From assembly GCF_000518285.1 (NCBI RefSeq), contig NZ_JADH01000012.1, forward strand, positions 1-49,125: 49,125 nt of DNA, given 5' to 3'. Positions 1-49,125 of this stretch are shown piece by piece (positions within the stretch are counted from its first letter, which is position 1; each line of letters begins with the position of its first letter). Position numbers and translations under genes: made by a program. This DNA comes from Williamsoniiplasma lucivorax ATCC 49196 (GTDB taxonomy: Bacteria > Bacillota_I > Bacilli_A > Mycoplasmatales > Mycoplasmataceae). The notes below the pieces were generated by a model, which saw only the letters and a list, made by a program, of their open reading frames with translations, made no database searches and was not told the origin of the DNA.

Positions 1-223
1 TACTCCCTTGTTCAATCAAAGCTCTTAATTGTTTAACTTCTTGCTTTGTGTATTTAATTTTACCATCATTTACATCAGCACTTATCCTAAATGCTGATGA
101 TTTAATTTGATCAAAGTTGGAAGCTACAGTTTTGCGGGCATAATCAACTTGCAATTTGTATTCAATAGAATTTTTTTCCACAGAGTTCATAGTTTTTGTT
201 TCTGGTTTGTTATTTGATGTCAT
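1..223 (-). CDS. Hypothetical protein, N-terminal part only
   Basis: The reading frame starts with ATG at 223 and runs off the left edge, giving about 74 residues. A strong ribosome binding site (GGAGG) lies about 9 bases before the ATG. The visible part is hydrophilic and rich in Lys, Gln and Asn, with no signal peptide or membrane segment, so it looks cytosolic. I do not recognise the family. It is on the same strand as the lipoprotein gene, but a long hairpin between them suggests separate transcription. Confidence 0.6.
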   Translation of the reverse strand, partial: MTSNNKPETKTMNSVEKNSIEYKLQVDYARKTVASNFDQIKSSAFRISADVNDGKIKYTKQEVKQLRALIEQGS

Positions 224-320
224 TTTTGAGACCCTCCATTATAGATTAGGAAAAAGTTGGTGAAATTTGCTAATTTTTAAAAATTTTTTGTTTTTTGGTC
301 TTTTAGTTAGCAACCAAAAA

Positions 321-397
321 ACAAAAAAACACCATCATTATCACAAAAATAAACATTTTTTTTGTTTATTTTTGTTTCTTGTTTGGTGTTTTTTTGT
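321..397. terminator. Nested AT-rich hairpin, probable terminator
   Basis: Two perfect inverted repeats are nested: an outer arm pair at 321-334 and 384-397 (14 bp) and an inner pair at 343-354 and 364-375 (12 bp). Each outer arm carries a run of seven A or T. It lies about 80 bases after the lipoprotein stop codon on the minus strand, where a terminator is expected. Confidence 0.65.
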
Positions 398-476
398 GAG
401 CAATATTAGTTCTTTGCCATATCAAAAATTTTAATTTAACATAGAATTAATTAATTGGCTTCTAAGTCTTGAATTT

Positions 477-2033
477 TTAATTTGTTTTACTAGAAATTAA
501 AGCATTAAGAGCATTTCTTAAACGGGTCAAAGCTGCCTCTGCTCGAATTTCCTCATTAATACTTCGTGCATGGTCCAATGCATTTATTAATTCATTTTCT
601 ACTTGAGTCTTTGTTGTACTTTGACCTTGAGGTTCGTGCACTTCTGCATCATTGATTAAATCTTTTAACGCATTTAAATTAGGTGCAGCTGGTTGTTCTC
701 TAAAATTAATAATTGCAGCATCTAATTGTGTCTTAAGACTTTCTGCTTCTGTAGTTGTTGTAGCTTCTTCACAAACTCGAATCAAACGACCTAATTCTTG
801 TTTAACTGCTGGAGATTTTTTTCTTCCTTCAACTGAATAAAGTAGGTCACAAGCAGCGTCGTGTGAATTTTGTAAAGCAACGAAACTTGATGTTTCTGGT
901 GTTATGATTGCTTTTTTAAAATCTTTAATAGCAGTTTCTAAAATAGCATTCATTGTACTGAATTCTGTCTCATCTTGCATATCTTCAACATCTTGAATCT
1001 TTTGTTGCAAAACACTGGTTGCAATTGGATTAGATGTTAATAATCTTGAGGTAATTAATTTTCTTACTTCAGCAATTAATTGCGTCTTTACAGAACTTTC
1101 GAAAGTACTAATAGCAGCAGTCAATGTTGCTTTTGCATCACCAACTTCATCTTCACTAGCAATTTTTTTAGCCACATTAATGGCAGTTTGAAAAATTCAT
1201 TTAGCACCAGATGTTGCTGTTGAGTGTTCTACAAGAGATTTTTGAGCTTTTGTAATTTCCGCTTGCAAGGCATCGTATTTTGGGGTGGTTACACCATTAA
1301 ACACATTAACTGCTTGAACCAATGCTGTTTTGCCATCTCGGGCTGTATCTTCACTACTAATTCTTTCGGCTGTGTCAATTGCAGCTTGCAAGGCATCTTT
1401 AGCAATTTGTGCTTTCTTTACACCATTATTAAGAGTTGTTTTAGCTACTCCAATAGCTGTTGCTAAAGCTTCTAAAAGTGGTGTGGTAGCATCGTTAAAG
1501 GTATTAATAGCAATGTTTAATGTTGCTGTTGCATCACCAACTCCATCTTCACTATTAATGCTTTCAGCGATGTTAATTGCAGTTTGCAAGGCTTCTTTAT
1601 CTGATTGTGCTTTTTTTACACCAGTAATAGAACCAAGAGCTGTTTTGGCTGCTCCAATTTTTGCTCTTAAAGTATCTAAAAGTGGTGTTTCCAATGGTGC
1701 TTGAATAGTAATTACTAATGTGTTCTTAATTAATTTTGAGTTTTTACTAGAAGCAATAGTAATTTGTGCACTTGCTCTCGCACCATCATCTGGCATAGTA
1801 ATTGTATAATCTGTATCTAAAACTAACTTAGTTCCCCCTTGAATTAAAGTATCTAGTTTGGTTTGAATTATAATTTTGATTTGATCAAGATTCATTCCCC
1901 CTCTAATAACAATGTCCTCTATTTTTGAAATGTCTATTCTAGAATCTTTGTGACGATTAATGCAGGCAACAGTGCTTGAACAAGCAAAACCCATTATCCC
2001 AATACTTCCTAATGAACTTAATATTTTTTTCAT
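477..2033 (-). CDS. Surface lipoprotein with tandem repeats
   Basis: A 518-residue secreted lipoprotein. The start at 2033 is chosen because AGGAG precedes it and because MKKILSSLGSIGIMGF opens a typical mollicute lipoprotein signal ending in the lipobox STVAC, with Cys24 the probable lipidated residue. An in-frame TGA at 1197-1199 (Trp) joins what would otherwise look like two ORFs. After a spiralin-like N-terminal segment (about residues 30-105) come three clear tandem repeats of about 66 residues, each containing an A-x-x-x-A-x-x-I-A-x-S-E-D-like core and ending near TTP or its equivalent; more degenerate copies follow to the C-terminus. The repeats are Ala-rich and predicted helical, like FIVAR-type three-helix bundles of surface proteins. 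The function is not known; a role in adhesion or surface shielding is only an inference. Confidence 0.85.
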
Positions 2034-2068
2034 AATTTTCTCCTTTTGTAAAATGTCCAAGATGTAAT

Positions 2069-2096
2069 ACTATAGATTTTTATTTTCTTGTGTAAA
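2069..2096 (-). promoter_or_regulatory. Promoter of the lipoprotein gene
   Basis: On the minus strand TTTACA is followed after 16 bases by TATAGT, giving a leader of about 30 bases before the lipoprotein ATG. The boxes are read by eye. Confidence 0.5.
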
Positions 2097-2189
2097 ACAA
2101 AACGTCTTTTTTTAAAAATTTTTTTAGTGGTTAGTAGTTATTCAAATCAATTAATCAATAAAAAACAAGCCCTATTGTGCTTGTGAAGT

Positions 2190-2230
2190 AAAATTGACAG
2201 AAAAAGAAACGCTCTTTTTCTGTCAATTTT
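2190..2230 (-). terminator. Terminator of the hydrolase gene
   Basis: Perfect 17-bp stem (2190-2206 with 2214-2230) and a 7-base loop, with T runs on both sides. The stem overlaps the stop codon of the alpha/beta hydrolase gene. Confidence 0.85.
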
Positions 2231-3179
2231 ATTTTAGATGTTCATTATTTCTTGTTTTTTGTTTTAAAAAAAGTTGAATTTTTTCTTGGTATTCTTCATT
2301 TAAATCTGCTAAAACCCGAACATGTTCAGGACCAGTTGGTAATCATAAAAGGTCTTTGGGGTTGTTTCTTATTTGATACATGGTTTCACTTGCTTGATAA
2401 GGAATAAAAGAATCACTTTTAGAATGAACAAACATTGTTGGTGTTGGGTAAGTAATGTTTGGTATTAAATCATAAGTTCGCGGATCTAAACCGGTTGCTT
2501 TTTGAAAACCAGCACGAATAAACAAATTAGTAAACATTCAATTTAGTTTGGATAATTGGTTGCTGCGCCAATTTAATTGATGATCTAAATTAGCAAAACC
2601 GCAATCGGCAATAATTCATTTAATTGCTTTTTGGTGCACACCTTTTTGGCCATATAAAATAGCTGTTGAAGCACCCATACTATTGCCAATTAAACCCAAT
2701 TCTTTAGCTTGGTAAGTTTTTTTAAGATAGTTAATGATTTCATCAATCATGACAATGCTTGAATAACCAATATCGGTTTTCTCTCCATAACTGGCCCCAT
2801 GAGCAAAACTATCAAAAGTTAAAATACTATACCCAAGATTATAAAAATGCATCACTAAGCGCAACCCCAAATATTTATTTTCAGTTCAACCATGTAACCC
2901 AATGACTCATTTCTCAGGATTATTATTAACTAATTTTAAGGCACTAATTTCACCTTGATCAGTTTTGATTTTAAAAGTTTCAATAAAATCAATTGGGATT
3001 TCTAAATCCATTTGTTTATCATCTAAATCCGCTAAAAATTCTTGGATGTTATTGTTTCGTTCATAGGTGAAACAATATTTTAAAAACTTATGTTTAAAAA
3101 TCAAAGCGATCACGAGCGAAAATGGCAAGGTTATGATAACAATTAACATCCTTCATCAGTTATAAGCAAATTTATGCAT
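2229..3179 (-). CDS. Membrane-anchored alpha/beta hydrolase
   Basis: A 316-residue protein with the alpha/beta hydrolase fold. One hydrophobic segment at about residues 10-30 anchors it in the membrane. The nucleophile elbow is GNSMGA (Ser167); an acidic residue in HSKSD and a His in GPEH near the C-terminus complete a probable Ser-Asp-His triad. An early HGWTEN segment fits the oxyanion region. The start at 3179 follows GGGAGG; several TGA codons are Trp. Proteins of this type are common in Spiroplasma relatives and are usually annotated as hydrolases or lysophospholipase-like enzymes; the substrate cannot be told. It lies after the pyr operon on the same strand but has its own leader with a 7-bp hairpin (3192-3210) just before the ribosome binding site. 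Confidence 0.85.
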
Positions 3180-3241
3180 CGTAATCCTCCCTTGCATGTT
3201 AATCATGCAACCATTCATTTACTTAATGATTATAAATTATA

Positions 3242-3284
3242 AAAATTTTTTGTTTTTACTTATCAAGGAATAACAAAAAATTTT
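3242..3284 (-). terminator. Terminator of the pyr operon
   Basis: Arms at 3242-3254 and 3272-3284 form a 13-bp AT-rich stem, followed on the minus strand by a T run. The hairpin covers the last codons and stop of pyrE, so the pyr transcript probably ends here and the hydrolase gene is separate. Confidence 0.65.
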
Positions 3285-3876
3285 CTAATTCTGCAATTTC
3301 TTGCTGATTATGTAAATGATGTTGATTAAAATAATCAATTAAATCATGCACTGAAACCAATGAATTTAAGATTGTCGCATGGTTTTCAAAATTATGTTTT
3401 GCTTTTTCTAAACCATAAGTCATAATTGATTGCACACCTAACACTTCTAACCCGGCAGCTTGTAAAACAGTGACTGTATTTAAGCAACTAGAACCAGTCG
3501 AAATCAAATCTTCAATCACCACAACTTTTTGTTGTGGTTGATAAATCCCTTCAATTTGTCTCCCAGCTCCATATCCTTTCGCTGCACTACGCACATAAAC
3601 CATTGGTAAGCGCATTTTTTGAGCAATCATTGCTGCTCAGCTAATTCCCGAACTTGCCACACCAGCAATCAACTTAGTTCCAGGATAATTTTTGTTGATG
3701 CTTTCAATAAAAGCATCAACAACTTTTTCACGAGCTCGGACATCACCAGTTAATAAACGTGTATCACAATAAATTGGACTCTTAATTCCACTTGTTCAAG
3801 TGAAGTAATTTTTAAAATTTAATTGGATTGCCTCAGCCTTAAATAAGGCTTGAATAATTGCTTGTTTTTTATGCAT
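3256..3876 (-). CDS. pyrE: Orotate phosphoribosyltransferase
   Basis: Joins orotate to PRPP to form OMP, the fifth step of UMP synthesis. The 206-residue length is normal for the family. The PRPP-binding motif VVVIEDLISTGSSC is intact, and the N-terminal SGIKSPIYCDTR matches the PyrE start region. The ATG at 3876 lies inside the end of pyrF (8-base overlap), with AAGGAA upstream; this indicates translational coupling. It is the last gene of the pyr operon. Confidence 0.96.
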
Positions 3877-4567
3877 CTTTTTCTCATTCCTTTTTGATTT
3901 CTAAATAAGTTTGATAAGGATTGTCACTATTGGTGATTTCCCGACCAACAACAATATAATCACTGCCAAAATCTCGAGTTTGTTCAACAGTCGCTACTCT
4001 TTTTTGATCACTATGACTCGCTTTGTTGCGAATCCCGGGGGTTAAACATAAAAATTCTTGACCGAATTTTTGTTTCAGTGCCACAACTTCTCAAGGCGAA
4101 CAAACCACACCATCTAAATTAGCTGTTTTGACTATCTCAGCAAAATCCAGTGTTTGTTCTTTAATTGTTTTATTAACTTTTCATTGTCTGAATAAAACAT
4201 CTTGACTAATTGAAGTCAAAATTGTGACTCCAAAAATTTTGGTTGGTGCCCCTTCTTGATCAACAATTGTTTTTAAATTTTTTAACATCTCAATCCCCCC
4301 AGCAGCATGGACAGTAATGATTTCTGGGTTGAGTTTGACCAGGTTGCGCACAGCATTTTCAACAGTGTTGGGAATATCATGTAATTTCAAATCAATAAAT
4401 AATTGATGCCCTTGATTTTTTAAAGCAATTAAAACTTGCGGACCACATTTGGTAAATAGTTCTAAACCAACTTTTAAAAATAATTTTTCATTTTTAAATT
4501 GCTTTAAAAAATCATTTAATTGTTTTTCATCAGCAAAGTCTAAAGCGATTATTGGTTTTGATTTCAT
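3869..4567 (-). CDS. pyrF: Orotidine 5'-phosphate decarboxylase
   Basis: Decarboxylates OMP to UMP, the last step of the pathway. The catalytic array D59-x-K61-x-x-D64 is present in FIDLKLHDIP. The true end is at 3869: the apparent stop at 3884-3886 is TGA, here Trp, and the next codons lead to TAA. That gives 232 residues, normal for the family, and an 8-base overlap with pyrE. Its start overlaps the end of pyrD by 19 bases, so the two are probably translationally coupled. Confidence 0.96.
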
Positions 4568-5487
4568 TTTCTTGTCTCCCTCACTTCTTTAATTAATTTT
4601 TCAATTGAATCAATTCCTAGTTCTTTTAATTTGATCGGTAATTCATTTAAAATTTTGCTAATCACAATTGGATCTTTCATAATGGCAGTCCCGATGCCAA
4701 CACAACTAGCTCCAGCAATTAACATTTCCAAAACATCTTCAGTGGTGCTAATTCCACCAACTCCAATAATTGGTAAATCAACAGCATTTGAGACATCATA
4801 AACTAATTTTAAAGCCAATGGTTTAATCGCAAACCCGCTTAATCCACCAGCCCCATTGACAAATTCTGAGGCTCTAGTTGTTAAATTAAATCGCATTCCT
4901 GGTAAAGTATTAATCATTACTAATGCATCAACGCCAGCTCTTTGACAACTTTTCGCCACTTCAACAATCGTATAAGCATTAGGACTTAATTTCACAAAAA
5001 GCTTCTTCTGAGTTAAAGCTCTTAACTTAGTTAAGATTTGGTAAACATATTCAGGATTACTATCAAAAACAATATGGTTATTGTTGACATTTGGACAAGA
5101 TAAATTGATTTCAATCGCATCAATTCTTTCTTCATTATTTAACGTTTGAATGATTTGGACTAATTCACTTTCAGAATTACCAGCCACACTAACAATCAAT
5201 GGTGTATCAACAGTTTTTAAAAACGCCATTTTTTTGGCAATAAATGCTTCCACCCCAACATTTTTTAAGCCAATTGAATTAATAAAACCACCATGGTAAT
5301 GTAAAAGTTTTTGACCAGTATTTCCACTTCTGGGTGCTAGTGTAATTGTTTTAGTAGTAATTGCTCCTAATGTTTTAATATCTAAAAATGTATCTAAATC
5401 TTCGCCATAAACTAATGGTCCAGCGGCAATAATCAATGGGTTTTTTAACGTTAAATCCCCAATTTTTGTTGTTAATTTTGTTTTCAT
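4549..5487 (-). CDS. pyrD: Dihydroorotate dehydrogenase, class 1B type
   Basis: Oxidises dihydroorotate to orotate using FMN. NLSCPNV carries the Cys that acts as catalytic base in class 1 enzymes. Stretches such as FVKLSPNA, MINTLPGMR and GGLSGFAIKP resemble the class 1B (PyrDB) subfamily more than class 1A. Class 1B enzymes normally work with a PyrK iron-sulfur/FAD subunit, which is not encoded in this window. The start at 5487 follows AAGGAAGG. The apparent stop at 4564 is TGA (Trp); the frame ends at TAA 4549-4551, giving 312 residues. Confidence 0.93.
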
Positions 5488-5488
5488 C

Positions 5489-6769
5489 TTATTTACCTTC
5501 CTTGCCAAAAACTTTTGTTCCCTTAATGATGACCAATTGGTTTTCCCCATATACTTCTTGTTCGAGGAATGGTGTATTACTTTGTTTTGATTGCAAAGTT
5601 TTTTTGCTAATTTTATATTTTTTATTTAAATCTCAAACCACCAAATTAGCACTTGCACCAACTTTGATGTCATTAGCATTCAATCTAAAAATGTGATTTG
5701 GATTAGTATGCATTTTATCAAGTAATTGCACCATTGATAAAATGCCAGTTTTGACTAAATGGGTGTACATCAAACTAAATGCAAACTCAATCCCAACCAT
5801 TCCAAACAAAGCATCACTAATTGGTTGGTTTTTTTCTTCTATCGCGTGTGGTGCGTGATCAGTGGCAATACAATCAATCGTTCCATCTTGTAAACCCACC
5901 AGTAAAGCCAGACGATCAGTTTCACTACGGAGTGGTGGATTAATTTTATAAATCCCATTATCCGTTTGAATGATTTCAGAAGTTAATAGTAAGTGGTTTG
6001 GTGTCACTTCACATGTGATATTGATGCCATGCATTTTTGCTTGGCGAATCAAATCAACTGCTTCTTTGGTGGAAATATGCCCGGCATGATAGCGAACTGT
6101 TTTGCCTTTTAATAATTCAAGATCTCTTCCTAACTGCAAGTATTCTGAAGCTTGGTCAAAAGTAGGAATGTCATGTTTTATTGTAAAACTAGTTTGATCA
6201 ACCATTCCTTTTTCTTTGATTGCTTCGGTTTCAAGATGGGTGGAAATCAAAACATCATTTTTGGCCATCTCTTTTAAGATTTTATTCATGGTTTTGGTAT
6301 TTTGAATACCAAAACCATCATTGGAAAATCAATTTGCACCAACTTGTTTCATTGCTTTAAAATCAACTAATTGGACACTTTTTAAACCATTAGTGACAGC
6401 TCCCATTTGATAAATTTTAATCACCGAATTCTCATCAAGTAACTTCTGAATCATTTGATAAGTTGCTGGATTATCTGGAATCGGATTGGTATTCGCCATT
6501 GCTAGAGCAATAGTCACTCCGCCATGCAATGCTGCTTGATTAAAGGAATGTAAATCTTCTTTGTATTCAAAACCTGGTGTTCTCGTATGGGTATGCACAT
6601 CAATTAAACCTGGTGTTAAAAAGAAGTTTTGACATTCAATCACTTCTGTTGTTGCGTTTGGTTCAATTACATTTTGAATTTTGCTAATCAACTCACCTTC
6701 AATCAAAATGTCTTTAATCACTAGTTTTCGATCTTCAATGAAACTAATCTTTTTTAGTAAGATACTCAT
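5489..6769 (-). CDS. pyrC: Dihydroorotase, class I
   Basis: Cyclises carbamoyl aspartate to dihydroorotate. The metal-binding motif DVHTHTRTPG (His59, His61) follows an N-terminal beta domain, and ATDHAPH near residue 300 is the other hallmark of the class I family. The length of 426 residues is typical. It reads through two TGA Trp codons. The ATG overlaps the pyrB stop by one base (TAATG), and the TAA stop is one base before the pyrD ATG, so translation is tightly coupled along the operon. Confidence 0.96.
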
Positions 6770-7689
6770 TAAAATTTATCCTTGAAGATTGTTTTTAAAA
6801 TTGCCATTCTCATAAAAACACCATTAGCCATTTGCGCAACTAATCTAGATTTGGGCGCTTCAATTGTAGCACTACCCATTTCCACATCACGATTGACTGG
6901 GCATGGGTGCATCACAATCGCTTTGTCTTTTAATTTGGCATAGCGTTCATTTGATAAACCATATTTTTCTAAAAAACTAATTTGTTCAAATTCAGTTGGG
7001 TCGTGACGTTCTAATTGCACTCTTAAAAACATCACCACATCTAATTGATCAATCATTGTATCAAGATCAATAAACTGACCAAATTGATTAAACTCTTTGG
7101 CAATATATCATTCTTGTGGTCCTGCAAAATAAATGTCTGCTCCTAAACGTTTTAAAATTTTCATATTTGAACGAGCTACTCGTGAATGTTTTAAATCACC
7201 AACAATCGCCACTTTTAAACCTTCAAAATGATGAAATTCTTCATAAATTGTCATCAAGTCTAATAATGATTGAGTCGGGTGTTCTCCTGATCCATCTCCC
7301 CCATTAATAATTGATAAATTGATTGTTTTAGATGCCACTAATTCTTGGTAGTATTCCACTTGACTATGACGAATCACAACGGCATCCATTCCAATCGCAT
7401 CCATCGTCAATACTGTATCGTATAAACTTTCACCTTTTTGCACTGCACTAGAAATCGCATTTAAATTAATTGTTTCCAGCCCTAATTTTTTTTCTGCCAC
7501 TTCAAAACTTTTGTGAGTTCGGGTTGATGTTTCAAAAAATAAATTAGCAACGAATGTTTGTTGTTTAACTTTTTGGTGTTCACCTTTTTGATCTGCTATT
7601 TTAAATTTTTCTGCTAAATTGATTAATTCCATAATTTGTTCATTACTTAATTGTTCAATAGTTAATAAGTGTTTTAATTGTGTTTTCAT
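6769..7689 (-). CDS. pyrB: Aspartate carbamoyltransferase, catalytic subunit
   Basis: Transfers the carbamoyl group of carbamoyl phosphate to aspartate. [13 protein letters not shown] contains the carbamoyl-phosphate site (STRT, residues 55-58), and [15 protein letters not shown] and [10 protein letters not shown] match the family. The product has 306 residues, the usual size of a bacterial catalytic chain; there is no pyrI regulatory gene. The start at 7689 follows AGGAG. Its carbamoyl phosphate donor must come from elsewhere, because no carA or carB gene lies in the window. Confidence 0.96.
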
Positions 7690-7720
7690 TTTTTCTCCTA
7701 ATTTATAAAAAAAGAACAGA

Positions 7721-8236
7721 TTAATCACTCACGATTTGAATCAAGTCTTGATTATCAATTTCTGATAATTGAACTTCAACTCTTTCGTTGAATGATGTTG
7801 GAATGTTCTTTCCAACAAAATCTGCTCTAATGGGTAATTCTCGATGTCCGCGGTCAACTAAGACAGCTAAGGCAATTTTTTGAGGACGATAGTTTGTTAA
7901 AATGCAATCTAATGCTGCACGCACTGTACGTCCTGTGAATAAAACATCATCAACAATCACAACTTTTAAATTATTTAAATTTTTAGCAATTGTAAAATTA
8001 TTTGATGTTTTACGCATGTCATCGCGAAAATCAGAAATATCTAATTCGATAACAGGGATTTTCACATTTTCAATTTGTGCAATTTTTTCAGCTATGCGTT
8101 GAGCAATAAAAATGCCGTTAGTCTTAATGCCTGCCAAAACTAAATCAGTTGTGCCTTTGGCACTTTCAATAATTTCATGACACATACGACTAATTGCTCG
8201 CTGGATTGCTTGTTGGTCTAATAATGTTTTATTCAT
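7721..8236 (-). CDS. pyrR: PyrR attenuation protein / uracil phosphoribosyltransferase
   Basis: PyrR binds UMP or UTP and then the leader RNA of pyr operons, where it promotes termination; many family members also have uracil phosphoribosyltransferase activity. The PRPP motif [19 protein letters not shown] is intact and [20 protein letters not shown] is highly characteristic of PyrR. The 171-residue product starts at 8236 after AGGAG. It is the first gene of the operon, directly behind the attenuator it should control. Confidence 0.96.
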
Positions 8237-8261
8237 TTTGCTCCTGAAGAAGTATTCCATC

Positions 8262-8354
8262 AAAAATGCCTACTCAAATAATTGAGTAGGCAAAATAAAA
8301 TGTCTGATTGAATATCTTACATTCCTTTTTTGCCTCTCTGGACTCAATTAAAGG
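8262..8354 (-). promoter_or_regulatory. PyrR-dependent transcription attenuator
   Basis: On the minus strand, 8345-8331 reads GAGTCCAGAGAGGCA, which matches the conserved PyrR-binding loop (ARUCCNGNGAGGYU) of Bacillus pyr leaders at nearly every position. It sits in a stem closed by CCTTT and AAAGG. Downstream lies an intrinsic terminator: a perfect 11-bp stem (8267-8277 with 8282-8292) followed by five T. The terminator's 5' arm can instead pair with the TTGAGT and GGC of the binding loop, giving the antiterminator. High UMP should thus shut down pyrRBCDFE. Confidence 0.93.
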
Positions 8355-8370
8355 ATTACTTCCAAATATT

Positions 8371-8398
8371 AGTATGCTACTTTGATCATGATTTGTAA
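8371..8398 (-). promoter_or_regulatory. Probable pyr operon promoter
   Basis: TTACAA and CATACT are spaced by 16 bases on the minus strand, placing transcription start just upstream of the PyrR-binding hairpin. Both boxes are imperfect and the call rests mainly on position. Confidence 0.4.
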
Positions 8399-8589
8399 AT
8401 AACTAATGCAAATGTTTTAATTTTATTATCTTTCAACTTAGAGCATGGCAAGAAGACTTATCTTTAATTTGATGAAGACAATGATCGGTAATGTTGTTTG
8501 ATCATGAGAAAGCACTGTTTTAGTTGCCTCAACCCCCACTTATACAAATAATAATCAACTATATCTCAGCTATTGAAATATAATAAATC

Positions 8590-8870
8590 TAGTAAAAAAT
8601 GATTAATTAGATGGTTGTTTAATAATCATTTAAATCATGTAAAAACCACCTATTTATAGTGGTTTTGTGGTTTTTGTGGTTTGATTTTTGGTCATTTTTG
8701 ATAACTTATAAAAACAAAAGAGCATTAAGGAATTGTTCCTCTTTTTTTAACTTTTGCCTTTCTTTTTTTCAAGTCCATTTTGCATAATTTAGTACTAATA
8801 TCCGCATCTTTTGTTTACTCTTTAGCTGTTCTTTTTTTGTTTTTAAATCTTTATTTACTGAAAAATATCT
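8590..8870 (+). repeat. Diverged direct repeat, copy 1
   Basis: The stretch starting AAAAATGATTAATTAGATGG, followed by TTAATAATCAT and TAAATCA, then GT-rich TTTGTGGTTT tracts and later CTTTAGCTGTTC, recurs in the same order at 9090-9285 with substitutions and indels. It lies in non-coding DNA. Confidence 0.5.
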
Positions 8871-8946
8871 TGCATATTATACTCTTGTCAATAAAAACCC
8901 TTTATTCTTCAAGTGGAAAAATCAATACTTTGTAAGTTTAATTTTC

Positions 8947-8970
8947 TAAATCAACAAATTTGTTGATTTA
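8947..8970. repeat. Perfect 24-bp palindrome
   Basis: TAAATCAACAAA is followed immediately by its exact reverse complement. There is no T run beyond the pairing and no neighbouring gene end, so it does not look like a normal terminator. A protein-binding site is possible. Confidence 0.6.
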
Positions 8971-9089
8971 TGTTTTACTTAAAATTCTGCAAAGGTATAC
9001 AAATACTTTTAAATTCTTTAATCCAAGCCAGAACAACAAGAGATTTTAAATCTTTATAATCGATCTAAATTTTAAAAAATAAGCTAAAT

Positions 9090-9285
9090 TAATCCAAAAA
9101 TGATTGCTTAAATGATTGGTTAATAATCATATAAATCAAGCAAAGCCTCATATAAATACTGGGTTTGTGATTTTTTGGGATTTGGTTTGTGATTATTTTT
9201 ATATTGTTATTATCTGAACAATGACTTGTGATATTTTGTTGACCCTTTAGCTTTTCTTTACTTTTTAAATGCCATTTTTATTTCC
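9090..9285 (+). repeat. Diverged direct repeat, copy 2
   Basis: Counterpart of 8590-8870: AAAAATGATTGCTTAAATGA, TTAATAATCATATAAATCA, GTTTGTGATTTTTT tracts and CTTTAGCTTTTC follow in the same order. This copy leads into the promoter region of ldhD. Confidence 0.5.
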
Positions 9286-9286
9286 A

Positions 9287-9323
9287 AACTCACAGAAATC
9301 ACAATAAAAAAGTGAGTTATAAT
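9287..9323 (+). promoter_or_regulatory. ldhD promoter with an inverted repeat
   Basis: TATAAT at 9318-9323 is the probable -10 box. A 7-bp inverted repeat (AACTCAC 9287-9293, GTGAGTT 9312-9318) brackets the region between the expected -35 and -10 and touches the -10, a usual place for an operator. No clear -35 box is seen. Confidence 0.4.
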
Positions 9324-9355
9324 TTATAATTGAAATAGAAATGGAGTTGAAATAT

Positions 9356-10372
9356 ATGAAAATATTTTGCTATGGTATGCAAAAACCAGAAATAGAAATC
9401 TTCAAAAAATCAAATGAAAAATATAATTTTGAATTATCTTTTACAAATGATTTATTAACAGAAGAAAATATGAAAGTTTTACCCGAAGGAACCGATGCCG
9501 TTATTTTATTTGTTAACTGTAATGCAAGTAAAAAAGTGTTGGAATTCTACAAAAGCAAAGGTGTAAAATACGTTGTCACTAGAACTGCTGGTTTTGACCA
9601 TGTTGATTTAAAAGCAGCATCAGATTTAGGATACATTGTGGGAAGAGTGCCTGCTTACTCACCAACAGCTGTAGCTTCACTTGCTTTTGCAGATGGAGTG
9701 AGTTTAATTAGAAAAAATGCTTATATGTTTGATCAAACAAGAAATGGAAATTTCAAAGTTGATGAAAATATGTTTGCTAGAGAATTTAGCAATTTAACAA
9801 TTGGAATTTTAGGAACTGGAAGAATTGGTTATGAAGCTGCTAAATATTGAAAAGGTGTGGGAGCTAAAGTTATTGGTTATGACCTATACCCAAATAAACA
9901 TGCCGAAGAAGTTTTAACTTATGTCACACAGGATGAATTAATTAAACAATCAGATCTTGTTTCCATTCATGTGCCATATTTTAAAGGTCAAAACGATAAT
10001 TTAATTAATAAAGACTTTATTAGTAAAATGAAACCAATGAGTTCAATCGTCAATGTTTCAAGAGCACCATTAGTTAACTTAAAAGATGCTGTGGAAGCAA
10101 TTAAAGCTAATAAAATCTTTGGTTATGCATGTGATGTTTTTGATAATGAATCAAGTTTAATTAACAAACAATTAACAATGGATGCTATTAAAAAATTGAA
10201 TCCAACTTTAGAAGAAGCAATTTCACTATACCCAAGATTGCTTATTTCTCCGCATGTGGCTTACTTTACAGATGAAGCTGTGAAAAATATGGCTGACATT
10301 TCATTCAAAAATCTTGATGAACTAATAAAAACAGGAACTTGTGAAACTGCACTAAACCCTGTTCAAAAATAA
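9356..10372 (+). CDS. ldhD: D-lactate dehydrogenase (2-hydroxyacid dehydrogenase family)
   Basis: Reduces pyruvate to D-lactate with NADH in the cytosol, regenerating NAD for glycolysis. The Rossmann motif GILGTGRIG lies mid-protein. The family's catalytic Arg (NVSRAP), Glu (CDVFDNE) and His (SPHVAYF) are all in place, and length (338 residues) fits D-LDH. The start at 9356 is preferred to 9341 because the GGAG of the upstream ATGGAG serves as its ribosome binding site. One TGA Trp lies in the middle. A related 2-hydroxyacid dehydrogenase with another substrate cannot be excluded. A strong hairpin follows the gene. Confidence 0.88.
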
Positions 10373-10420
10373 CATTACTTAATGTATTTAAATTTAACAA
10401 GTTCAATAAAGGAAATAAAA

Positions 10421-10464
10421 AACTAAAAAAATATGATTCCATTACGGGTCATATTTTTTTAGTT
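10421..10464. terminator. Bidirectional terminator between ldhD and the permease gene
   Basis: Perfect 16-bp stem (10421-10436 with 10449-10464) with runs of seven A and seven T inside the arms. It can stop both convergent transcripts. Confidence 0.8.
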
Positions 10465-10551
10465 AATTTTCTTTTAATGGCTTTAATATTCACGCCTTTT
10501 GTAAATCTTAATATTACTTAATTAATTTTGTGTTATATATCTCAATCCTAA

Positions 10552-11694
10552 TTAAATAGCACCAAAAATGCCAATTGATATTCCAATTAATCCACTAACA
10601 ATGACTCAAAATGGTAGAGTAACTATTGAAGCTAAAATTGTGAGTGATGTTGCTTCAGAAACCAAAGTTGGTTCTCGTTCATAAACAATCGCATAACCAA
10701 CAATGGCTGTGGCTGTGGGACTAGCGATAATTGCAACCAGCAACATTAACAACATGGTAGAAATTTGAAAACCACCAGTTGCATAACCAATTCAGGCAAA
10801 CAAGGAAACAAGCAAAAGAGTTAAAAAAGGAATTAACATATTTTTGATAAACACTGTGTACCAAACGATTTTGTTTTTCAAAGCAACTATCAAATCACTT
10901 TTAGCAATCACTGCCCCAATTGCAAACCAAGCTAGTGGGCTTGCTAGAGCACCAAGTGTTGACAATAATTTTCCAACTCCAGGAATGTAGGCATCAATTC
11001 TTGTGATTGATACCATTTTTCCACCCTCTTCAAGATTAGGCACAAAAGCAATACCCGGAATTAGTTGAGAAATTCAAAGAATAAATCCTAAAGTAGTTGC
11101 AATTAAAATCGGATTTAAAACAATTGCCTTGCAATTTTCTCAACTAAATTTATATTTATATTTTTCTTTATTTAGATCATCAGCTATTGCTTGTTTATCC
11201 AAAATTGGTTTTTTAAAGTAATAAAGTGCAGCGGTTGCTAAAAACACATGAAAAGAAACTAAAAACATACTTGACATCGTTAAGAGTTCTTTATCTTTAC
11301 CAGGGAAGGTTGCGGCTAGAATTGGATAACCAAAATATAGTGCTGAAGGAAAAGCTACGACCATTGCCAAAGAAATTTTTGCAGAAGGTCTAACTTTATA
11401 AAAGAAAAAATGGGAACCAAAAGTGGCTAGAGTGGCATAAATAATACCAATCCCCATTGAAACAAATGCTTCAGTTAATTTCGCACTATCAATATCAACT
11501 AAAAAACTATTAAAAACCATTAAAGGTAAAGCGAGATAAACCACAATTTTGACAATAATTTTTTCTCAATTATTAGTTAGAAATTTTTTTCTTTGAAAAA
11601 GAAAACCTAAAGCAATGATTAAAATGACCGCTACTAAGAGTCCTCAAAATCCAAAATTACCAAAGGTGTTATTTATTAAATCTTTTATAGTCAT
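10552..11694 (-). CDS. AEC-family permease (auxin efflux carrier/malate permease type)
   Basis: A 380-residue integral membrane protein with about ten hydrophobic segments arranged as two halves, and a polar loop near residues 170-190 between them. The pattern (ALPLMVFNSF early, ASPTATAIVGYA late) fits the AEC family, whose bacterial members carry malate or related 2-hydroxy acids. It faces the D-lactate dehydrogenase gene, so lactate or malate is a plausible substrate; that is inference. The start at 11694 has only a distant GAGGTG, and a TATACT box lies 10 bases upstream, so the message may be almost leaderless. Several TGA codons are Trp. Confidence 0.85.
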
Positions 11695-11710
11695 ACTATT
11701 TCATAGTATA
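11693..11710 (-). promoter_or_regulatory. Inverted repeat over the start of the permease gene
   Basis: ATACTAT and ATAGTAT, 3 bases apart, form a perfect repeat that covers the permease start codon and a possible minus-strand -10 box (TATACT). It lies in the divergent region shared with the fructose operon and could be an operator. Confidence 0.4.
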
Positions 11711-11781
11711 CACACCTCTTTACTCTTAATACAAATTTTCTTATTTTGGTTGTTTTTGGTTGTTTTATGCCCTTTATGGTT

Positions 11782-11787
11782 TATGAT
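11782..11787 (+). promoter_or_regulatory. Possible -10 box of the fructose operon
   Basis: TATGAT lies 18 bases before the regulator's ATG, with TTGTTT 16 bases further upstream. The resulting leader would be short, with AGGTG near its 5' end. Confidence 0.35.
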
Positions 11788-11805
11788 TAAAAATGAGGTG
11801 AAGTG

Positions 11806-12510
11806 ATGCTACGTGAAGAGAGAATAAAATTAATTTTAGATTTTGTGAACCAAAAAGGTTATTGTACAAATGAATTAATCTCCAAAGAACTAGGGATTCC
11901 TTTCACCACGCTAAGAAGAGATTTAACAGACTTACATAATGAATCTAAATTAAGAAGGGTTCATGGTGGGGCTGCTACAATTAAAGAAAAATCAATCTTA
12001 GAGACTAATTTACATGAAAAACTTGCTTTAAATATTGAAGCAAAAAGAAATATTGCTCAAAAAGCATTAGCTTGTATCAAGCCACTAGAAACAATCTTTT
12101 TAGATGCTGGATCAAGTACTTATTATTTGGCTGAATTAATTAAACCAGAATATAACAATAAGGTTTATACTAATTCAATTATCAATGCTCAGATTTTGGC
12201 AAAAAATGCCATTCGAGACATTTATTTGCTACCTGGGAAATTAAAATTATCAACTGGGGCAATTTGTGGTATTGAAACTATTCAAGCTTTAACTAAATAT
12301 AATTTTGATGTCGCTTTTTTAGGAATCAATGCCATTGATAGTGCTTTTAATTTTTACACAACTGATGAAGATGAAGCAGAAATTAAAAGAACAGCTATAA
12401 AAAATTCACAATTTACTTTTGGTTTAGGTGATAGTTCAAAAATGAACTCAAAATCATTTGTCAAATTCAGTGATAAAAAAGAAATAGCATTAATTAGCGA
12501 GGGAAATTAA
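11806..12510 (+). CDS. fruR: DeoR-family regulator of the fructose operon
   Basis: A 234-residue transcription regulator. The N-terminal winged helix (about residues 1-55) includes the recognition segment FTTLRRDLTDL and RRVHGGA, a DeoR signature. The C-terminal sugar-phosphate sensor domain carries IFLDAGSST and the family's D-E-A-E region near the end. It heads fruK and fruA with no gap (its TAA is directly followed by the fruK ATG), so it most likely controls this operon in response to fructose 1-phosphate. The ATG at 11806 follows AGGTG; a GTG at 11803 is also possible. Confidence 0.93.
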   Translation: MLREERIKLILDFVNQKGYCTNELISKELGIPFTTLRRDLTDLHNESKLRRVHGGAATIKEKSILETNLHEKLALNIEAKRNIAQKALACIKPLETIFLDAGSSTYYLAELIKPEYNNKVYTNSIINAQILAKNAIRDIYLLPGKLKLSTGAICGIETIQALTKYNFDVAFLGINAIDSAFNFYTTDEDEAEIKRTAIKNSQFTFGLGDSSKMNSKSFVKFSDKKEIALISEGN

Positions 12511-13455
12511 ATGATTTATACATTAACATTAAACCCAGCGATTGATCACATCATTTTGACTAATCAAAAATTAGAACTTTCTGTGACTAATTATTATCAA
12601 GATGAATACCAAGTTGTTGGTGGAAAAGGAATTAATGCTGGAGTAATTTTAAATAACCTTGGTGTTCAAACTATGGCAATAGGAATTTTGGGTGAAAAAA
12701 ATAAAGATATTTTTTTCGATAAATTTAAAGAAATCAATTTAAAGACAAAATTCTTTTTAAATAGTGGTTCAACAAGAGTTAATTACAAAATAAAAAATTT
12801 GGCTTCAAAACAAGAAACAGAACTTAATGGGCTTGGTTTTGAAACACAAACAGAAATTTTAAACCAACTCATCTTTTTCTTAAAAGAAAATCTTAAAAAA
12901 GAAGATATTGTTGTTTTAACAGGCAGTGTTGCAAGAGGTATCTCTTCAACAATTTACCAAGAACTTGGTCAACTCGCAAACGAAAAAGATGCAATTTTCA
13001 TTTGCGATGCAAATAAAGAATTATTATTAAATGCTTTAAAAGCCAAACCATATTTAATCAAACCAAATTTAGAAGAGATTTGTTCAACTCTAAATTTAGA
13101 ATTTAAACCAAAGATGAATTTAGAAGAGATTAAACCAATGGTTAGGCAATTGCAAACATTAGGTGCCCAGAATATTCTAGTGAGTATGGGGAGTCAAGGA
13201 AGTCTTTTTTTTGATAACAAAAAAAATATTTATAAAGTCGGAATTGCTCATGGTGAATTAATGAATTCTGTTGGTGCCGGGGATAGTATGTTAGCTGGGT
13301 TTGTTTATGGTTTAGCCAAAAAACTAACGATTGAACAAACATTACAATATGCCGCAGCTAGCGGTGGTGCTACTGCATTTACTAAATGAATTGCAACTAA
13401 AGAAATGATCGAAGAATTAGTTGATCAAATAAATATTGAAAAAATAGGAGGATAG
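12511..13455 (+). CDS. fruK: 1-phosphofructokinase
   Basis: Phosphorylates fructose 1-phosphate to fructose 1,6-bisphosphate. It belongs to the PfkB family: YTLTLNPAID at the start, GGKGIN near residue 37, and the C-terminal GAGDSMLAGF motif with the catalytic Asp. It has 314 residues. A TGA near the end (13387-13389) is Trp; the stop is TAG at 13453. The GGAGG inside the last codons is the ribosome binding site of fruA, so the genes are coupled. Confidence 0.96.
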
Positions 13456-13456
13456 A

Positions 13457-15721
13457 ATGGAACTACAAGATTTGTTTAATAAAGAGATTAGTTTTTTTGA
13501 AGAAGATTTAAAATCTAAAGATGAAGTTATTAATTTTTTAACAAAAAAACTTAAAGAACAAAAATTTATTAAATCTATGGCAGATTTTAAAACTGCCATT
13601 TACAAAAGAGAATCTGAAGCTTCAACTGGGGTTGGTGATGGAATTAGTATCCCGCACGTCCTAAATAAAACTGTTTTAAAATCTGCAATCGCTTTTGTTA
13701 AATTAAAAAACAAAATCGATTGACAAGCACTTGATAATCAACCAGTTGATTTGGTGTTTATGATTATGACAAACGGGGAAGATGGGGATGAACATCTGAC
13801 AGCTTTAGCTGGATTATCAGGTTTCTTAATGAAACCAGAAGTTCAAACAAAATTGAGAAAAGCAAAATCAATTAAAGATTTAAAAACAATTTTCACTCAC
13901 AAAGAAGAAAAGAAAGAAATTGCAGCTAACGGACATTATGATGTGATTGGAATCACTGCTTGTCCAACTGGGATTGCTCATACTTACATGGCAGCAGAAA
14001 AATTAGAAGAATATGCTAAGTCATTAGGAATGACTGTAAAAATTGAAACCCAAGGTCGTCGAGGAATTGAAAATAAATTAACTCAAGATGATATTAATCA
14101 TGCTAAAGTAATTATTTTAGCTCATGATAAAGCATTGGAAGGCTTATCAAGATTGAATGGAAAACAAGTGATTGACACTCATACGAAAGATGCAATTTTT
14201 AACGGTACAGAGTTGATTACCAAGTTTGCAACTAATAAAAATTTAAAAACAATCCAAGCAGTTGGAGGACACCAACAAGTTGGTGAATTAACCTTGAAAA
14301 AATTCTTAGATTTCAAGGGAAATCTGCTTGGCGGAATTTCGAGAATGCTTCCATTTGTCGTGGCTGGAGGGATCATTTTAGGGATTGGTTTCTTAATTGA
14401 TTTTGCCATTGGGAATGGTAGTTCTGGAGGTGACTTCGGAGTCCAAAGTGCAGCTGCTGGTTGATTCTCAGCGATTGGTAAATTATCAATGAGTATGATG
14501 GTGCCAATTTTAGGTGGATATATTGCTTACTCAATAGTTGGTGTGCAAGGATTGATGCCAGGAATTTTGGCAGGATTATTCTCATCAAATATTATGGGCT
14601 TTGCTTATGGTGGAGCTGGCGCTTGAGATAATCTATGAGGAAAATTAATTCCTGGATTTATAGTTCAAGAATCTGGGTTCATTGGAGCCATCATTGGGGC
14701 TTACTTAGCTGCTTTATATGTTTATGGCTGAACTAAAGCAATGAATAAATTCCCCAAATCATTAGCTGGGGTGAGAGATATTGTCTTTATCCCCGTTGTC
14801 TCATTGTTATCAATTGCTATTACAATGTTTGTTTTAAATATTCCTTTAGGATATTTAATGGGAGCAATCAGTGATGGCATCAAATGATTAGCAGCACATG
14901 ATTTAATCTTAATAGTCTCAACATTAATTGGCTTTATGATGTGTGTTGATATGGGCGGACCAGTTAATAAAATTGCTTATAGTTTAGGAGTTTTATCAGT
15001 TGGTGGAAAATTGGTGCAAAATGATACTACACATGAGCAAACAATTATTATGGCAGCATCGATGCTGGCTGGAATGTTACCACCATTAATGATTGCAATG
15101 TCAACAATTATTTTCCCAAAAACTTGAACAGCAAAAGATCGTGATGCTGCCAAAGCCAACTGATTAATGGGTGCTTGCTTTATTTCAGAAGGAGCAATTC
15201 CATTCATGGTAAAAGATCCAAAACGTGTGGCTTTCAGTGCGATGCTTGGGGGGGCAATTATTGGATTACTGGTTGGATTACTAAAAATTAAATTAGGTGC
15301 TCCTCATGGAGGAATCTTCGTTTTTGCTTTATTAAATACATCATTAATTGATGGGGGTACTTTAACCTCTGCTTCAATTGGAGTTGGGATTGGGGTTGCT
15401 TTATCAATCCTAATTGGTTCAAGTTTAATTAGTGCGACAGTTTTAGGATTATGAAGATCAAAAGATATTAAAAAAGGAAAACTAACATTAGATTCTACAA
15501 ATGGTGTTAAAGAAAATCTTGAATTAAAAATTAAACATTTCCAAGGCAATCTTGATTTAAAGAATGCTGAAGAAAAACTAAAAAACTTAAAAGAAAAACT
15601 TACAAAATACAAAAATTTTGAATTGGAATTAAAAGCAAAACAAACATTGCATCAACAAACAATGCTTGAAAAAGAAAGAATTCGTGCCGAGAAAAAGGCA
15701 ATCAAAGCTAATCAAAATTAA
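13457..15721 (+). CDS. fruA: PTS fructose permease, IIABC
   Basis: Imports fructose and releases fructose 1-phosphate. The domains are in the order IIA (phospho-His67 in ISIPHV), IIB (phospho-Cys169 in [14 protein letters not shown]) and IIC (membrane domain, about residues 280-665). Total length is 754 residues. The last 85 residues or so are very rich in Lys, Glu and Leu and look like a coiled coil; this tail is not part of the usual FruA. Phosphate would come from HPr encoded at 39999-40268. Several TGA codons are Trp. A terminator follows 11 bases after the stop. Confidence 0.96.
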
Positions 15722-15732
15722 TTATAAAAAAT

Positions 15733-15770
15733 GACTATCTTCTATGATGAGAAGATAGTCTTTTATTTTT
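15733..15770. terminator. Terminator of the fructose operon
   Basis: Perfect 11-bp stem (15733-15743, 15750-15760) followed by TTTTATTTTT. It also overlaps the stop codon of the convergent phosphatase gene and may serve both. Confidence 0.88.
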
Positions 15771-16605
15771 GGTTATGCTTTTTATGTAGCTTTAATACTT
15801 TATTAATTTCTTGGCCAACACCAGCATTGAATACAGTGTCAGTCACTTTATTAGCATGTTTTTGCACTTCTGGTTTGGCATTACCCATAGCAACACCCAC
15901 CCCAACTCATTTTAAGGCATCAACATCATTTTCACCATCGCCAAAAAACATAATTTCTTCAGGTTTAATATTGAATTGTTTGGCAACAAATTCAATCCCT
16001 TTAGCTTTGTTAACCCCTTTCGGAACCACTTCAATATTTTGTCGAGCATTAGTTGTTTGTGAAAAAGAAAATGTTGGAAATCCTAGAGCAACCACATCTT
16101 TTCTAAAAGCAATCATCTTCGCTTTTTTACCAAAGACAATTAATTTTGAAACTGGTGATAAATGAAATGTTTTTTCATTATATGTATAACTTTTTCTTTT
16201 TGATGCAATCGCAAAAGGCACAAACATCGGATTAGAGGCGTTAGTTAAATAAGCGATATCAGGATTACAACTATATGCATAAATATGCACTTTATGTTGT
16301 CTTGCTAAAGCAAAAAGTTGATCAGCTTCTGCTTTTTCAAAATTACAATCATAAATAATTTCGAAAGTACCATTTTTATGAAACTTGTAAAGTTGACAAC
16401 CATTATGACCAATGATTGGGACATCAAAATTTTCTAAAGCTAATTCTTTAGTAATTGGTTGAATATTTCTCACACTTCTCCCAGTGGCAATAGTAAATAA
16501 CAAACCATTTGCTTGAGCATCAGCAATGGCCTTTTTATCAATATCATTAATTTTTCTTTTATTATATATTGTTCCATCAATATCAACTACGATCATTTTA
16601 ATCAT
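15763..16605 (-). CDS. Cof-type HAD phosphatase
   Basis: A 280-residue haloacid-dehalogenase-superfamily hydrolase of the Cof (class IIB) type, acting on small phosphorylated compounds such as sugar phosphates or flavin nucleotides. Motif I is VVDIDGTIYN, motif II TIATGRS, motif III a Lys in NKAKG, and motif IV FFGDGENDVDALK. The cap domain lies between motifs II and III. The gene starts one base after the proC stop, so the two form an operon. The substrate cannot be predicted. Confidence 0.92.
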
Positions 16606-16606
16606 C

Positions 16607-17407
16607 TTAATTTCCTCTTTTTTTAGAAAAAGTTTGGTGTTCTTTTTCTAAAGCTTTATTTGCTGCTTTTTTAATTATCTCATCAAAATGATGTTCGTTT
16701 AAAACTTTTAAAGATTCAATAGTGATCCCACCAGGCACAGCTACTTGATTGACAAGTTCAATTGAAGACGCAGAATTTTGACTTAAGTTTTGTAAACTAC
16801 CAATTCCTGATTGCACAGCGACTTGTTTAGCAAGCGTTTTATCCATGCCATGTTGCACTCCAATTTCTTCCATAACATTAATTATTTTGAAAAATCAAGC
16901 GGGACTCACTCCGCCAAGAATGGTAAAGATTTCAAATTGCTCTTCTGGGATTTCATAAACTTTACCAAAGTTTTTAATGAAGTTATTAATGGTATCTTTT
17001 TCTATCTTACTGAAATTATCAGTATAACAAACACCAGTGGCGCTCATTTGAATTTCAGCATTTAAATTAGGCATAATACGAACAATTTTTTGTTGGGAAT
17101 TATCAAACATCTCCAGCATTTTTTCAATGGTTAAACCCGAAACAACACTTAAAATAATTTTGTGTGGAACAAGTTTTTTGATTTGTGCAATCATTGTTTC
17201 AACAATATTTGTGCGCACTGATAAAACAATTAAATCGACTTGATCGACAAAATTATTTAAATCTGTGATCACTTCAATTGCTAATTTGGCTGATAAAACT
17301 TTGCTTTTATCAGCATCATAGTGATAACCAATGATTTGTTCACAATTACTTATCCCCTTAATCATTGAACCACCCATATGTCCTAAACCAATAAAACCAA
17401 TTTTCAT
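16607..17407 (-). CDS. proC: Pyrroline-5-carboxylate reductase
   Basis: Makes proline from pyrroline-5-carboxylate with NAD(P)H. The N-terminal nucleotide site is IGFIGLGHMGGSM; VRIMPNLNAEI matches the usual R-x-MPN motif; and the C-terminal part carries QVAVPGGITIESLKVL, equivalent to the SPGGTT-type substrate loop. The length (266 residues) is typical. The start at 17407 follows GGGAG. No proA or proB is in the window, so the precursor may come from arginine or ornithine breakdown. Confidence 0.92.
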
Positions 17408-17445
17408 CTTCTGTTCTCCCTCATAAAAAATAAAGCTTAAATAAA

Positions 17446-17480
17446 CAAGGAAAAATAAATTTCAAATTTATTTTTCCTTG
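17446..17480 (-). terminator. Terminator of the diverged thioredoxin gene
   Basis: Perfect 17-bp palindromic stem with a single central base (17463), 14 bases after the thioredoxin stop on the minus strand. Confidence 0.7.
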
Positions 17481-17493
17481 GTTGTTGCTTTAC

Positions 17494-17808
17494 TTATTTT
17501 ACCATTTCTTCAAGTTTTGCTAATGGCACAAAGCCTGTGTTTCTTCATTTTAAATTTTGTTTTTCAAAAAGTAAAAGAGTTGGAGTGGCCATAATTTCTT
17601 GTTTTGCTACTAATTCTGGGTTTTCATCCACATCAGCATCAATCACAATTAAATCTTTTTCTAATTTATCTGATAATTGATCCAAAACTGGTTTTAACAT
17701 TTGACAAGTTCCACACCAAGTGGCTCTAAAAGCTGCTAAAACTTTTTCGTTTTTAGCAATGATTTCATCAAATTGATCTTTTGATGAAATTTTGATAATT
17801 TTTGACAT
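17494..17808 (-). CDS. Diverged thioredoxin-like protein
   Basis: A 104-residue thioredoxin-fold protein with active site WCGTC instead of WCGPC. The buried Asp of thioredoxins (LVDF in the neighbour) is replaced: here the strand reads LAAF. The cis-Pro is kept (ATPT). It is a clear paralogue of the normal thioredoxin at 18187, sharing MSKII at the start and FDEIIA nearby. Loss of both the Pro and the Asp should change redox potential and reactivity, so it may have a special partner. The start follows AAGGAG. It has its own terminator. Confidence 0.9.
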
Positions 17809-18132
17809 ATTGTCTCCTTGAAAATCTACTAATTATCGCATTAGTATCATTTTAATACATTACTTTAGTTATCTGATAAAGATATTTTAAGTTGTATGAT
17901 GACTTTTTTACTTCTCATATAACTATTAATATTATATCAATCTCAAGGCTTGAAATGTTAAACCATGATTGAGAATATTACAAATTAATACTTATTTTAT
18001 AAATGTTGAAACCATTTTTAGCATATGTTTTGTAAACCCTAGCTTTGCAGAATCAGAAAGTAATCCATAAGTTTTATGAGAAACCAGAAACATTATTAGA
18101 TGAAAGACACAAACTTATACAAAATCCCCAAT
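17809..18132. other. Intergenic region with no gene seen
   Basis: About 320 bases between the two thioredoxin genes. It must hold the promoter of the diverged copy. A weak inverted repeat (TCTCAA and TTGAGA, near 17940 and 17975) is the only structure noticed. Confidence 0.5.
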
Positions 18133-18183
18133 AAAAAACTAATCCCAAACTCTTTAGTTGATTGAGTTTGGGATTAGTTTTTT
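18133..18183 (-). terminator. Terminator of the phosphatase-thioredoxin operon
   Basis: Perfect 20-bp stem (18133-18152, 18164-18183) with A and T runs at its ends, three bases after the thioredoxin stop codon. Confidence 0.88.
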
Positions 18184-18186
18184 GTT

Positions 18187-18498
18187 TTATTTAAGTAATT
18201 CTTGTAATTGTGCCATTGGCATAAAACCAGTTTTTTGTGTTTTTAATTGTTGGTTTTCATAAATGTGAATTGCCGGAATTGACATGATTTTGTGTTCTAA
18301 TGCTAAGTCTTTGTTGTCATCAACATCAACTTCAACAATCACAGCATCTGTAATTTTGCTTGCTAATTGTTCTAGAACTGGGTGTAACATTTTGCAAGGT
18401 CCACATCACACTGCTTTAAAATCAACTAACACTTTTTTGTTGTTAGCGATAATTTCATCAAATTGTTGTTTTGATGTAACTGTAATAATTTTTGACAT
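18187..18498 (-). CDS. trxA: Thioredoxin
   Basis: Small cytosolic dithiol reductant, 103 residues. The active site WCGPC is intact, its Trp being encoded by TGA. The buried Asp (LVDF) and cis-Pro (SIPA) are conserved. The gene begins two bases after the stop of the upstream phosphatase gene, whose last codons supply the GGAGG ribosome binding site, so they are co-transcribed. A second, diverged copy lies just downstream after a terminator. Confidence 0.95.
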
Positions 18499-18500
18499 TT

Positions 18501-19343
18501 TTAGTCCTCCTTTAGGATATTGTCTAAGATATAATGAGCAACCCCATTTTCTTGATTGTTAAATCGAGTTATATTGTGAGAAATTTGTTTTAATTCCGGA
18601 ACGGCATTTTCCATTGCCACTGCTTCATCAACTGCCATAAACATTGAAAAGTCATTATAGCTATCACCAAAAGCGTAAGTTTTTGTGATTTTTGGATCAA
18701 CTTGTAAATATTGATTAATCACTTTCACAGCATTTCCTTTGCTGACTTTTAAAGGTGCAATTTCAATCACACGATCAGTGTAAATAATAATTTCAACTTG
18801 ACCATGATATGATTTTTTCACTTCTTCTACAAAAGCTTCTGATTCTGCTTCGGTCGTATTGCTATTTAAAACCATTGTAAAATGTGTGATTTCTTCTCTA
18901 ATTTCTTCCACATTATGAGCAACAACATAATCGCTCCCTTGTACTTGTGCTCAATATAAAGAATTTTTTCCTTCATTAAACACATAAGTTGATGTGTCAG
19001 AATAGAAATGCAATTTGGCTTTGAACTTATTGAAGTGTTTTGTAAAAACATCTTCAATAATATTTCTTGGAACATATTCGTTCAAAATTCATTCTTGGGT
19101 TTTAAAGTTATAAATTTGTGAGCCATTATTTCCAACAACGATACCCCCAAATTTATCAATTCCCAGGCGACGGCCTTGTTGAAGTACATCGTTGGTTTGT
19201 CTCGCGGTCACAATGATAACCATCATTCCTTGGTCATACATTTTCTTCACAACTTGTTTAGTCAAACTAGAAAAGTAGTGATTGTCAGCTAACAAAGTTC
19301 CATCTAAGTCGGAAAAAACTAGTGCTTTTTTATTATATGACAT
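18501..19343 (-). CDS. Cof-type HAD phosphatase
   Basis: A second member of the Cof family, 280 residues. Motif I is VFSDLDGTLL, motif II VTARQ, the Lys motif lies in VSKGNAV, and motif IV is AFGDSYNDFSMF. It likely dephosphorylates a sugar phosphate or another small metabolite. The start at 19343 follows GGAGG. It is transcribed with trxA. Two in-frame TGA codons are Trp. The substrate is unknown. Confidence 0.92.
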
Positions 19344-19423
19344 TAATATTGCCTCCTCATATAACTAATACTATTATAACAATATCTGACTTTAATAATT
19401 TATACAATTTTAACAAAATAAGA

Positions 19424-19450
19424 GCAAAAAACCAACCTTGAGGTTGGTTT
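19424..19450 (-). terminator. Terminator of the Lys-Leu tRNA unit
   Basis: A 9-bp stem (19429-19437, 19442-19450) with a 4-base loop and, on the minus strand, six T, directly after tRNA-Leu. Confidence 0.85.
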
Positions 19451-19460
19451 GATTTTTAAT

Positions 19461-19544
19461 TGGTGCGGGATAAGGGAGTCGAACCCTTACGTCAAAGACG
19501 CTAGATCCTAAGTCTAGTGCGTCTGCCAGTTCCGCCAATCCCGC
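19461..19544 (-). tRNA. tRNA-Leu (UAG)
   Basis: Full cloverleaf of 84 bases with encoded CCA. The acceptor pairs GCGGGAT with ATCCCGC, the T loop is TTCGACT, and the anticodon loop CTTAGGA gives UAG. It has a long class II variable arm, as expected for Leu. Confidence 0.95.
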
Positions 19545-19547
19545 AGA

Positions 19548-19623
<76 letters not shown>

Positions 19624-19641
19624 AAATAAGAGACCTATTAA

Positions 19642-19670
19642 ATAATAACATATTCTAAAAGCATAAAAAA
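19642..19670 (-). promoter_or_regulatory. Possible promoter of the Lys-Leu tRNA unit
   Basis: TATTAT lies 18 bases before tRNA-Lys, preceded 17 bases upstream by a T run. The same -10 sequence is used by the other tRNA unit. Confidence 0.4.
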
Positions 19671-19851
19671 GAAAAAAAGTGCGGTTTTTTTAATGGAACG
19701 GGTCTGAAACAATTTCTTGAAATTTATCTGAGTTTTTCAACCCCAATAAAGAACTTTTATGATATATTGAAAGTGTGGGTTATTATCATTTTTTCTCACA
19801 AAACTCTTAACAATATTAATGTTGTTGTTCCTCTTATAAGTTTACTAATGG

Positions 19852-19877
19852 AAAAACACTCATCAGAGTGTTTTTTT
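19852..19877. terminator. Terminator after glpX
   Basis: Perfect 10-bp stem (19852-19861, 19866-19875) with five T on the minus side and seven on the plus side. It lies 44 bases after the glpX stop. The stronger T run is on the plus strand, so it might also end a short plus-strand RNA. The remaining DNA from 19671 to 19851 shows no gene. Confidence 0.75.
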
Positions 19878-19920
19878 GATTGAAAAAATAATTTAATTTG
19901 TGTTATAAAACCCAAAAGTT

Positions 19921-20937
19921 TTATCTTTTGTATTTATCAAATAAATATTTGATTTCTGGTTTTAAACTATTAATTTGATCCATATCATAAATTGATTTAA
20001 TGTTTCTAATCACTCCATGACTGCTCATGAATGCTGAAACATAATATTTACCATTGAGATAGTCAATCGCCTTTAAAGTTCCTCCAGCAGTAATTCCAGC
20101 TGCAAAAAACCTGGTTCTGGGGTCATTGATTAAGTCAATATCAGTTAAAATTTGACCAAATGATAACTTGGCTTGAGCTAATGCTTCACTTTCTTTTTGG
20201 ACTCTGGTGGCAGTTTCTTTTTCGTTTGGTCAAACTTGGTTATAACTCACTAATTTAGCCACCATTTTACATCCTGATGAAATCGCTAGTGATGCCATCA
20301 AACCACCCTCAGGAGCTCCTCCAATCCCATAAACAAAATCAGCTTCTCCGTTCACCACATCAATTGCTGCTAGCACATCGCCATCTTTGATCAACCGCAC
20401 AATCACACCAAGTTCATCAAATTGTTTGATAATGTCTGTGTGTCTTGGTTTATCTAAAACAATGGCTTTTAAATCTTTTTTTTGTGATTTAGCTTGCATT
20501 TTTTCCACACAAGCAATAATCCCTTGCTTTAAATCTGCACAATCTTTAAATTGACTAGAAACAAAGAGTTTTTCCATGTACATTTCTGGAAGTTTTAACA
20601 TTGTATTTAAACGACTAATCGCAATTGTGGCAATTGAACCAGCAAAATTATAAGCTGCTGGATTAGTTCCTTCAACTGGATCAACGCACACATCAAACAT
20701 ATGTTTTTGATTGCTTTGGTCACCTAGAATTTGTCCTGAATACAACATTGGCGCCTCATCTAATTCCCCTTCACCATTAATCACTTTCACACTAAATCCT
20801 TCAGCTGATTTTAAAACAACTTCCATTGCTTCGACAGCTGCTCCATCTAAAGTGTTTTTGTCCTTTTTACCAATGTATTTATACGAAGCAATTGCTGCTA
20901 CTTCTACTGTTCTTAATAAAATAATGTCTTTATTCAT
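19921..20937 (-). CDS. glpX: Fructose-1,6-bisphosphatase, class II (GlpX type)
   Basis: Hydrolyses fructose 1,6-bisphosphate to fructose 6-phosphate. The metal-site motifs of the GlpX family are visible: INGEGELDEAPML and DPVEGTNP, followed by GIGGAPEGGLMA. Length is 338 residues, as in other members. The start at 20937 follows AGG in a short spacing; a 6-bp inverted repeat (20946-20964) lies just upstream. It stands alone between terminators. In a glycolytic mollicute it may serve the pentose or glycolipid supply. Confidence 0.93.
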
Positions 20938-21110
20938 CGTTACCTGCTTTAGTTAAATTAAAGCATTTTTTCTCAACAATATAAAGTTTCTCCACCTGTT
21001 TTAAAAAACTTGAAGGCAAAAATATTTTTTAATTTTTTAAGTGTTTTAAAAACACAGAATTTTTTAAATGATAGTATCTATTTTGAGAAGACTAATAGAG
21101 AAAACGGAAA

Positions 21111-22364
21111 ATGAAAAACAAAATCCCAAAAAGATTAAATAACTGACTTAAAGATTTAAGCCAAGCTCTTTTTTTACTGAAAAAAGAGCGCAAACAAATT
21201 GTTGCCACATACAAACAAACATTTCAAAAACAAATCTCTGAAGGACAAAATTGTGTGCAAATTTTAAATAGTTTAGAACCAATTAATTTGATTGCAGAAA
21301 AAAATTGTAAAGAATATGGTGTTGTTTATACTGACACTATTACTCGCCAAGCCAAAATTCTTGGTTGAATAACTTTAGTTTTTCAACCATTAATTATTTT
21401 GCTGATGACAAGTTTATTTATCTTTGCTATTTTGTGACCAATTGCAGTCATTTGATATTCCATTGTTTTATATAGTAGTTTTGATTTTTGAGAAGCCAGT
21501 TCAATTGCTTTTTTACTTATTGGTGTGTCACCACTTTTAATGATTAGTTTCTTTTTAATTGTTAAAATACTTTTTAATTGAAGTAAGCAAATGTTTATCA
21601 ACATCAATTGAATGGAAAACAAAGCAAAAATCAAAGCCATCAAATGAAAATTATGAATTGGATTACTATTAATTGCCACCATCTTATTAGGTTTAGTTGG
21701 TGGGGGCGGAACGATTATTACTGGTAACAATAGCTTAATTCATTACGTAACTAACAAAACTTTAAAAAATGAACAAATTGTGACTGCCAACATTAGAGTG
21801 CCTGCCGTTGATTCCCTTGATATTACTAAAGTAACAATTGATGGGATTATTCAAAGAGCAAATCTTCTAAAAGCTAAAAGCTTAGTAATTTTTCAAAAAA
21901 TTCTAGAAGAACAAACAAAACAAATGACTGCTGCTGTTATTGAAGAAATCGAAAAACTCCAAAAGCAATTGCAAGATGTTCGAGCAGAGATTCAAACACA
22001 TCAAAATTCTGCTCAAGTTTTAACGCAAAATCCAAGAGACTCTTCGGGTATAACAGATCAAATTATTCGAGATAATCGCACAACTTTGGAAAACTCTATT
22101 GAAATTGAGGATTACAAAGTTGATAATGATTTGAATAGCATGTTTTATCAAACACATTTCCAAACAATGCCGACAACTGATCGCACGAAGGTCGGAACTT
22201 TAATTCGTAAACATAACTTTAAATGAGATATGCAAAATAAATACACTTTCCTTTTAGAACAAAAAGAAAATAAAAAATACAGTTTATTGATTAAAGTTTC
22301 ACCAAATAATTGAACTCAAAAAACTGTTGCTGTGGGTGGAGAATTATTTATTTTATACATCTAA
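21111..22364 (+). CDS. HAAS-like (DUF1700-like) multi-pass membrane protein
   Basis: A 417-residue protein. Residues 15-70 resemble the HAAS/DUF1700 cytosolic helical domain (LKKERKQIVATYKQTF, then EGQNCVQILNSL), known from Firmicutes membrane proteins that partner PadR regulators. Four hydrophobic segments follow (about 84-106, 108-122, 131-157, 181-203), then a 210-residue C-terminal domain predicted outside, with a coiled coil and the motif GTLIRKHNFK. The many in-frame TGA codons (Trp) hide the first half from a standard-code reading. It has a paralogue just downstream. The exact function is not known, and the HAAS assignment rests on pattern only. Confidence 0.75.
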
Positions 22365-22366
22365 AA

Positions 22367-22406
22367 ATAAAACCAACTTTTAAGCCAATCTAAAAGGGTT
22401 GGTTTT
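22367..22406 (+). terminator. Terminator of the first HAAS-like gene
   Basis: AAACCAAC pairs with GTTGGTTT around an inner TTTTA/TAAAA stem, followed by a short T run, right after the stop codon. Confidence 0.7.
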
Positions 22407-22545
22407 TGTAAAATTTATCTTCCAAAAATGCAAAAACTATTGGTTTTGCATTGAAAAAGATATTTTTTTCACATTTTTAACTTTTTTTGTTTTAAAAATT
22501 TTTTTAGTGATAGTATTTATTGCGGGAACAATTAAAAAGAAAAAA

Positions 22546-22725
22546 ATGAAGAGAAAATTATTAAAAAAAATAAGTAGTTGACTTAAAGATTTAAGTCAGA
22601 TGTTTTTCCTTATAGAACAACAAAACAAGCATTTTTGTTGAAATTTCAATTTCAACATTATTGATCAAGAACACTATAATACCTTTTGGTTAAAACACAC
22701 GGAATGTTTATATGCAGCCACTTAA
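22546..22725 (+). pseudogene. Relic N-terminus of the second HAAS-like gene
   Basis: A 59-codon frame whose first 20 residues (KKISSWLKDLSQMFFL) match the start of the upstream paralogue (KRLNNWLKDLSQALFL). Similarity is then lost and the frame ends at TAA 22723. The DNA before it also matches the promoter region of the paralogue (TGATAGTAT plus T-rich tract). It is best read as the left-over leader of the duplicated gene, whose HAAS domain has been lost. It could still be translated. Confidence 0.55.
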
Positions 22726-23686
22726 TCAGCAACCAAAGCAAAACCATTTTAAAAAAATCATCACCCAAGTTTTGATGATGCTTTTAACAATCATTTTATT
22801 GGCAATCGTCATTTTTGGAATTATTGCCGTGGTTTGAGTAAGTATAATTTTATATAACAATTTTGATTTTTGAGAGGCTAGTTCAATTGTTTTTATCATT
22901 CTTGGTCTAACACCGTGCTTCATAATTGTTATGTTATGAAGCACTAAAATGTCACTAGTTATCAATAAAAGTTGATTGAGCAAAATTCATTGCACCAAAT
23001 TAATTAAAACCATAAAATCAACCAAATGAAAATGAGCAATTTGATTAACACTAGTTGTTTCCTTGCTTTTTGCCTTGATTGGTGGGGTTGGTACAGTCGT
23101 GTTTGGCAATCATAATTTAATTCATCATATTGCAGTTCAAAACTTAAAAAACGAAGAATTACTGACTGCAGATTTAAAAAGCAAGGCTTTGGACACAATC
23201 GATATTAATGAAATAAGTATTGACGAGATAAATAAACAAAAATCATTACTCAATTTAGAAGAAGTGAAAAATTATGAACAAATTCTAGAACAACAAAAAA
23301 ACTTTCTGATGAATGGAACTAAAAAATTTATGTTCCAAAGAACATTCGGGCTAACTGACCAAAAAAATATACCTTTTGATGAAATTTTAAAAGCTAATCG
23401 ACAAGCATTAGAACAACAAATTGAAATTGAAAATTATGCAATTGAAAATGAACTTGATCATCAGTTCTATCAAACTAATTTGATCAAGTTGCCAGCCATA
23501 GATAAATACCAAGCAGGAACTTTAATTAGAAAGCATAATTTTAAAACAAATCTGCAAAGTAATTATGATTTAGTTTTAACTCAACAAGAGAACAAAAAAT
23601 ATTTACTTTCAATTAAAATATGGGCTCATGATTGAACACAAAAATTAGTTGCATTCGGAAGGGAAACATATATTTTATATATTTAA
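22712..23686 (+). CDS. Truncated paralogue of the HAAS-like membrane protein
   Basis: A 324-residue membrane protein aligned with the upstream one from its first transmembrane segment to the end: LYNNFDFWEASSIVFIILGL matches LYSSFDFWEASSIAFLLIGV, and GTLIRKHNFK is shared. Three hydrophobic stretches (about 17-47, 58-76, 107-131) precede a coiled-coil-rich outer domain. The cytosolic HAAS part is missing. A TATAAT box at 22675-22680 lies just before the ATG, so the shortened gene may have gained its own promoter; the ribosome binding site (GGAA) is weak. Role unknown. Confidence 0.75.
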
Positions 23687-23732
23687 AAGCTTAAAAAAAC
23701 CTACTTTCTTGTTAATTTTTTGGAAGCTTTTT
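23684..23732 (+). terminator. Terminator of the truncated paralogue gene
   Basis: AAAAGCTT and AAGCTTTT pair around an A-run/T-run inner stem, followed by more T. It begins at the stop codon. Confidence 0.6.
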
Positions 23733-23742
23733 TAACAACAAA

Positions 23743-23769
23743 AAAAACAACATTTGAAATGTTGTTTTT
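23743..23769 (-). terminator. Terminator of the Asn-Glu-Val-Thr tRNA unit
   Basis: A 12-bp stem (23743-23754, 23758-23769) with a 3-base loop, followed on the minus strand by more T. It lies 10 bases after tRNA-Thr. Confidence 0.8.
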
Positions 23770-23779
23770 AGTTTTTTAA

Positions 23780-23855
<76 letters not shown>

Positions 23856-23871
23856 ATAATAATAAAAAAAA

Positions 23872-23947
23872 TGGTGGAGTATGACGGGCTCGAACCGCCG
23901 ACAACCTGCTTGTAAGGCAGGGGCTCTCCCAACTGAGCTAATACTCC
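23872..23947 (-). tRNA. tRNA-Val (UAC)
   Basis: 76 bases with encoded CCA. The acceptor GGAGTAT pairs with ATACTCC; the anticodon loop CTTACAA gives UAC. Confidence 0.95.
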
Positions 23948-23952
23948 GAAAA

Positions 23953-24028
23953 TGGTAGCCTGTACGGGGCTCGAACCCGTGTATCCACGGATGAAAACCG
24001 TGTGTGTTAACCACTTCACCAACAGGCC
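23953..24028 (-). tRNA. tRNA-Glu (UUC)
   Basis: 76 bases with encoded CCA. The acceptor GGCCTGT pairs with ACAGGCT (one G-U pair); the anticodon loop TTTTCAT gives UUC. Confidence 0.95.
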
Positions 24029-24035
24029 ATAAAAA

Positions 24036-24111
24036 TGGCGGCTTTTACAGGACTTGAACCTGTGACAAACCGGTTAACAGCCGGTTGCTCTACCAACTGA
24101 GCTAAAAAGCC
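24036..24111 (-). tRNA. tRNA-Asn (GUU)
   Basis: 76 bases with encoded CCA and a G discriminator. The acceptor GGCTTTT pairs with AAAAGCC; the anticodon loop CTGTTAA gives GUU. It is the first gene of the unit. Confidence 0.95.
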
Positions 24112-24143
24112 ATTTTTACGCTTTTATCTTTTAAGACTTTAAG

Positions 24144-24172
24144 ATAATAACACAAGATTAGGTTCTTGTAAA
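24144..24172 (-). promoter_or_regulatory. Promoter of the Asn-Glu-Val-Thr tRNA unit
   Basis: TTTACA and TATTAT with an ideal 17-base spacer on the minus strand, 32 bases before tRNA-Asn. Confidence 0.7.
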
Positions 24173-24256
24173 TTGTTTATTTTCATTTTTTTCAGCTTAA
24201 CAAACAAGAACTAATTTAACTTAACATTGTTTAGAAACTATTTTAAAATATTTTAT

Positions 24257-25108
24257 TTATTTTACGTGTTTCAAGTAAAGTTTATGAGTGTTTTCCAACA
24301 ATGTCACAATAGTCATTGGCCCAACACCCCCAGGAACTGGGGTAATAAAACTAGTTTTTTGCGCCACATGTTCAAAATCAACATCACCAACTAATTTTTG
24401 AGTTTTTTGGTCACGAATAATACCAACATCCACAACAACAGCACCTACTTTAACCATTTTTTCTTTGACAATAAATTTGCTGCCAGTAGCTGAAATAATT
24501 AAATCAGCATTAATTGTATGATCAAGAATCTTTTTAGTATTAATATTACACATCGTAACAGTTGCCCCCAAATTAGAAAGCATCACACACAATGGTTTAC
24601 CAACAATGTTTGAAGTTCCAATGACAGTTGCATTCATCCCTTGCACATCAATCTGGTATTCACTTAATAAATTAATAACCCCAAGTGGTGTTGATGGAAA
24701 AATTGAATCATAACCTTGTAACATTTTACCTTGGTTTTGGTAGTTAAAACCATCAGCATCTTTTAATGGGTCAATTGCTTGTAAATAATCTTCTTCATTA
24801 AATTTTTTGGGAATTGGTAATTGCAAAAGAATGCCATCAACAGTTGGGTCATTGTTAAGTTTTTCAATTTCAGTATAAATGGTTGTTGTACTAACTTTTG
24901 CATCAAAAGTTAGCAATTCAGCTTCAATTCCCACCTCTTGGGCAGCGACTAATTTGTGTTTCACATAAATCAAACTTGGTTCGTCACCACCAATTAAAAG
25001 AATCACCAATTTGGGAGCTCTTTGGTATGTCTTAAAATCTTCACTAATTTGTGTTTTTAAGATTGCGCGACGCTTAGCAGCGATTTTTTTCCCATCTAAA
25101 ATTTGCAT
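24257..25108 (-). CDS. folD: Methylenetetrahydrofolate dehydrogenase/cyclohydrolase
   Basis: Bifunctional enzyme that converts 5,10-methylene-THF to 10-formyl-THF, feeding formylation of initiator tRNA and purine metabolism. GDEPSLIYVKHKLVAAQEVG includes the catalytic Tyr and Lys; LLQLPIPKKF and KDADGFN, then TPLGVINLL, and the dinucleotide site VIGTSNIVGKP follow; the end is TPVPGGVGPMTI. The 283-residue length is standard. ATG at 25108 (MQILDGKKIA) is preferred to the GTG at 25117 because AGGTGAG then sits at the right distance. It begins 9 bases after the ktrB stop and is likely co-transcribed with it. Confidence 0.95.
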   Translation of the reverse strand: MQILDGKKIAAKRRAILKTQISEDFKTYQRAPKLVILLIGGDEPSLIYVKHKLVAAQEVGIEAELLTFDAKVSTTTIYTEIEKLNNDPTVDGILLQLPIPKKFNEEDYLQAIDPLKDADGFNYQNQGKMLQGYDSIFPSTPLGVINLLSEYQIDVQGMNATVIGTSNIVGKPLCVMLSNLGATVTMCNINTKKILDHTINADLIISATGSKFIVKEKMVKVGAVVVDVGIIRDQKTQKLVGDVDFEHVAQKTSFITPVPGGVGPMTIVTLLENTHKLYLKHVK

Positions 25109-25117
25109 AACTCTCAC

Positions 25118-26776
25118 CTAACCAATCACAACTTCTTCATCAAGATAACCATAGTTTTTCTTTTGCGAAGGTTTCACAAAAACAAGCAATGTATTTGAAA
25201 TCCCTAATTGTCCTAAAAACATGACCACAATCACTACGATTTTAGACAATGTTCCTAATCCATACAACATTTGTTCTGTGTTAAATGGATTCATTCCCAC
25301 GGTTCCGAAAGCGGATGTAATCAAGGTGAGAATTTCAATAATTGTGGCGTTACCAACGCTTTCAGGTCCATAATCACTCACCGCTTTTAATGATTGTCAT
25401 GAATCAATGAAAATCATAATCACAGCCAACAACACGATGAAAAGGGACAAGAATAAAACAGCAAATGCTCTTTTGACAGTATCTTCAGGGATGGTTTTTT
25501 TGAAAGCGGTGGTTTTATTATTATTTCGTACAACAGCTCAAGTCGCTAGTAATAAAATTGCAAAAGTTGTGGTTCGAATTCCCCCAGCAGTTGATGATGG
25601 AGCTGAACCAATAAACATTAAGATTGATAAAATGGTTTTTGAACCAGCATTGAAATCATTGATTGGAATAGTTGAAAACCCAGCATTACGAGATGATGTG
25701 GTATTAAAAATGATATCCATCATTGATTCTCATCAAGGTTTAAAAACAGTTGGATCAACAACATTATCTTTTGCGGGGTGGAAAATAAATGAAGTTTCTT
25801 GGTTAGCAAATTCACTAGCAAAAATCATTAATGGTCCTGCGACAAATAAAAACGAATAAATACAAAAGTTTAATTTAGTAAAGAGACTAAATGGAACTTT
25901 GCGCCCTTGTTTTCTTGCTTTGATTTTTTTACGAATATCGTGAAATGTTGGGTAACCTAGCCCCCCAATTACTCATTCAAGCAAGAAAACAATTTGAATT
26001 AAATATGAATGGTGTCCAGCAACATTATAAGGTTGGAGTGAAGCATTTGAAATAATATCAAAACCAGCATTATTAACAGCTGATGTTGAATGATAAATTG
26101 CAAATCACAATGATTTAGAAAAATTATGATATGGTGAAACTACTCCATTAATGTTGGCTGGTTCTTCAAAGAAAAAAGCAAAGAACAAAATAAAAGCAGC
26201 AGTTAATTGCACAATAGTTAACCAAATAAACCCATCACGAATAATTTCAATGGTTGAAGAAGTTGTTGATGAACCACGTTCAGTTTTAGCAATGATTGTG
26301 TCATTTAAAGAAATTTTACGTTGAATCGCTAAGAACAAGACAATCTTAAAAGTTAAAATTCCGATTCCGCCAGCCTCAATTAAAATGATAGTGATTAATT
26401 GTCCTCAAAATGAGTAATCAGCTGAGACATTTAAAATATTAATACCAGTATCTGAAAAGGCAGATGAAGCTGTGAAAACTCCTAAAAGAAAATTTCAATT
26501 ATATCTTGATCCGGTGTTAGAAAGCACACCAGGAATACTTAATAAAAATCCACCCAGCATCACAACCAAAAAATAAATTAAAAAAATACGTCCAGAAATT
26601 TTTGATAATGGTCATGCTTTTTTTAATTTTCTAAAAAGTAGTTCGTTGCGGCTCTTTCTTTCATCGTGAAGAATTTCTTTTTCGGCTTCATTAATTTTAT
26701 AAAGTTTATGCTGTTCTTCATCAATTTGGATGTTTTTGCTTTTCTTGCTTTTTTTGGAAGGTTTAGAAGTTTTCAC
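25118..26776 (-). CDS. ktrB: Potassium uptake protein, TrkH/KtrB family
   Basis: The ion-conducting membrane subunit of a Ktr-type K+ (or Na+) uptake system, 552 residues. Four pore-loop segments can be followed: SAFSDTGIN, SAVNNAGFD, SSTAGGIRTT and FGTVGMN. A Lys-rich cytosolic tail of about 60 residues begins the protein. The start codon is GTG at 26776 behind a strong AAAGGAGG; no ATG is suitable. It is divergent from ktrA, which encodes the regulatory subunit. Many TGA codons are Trp. Confidence 0.92.
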
Positions 26777-26828
26777 TAATTGCCTCCTTTCTAAAATATG
26801 GAATCTAGTTAATTATATAATAGATAAT

Positions 26829-26856
26829 TATACAATATTTAGAGATTTGGTATAAT
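26829..26856 (+). promoter_or_regulatory. ktrA promoter
   Basis: TATACA and a perfect TATAAT spaced by 16 bases, with GG just before the -10. A minus-strand TATAAT (26812-26817) close by probably serves ktrB. Confidence 0.55.
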
Positions 26857-26883
26857 TATATTCGGAAATAAACGGAGGTTTAT

Positions 26884-27660
26884 ATGATTAAGAAAAAAAG
26901 TTTTGCCATTATTGGTGCTTCTAATTTTGGAATTTCAGTCTTAACAACTTTAACTAATAAAAAACAACAAGTGACCATTTTTGATAATGACCCTGAGAAA
27001 TTGGAAAAAGCCATTTTTGGTTTTGATGATGTTGACACAATCATTTTGGACTCAACAAATAAAAATAGTTTAGCCAAACAAGGAATCTCACAATTTGATG
27101 GGGTGGTGGTTGCCACTGGTTCAAATATTGAATCATCATTAATGACTGTTTTAAACTTAGTTGATTTAAAAGTTAAAAAAATCTTTGTTAAAGCTCGTGA
27201 TGAAAAACATAAACGTATTTTAATGGCCTTAGGTTTAAATGAAAACCAAATTATTACTCCAGATATTATTGCTGGAAAAATTGTTGCGACTCGTGCGACA
27301 TTTGATATTGATGCTGATATTGAAGTGCAATCAATTGATGATGAATATATTTCAACAAGTTTATTCATTAAATCTTATGAAATCATTGGTAAAACATTAC
27401 AAGAAGCTGGCTTGTCAGCTTCTAAAGATTTCATCATTATTCAAATTAAACGTAAGGGGAAAATTTTAATTCCTGATGATTACACAGTTTTAAAACTAGA
27501 TGATATTGTAGTTATTCTTTCTAAACCGGGAGTAATTAATGAATTAGCCCTAAAAATTCAAGGTGAAATGCAAGAACCAACTCTTTCTGGAAGAACAACT
27601 TCAATTGCTCTTGGTGAAGGTTACCAAACAGTCATTCTTGAAGATACAAGAAAAAAATAA
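26884..27660 (+). CDS. ktrA: Ktr regulatory subunit with RCK domains
   Basis: A 258-residue cytosolic protein with an N-terminal RCK_N Rossmann domain (FAIIGASNFGISVL, then TIFDNDPEKL and VVVATGSNIESS) and a C-terminal RCK_C domain (about residues 135-225). It gates the KtrB channel in response to nucleotides. The glycine motif is G-A-S-N-F-G rather than the common G-x-G-x-F-G. A clear GGAGG precedes the ATG. Divergent pairing with ktrB is typical of a two-gene Ktr system. Confidence 0.93.
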   Translation: MIKKKSFAIIGASNFGISVLTTLTNKKQQVTIFDNDPEKLEKAIFGFDDVDTIILDSTNKNSLAKQGISQFDGVVVATGSNIESSLMTVLNLVDLKVKKIFVKARDEKHKRILMALGLNENQIITPDIIAGKIVATRATFDIDADIEVQSIDDEYISTSLFIKSYEIIGKTLQEAGLSASKDFIIIQIKRKGKILIPDDYTVLKLDDIVVILSKPGVINELALKIQGEMQEPTLSGRTTSIALGEGYQTVILEDTRKK

Positions 27661-27678
27661 TCCTAATGGATTTTTTTT
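27659..27678. terminator. Weak terminator shared by ktrA and the DUF4430 gene
   Basis: A 5-bp stem AATCC/GGATT with loop TAAT, extended by the A and T runs around it, with eight T on the plus strand. Confidence 0.6.
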
Positions 27679-28227
27679 ATGATGCTCATTTTGTATATGT
27701 GAAATCAATATTTACAAAATCTACTAGAAAAATATCTCCTAATCCAACGCTAGTTCCAGTTGTGTTAGCATCCACTTCTCAAAAGATTCCTCATGTTGGT
27801 GGACTAGTTGGCCCAGTTTTGCTTGAAAGCCCATTAATTGTAGACACATGCCAAAATTATCAAAACCCACTTTTAATGTTTCTTTATTTGCTTTAAAGTA
27901 ATCTAAAACTGTTTCACCAAATCATTTAGAGTCTAACAATTTGTTAAAATTTAGATAACCATCCTCTCCCTCTTTAATTGGAGTTGCAAAACTAGTTGGT
28001 TGATTGTTTACATCTACCTTTTTAAATGTTCTTAAGACTAATTTGGTTTGACGATCTTTTAGTTGTGATTTTAAATTATGATATTTTATAAACGCAAATG
28101 CTGATAAAGCAAAGGCGATAACAAGCATAACGGCCATAATAATAATGGCAATTTTAAATTTTTTATTAGCTGGTTGTTGTGGTGTATCACTTGTTGGTGA
28201 TGATGTTTGAGTTGATTTAGCTATCAT
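27677..28227 (-). pseudogene. DUF4430 protein gene with a frameshift
   Basis: The first frame (from ATG 28227) gives a Thr/Pro-rich start, a membrane anchor (about residues 25-48) and then FGETVLDYFKAN, matching the neighbour gene at 28267. Near 27847-27850 the similarity switches frame: one base is missing. The second frame then gives VSTINGLSS, GIFWEVDAN and FLVDFVNIDFTY, matching the neighbour's INGLE, YWMYESN and FLVDFILIDFTY, and ends with TAA at 27677. Unshifted reading stops at TAG 27739 with unrelated residues. It is either a recent pseudogene, a sequencing error or, less likely, a recoded gene. The intact product would be a surface-anchored transcobalamin-like domain. Confidence 0.75.
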
Positions 28228-28266
28228 TTTTTATAGTTCCTTTTTATTTATTGTTTAGCTTTGGTT

Positions 28267-28776
28267 TTAAGAAGGGGTGTATCTTTCATATGTGAAATCA
28301 ATCAAAATAAAATCTACAAGAAAGGTGTCATTCAAAGATTTCATACCAGCCACATTGCTTTCATACATTCAATAGTCTTTGTTTTTACTATCTGTTTCAA
28401 GACCATTAATCCCATCTAGAAATAACCCAATAACAGGGTATCTAAGGTTCATTTTGATTTTTTCATCGGTTCTGTTTTCTCATAAATAATCTGCAGCAGT
28501 TTCACCAAATCACTTAGAATCTAATGTTTCACTAAATTCTAAATATCCTGGTTCATTTTCTAAAATACGAACTTTATAATTTGTTGGGTTGCCTTGTTTG
28601 TTAAATTTTTTATGACTTCTCATCACTAATTTAATTGGGCTTCTGTCTTTTATTTGCGATTTAAATTTCTGAAATTGAATAAAACCAAAGGCTGTAAAAG
28701 CAAATCCAATCACAAGAATGATAGCCATAATAATGACAGCAATTTTAAGTCCTTTGTTCGATGGCGGGTTTGTCAT
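28267..28776 (-). CDS. Membrane-anchored DUF4430 (transcobalamin-like) protein
   Basis: A 169-residue protein with one N-terminal membrane anchor (about residues 10-33) and an outer domain. The second half has the DUF4430 pattern: a FGET start, a hydrophobic strand followed by D-G-I-N-G-L, an aromatic YWMYE strand, and the closing FLVDFILIDFTYE. DUF4430 resembles the C-terminal domain of transcobalamin, and in Firmicutes such proteins often sit near cobalamin-regulated transporters. Here it overlaps the ECF S-component gene by 32 bases, and a cobalamin riboswitch heads the unit. A role in capturing a corrinoid at the surface is an inference. Confidence 0.8.
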
Positions 28777-29326
28777 TTTCGATATCTCATTTCTTTTCTA
28801 TTTTTCATGGTTTATTAAAAATTCTTGGCATATAAATATTCATCACCTTCATCACTGGAACTGTGAGAGCAACACCAACCAACATGTTTGCAACCCCATG
28901 AACAAGATCAAAAGTAAATCCAGCAACTCAATAAGCCATTGCTCCATTAAAGCCATAAAAAAACATTCTCACTCCTGTATTTAATGTTCCAAAAAGGAAA
29001 CCAAATAATGTCATAATAATCACCGCAATTCATCAGTGTTTTAAAATGCTTTTTTTAAAAAGAGAACAAATAGTGACTAGTAATGGTCAAACTAACATAT
29101 AAAAGACTCATCAATCACCAAATCCATAAGTGACTAGTTCTAACAAATTAAAACTCATTACAGAAAGAATAACGGCTCAGTAAGGCATATAAACTGCCCC
29201 CATCGTCATTAGTAAAGTAACAACTTCGACATTAGGAATAAAGGATAAAGCCAATTTCAATCCATAAATTAAGGCAATATAGACACCAATAAAAGCAATT
29301 CTGATTGTTGTTAATTTATAATTCAT
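28745..29326 (-). CDS. ECF-type transporter S component, probably for cobalamin
   Basis: A 193-residue integral membrane protein with about six hydrophobic segments, the size of an ECF substrate-binding S component. The N-terminal part (IRIAFIGVYIALIYGLKLAL, then a small-residue-rich turn before PYWAVIL) fits the ECF fold, in which early helices contact EcfT. A strong AAAGGAG precedes ATG 29326. The cobalamin riboswitch upstream indicates cobalamin, or a precursor, as substrate, like the riboswitch-linked CblT/CbrT group of Firmicutes. The shared EcfAA'T module is not in this window. The tail (from about residue 170) is polar and overlaps the DUF4430 gene. Confidence 0.85.
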
Positions 29327-29412
29327 AAGCTCCTTTGATCCTTTCTTGCTCCACATAAAAAATAAAAATGAATCAAAACCATTGTTATAAAATTTATCAC
29401 TTTAAATTTCTT

Positions 29413-29441
29413 AAATAAAAACACGATTTGAATAAATCGTG
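29413..29441 (-). terminator. Riboswitch expression platform, intrinsic terminator
   Basis: CACGATTT pairs with AAATCGTG around a 4-base loop, followed on the minus strand by TTTTTATTT. It lies between the aptamer and the S-component gene, so ligand binding should favour stopping here. An alternative hairpin (GGAAAAGTT with AACTTTTACC, about 29449-29480) lies just before it. Confidence 0.8.
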
Positions 29442-29501
29442 GTCGTTTTTTGGTAAAAGTTTATTTAACCAACTTTTCCTGACCAGGGAAAAGAATAATT
29501 G

Positions 29502-29641
29502 AGAAAAGTAGTAGGTATCCTGACTCAGATTCACTTCGATTATCACCTTCTCAGTTGCCCAATGGTTTTGATAATCAATCCTCTTTACAGTTGCTGGCAC
29601 AGTTTTGGCTTTAAACCAAATTCCCTTAACACTAGTTTTCT
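29502..29641 (-). ncRNA. Cobalamin riboswitch aptamer
   Basis: The minus strand carries the conserved elements of B12 riboswitches in order: AAGGGAA, GGTTTAAAGCC, GTGCCAGCAACTGT (the B12 box), then CATTGGGCAACTGAGAAGG and finally AGTCAGGATACCT. The ends pair as P1 (AGAAAA-C-TAGT with ACTA-C-TTTTCT). An ORF reading through this stretch is therefore spurious. It should reduce expression of the ECF/DUF4430 genes when cobalamin is plentiful. At about 140 bases it is a compact form. Confidence 0.92.
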
Positions 29642-29715
29642 GTTTTTATTACTGCTTAATTTTCTCACATTTTAAGTCAAAATAAAACCTAAGTTTCTGA
29701 AACGCTTTTACTATA

Positions 29716-30594
29716 TTATGAAAACATTTGCATCACAGATGTTATGTTATATTTATTTTTCAGTAATGACAGTGTTTCTTGATAAACTTTTTTTCTGTAA
29801 TCTTTTCAGGCTAAAGGTTCTGTTTTAAATAATGCAAAATCTTGTTTTTGTTGTTTAACAAATAAAATGTTTTTAATATTAGAAAAATAACCTTCGTCAT
29901 TATTAGCACCAGAAAAATTAAGTGGAAATAAATTATTTTGAAGACATAAAATATCAACTAAAATTCTGCCCGTTCTCCCATTCCCTTCAGCAAATGGATG
30001 TAACAATTCAAAATTTAAATGAAATAAATTAATGGCTTGATATTTTTCTTCATCCCTTTTAGCATCCTGTAAATCTTTATTTAAATTTTGAAAAATTTCA
30101 TCAACTTGATGTTCAAGATTTTGATAACCATAAAATTTGATTAATTCCCCATCAATCTCTTTTCATAAATCACTTTTTCTTAATTCACCTAAAACATTGT
30201 GTGTTTTAAAAGTTTGATCTTGCTTGTCTAAATATTGGGCAAATGCTTTAGTGAAATATTGGTTAAAAGGATAAATTGTTAAGTTGTTTAATAGTTTTTT
30301 GTTGATTTGAATACTAAAATCTTTGGTCACTTGAATTTGATCAAAATCAAAATTAACAAAATCTTGAGTAATAATTGTTTTGTAATTTTGAATTTCTATT
30401 TTATTAAAAAAACGGTAAAGTTCATCAATATTTAATGTTTCCAGGATAGTTCGGTCCAAAACATCGGGGATGGGTGATGAATAATAATAATTTTTATATG
30501 CTTTTAAAGTTAGGTTTTCATTTTCAATTTTATTTGTGTTATAGCCGATTTCTTTTTCAAAAAACCTTACTAATTGATGACTAATTTGTTTCAA
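29716..30594 (-). CDS. Fic-domain protein, probable AMPylase
   Basis: A 292-residue Fic protein. The full core motif HPFAEGNGRTGR (residues 199-210) is present, with the catalytic His and both Arg, so transfer of AMP (or another nucleotide) to a protein Ser, Thr or Tyr is likely. Near the N-terminus TNKIEN (residues 20-25) fits the inhibitory motif S/T-x-x-x-E-G/N of class II Fic proteins, placing regulation within the same chain. The start is probably TTG at 30594 with AGAGG before it; no ATG is available. It stands alone; no antitoxin partner is visible, in agreement with self-inhibition. The target is unknown. Confidence 0.9.
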
Positions 30595-30714
30595 AATGAA
30601 CCTCTTTTTTCTAATTTTTTTATAGTTTAATTATACCATTTTCACAACACCAAAACCTTGATTATTTATTAAGCGAAAGCCCCAATTTTGTTTAATAAAA
30701 ATGAAAAAATAAAG

Positions 30715-30750
30715 TACAAAAAATCTGAGCAATAACTCAGATTTTTTGTA
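30715..30750 (-). terminator. Terminator of the ligA-gatCAB operon
   Basis: Perfect 15-bp stem (30715-30729, 30736-30750), ten bases after the gatB stop, with T-rich DNA beyond it on the minus strand. Confidence 0.85.
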
Positions 30751-30759
30751 ATTAAATTG

Positions 30760-32193
30760 TTAGTTACCTAAATGTTTTAAGAGAATTTCGTTAGCAATAT
30801 CTGGATTAACATTACCTTGAGTTTCTTTCATCAGTAATCCCATAATGGTTTTAATCACACGTTCTGGACGCTCATCAAATTGTTTTAATAATTCTTGATT
30901 TGATTCTAATAATGGTTTTAATAATCTTTCGATTTCCACTGAATCACTAATTAATTTTAAGTTGTTTTCTTCAATAATTTGATCAACAGTTTTTGTATCA
31001 TCATTCATAATGATTGGTAAAATGGTTTTAACATGTTTAGAAGAGATGATGCCATTGTTTAAATGATTGACTAAATCAGCTAAGTTTTGTGGTGTTAATT
31101 TAATTTGGTCAATGGTCAAATTATCTTTGTTTAATTCAGAAAAAACATCACCAATTAAAAACTTAATCACTTTATTGGCATCACTGGTTAAGGCTAAAGT
31201 GGCTTCAAAAAAGTTGGTTAATTCTAAACTTGATAAAATGATATTGACATCATGAAGATCTAAACCCAATTGTTCAACCATGCGTTGTCTTTTCACATTT
31301 GGTAATTCTGGGGAATTAGCAATAATTTGGTCAATTCAATTTTGGTCTAATTGAATTGGTGCAATATTTGGTTCGGTGAAATATTTATAATCAATAGCCC
31401 CAACTTTTGAACGCATTGCAACTGTTTGTTGACTAGCTTCATCAAATCGGCGAGTTTCTTGCACCACAGTTTCACTTTTTAGCAAAATTGCTTGTTGGCG
31501 CTCAATTTCAAATTCAATCGCTTTCTTAATGTTTGCCAATGAGTTTAAATTTTTAATTTCGACTTTATTAGAAAATGCATAAGCACCATACGGACGCAGG
31601 GAAATGTTCACATCACAACGTAATGATCCTTCATTCATTTTGACATCACTCACACCTAAAAATAATAAAATTTCTCTTAAATTATTGACATAAGCGATTG
31701 CCTCATCAGCACTTCTTAAGACTGGTTTAGTCACTACTTCAACCAAACCAATGCCACTACGGTTGTAATCAATAAATGTTAAATCATCTTTATGAATTTG
31801 CTTGGCAGTGTCTTCTTCAATATGTAATCTTTCGATTTCAATATTTTTCTTAACACCATCAACTTCAATTTCTAAACTTCCCTCAGTTCCAATTGGGTCG
31901 TATTGTTGGGTGATTTGAAATCCTTTTACTAAATCTGGATAGAAATAGTTTTTACGGTCAAATTTTAATAACGGATTTAGTTTCATCTTTAAAGCATGCA
32001 CAGCTAAGATGGCTAATTCAATCCCTCTTTTATTCACTGTTGGCATTGCCCCGGGATAACCTAAATCAACTTCATTAGTCATGGTGTTTGGGATTGCCCC
32101 AAACCCAACTTCAGCTGAAGAAAACATCTTGGTTTTAGTTTTTAGTTCTACGTGATTTTCGATTCCAATAATCACTTCAAAATTATTAATCAT
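30760..32193 (-). CDS. gatB: Asp/Glu-tRNA amidotransferase subunit B
   Basis: Activates Glu-tRNA(Gln) (and Asp-tRNA(Asn) in some species) by ATP before amidation. IIGIENHVELKTKTKMFS is close to the universal GatB start; NRSGIGLVEVVTKP, RCDVNISLRPYG and KVEIKNLNSL follow. The C-terminal YqeY-like helical domain (GLLMKETQGNVNP) is complete. The protein has 477 residues, as expected. Its ATG overlaps the gatA stop by one base. It supplies glutaminyl-tRNA in organisms without GlnRS. Confidence 0.97.
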
Positions 32194-33647
32194 TATTCAT
32201 CACCTGCAATTCTTTTTTTCACACGAAGAATATCTTCTAAAAGTTTAGCAGCTTGTAAGACTTTTTTATCTTCATAAACCGCTGCATTTAAGTTGATTCC
32301 AATTGGCATCCCGTTTTCTTTGGTAAACGGGATCGTAATTGAAGGAATTCCAGCAAAATTTCCCATCACTAAAACATCATGTAAGAAATCAGTTTCAGAT
32401 TGTTCATCAGCTTCTAAAGCCGATTCAATTAATGGTGCTGGTTCAAATGATGGCGGCAGAATTAAAATATCATCATTTTTTAAAATTTCATTTAAAGCAT
32501 TGGCAATCAAGCGACGCACACGCTTAGCTTTTAAAAAGTATAAATCTTGGTTTTGTTGTTTTAAATTTAATGAACCAATGACAAAACGGCGTTTGACAAT
32601 TTCACCAAGATATTTCGATCTTGATTTAATCATAATCTCAGTATAATTTTTACCATCTTCACGCATCCCAAATCCCATTCCTGAAAGATTTGCATGTGAT
32701 GAAATTGCTTCTGGATAAGAAATCATCATGTAAACTGGACCAATCGTATTTAGTAAAGCAAGATCAAAATTGACACCATTCACTTCATAACCGCGAGCAA
32801 TTAATTTAGCATATAAAGCCTCATATTCTAATCTTAATTTTTCTGGTAAATGTTCATGAACTTCTCTGATGTAAGCAAATTTAGTTTTGGGATTTAAATC
32901 ATGAATATCTTTATAAAAGTTTTCATCTTTAGTTTGAAAAGAAGTGAAATCCTTATCATCTTTTTTAAATGTCGCATCAGCTAAAATCGCGGCATCTTCC
33001 ACATTACGAGTAAAAAACCCAGCGTGGTCTAAACTTGGAGCATAAGGAATTACCCCATAACGAGATAGCGCTCCATATGTTGGTTTAAATCCAACCACAC
33101 CATTAAAACTGGCTGGCTTACGAATTGAATCACCAGTATCACTTCCTAAAGCAAATGGAACTAAACCTTTAGCCACCCCGTAAACAGAACCAGATGAAGA
33201 ACCACCAACTTGATGATTTTTATTATAAGGGTTGGCAATTTCACCATATGCACAATGCAGACCAGTTCCGCCCATTCCTAATTCGTCTAAAGCAACTTTA
33301 CCAGCCATAATTGATTGGTTTTGATTCAACAATTCAACAATTGTTGAATCATAATTAGGAATAAAATTAGCCAAAATTTTTGAACCAGCAGTTGTTCTAA
33401 TTCCTTTGGTTGAAAAATTATCTTTTGCAAAATAAGGAATTCCACATAATCAATTTTTAGGATCAAAATGTTCATCAACATAACGTGCTTGTTCCAACAT
33501 TTGTTCTGTTGGCAAAGTAATCATAAAATTCGGTTGATCATCTTTTTGAATTTGTTCAATCACACTTCGGGTTAATTCTACAGCTGTGATTTTTTTAGTT
33601 TTGAGTAATCGGTGTAACTCTCTAATATTTAATTTACGATAATCCAT
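32193..33647 (-). CDS. gatA: Asp/Glu-tRNA amidotransferase subunit A
   Basis: The amidase subunit that frees ammonia from glutamine for GatB. The amidase signature is clear: Lys in YFAKDN, GGSSSGS with the cis-Ser, and the nucleophile Ser in SDTGDSIRKPA. The last motif normally reads SDTGGSIRQPA, so one Gly is Asp here. Length is 484 residues. The start overlaps the gatC stop by one base, and the stop overlaps gatB, giving strict coupling that suits a 1:1:1 complex. Confidence 0.96.
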
Positions 33648-33938
33648 TATTTAACCACCTTTTCAATCACAACGAAATCTCCACTCACTTGTGGGGCATT
33701 ATCTAACACAAATTTTTGGTCAATATTTCTTGCTGGTTCATCTTCACGTAAAAATGTGTGTGGTTGTTCTAAGGGATAATGCATGGCGCTCACACCAATC
33801 GTTTGAATGTCAAAAACTTTAGAAAATTTTTGTTTCATTAAATCATTTGTTGATGCAATATCTTCAATTTCTTCTTCATTCAATTCCAGCATAATATCAT
33901 CTGCTAATTCGATGATGTTTTCTTCGGTTAATTCATAT

Positions 33939-33949
<11 letters not shown>
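33647..33949 (-). CDS. gatC: Asp/Glu-tRNA amidotransferase subunit C
   Basis: Small subunit that wraps between GatA and GatB. The protein is about 100 residues: an N-terminal helical part (IIELADDIMLELNEEE) and a C-terminal arm with FLREDEPARN, a typical GatC feature, followed by NAPQVSGDFVVIEKVV. The ATG at 33949 is preferred over one at 33961 because AGGATGA then lies at a normal distance. It overlaps the end of ligA. Confidence 0.9.
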
Positions 33950-35957
<2,008 letters not shown>

Positions 35958-36019
35958 GAAGGTCTCGCTTTCTATTATTAGATTATATCAAGTCTTGTTT
36001 TTTTTCTTGAATTGCTAGA

Positions 36020-36043
36020 CAAAAAGAGCTATTTAGCTCTACT
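36020..36043 (-). terminator. Terminator of the flippase operon
   Basis: AGAGCT and AGCTCT with a 4-base loop, followed on the minus strand by five T. It overlaps the stop codon of the flippase gene. Confidence 0.7.
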
Positions 36044-38014
36044 TTTAATCTTATAAATCTTTGGTTTATCAAATGAAGTGTATTCCTCAAAAAATTGGTC
36101 ATTTTTCTTGACATTTTTCTTTTTGGTTTTATGAATTTCTAATTCTGGATTCACTAATTCACTTTGTTCTTTTAATAAATCAAGATTGTGAATTTCCACT
36201 TCTAAATATCTTTTTAATTTTGAGCGGTCTTTCGCACTTTGACGAATTTGTTTTAAGATTGGTAAACTCATTAACATCGATAATCCGACTTGTGGTCGTA
36301 AAATAATCGGCAAAATTAAAGTTGAAATAAAACCAATAATTCCCACAACTAAGAAGATTCCTAAAATAATAGAAATAGTCACAACATTTACAAAAGCCCC
36401 TGACTCATTAAATAAAACTAATGGAAACTGTTTTGAAACCACAAAGATGTTAACAAGAATTGAAGCGATCACTGGGAAAATTAATGATAAAAAGTTAGAA
36501 AAAACGTATTTAATTGTTGAATTATAAGTAACAAAACGCCATGTATATTGTAATAAATAAATATAGTTAATGGTCATAAAAGTTAATTTTACAATGTAAA
36601 ATGCTTTTAAAGTATTCACAATATAATGCACATCTTCCGCTTTGGTTAAAGTCATAACTAAAAATGTAATGAGTAATTCTGTTGCTATAAACGAGATTGC
36701 AATAATATTGATTGACTTACCTACTTCCCCGAATTTACCTTTGGCTTGAATCAAAGAAGTTTGTCCTTGAAATAAAAGAATAAAGGAAATTGTGGCAGCA
36801 TAAATTCCAGAGAAAACTGGACTAGTGAAAATAAATTCAACAGCTTTTTTTTCAGCAATCATCGGAGTTGAAAATTGTGTTGCAATAAAATCACCAGCCA
36901 CAATTTGACCATACAACCCAGTAACAATATAAGGAGCTCCCATACTCATAAAAATAAAAGCAAAGGCAGCAATCACAAAAGTATACAATTCATATTTAGA
37001 ATATGCTTCTCATTCTAACCTTCCATTTTTTGATAAAACAGAAACATAGTACTCACGAAAGGACACAATCAAACTAGTTAATGTGGCTCTTAGATTCACT
37101 CCAATTAATAAATAAAGTGATAGAGATGAAGTGATTTTAAATCCCGATGTTCCTAAAACAACAAATAATAGAATCATATCAGCATTCGCTAAAACATCTT
37201 GACCAAGATTTGATCAAAACATTTTATTTGTGGAATTAATTAATGCATAGTTATTAAAATCGGGATAATACTTAATTCAAGTGTAATATCTTTTGACATA
37301 AAATTTCATCATGAATCCACGAATCGGACCATACATCAATAAAACTAAAAATGGAATAATCGGATGAATAAATTCGTGACTATCAATCGCACGATTTAAA
37401 ATTAAAAATAGAGCACCATACACAACAATGTCAGCAAAAAGAATAATGATTTTTTTCATCCCCGCTTTTTGATCGGCCATGATAATGTTTTCATAAATTC
37501 CAAAACAACTACCAGTTACAATTTGTTTAAATCCTAAAATTCAAATAATTCCCAACATTTCTCAAATTTGAATTTTAACAATTCCCCCCGGAACTTGTGG
37601 AGCAGTTGCAATAATTTCTGGAATACCAACCGGTGTTCCATTTAAAATACTCGGCACAACTGCCATTTCTAATGGGTATAAAAGTGAAATTAAGGCAATC
37701 ACTAAAACTCCCGTCATAATTGATTTACGATATTTGGTTTTAGCAGTCGAAATAATCTCATTGGCTGAAATTCAATCAGAATTAGCCATTGGTCGCATTA
37801 ATAAAATGACAGTCGAAATTCCCAAAGCACCTTCAGCAGTTGCAGCCGCTAGTGATAAAGAAGTTGAAATCCGAATAAACCCATTGACAGATGAACCATA
37901 TGCTTTCAAAATTCAATAAATCATTAAAAATTGGATGATTGCACCAACGATTGAAATCATTGCGCCCATCATCGCACTCATTACACTTTGAAATCCGCCA
38001 TGTTTATTTTTCAT
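36029..38014 (-). CDS. MOP-superfamily flippase (polysaccharide/lipid exporter type)
   Basis: A 661-residue membrane protein with about 12-14 hydrophobic segments. Its N-terminal part (AYGSSVNGFIRISTSLSLAAA, followed by a small-residue-rich helix and then LMRPMANSDW) resembles Wzx-type flippases that move lipid-linked sugars across the membrane. A charged cytosolic tail of about 90 residues ends the protein. AGGAGG lies before ATG 38014. It is the last gene of a three-gene unit (CPBP protease, pseudouridine synthase, flippase). In a cell without a wall it might export a glycolipid or capsule unit; that is inference. MurJ-like or MATE function is possible. Confidence 0.7.
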
Positions 38015-38043
38015 GTTAACCTCCTTACTTTTCTTTTATTTTA

Positions 38044-38943
38044 TTATATTTTTAATTCAACCACCTTGTGGTTTAAATATGCTAATTGACCTGGAAGCTG
38101 ACCAAAAACAATTTTATAAGCTGTGAGAAAAATCATTTTATCATGATTGATTTTGTGACCACCATATCTAAAATCATTAATGATTGGTAATTGGAAATAC
38201 TCTAAAGTAGCTCTGATTTGGTGTTTTCTCCCAGTGATTAAATGTGCTTCAATCAAAAGAATATCACCTTCTTCTTTAATTAATTTAAAAACAGTTTCTG
38301 CTGATTTAAAAAAATCTCTTTTACGTTCACTATAAAGTGATTTTTGGATTTCTGGATCATAATCAATTCAACCTTTAGCAGTAAAATCACCAGTTCAATG
38401 TCGTTTATAAACTTGGGCCAAATAATATTTATCAATCAAATCATGATTCTTGAATGCTTCTAACAAAATATCAAGTGATATTTTGTTTTTAGCATAAATC
38501 ACTAATCCTGCTGTTAATTTATCAAGTCGATGAACATGTGAAACCACAAAAGAATTTTCTTCTTGTGGATTATATTCACCTTTGTTAAAACAATATGTTT
38601 TAACAATATCATCTAATGATTCATTGATTGGTGAATGCATTTCTACATTGGCTGGTTTATCAACAACCAAAAGATTATCATCTTCATAAACCACTTTTAA
38701 ATTCAAATCTTGCACAATTTTAAAATTATCTCTTAACACTGGTTTACTAGAATCATAAACTTCCACTTGATCAGCTAATTTTAAAATTGTGGTTTTATCC
38801 TTGATTCTTTGTCCATTAATTTTGACATCACCTTTACGTAATCATTTATGAATCACTGAAAGTGGAGTTAGTGAATAAACTTTTTTTAAGAATTTTAAAA
38901 TGGTTTGGTTTTCATCATTTTTTTTAATTTCAAATTTTCTCAT
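38044..38943 (-). CDS. Pseudouridine synthase, RluC/RluD family
   Basis: Isomerises uridine in 23S rRNA. An N-terminal S4-type RNA-binding domain (LRKGDVKINGQRI) precedes the catalytic domain with VVSHVHRLDKLTAGLVIYAK, which contains the catalytic Asp of the HRLD motif. ITGRKHQIRATLEY completes the family signature. It has 299 residues. Which position (RluC or RluD type) cannot be told. ATG 38943 follows AGGAA and lies 9 bases after the CPBP gene. Confidence 0.93.
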
Positions 38944-38952
38944 TTTATTTCC

Positions 38953-39930
38953 TTATGATATAAACAATAACATGTAAGCGATTGCATTATTACTAGCGTG
39001 CACTATTCAAGTGTAAGTCACATTACCTCTTGTTAAATTAAAAGTTGTGGCAAAAAAACAACCTGCTAAAATGTATCCTAAAATATGTTCAACATCTCCA
39101 GAAGACACATGGATCATTCCAAAAAATAAAGCACTCGTGATTCAAGCAACTGTGCGATTACCACAACCAACACTTCAAGCATGTCTCGAAGCTAATTCTT
39201 CCAGTAAGGGAGCCATTAAAATCGTTAAAACAAATAAAGAGATACAATAAATCACTCTAATCGCAACATCATCATGATGAATTAATTTTACTAATTCATC
39301 CTGATTGGCCGAAGTTCCTCCTAGTGGTGTGCCTTGGACAAGATAATTATATAAAAAACTCCCAATCCCAATCAAAAGCCCAGTGACAATGATGGTGATA
39401 ATTAAAAGTTTTAATCAATCCTTTTTAAATGTACTGATGATTTTTTCCTTTAAATCAATTGTTCATTTAAAAGCAAAAATAATTACTATTAATTCAGCAA
39501 TAATTTGTAATCATAAAAAAATGATTTGATTTCAGTCTTGATTAACATTCAATAAATTAGTGAAATTACCAAAAACCAAACCTAACAATGGAACAAATAA
39601 TTGAAACCCATAAAAAATGAATAAACCAGATTTAATAAAAAGTTTACGGTCTTTGGTTAATAAAATAATAAAACCAATCAGTGCTGAAACCAAAAGCACT
39701 AGAAAATGCAATGTACTTAATAAAGCATTATCTTCTTTACTAATTTGGTTAGTTGACATCCCACCAATAAATCTAAACATAAATAAAGAAAGCAAAGGAA
39801 TCAGTAAACTAGTAACAATAAAAATAATCCCATCGTTAGCTGGATTATATAACTTAAAATAAAATGGATATTTTTCATTAGTTTCTGAGCTCGGAATGGA
39901 TATTTGATCCCAAACGTTTTTTTTGTTCAT
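38953..39930 (-). CDS. CPBP-family intramembrane protease
   Basis: A 325-residue multi-pass membrane protein with the three CPBP/Abi motifs: EELASRH (Glu244, Glu245, Arg249), FFGMIH and HASNN near the C-terminus, which together form the metalloprotease site. About eight hydrophobic segments. CPBP proteins cleave prenylated or membrane-bound peptides, and in some bacteria act in bacteriocin immunity. The ATG at 39930 follows GAGG. It leads a unit with a pseudouridine synthase and a flippase. Confidence 0.85.
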
Positions 39931-39971
39931 CTTTAAAAACCTCAATGTATTTTAATTATTTTAACATAAAT

Positions 39972-39995
39972 AAAAAACAACACTTTTGCGTTGCT
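39972..39995 (-). terminator. Terminator of the HPr gene
   Basis: On the minus strand an 8-bp stem (two G-U pairs) with loop AAAA is followed by TTTTTTATTT, three bases after the ptsH stop. Confidence 0.7.
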
Positions 39996-39998
39996 TTA

Positions 39999-40268
39999 CT
40001 ATTTGGTGATTATTCCATTAGCAATCATCACTTCACGCATACCTGCTAAAGCTTGCTCTTCATCTGGTCCATTTGTTTCAATAGTGATTTCTGTACCACT
40101 TTTGATTGCTAAAGACATGAGATTCATAATTGATTTAATGTTTCCTTTTCGGCCTTCTGAAATGATTGTCATGTCAGCTTTGAATTTTGAAGCTTCTGTC
40201 GACATGATTCCTGCTGGTCTTGCATGCAGTCCAACTGGGTCAGTGATTTTGGCAGTAAATTTTACCAT
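39999..40268 (-). CDS. ptsH: Phosphocarrier protein HPr
   Basis: Carries phosphate from enzyme I to the sugar permeases of the PTS. His15 (GLHARPA) is the phosphate acceptor, and Ser46 (IKSIMNLMSL) is the site for HPr kinase regulation in Gram-positive relatives. It has 89 residues. GGAG lies before the ATG. It is a single-gene unit and should serve both FruA and the beta-glucoside permease in this window; ptsI is not here. Confidence 0.97.
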   Translation of the reverse strand: MVKFTAKITDPVGLHARPAGIMSTEASKFKADMTIISEGRKGNIKSIMNLMSLAIKSGTEITIETNGPDEEQALAGMREVMIANGIITK

Positions 40269-40301
40269 TTTAATAGTTCTCCTTTTTTATACAACAATCT
40301 T

Positions 40302-40329
40302 ATTATACATTGTATGTATCATTAGTAAA
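40302..40329 (-). promoter_or_regulatory. ptsH promoter
   Basis: TATAAT at 40302-40307 with TTTACT 16 bases upstream on the minus strand, about 35 bases before the ptsH ATG. Confidence 0.5.
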
Positions 40330-40344
40330 AGATGTTATACACAT

Positions 40345-42516
40345 TTATTTTTTTGATAAAACAGGGTTGTTGGCCGCAATCACCATCACACCATATTTTG
40401 GATCATTAAAAGCAATTTGTAATTGTTTACCTAATTTTTTAATCACCACTCCATCACCAAACATGATGTGAGTCACTAAATCATTTTCTTTAATCTTTGA
40501 TTCAACCACTTCTTCAAGTGGTTGGGATAATTTGGTTCTGTTTTGACCAAAAACAGAACCATCATGGCGGACAAAAAGATTTGATTCATATGAATAAAGA
40601 TCAGAATTTAACTCTTTTACAAATTTAGATTCAATTAATGTTCCGCTTGATAAGTGAGAATACTCACCTTTAATGTAACTAATATATAAAACTTCTTTTG
40701 CTCTTGTTAAAGCAACATACAATGCTCTGCGTTCTTCTTCAAATTCAGAAATTGTCAGCATTGAGTTTTTTGATGGAAAAATATCACGATTTAAACCAAC
40801 TACAAAAACGACTTTGTTTTCTAAACCTTTTGCTGAATGAATTGTTAATAAGGAAACGCGATTAGATTCTGTTTCATCATCTTCATTACTTGCTAAGCTT
40901 TCTTCTTGTAAGAAAGCCAGAGTCATATTTTCTTCACCATAAAGTTCAGGATTAAAACTTTTTTCAAAGTTTTCTAATTGGTCAAATAAGGCTTCAATAT
41001 TTTTTCATTCATTGCGATCTTTATCATCTAAGGTTTTGACAATAGTTTCATAACCTGATTCAATGATTAAATATTTTAAAATCTTGACAACTGATTCATT
41101 AGCTTCAAACATTGTTTTAGCATGGATAAATGTGTTTCTTAACTTATCTAAATTTTTAGTAACTTGTTTGATACTATTTTCTTCATCAATAATTAAATCA
41201 AAAAGTGGGAGTTGTTTTTCAGATGCTAAATTAAAAATTTTTTCAATAGTGACTCCACCAACTTTGGGAGTTAATTTAAGTGCTCTTTCCAATGATAAAT
41301 CATCACGAATTGCTACTGATTTTAATAAGGCAATTGAATCTTTAATGACTTTACGTTCTCTGAATTTGATGCTCCCAATTAGTTGATAAGGGATTTTGGC
41401 ATTGTCCAAAGTTTTTTCAAATTCTTGTGATCAAGCATTAATCCGGTAAAGAATAAAAACATCTCCAAAACGATAATTTTGTTCAGTCACTAAACGATTA
41501 ATTTCATTAGCCACAAATTTAGCCTCACCATATCTTGAAGCAAATTCTTTTAATTTTGCTTTTTCTCCTCCAGCATTATTCGTAAAAATAGTTTTCTTTT
41601 CACGTTGTTTATTATGTTCAATGAAATCATTGGCTAAATTTAAAATTTGTTTGGTTGAACGGTAATTTTCGTTTAAAACAACAGTCACAGCATTAGCATA
41701 AGTTTTGTGAAAATCCATAATGATTTGGATTTTCGCTCCACGTCATGAATAAATAGTTTGGTCAGGATCACCAACAACTGTTAGGTTATTTTTCCCGTTG
41801 GTTAAAAATTTAATTAAATCAAATTGAATTTCATTAGTATCTTGAAACTCATCGACCATGACATAATCAAAGCGGTCTCTTCATTTTTGTAAAACATCTG
41901 GGTGATCACGAAAAATTTTATAAACCAGAATTTGCAAATCATCAAAATCCACTGAGTTGTGTTTTAATAAATGTTCTTGATATTTTTCATAAATTTTAGC
42001 AAAAGCTTTTTCTTCAATATTTTCATAATTACTTAAAGCTTCGTCTGGTTCGGTTAATTCATTTTTTCAAAAACTAATTTTTGATAAAGCTTTACGATCA
42101 AATTTATTTAATGAACCATCATCATTCAATTTCATCTCTTTAATTATTTTCTTAATGATTGATCTTTGGTCATTACCATCCAAAATTAAAAATTTACTAT
42201 CAAGCCCAATTGCTTGACATTCTTCTCTTAAAACACGAGCACAAAAAGCATGAAATGTTGAAATGAAAGGATTAACATTATCATTATCCAACATTTTTTT
42301 AATTCTTTCTTTCATCTCTTTAGCTGCTTTATTGGTAAAAGTCATCGCCAAAATTTTACGAGGAAAGATATTTTTGACATTAATCAAATATGCTATTTTT
42401 GTTGTGATAACTCGGGTTTTCCCAGAACCTGCTCCAGCAATAATTCTTAAAGGATTATCTGTAGTTTTAACAGCTAGTAATTGTTGTTCATTTAAACTAT
42501 CTAATAAACTATTCAT
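40345..42516 (-). CDS. pcrA: ATP-dependent DNA helicase, PcrA/UvrD type
   Basis: A superfamily 1A 3'-5' helicase of 723 residues for DNA repair and plasmid or replication-fork work. Motif I is AGAGSGKTR, motif Ia MTFTNKAAKEM, motif II VDEFQDTN, motif III GDPDQTIYSWRGA, motif IV LNENYRS, motif V LTIHSAKGLE and motif VI YVALTRAKE. The C-terminal part has the short beta domain seen in PcrA (HIMFGDGVV). The start overlaps the RDD protein gene by 8 bases, so it belongs to the glycosyltransferase-RDD-pcrA unit. Confidence 0.96.
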
Positions 42517-43234
42517 TGGTCTCTCCTTTGTGTTCTATGTTTTGAATTTCTTCAATTTGCTCTTTGCTTAAATTTCCTGGTTGTGCTTTTAATGAAACGT
42601 GGGTGTCTTGGTTGGTCATCACCTTATCTTTATTTGGTTTAACTCAACCTTTAAATTCTTCTTTGTAAACAACATAAATATGAAATTTAAGATCAATACT
42701 CGCTTGTTGAGTTTTTTGTAATTTAATACTAATCCCGACAAAGAACAATCACAATCCATAAAAGATGAATCCGACATTTCTTAACAAAAGCAGTATCCAA
42801 ATTGTATATTGAGAATTTTTATCACTGTTTTGCAAAAGCAAAACAGTGATAATTTGAAATATTAAAGCAACAAGTCAAGGAATTAAAAGAAAGTAACTTT
42901 CTCTTAAAAACAGCGGTAGCAAATCGGGTTTTCTTTTTCCCTTTTGTTTCAAGCGAATTTGCAACAATAATTTACCCAACGTGTTACCTTTTAAAAAATA
43001 AGGAATGATGATGAAGTAAATCACGGTAAAAACAAATGATGAGCTGACAATAATGATTAATGGGATTCATTCACCTTGTTTTGGTTTACAAACAGCATTA
43101 ACTACAATAAAAGGAATGGCTAATAAAAATAAATCAAAAAGTCTGGCAAAAAACACACGATAGATGTTAGCGATTTCATATTGCTTTTCAGCATATGTAT
43201 TATCTTTTGTAAATTTATTGTGCTGACTTTTCAT
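42509..43234 (-). CDS. RDD-family membrane protein
   Basis: A 241-residue protein with about four hydrophobic segments. FFARLFDLFLL near residue 30 has the Arg and Asp of the RDD signature, and GNTLGKLLLQIRL matches the second conserved region. The hydrophilic tail (from about residue 180) is Lys- and Gln-rich. RDD proteins are of mostly unknown function; some are cation antiporters. GAGGAG precedes the ATG, 18 bases after the glycosyltransferase gene. No single ORF is visible without reading TGA as Trp. Confidence 0.8.
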
Positions 43235-43252
43235 CTATCCAACCACTCCTCA

Positions 43253-44215
43253 CTATTTATTTTTTTTAATTTCATTATTAATGAATGTATTAAATTCTAA
43301 AATGTAGTTAGTAAATTCTTCATTCTTTTGGTCTAAAAAGATTTTATTTTCAGTGGTGAACGGGATTAATTTACCTTCCATTTTTGTTTTGACATATTTC
43401 AATGCTTTTTTGTACAATTGTTTATTATCAAACTTGGCAACCATTTTTAAGAAGTGAAAAGTTAAACCATAAATATTTGCATAATTTAATTCATCCTTTA
43501 ATTCTTTATAAGCACCAATGCGACGATAATAATTTAAAATATGTGGTCATTGGTTCACTAAATCAAAGGCAGAGTATTTCAAAACATTTCGACGATGAGT
43601 ATTTAGCTTTTCAGAAATTTGGTAAAAAGTTCTCGCATGCCCTAGTGCTTGATAAATAAATAAAGTATCAAAACGATTTCAACTTCTAAAATTTAATCGG
43701 AAATCTTTTAAGAATTGTAAGCGAAACACTTTTCCATATAACTCTTGATTGATATAAGCATAAACTTCTTTTTCGTTTGTCAAATCATACACACGATCAG
43801 ATTCTAACAAATCATTATTATTGTAACCTTGAGCAATGCCTAAAAGTTCTTGTTTAAATTGAATAATGTCCAATTTTTTTGATTCTTTTGCCACAACATT
43901 GTGAATAGTTTCCACAAAAATTGGTTCTAAAACATCACCCTCTTTAATGATGGCAAAATATTCACCTTTTGCTAATTGTAAAGCTGTGTTTCAATCAGAA
44001 GATGACCCTTGTGATTTATTATTTAAAACAAGTGTCACATTTTCATTTTGTTCAAACTGTTCTCTAATAAAATATAATGATTCTTTTTCAATGTTCGGAT
44101 CATCATTAATCAACAAAATTTCAAAATCATTGTTTGTTTGCTTTTTTAAAGAATTGATAGTTTTGAAAATTCTTTCTTCTTTCCCTTGTGAAGCAATAAT
44201 AAAACTAATTAGCAT
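43253..44215 (-). CDS. Glycosyltransferase, family 2
   Basis: A 320-residue GT-A fold enzyme. SFIIASQGKEERIFKTINSL with ILLINDDPN and later SSSDWNTALQLAKGEYFAII follow the family 2 pattern; the second acidic site reads KEGDVLEP instead of the usual D-x-D. It likely transfers a sugar from a nucleotide donor to a lipid or glycan at the inner membrane. GAGG lies before the ATG. It heads a unit with an RDD protein and pcrA. The substrate is unknown. Confidence 0.85.
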
Positions 44216-44324
44216 AGTGACCTCGTAAATCTATTTAATATCTTTTATTTTATCACTTTCTAATTTTTTCCTCTGAAAAATTATTTTTTACTCACTAATT
44301 TTTGGGTTTTTGGATTAGAAAAAA

Positions 44325-44360
44325 TTCCAAAATTTCTTACAAATTTAAGAAATTTTGGAA
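44325..44360. promoter_or_regulatory. Long palindrome upstream of the beta-glucoside operon
   Basis: TTCCAAAATTTCTT and its exact reverse complement, separated by 8 bases, lie about 70 bases before the ROK gene. There is no T run on the plus side, but six T on the minus side. An operator for the bgl operon is the most likely role; a minus-strand terminator is the alternative. Confidence 0.55.
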
Positions 44361-44431
44361 AGTGGAACGCAAATTAGAAAGTAATTTACTTTGTTGCTCT
44401 TATAAAATAAATAATATAGAAAGATAAAAAT

Positions 44432-45406
44432 ATGAAAAAAATATGTTTTGACATTGGTGGTTCTTCTATCAAAGTAATCACATTCAATGAAAAAAATGAA
44501 ATAGTTTCAAGAGATAAGCTTGACCATATTGGAACAAAAAAATACAGTTTTGCTTCTTCTGATATGGATAAACTTAAACAAGAATTGCCAGATTTTAAAA
44601 TTGATTCTGACTTAATCAAAAGCATACCGCTCATAAAATGTTTAGAAAATATCAATAACTATGTTGAAAAACTAAATGAAAAAGTCAAAATCGGAATTTC
44701 CATTCCTGGAGTTGTTGATAACAAAAAATATAAAGTTTTAACTGAATCAGCAATTTGCGAAGTTGATGTCGATATTTTAGGTTTTTTCAAAAACCAAAAA
44801 TTAGTTGATGAAATCGTCATTGAAAACGATGGAAAGGCGGCTGCAATTGGAGAAATGGTTTATGGACAAGATAACAAACTTACCAATGCCATTATTTTAA
44901 CAGTTGGAACAGCGTTGGGTGGTGGAATCATTATTAACAAAAAAGTTTATAAAGGTTCACACTTGCAAGCCGGAGAATTTTCAAAAACTCTTGCAAATAT
45001 CAATAAACATACATCATACATTTCCAATTTGGCCGTCTCAACTTTAAGTACAGTGATGGTTTGTATGGCATATAAAATGATGAGTAAAACAAGCGAATTC
45101 ATTGATGGATTTAAATTTTTTGAACTAGTTGAAAAAAATGATCCATTAGCTATCCAGTTATTTGATAATTGAGTGAAATCATTAACCAACTTTTTAATCA
45201 ACCTAAATATGTTTGACCCTGAAAAATTTTTAATCGGGGGTGGAGTTAGTGCCAACAAAATATTTATGGATGCCTTGAAAAAAGAGGTGGAAAAAATAGA
45301 TTACACTGTTTTACCAAAAATTTATCTAGAATCTTGCAAGCTGACAAATGATGCTGCTTGTTATGGAATGCTAGCAATTATAGAAAAAGAATATATCGAG
45401 GAATAA
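44432..45406 (+). CDS. ROK-family sugar kinase
   Basis: A 324-residue kinase of the ROK family that probably phosphorylates glucose or a beta-glucoside. FDIGGSSIK is the phosphate motif, ENDGKAAAIGE carries the catalytic Asp, and GTALGGGIII is the second phosphate loop. The usual zinc-binding Cys cluster of ROK proteins (C-x-C-G-x-x-G-C) is absent, though the His in GSHLQAGE remains. There is no DNA-binding domain, so it is a kinase and not a repressor. It starts the operon with the GH1 enzyme (2-base gap) and a PTS permease. The ribosome binding site is weak. Confidence 0.88.
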
Positions 45407-45408
45407 AT

Positions 45409-46857
<1,449 letters not shown>

Positions 46858-46859
46858 TT

Positions 46860-48983
46860 ATGGCGAAAAAAACCAACAATAAATATGACGAGTTTTTAAA
46901 AACAACATATGAAGCAGTTGGTGGAAAGGAAAACTTTGGTGAAATTTATCATTGTGTAACCAGATTACGTTTTAAAATCATTGATAAAAGTAAAGTCAAT
47001 GATTCCGCACTAATTGCTCAAAAGAAACAAGGACTTGTGAAAGGGATCAATTGGCTTGGTAATGAATTACAAGTTATTATCGGAATGGAAGTTCCGAAAG
47101 TATTTGATGCTTTCAACAAATATCTAGAAACCATTTCTAGTCCAACTGCAACAACAAATGAGGTTGGAGAATTCAAAATCGAGAACAAACAACCAGCTGA
47201 AGATATCAGTAAACTAAATAAAGTTATTGATTGTCTAAAAGGGTTTATGCTACCCATGGTGCCGGCTGTTATTGGATTAGGAATTATTATTTCAATCCAA
47301 GCTATTTTGGTGTTAACCAAAGCTATTCCAGCAATTCAACCAATGAGTGTTGTGAATTATCAAGGGCATATCATTGCAGCCAATAACTTTTTACAACAAC
47401 AAGCAGATTGATTTGCTAAAGGTGGTAGTCAAGTAACATTCATTATTGGACTTATGTTCTATATTGGTGGAACAGGAGCCATGCAATTTGTCGGGGTCTT
47501 AATTTTAATCAATGGATTCAAATACTTAAAATTAAACCCGGTTTTTGGAGCAGTGTTAGGATTAATGATCTGTGCTCCATCAATGCTTGTACAAGGATGA
47601 AACATTCCTTTAGTTAGTCAATTGGATGGCTGATTACAAATTAAAATGGGACCAATCATGGGAAGTATTTTTGTCTTAGTCCCTTCAGCATTCTTATTTA
47701 AATATGTAAAAATGGGTGTTGATAAAGTTGTTCCTAATGCCTTAAACAACTTATTTGCTGGTGCAATTGCCTTATTTATTACAACTGTGCTTGTGTTTGT
47801 CGCACTTGGTCCAGTTATCGGAATTTTTGAAAATATTTTAGGAAAAGCCGTAAGTTTACTAGCAGATATCCCATTTGGATTAGGTGTTATGTTCTATGCT
47901 TTTGCTTGACAATTCATGGTGATAACTGGAGCACATATTGCTTTAGTCATGTTAGTGATGGCGCCATGAATTATGAATCCAACTTTAGGAATGGAACTTT
48001 CAATCCCAATGTTAATGGGGAGCCAAATTGCTGCCTTTGGACAAATGGGAGCAGGACTGGGAATTGCTTTCAGAACTAAAGATCGTCTTTTGAAAAAAAC
48101 AGCCTTAGATGCTGCTATCCCTTGTGTGTTCGGAGTAACTGAACCAATGATTTTTGGGGTAACTTTATTAAGAATTAAAGCTTTAATCTTTGGATGTATT
48201 GGAGCTGCTGCTGGAGGACTATTCTTTGGGCTAATGGAAGTTCCTTACTTTAGCCAAGGGGGAATGGGAATTCTAGCATTAATGAATACAATTACTGGAA
48301 CATTATCACCAAATAATGGTGGTGTGCTAGAAATTCTTTACACATTATTAACATTTGCAATTGCAGCAGCTGCCGCATTCGGAATTACTTTCTTCTTGTA
48401 TGGACGAGATGGTAAGGTCGACACTAAACAGAAGATGAAAAAAGTAACTAATTCAATGTTGAAATATGTGGGAATGGCAAAAGATGTTAATCATGACCCA
48501 GAAACATTAAAAACTCAATTAAATGAAATTGCAATGTTGCAAGCTGATAAAACTCATATTAAAAATCAACAAGAATATTTAAGAAATGATATTAAACTTA
48601 ATAATTTAATTGCCAAATTAGACAAAGCTGAAATTAAACTAGAAACTCTAAAAGAAGCTGAGAAACAAAAACCAGAAGCAATTAATAAGTTAAATGAAAA
48701 AATTGCAATGTTGAATACTAAAATTGCAGAATGCAAACAACAAGCAGTTGTGAAACATCAAGAAATTACACCAATTAATAATCAAACAATTACATTAATT
48801 AATAGACTTTTTGATGATCAAAAAATGCATGCATCACTTGAAAAATTGAAAAATAATTACACCAATATTATTAATCAAGTATATAAAGCTGAACATGAGC
48901 AGCCACTTCTTGAAGAAATTCAATTATCAACAATGATCAAAGAAGAAAAGAAAAATATGAAAATAAAAGAGGGAAGAAATTAA
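46860..48983 (+). CDS. PTS beta-glucoside-type permease, IIBC with coiled-coil tail
   Basis: A 707-residue permease. The IIB domain comes first, with phospho-Cys32 (HCVTRLRF), then the membrane IIC domain (about residues 120-515; conserved GVTEPMIFGV). The last 185 residues are Lys-, Glu-, Gln- and Leu-rich and look like a long coiled coil; no IIA domain with its His is found there, so a separate IIA is required. GGAGA lies before the ATG. It is the last gene of the beta-glucoside operon. Confidence 0.93.
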
Positions 48984-49008
48984 AAATTCAATCAGATTAG
49001 AGTATGTT

Positions 49009-49042
49009 AAGGACACCACCTTGAAAAAGGAGGTGTCCTTTT
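49009..49042 (+). terminator. Hairpin at the left end of the IS
   Basis: AAGGACACC pairs with GGTGTCCTT, then an A-A mismatch and CCTT/AAGG, with loop GAAA and a short T run. It can end the bgl transcript and keep outside transcription out of the transposase gene. Confidence 0.7.
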
Positions 49043-49057
49043 GCGTAAGGAGGAAAA

Positions 49058-49125
49058 ATGAAAATTAGAAAAATATATTCGGATGAATTTAAAAGAAAAA
49101 TAGCTAAAGAGTATTTCAATGGTAA
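49058..49125 (+). CDS. IS3-family transposase OrfA, N-terminal part
   Basis: The first 22 residues are visible. KIYSDEFKRKIAKEYFNG matches the first helix of the OrfA helix-turn-helix domain of the IS3 group (IS150-like), which binds the terminal repeats. AAGGAGG lies at 49047-49053. The rest is outside the window. Confidence 0.8.
   Translation, partial: MKIRKIYSDEFKRKIAKEYFNG

What the first reader, a model, noticed from the sequence alone, without database searches (positions are those of the whole stretch)
27677..29641. Cobalamin riboswitch controlling an ECF S component and two transcobalamin-like proteins in a mollicute
The minus strand shows the B12-box elements in order, a following intrinsic terminator, then a six-helix S component and two anchored DUF4430 proteins in an overlapping unit. 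Riboswitch-linked ECF cobalamin transporters and DUF4430 proteins are known from Firmicutes, but mollicutes are reduced and I know of no well described B12 uptake locus in them. It implies a B12-dependent enzyme or another use for corrinoids in this cell.
Basis: partly seen in the sequence, partly recalled or inferred. Interest (0 to 1): 0.85.

Follow-up and report, generated by a model that had tools for sequence, protein, structure and literature searches.

The report
B12 switch and uptake in mollicute
A wall-less bacterium with a reduced genome imports vitamin B12 under the control of a B12-sensing RNA, and a near-identical RNA precedes a metal-free enzyme for making DNA building blocks, so the cell probably uses B12 supply to choose between a cobalt-dependent and a metal-free way of making DNA precursors.

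Summary
The finding is real. The minus strand at 29493-29651 is a full-length cobalamin riboswitch (RF00174, 71.1 bits, cut-off 31.5), followed by an intrinsic terminator, a CbrT-type ECF S component and two membrane-anchored DUF4430 genes; the second has a broken frame in this assembly. The S-component profile matches one solved structure significantly, 6FNP, the L. delbrueckii cobalamin transporter CbrT. The predicted DUF4430 domain resembles the cobalamin-binding beta domain of transcobalamin. The genome also encodes EcfA-EcfA'-EcfT, a BtuR adenosyltransferase and a B12-dependent class II ribonucleotide reductase (NrdJ). A second, near-identical riboswitch precedes nrdFIE, whose NrdF has the metal-free class Ie (VPK) active site. 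Most likely B12 shuts off both its own import and the metal-free enzyme while NrdJ works. Relatives fit: riboswitches also precede anaerobic nrdD and a deoxynucleoside salvage operon; within the family the nrdFIE riboswitch occurs in 8 of 10 genomes with intact NrdJ and 0 of 30 without. The uptake locus is of a known Firmicutes kind, and Streptomyces nrdABS is a precedent for the reductase switch. I found no earlier description in mollicutes in the open papers searched. Ligand binding and direction of control are untested.

The parts
29493..29651 (-). cobalamin riboswitch aptamer (RF00174)
   Evidence: 71.1 bits, full model; 231 of 269 alignment columns identical to the second copy at G000:C1:71626-71782 with flanks
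29482..29486 (-). candidate L13 loop CUGGU, complementary to candidate L5 GCCAG at 29594-29598 (kissing loop)
   Evidence: read from sequence, coordinates counted by hand; L5/L13 complementarity exceeds shuffles over 60 mollicute riboswitches
29422..29441 (-). intrinsic-terminator-like hairpin followed by a T run, between aptamer and first gene
   Evidence: conserved in the second copy
28745..29326 (-). CbrT-type ECF S component, 193 aa, code 4, start ATG after AAAGGAG
   Evidence: profile hit to 6FNP_A, E 1e-15; S-component fold, Z 9.8-14.9
28267..28776 (-). DUF4430 protein 1, single N-terminal TM anchor plus transcobalamin-type beta domain
   Evidence: PF14478 28.5 bits; fold match to transcobalamin, haptocorrin and intrinsic factor beta domains, Z 7.3-8.3
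27677..28227 (-). DUF4430 protein 2, reading frame broken near 27850 in this assembly (N part 27739-28227, C part 27677-27847)
   Evidence: C part PF14478 14.4 bits, below cut-off; N part 56 bits to a mollicute DUF4430 profile that includes gene 1

Best explanation
The locus is a B12-repressible B12 importer. When cobalamin is scarce the leader RNA lets transcription through, and the cell makes a CbrT-type S component, which works with the genome's shared EcfA-EcfA'-EcfT module, and membrane-anchored DUF4430 proteins that hold or hand over cobalamin outside the membrane. Imported corrinoid is adenosylated by the BtuR/CobA-type enzyme and used by the class II ribonucleotide reductase NrdJ. When enough cobalamin is present the aptamer closes, the terminator forms and import stops. 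A near-identical second riboswitch before nrdF-nrdI-nrdE shuts off the metal-free class Ie reductase at the same time, so the cell uses NrdJ when B12 is available and the metal-free enzyme when it is not. Shown by computation: riboswitch identity, gene families, folds, gene order, second riboswitch, terminators. Inferred: the ligand, repression as the direction, transport, the DUF4430 role, and the enzyme choice.
For: RF00174 at both sites, 71.1 and 72.3 bits, near-identical RNAs including the terminator. 6FNP/CbrT as the only significant solved relative of the S component; PMC5997447 describes the L. delbrueckii cluster nrdJ-cbrS-cbrT-pduO. Clostridial relatives at 30-41% identity: 10 of 12 tested carry RF00174 just upstream and 61 of 80 loci carry a DUF4430 gene. 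DUF4430 fold. EcfT/EcfA, BtuR 153.5 bits, NrdJ 533.6 bits with best solved match 1XJE, a B12 reductase. In sister species G209 and G207, nrdJ, the S gene and a DUF4430-like gene lie together on one strand. NrdF is VPK class Ie, best match 6GP2. Among 60 family genomes: S component in 19 of 20 with NrdJ and 1 of 40 without; BtuR in 20 of 20 and 1 of 40; nrdF riboswitch in 8 of 10 nrdE genomes with NrdJ and 0 of 30 without (p-values not corrected for kinship). In G196 NrdJ, S component and BtuR are all broken and both riboswitches have decayed while nrdF and nrdI stay open.
Against: No binding, transport or expression data. The antiterminator that would compete with the terminator was not resolved. 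A strict terminator scan finds a hairpin after 27 of 65 riboswitches, against 8 of 325 control windows, so many may act at translation. G180 and G209 have NrdJ and nrdFIE without a B12 riboswitch on nrdF. G314 keeps a riboswitch on nrdFIE without a detected NrdJ, and the NrdJ matches of G315 and G316 are partial. Five genomes without any reductase match keep riboswitches.
Confidence: 0.87

Rival explanations
1. The S component imports a corrinoid precursor or a different compound (cobinamide, another cobamide) rather than cobalamin itself.
For: L. delbrueckii ECF-CbrT transports cobinamide as well as cobalamin (PMC5997447). Sequence alone cannot separate the two.
Against: The riboswitch family and an adenosyltransferase plus NrdJ point to complete cobamides. 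Cobinamide salvage genes were not searched for.
Confidence: 0.12
2. The locus is decaying and no longer functional in this species: the second DUF4430 gene is broken and the riboswitches are relics, as in some relatives.
For: Frame break near 27850. Decayed loci exist in G196, and weak riboswitches remain in G184, G190 and G191.
Against: Aptamer complete, S gene, DUF4430 gene 1, BtuR, NrdJ and ECF module all intact. The syntenic locus of G208 is intact with a single DUF4430 gene.
Confidence: 0.08
3. The window is contaminant or misassembled clostridial DNA, where such loci are common.
For: The CbrT-DUF4430-riboswitch arrangement is widespread in Clostridia.
Against: Nine in-frame TGA-Trp codons in the S gene. 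Neighbours (gatAB, TrkH, a TrkA-like gene) are syntenic with the chromosome of sister species G208. The second riboswitch on another contig of the same genome is near-identical.
Confidence: 0.01

Closest known systems
ECF-CbrT cobalamin transporter of Lactobacillus delbrueckii (6FNP; nrdJ-cbrS-cbrT-pduO cluster)
   Same: S-component family, use of a shared ECF module, link to NrdJ and a cobalamin adenosyltransferase.
   Different: Riboswitch-controlled, BtuR/CobA-type instead of PduO-type adenosyltransferase, mollicute host with TGA=Trp. Whether cbrS is a DUF4430 gene was not checked.
Clostridial riboswitch-DUF4430-CbrT-like loci
   Same: Same RNA family and neighbouring gene families.
   Different: Order S-DUF4430-DUF4430 instead of DUF4430-S; host and code differ.
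B12 riboswitch of Streptomyces coelicolor nrdABS (Borovok 2006, cited in PMC4991794)
   Same: A B12 riboswitch in front of a B12-independent reductase in a genome that also has NrdJ.
   Different: There class Ia NrdAB; here the metal-free class Ie NrdFIE, and in relatives NrdD and a reductase-free salvage operon.
2'-deoxyguanosine riboswitch of Mesoplasma florum (RF01510)
   Same: Riboswitch control of nrdFIE in the same bacterial family: 11 genomes without NrdJ have an RF01510 hit about 2 kb upstream of nrdE, where nrdF would start.
   Different: Senses the product side instead of the cofactor. In G209 it precedes NrdJ and the B12 uptake genes.
Class Ie ribonucleotide reductase R2e-VPK (6GP2, M. 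florum)
   Same: D-V-H-P-K-H ligand pattern and 647 bits to 6GP2.
   Different: Placed behind a B12 riboswitch; I found no report of this.

Membership tests
Cobalamin riboswitch RF00174 | covariance-model score above the gathering score over the full model | tested here: met
   71.1 bits against 31.5, positions 1-189
Cobalamin riboswitch RF00174 | L5-L13 kissing-loop complementarity | tested here: met
   GCCAG/CUGGU here, ACCAG/CUGGU in copy 2; mean 5.6 pairs against 4.4 in shuffles over 60 riboswitches; relatedness not corrected, and at this site alone 5 against 4.8
Cobalamin riboswitch RF00174 | binds a cobalamin and changes expression | not testable with these tools
   needs in-line probing and a reporter
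CbrT-type ECF S component | profile relation to CbrT (6FNP) | tested here: met
   E 1e-15, only significant PDB chain
CbrT-type ECF S component | ECF S-component fold | tested here: met
   AlphaFold pLDDT 90.5; top 19 rows all S components, Z 9.8-14.9, next 6.0
CbrT-type ECF S component | ECF module in the genome | tested here: met
   EcfT 126.6 bits and two ABC ATPases adjacent
CbrT-type ECF S component | ATP-dependent cobalamin uptake | not testable with these tools
   needs transport assay
DUF4430 PF14478 / transcobalamin beta domain | PF14478 above cut-off, gene 1 | tested here: met
   28.5 bits against 23.8
DUF4430 PF14478 / transcobalamin beta domain | PF14478 above cut-off, gene 2 | tested here: inconclusive
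   frame broken; C part 14.4 bits
DUF4430 PF14478 / transcobalamin beta domain | fold of the cobalamin-binding beta domain | tested here: met
   Z 7.3-8.3 over 94-102 residues, next unrelated row 4.8; model pLDDT 77
Class II ribonucleotide reductase NrdJ | TIGR02504 above cut-off in own genome | tested here: met
   533.6 bits against 399.95 at G000:C1:112136-114028
Class Ie metal-free R2 (VPK) | three metal-binding glutamates replaced by V, P, K | tested here: met
   all 20 NrdF examined, own included; definition from PMC11846895
BtuR/CobA adenosyltransferase PF02572 | above cut-off in own genome | tested here: met
   153.5 bits against 25.7

The most novel reading that the evidence does not exclude
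In the Spiroplasma/Entomoplasma family, cobalamin riboswitches form one regulon that gates whichever B12-independent routes to DNA precursors a species has: the metal-free class Ie reductase, the anaerobic class III reductase, or a reductase-free operon (purine nucleoside phosphorylase, deoxynucleoside kinase, transketolase, KDPG-type aldolase, nucleoside deoxyribosyltransferase). Several species with no detectable reductase keep the riboswitch in front of that last operon, so salvage or a reductase-free synthesis of deoxyribosides would be their only source.
Probability: 0.55. Interest if true: 0.78.

Novelty: new variant of a known kind. Interest (0 to 1): 0.63.

Why it matters
A 2009 survey listed no cobalt or nickel transporter in 17 mollicutes and no use of either metal in 88% of them (PMC2667541), although class II reductase was later listed for Mycoplasma mobile (PMC4009431). 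A complete B12 uptake, activation and use chain in a 1.1 Mb genome gives such bacteria a testable vitamin need. The two reductases are both frugal in iron and manganese, one using cobalt in an imported vitamin and one using no metal, and a riboswitch appears to choose between them. The salvage operon behind the same RNA in relatives may be the genetic counterpart of the old observation (from memory) that deoxyribosides spare B12 in lactobacilli.

Tried and rejected
Pfam and NCBIfam give no family for the window's S component alone; the profile against solved structures did. PduO-type adenosyltransferase: absent in 60 family genomes, while BtuR is present. QueG and B12-binding-domain enzymes: not found in own genome. 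Foldseek did not list 6FNP among its fold matches for the S model; its hits are other S components, so the substrate assignment rests on the sequence profile and gene context. I suspected that the long S proteins of G154 and G014 were S-DUF4430 fusions; neither Pfam nor my DUF4430 profile supports that. Searches for papers joining Spiroplasma and cobalamin riboswitch, or mollicutes and class II reductase, returned none; the library holds open papers only. The species of the window was not established.

Full report
Observation. Rfam's cobalamin model matches window 29651-29493 on the minus strand over its full length with 71.1 bits (cut-off 31.5). A terminator-like hairpin with a T run follows at 29441-29422. 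With TGA read as Trp (nine in the S gene) the S component runs 29326-28745, DUF4430 gene 1 28776-28267, and DUF4430 gene 2 starts at 28227. Gene 2 changes frame near 27850; its family-typical end lies at 27847-27677.

What the genes are. The window's S component hits no Pfam family on its own; 2 of 19 mollicute relatives weakly hit PF12822. A profile of the 19 hits one solved chain significantly, 6FNP_A (E 1e-15), which is CbrT of the L. delbrueckii cobalamin transporter ECF-CbrT (PMC5997447). The AlphaFold model (pLDDT 90.5) aligns best to ECF S components, 19 rows at Z 9.8-14.9 with the next at 6.0. DUF4430 gene 1 passes PF14478, and its model (pLDDT 77) aligns to haptocorrin, transcobalamin, intrinsic factor and a Ruminococcus protein at Z 7.3-8.3, the next unrelated row at 4.8. 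The word transcobalamin-like is therefore justified at fold level.

Where else it occurs. Relatives of the S component in Clostridia are 30-41% identical. Of 12 loci tested, 10 have RF00174 just upstream, and 61 of 80 loci have a DUF4430 gene. The uptake locus is thus a mollicute member of a Firmicutes arrangement. In the order, 43 of 320 genomes have an RF00174 match, 35 over the cut-off, and 37 have the S component.

The B12 use. The own genome (1.10 Mb, 98.7% complete) has NrdJ, 533.6 bits with cut-off 400, best solved match the B12-dependent reductase 1XJE; a BtuR/CobA adenosyltransferase, 153.5 bits; and EcfT with two ATPases. No B12-binding-domain enzyme or QueG was found, so NrdJ is the only B12-dependent enzyme found in this limited search. 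In sister genomes G209 and G207 nrdJ, a DUF4430-like gene and the S gene lie together on one strand, tying uptake to NrdJ.

The second riboswitch. G000:C1:71626-71782 has a second RF00174 hit, 72.3 bits, 231 of 269 alignment columns identical to the first including the terminator, directly before nrdF-nrdI-nrdE. The NrdF carries V, P and K in place of the three metal-binding glutamates, as do all 20 NrdF proteins examined, nearly all of them behind such riboswitches, and its best solved match is the metal-free M. florum R2e 6GP2, E 5e-194. Class Ie is defined by this substitution (PMC11846895). So both reductases of this cell avoid iron and manganese, one by cobalamin and one by using no metal.

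The rule across relatives. Downstream genes of 76 hits fall into uptake genes, nrdFIE, nrdD-nrdG (intact in G166, broken in G169), a FecCD-type transporter behind sub-threshold hits in three genomes with NrdJ, and a five-gene operon of PNP, deoxynucleoside kinase, transketolase, KDPG-type aldolase and nucleoside deoxyribosyltransferase (Pfam), with some hits in front of broken or unrelated genes. That operon is behind a riboswitch in nine genomes: four (G168, G172, G173, G174) have NrdJ as the only reductase found, and five (G165, G167, G170, G171, G176) have no reductase match at all. In the family, nrdFIE carries a strong riboswitch in 8 of 10 genomes with NrdJ and 0 of 30 without (p 6e-7, not corrected for kinship). 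G196 shows loss in progress: NrdJ, S component and BtuR in pieces, riboswitches at 45 and 38 bits, nrdF and nrdI open. In 11 genomes without NrdJ a 2'-deoxyguanosine riboswitch lies about 2 kb upstream of nrdE, where nrdF would start.

How it most likely works. Cobalamin closes the aptamer. The L5 loop GCCAG can pair with the L13 loop CUGGU (ACCAG/CUGGU in copy 2), and such complementarity exceeds shuffles across 60 riboswitches, though at this site alone it is barely above them. The terminator then forms and import stops; the second copy stops the class Ie reductase. NrdJ has no Rfam riboswitch in the own genome. Repression by ligand is inferred from the terminators, found after 27 of 65 riboswitches and 8 of 325 control windows, and from Streptomyces nrdABS, where adenosylcobalamin acts through a riboswitch (Borovok 2006, cited in PMC4991794). 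I could not identify the antiterminator.

Novelty. Each component is known. B12 riboswitch control of a reductase is known from Streptomyces, class II reductase was listed for Mycoplasma mobile (PMC4009431), and CbrT-type import is known from lactobacilli. I found no description of B12 riboswitches in mollicutes, of one controlling a class Ie reductase, or of one controlling deoxynucleoside salvage, in the open papers searched. Hence new variant of a known kind.

Noticed in passing
L109:7228-7292 (+), G209, same genus as the window: A 2dG-I riboswitch (RF01510, 52.1 bits, cut-off 51) lies directly before nrdJ, a DUF4430-like gene and the S component gene: a B12-dependent reductase and B12 uptake probably under deoxyguanosine control.
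   Followed up: partly
G000:C2:59798-59859 and G000:C3:59343-59406: Own genome has two RF01510-like hits (52.1 and 50.1 bits) not next to its reductase genes; targets not examined.
   Followed up: no
L092, L074, L083, L037, L033, L071, L073, L080 (G165-G176 group): Cobalamin riboswitch before an operon PNP, deoxynucleoside kinase, transketolase, KDPG-type aldolase, nucleoside deoxyribosyltransferase, including genomes with no reductase match.
   Followed up: partly
L096:1-9501 (G196): B12 system caught decaying: NrdJ in three fragments, S component, ABC ATPase and BtuR broken, both riboswitches degenerate, nrdF and nrdI still open.
   Followed up: partly
L098, L099, L103 (G291, G284, G293): Sub-threshold RF00174 hits (24-30 bits) before a FecCD-type ABC transporter in genomes with NrdJ: likely an alternative, BtuCD-like B12 importer.
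   Followed up: partly
window 29716-30594 (-): Fic-domain protein (PF02661, 44.6 bits) ending about 65 bases upstream of the riboswitch, same strand, with a TTG start in the ORF call.
   Followed up: no
window 8259-8358 (-): PyrR binding site (RF00515, 57.8 bits, cut-off 54) in a mollicute.
   Followed up: no
L064, L027, L041 and similar (cluster 5): A lipoprotein of about 330 aa without a Pfam family recurs behind B12 riboswitches, often with an ABC permease or a 122-aa membrane protein; possibly another corrinoid-binding or uptake component.
   Followed up: no
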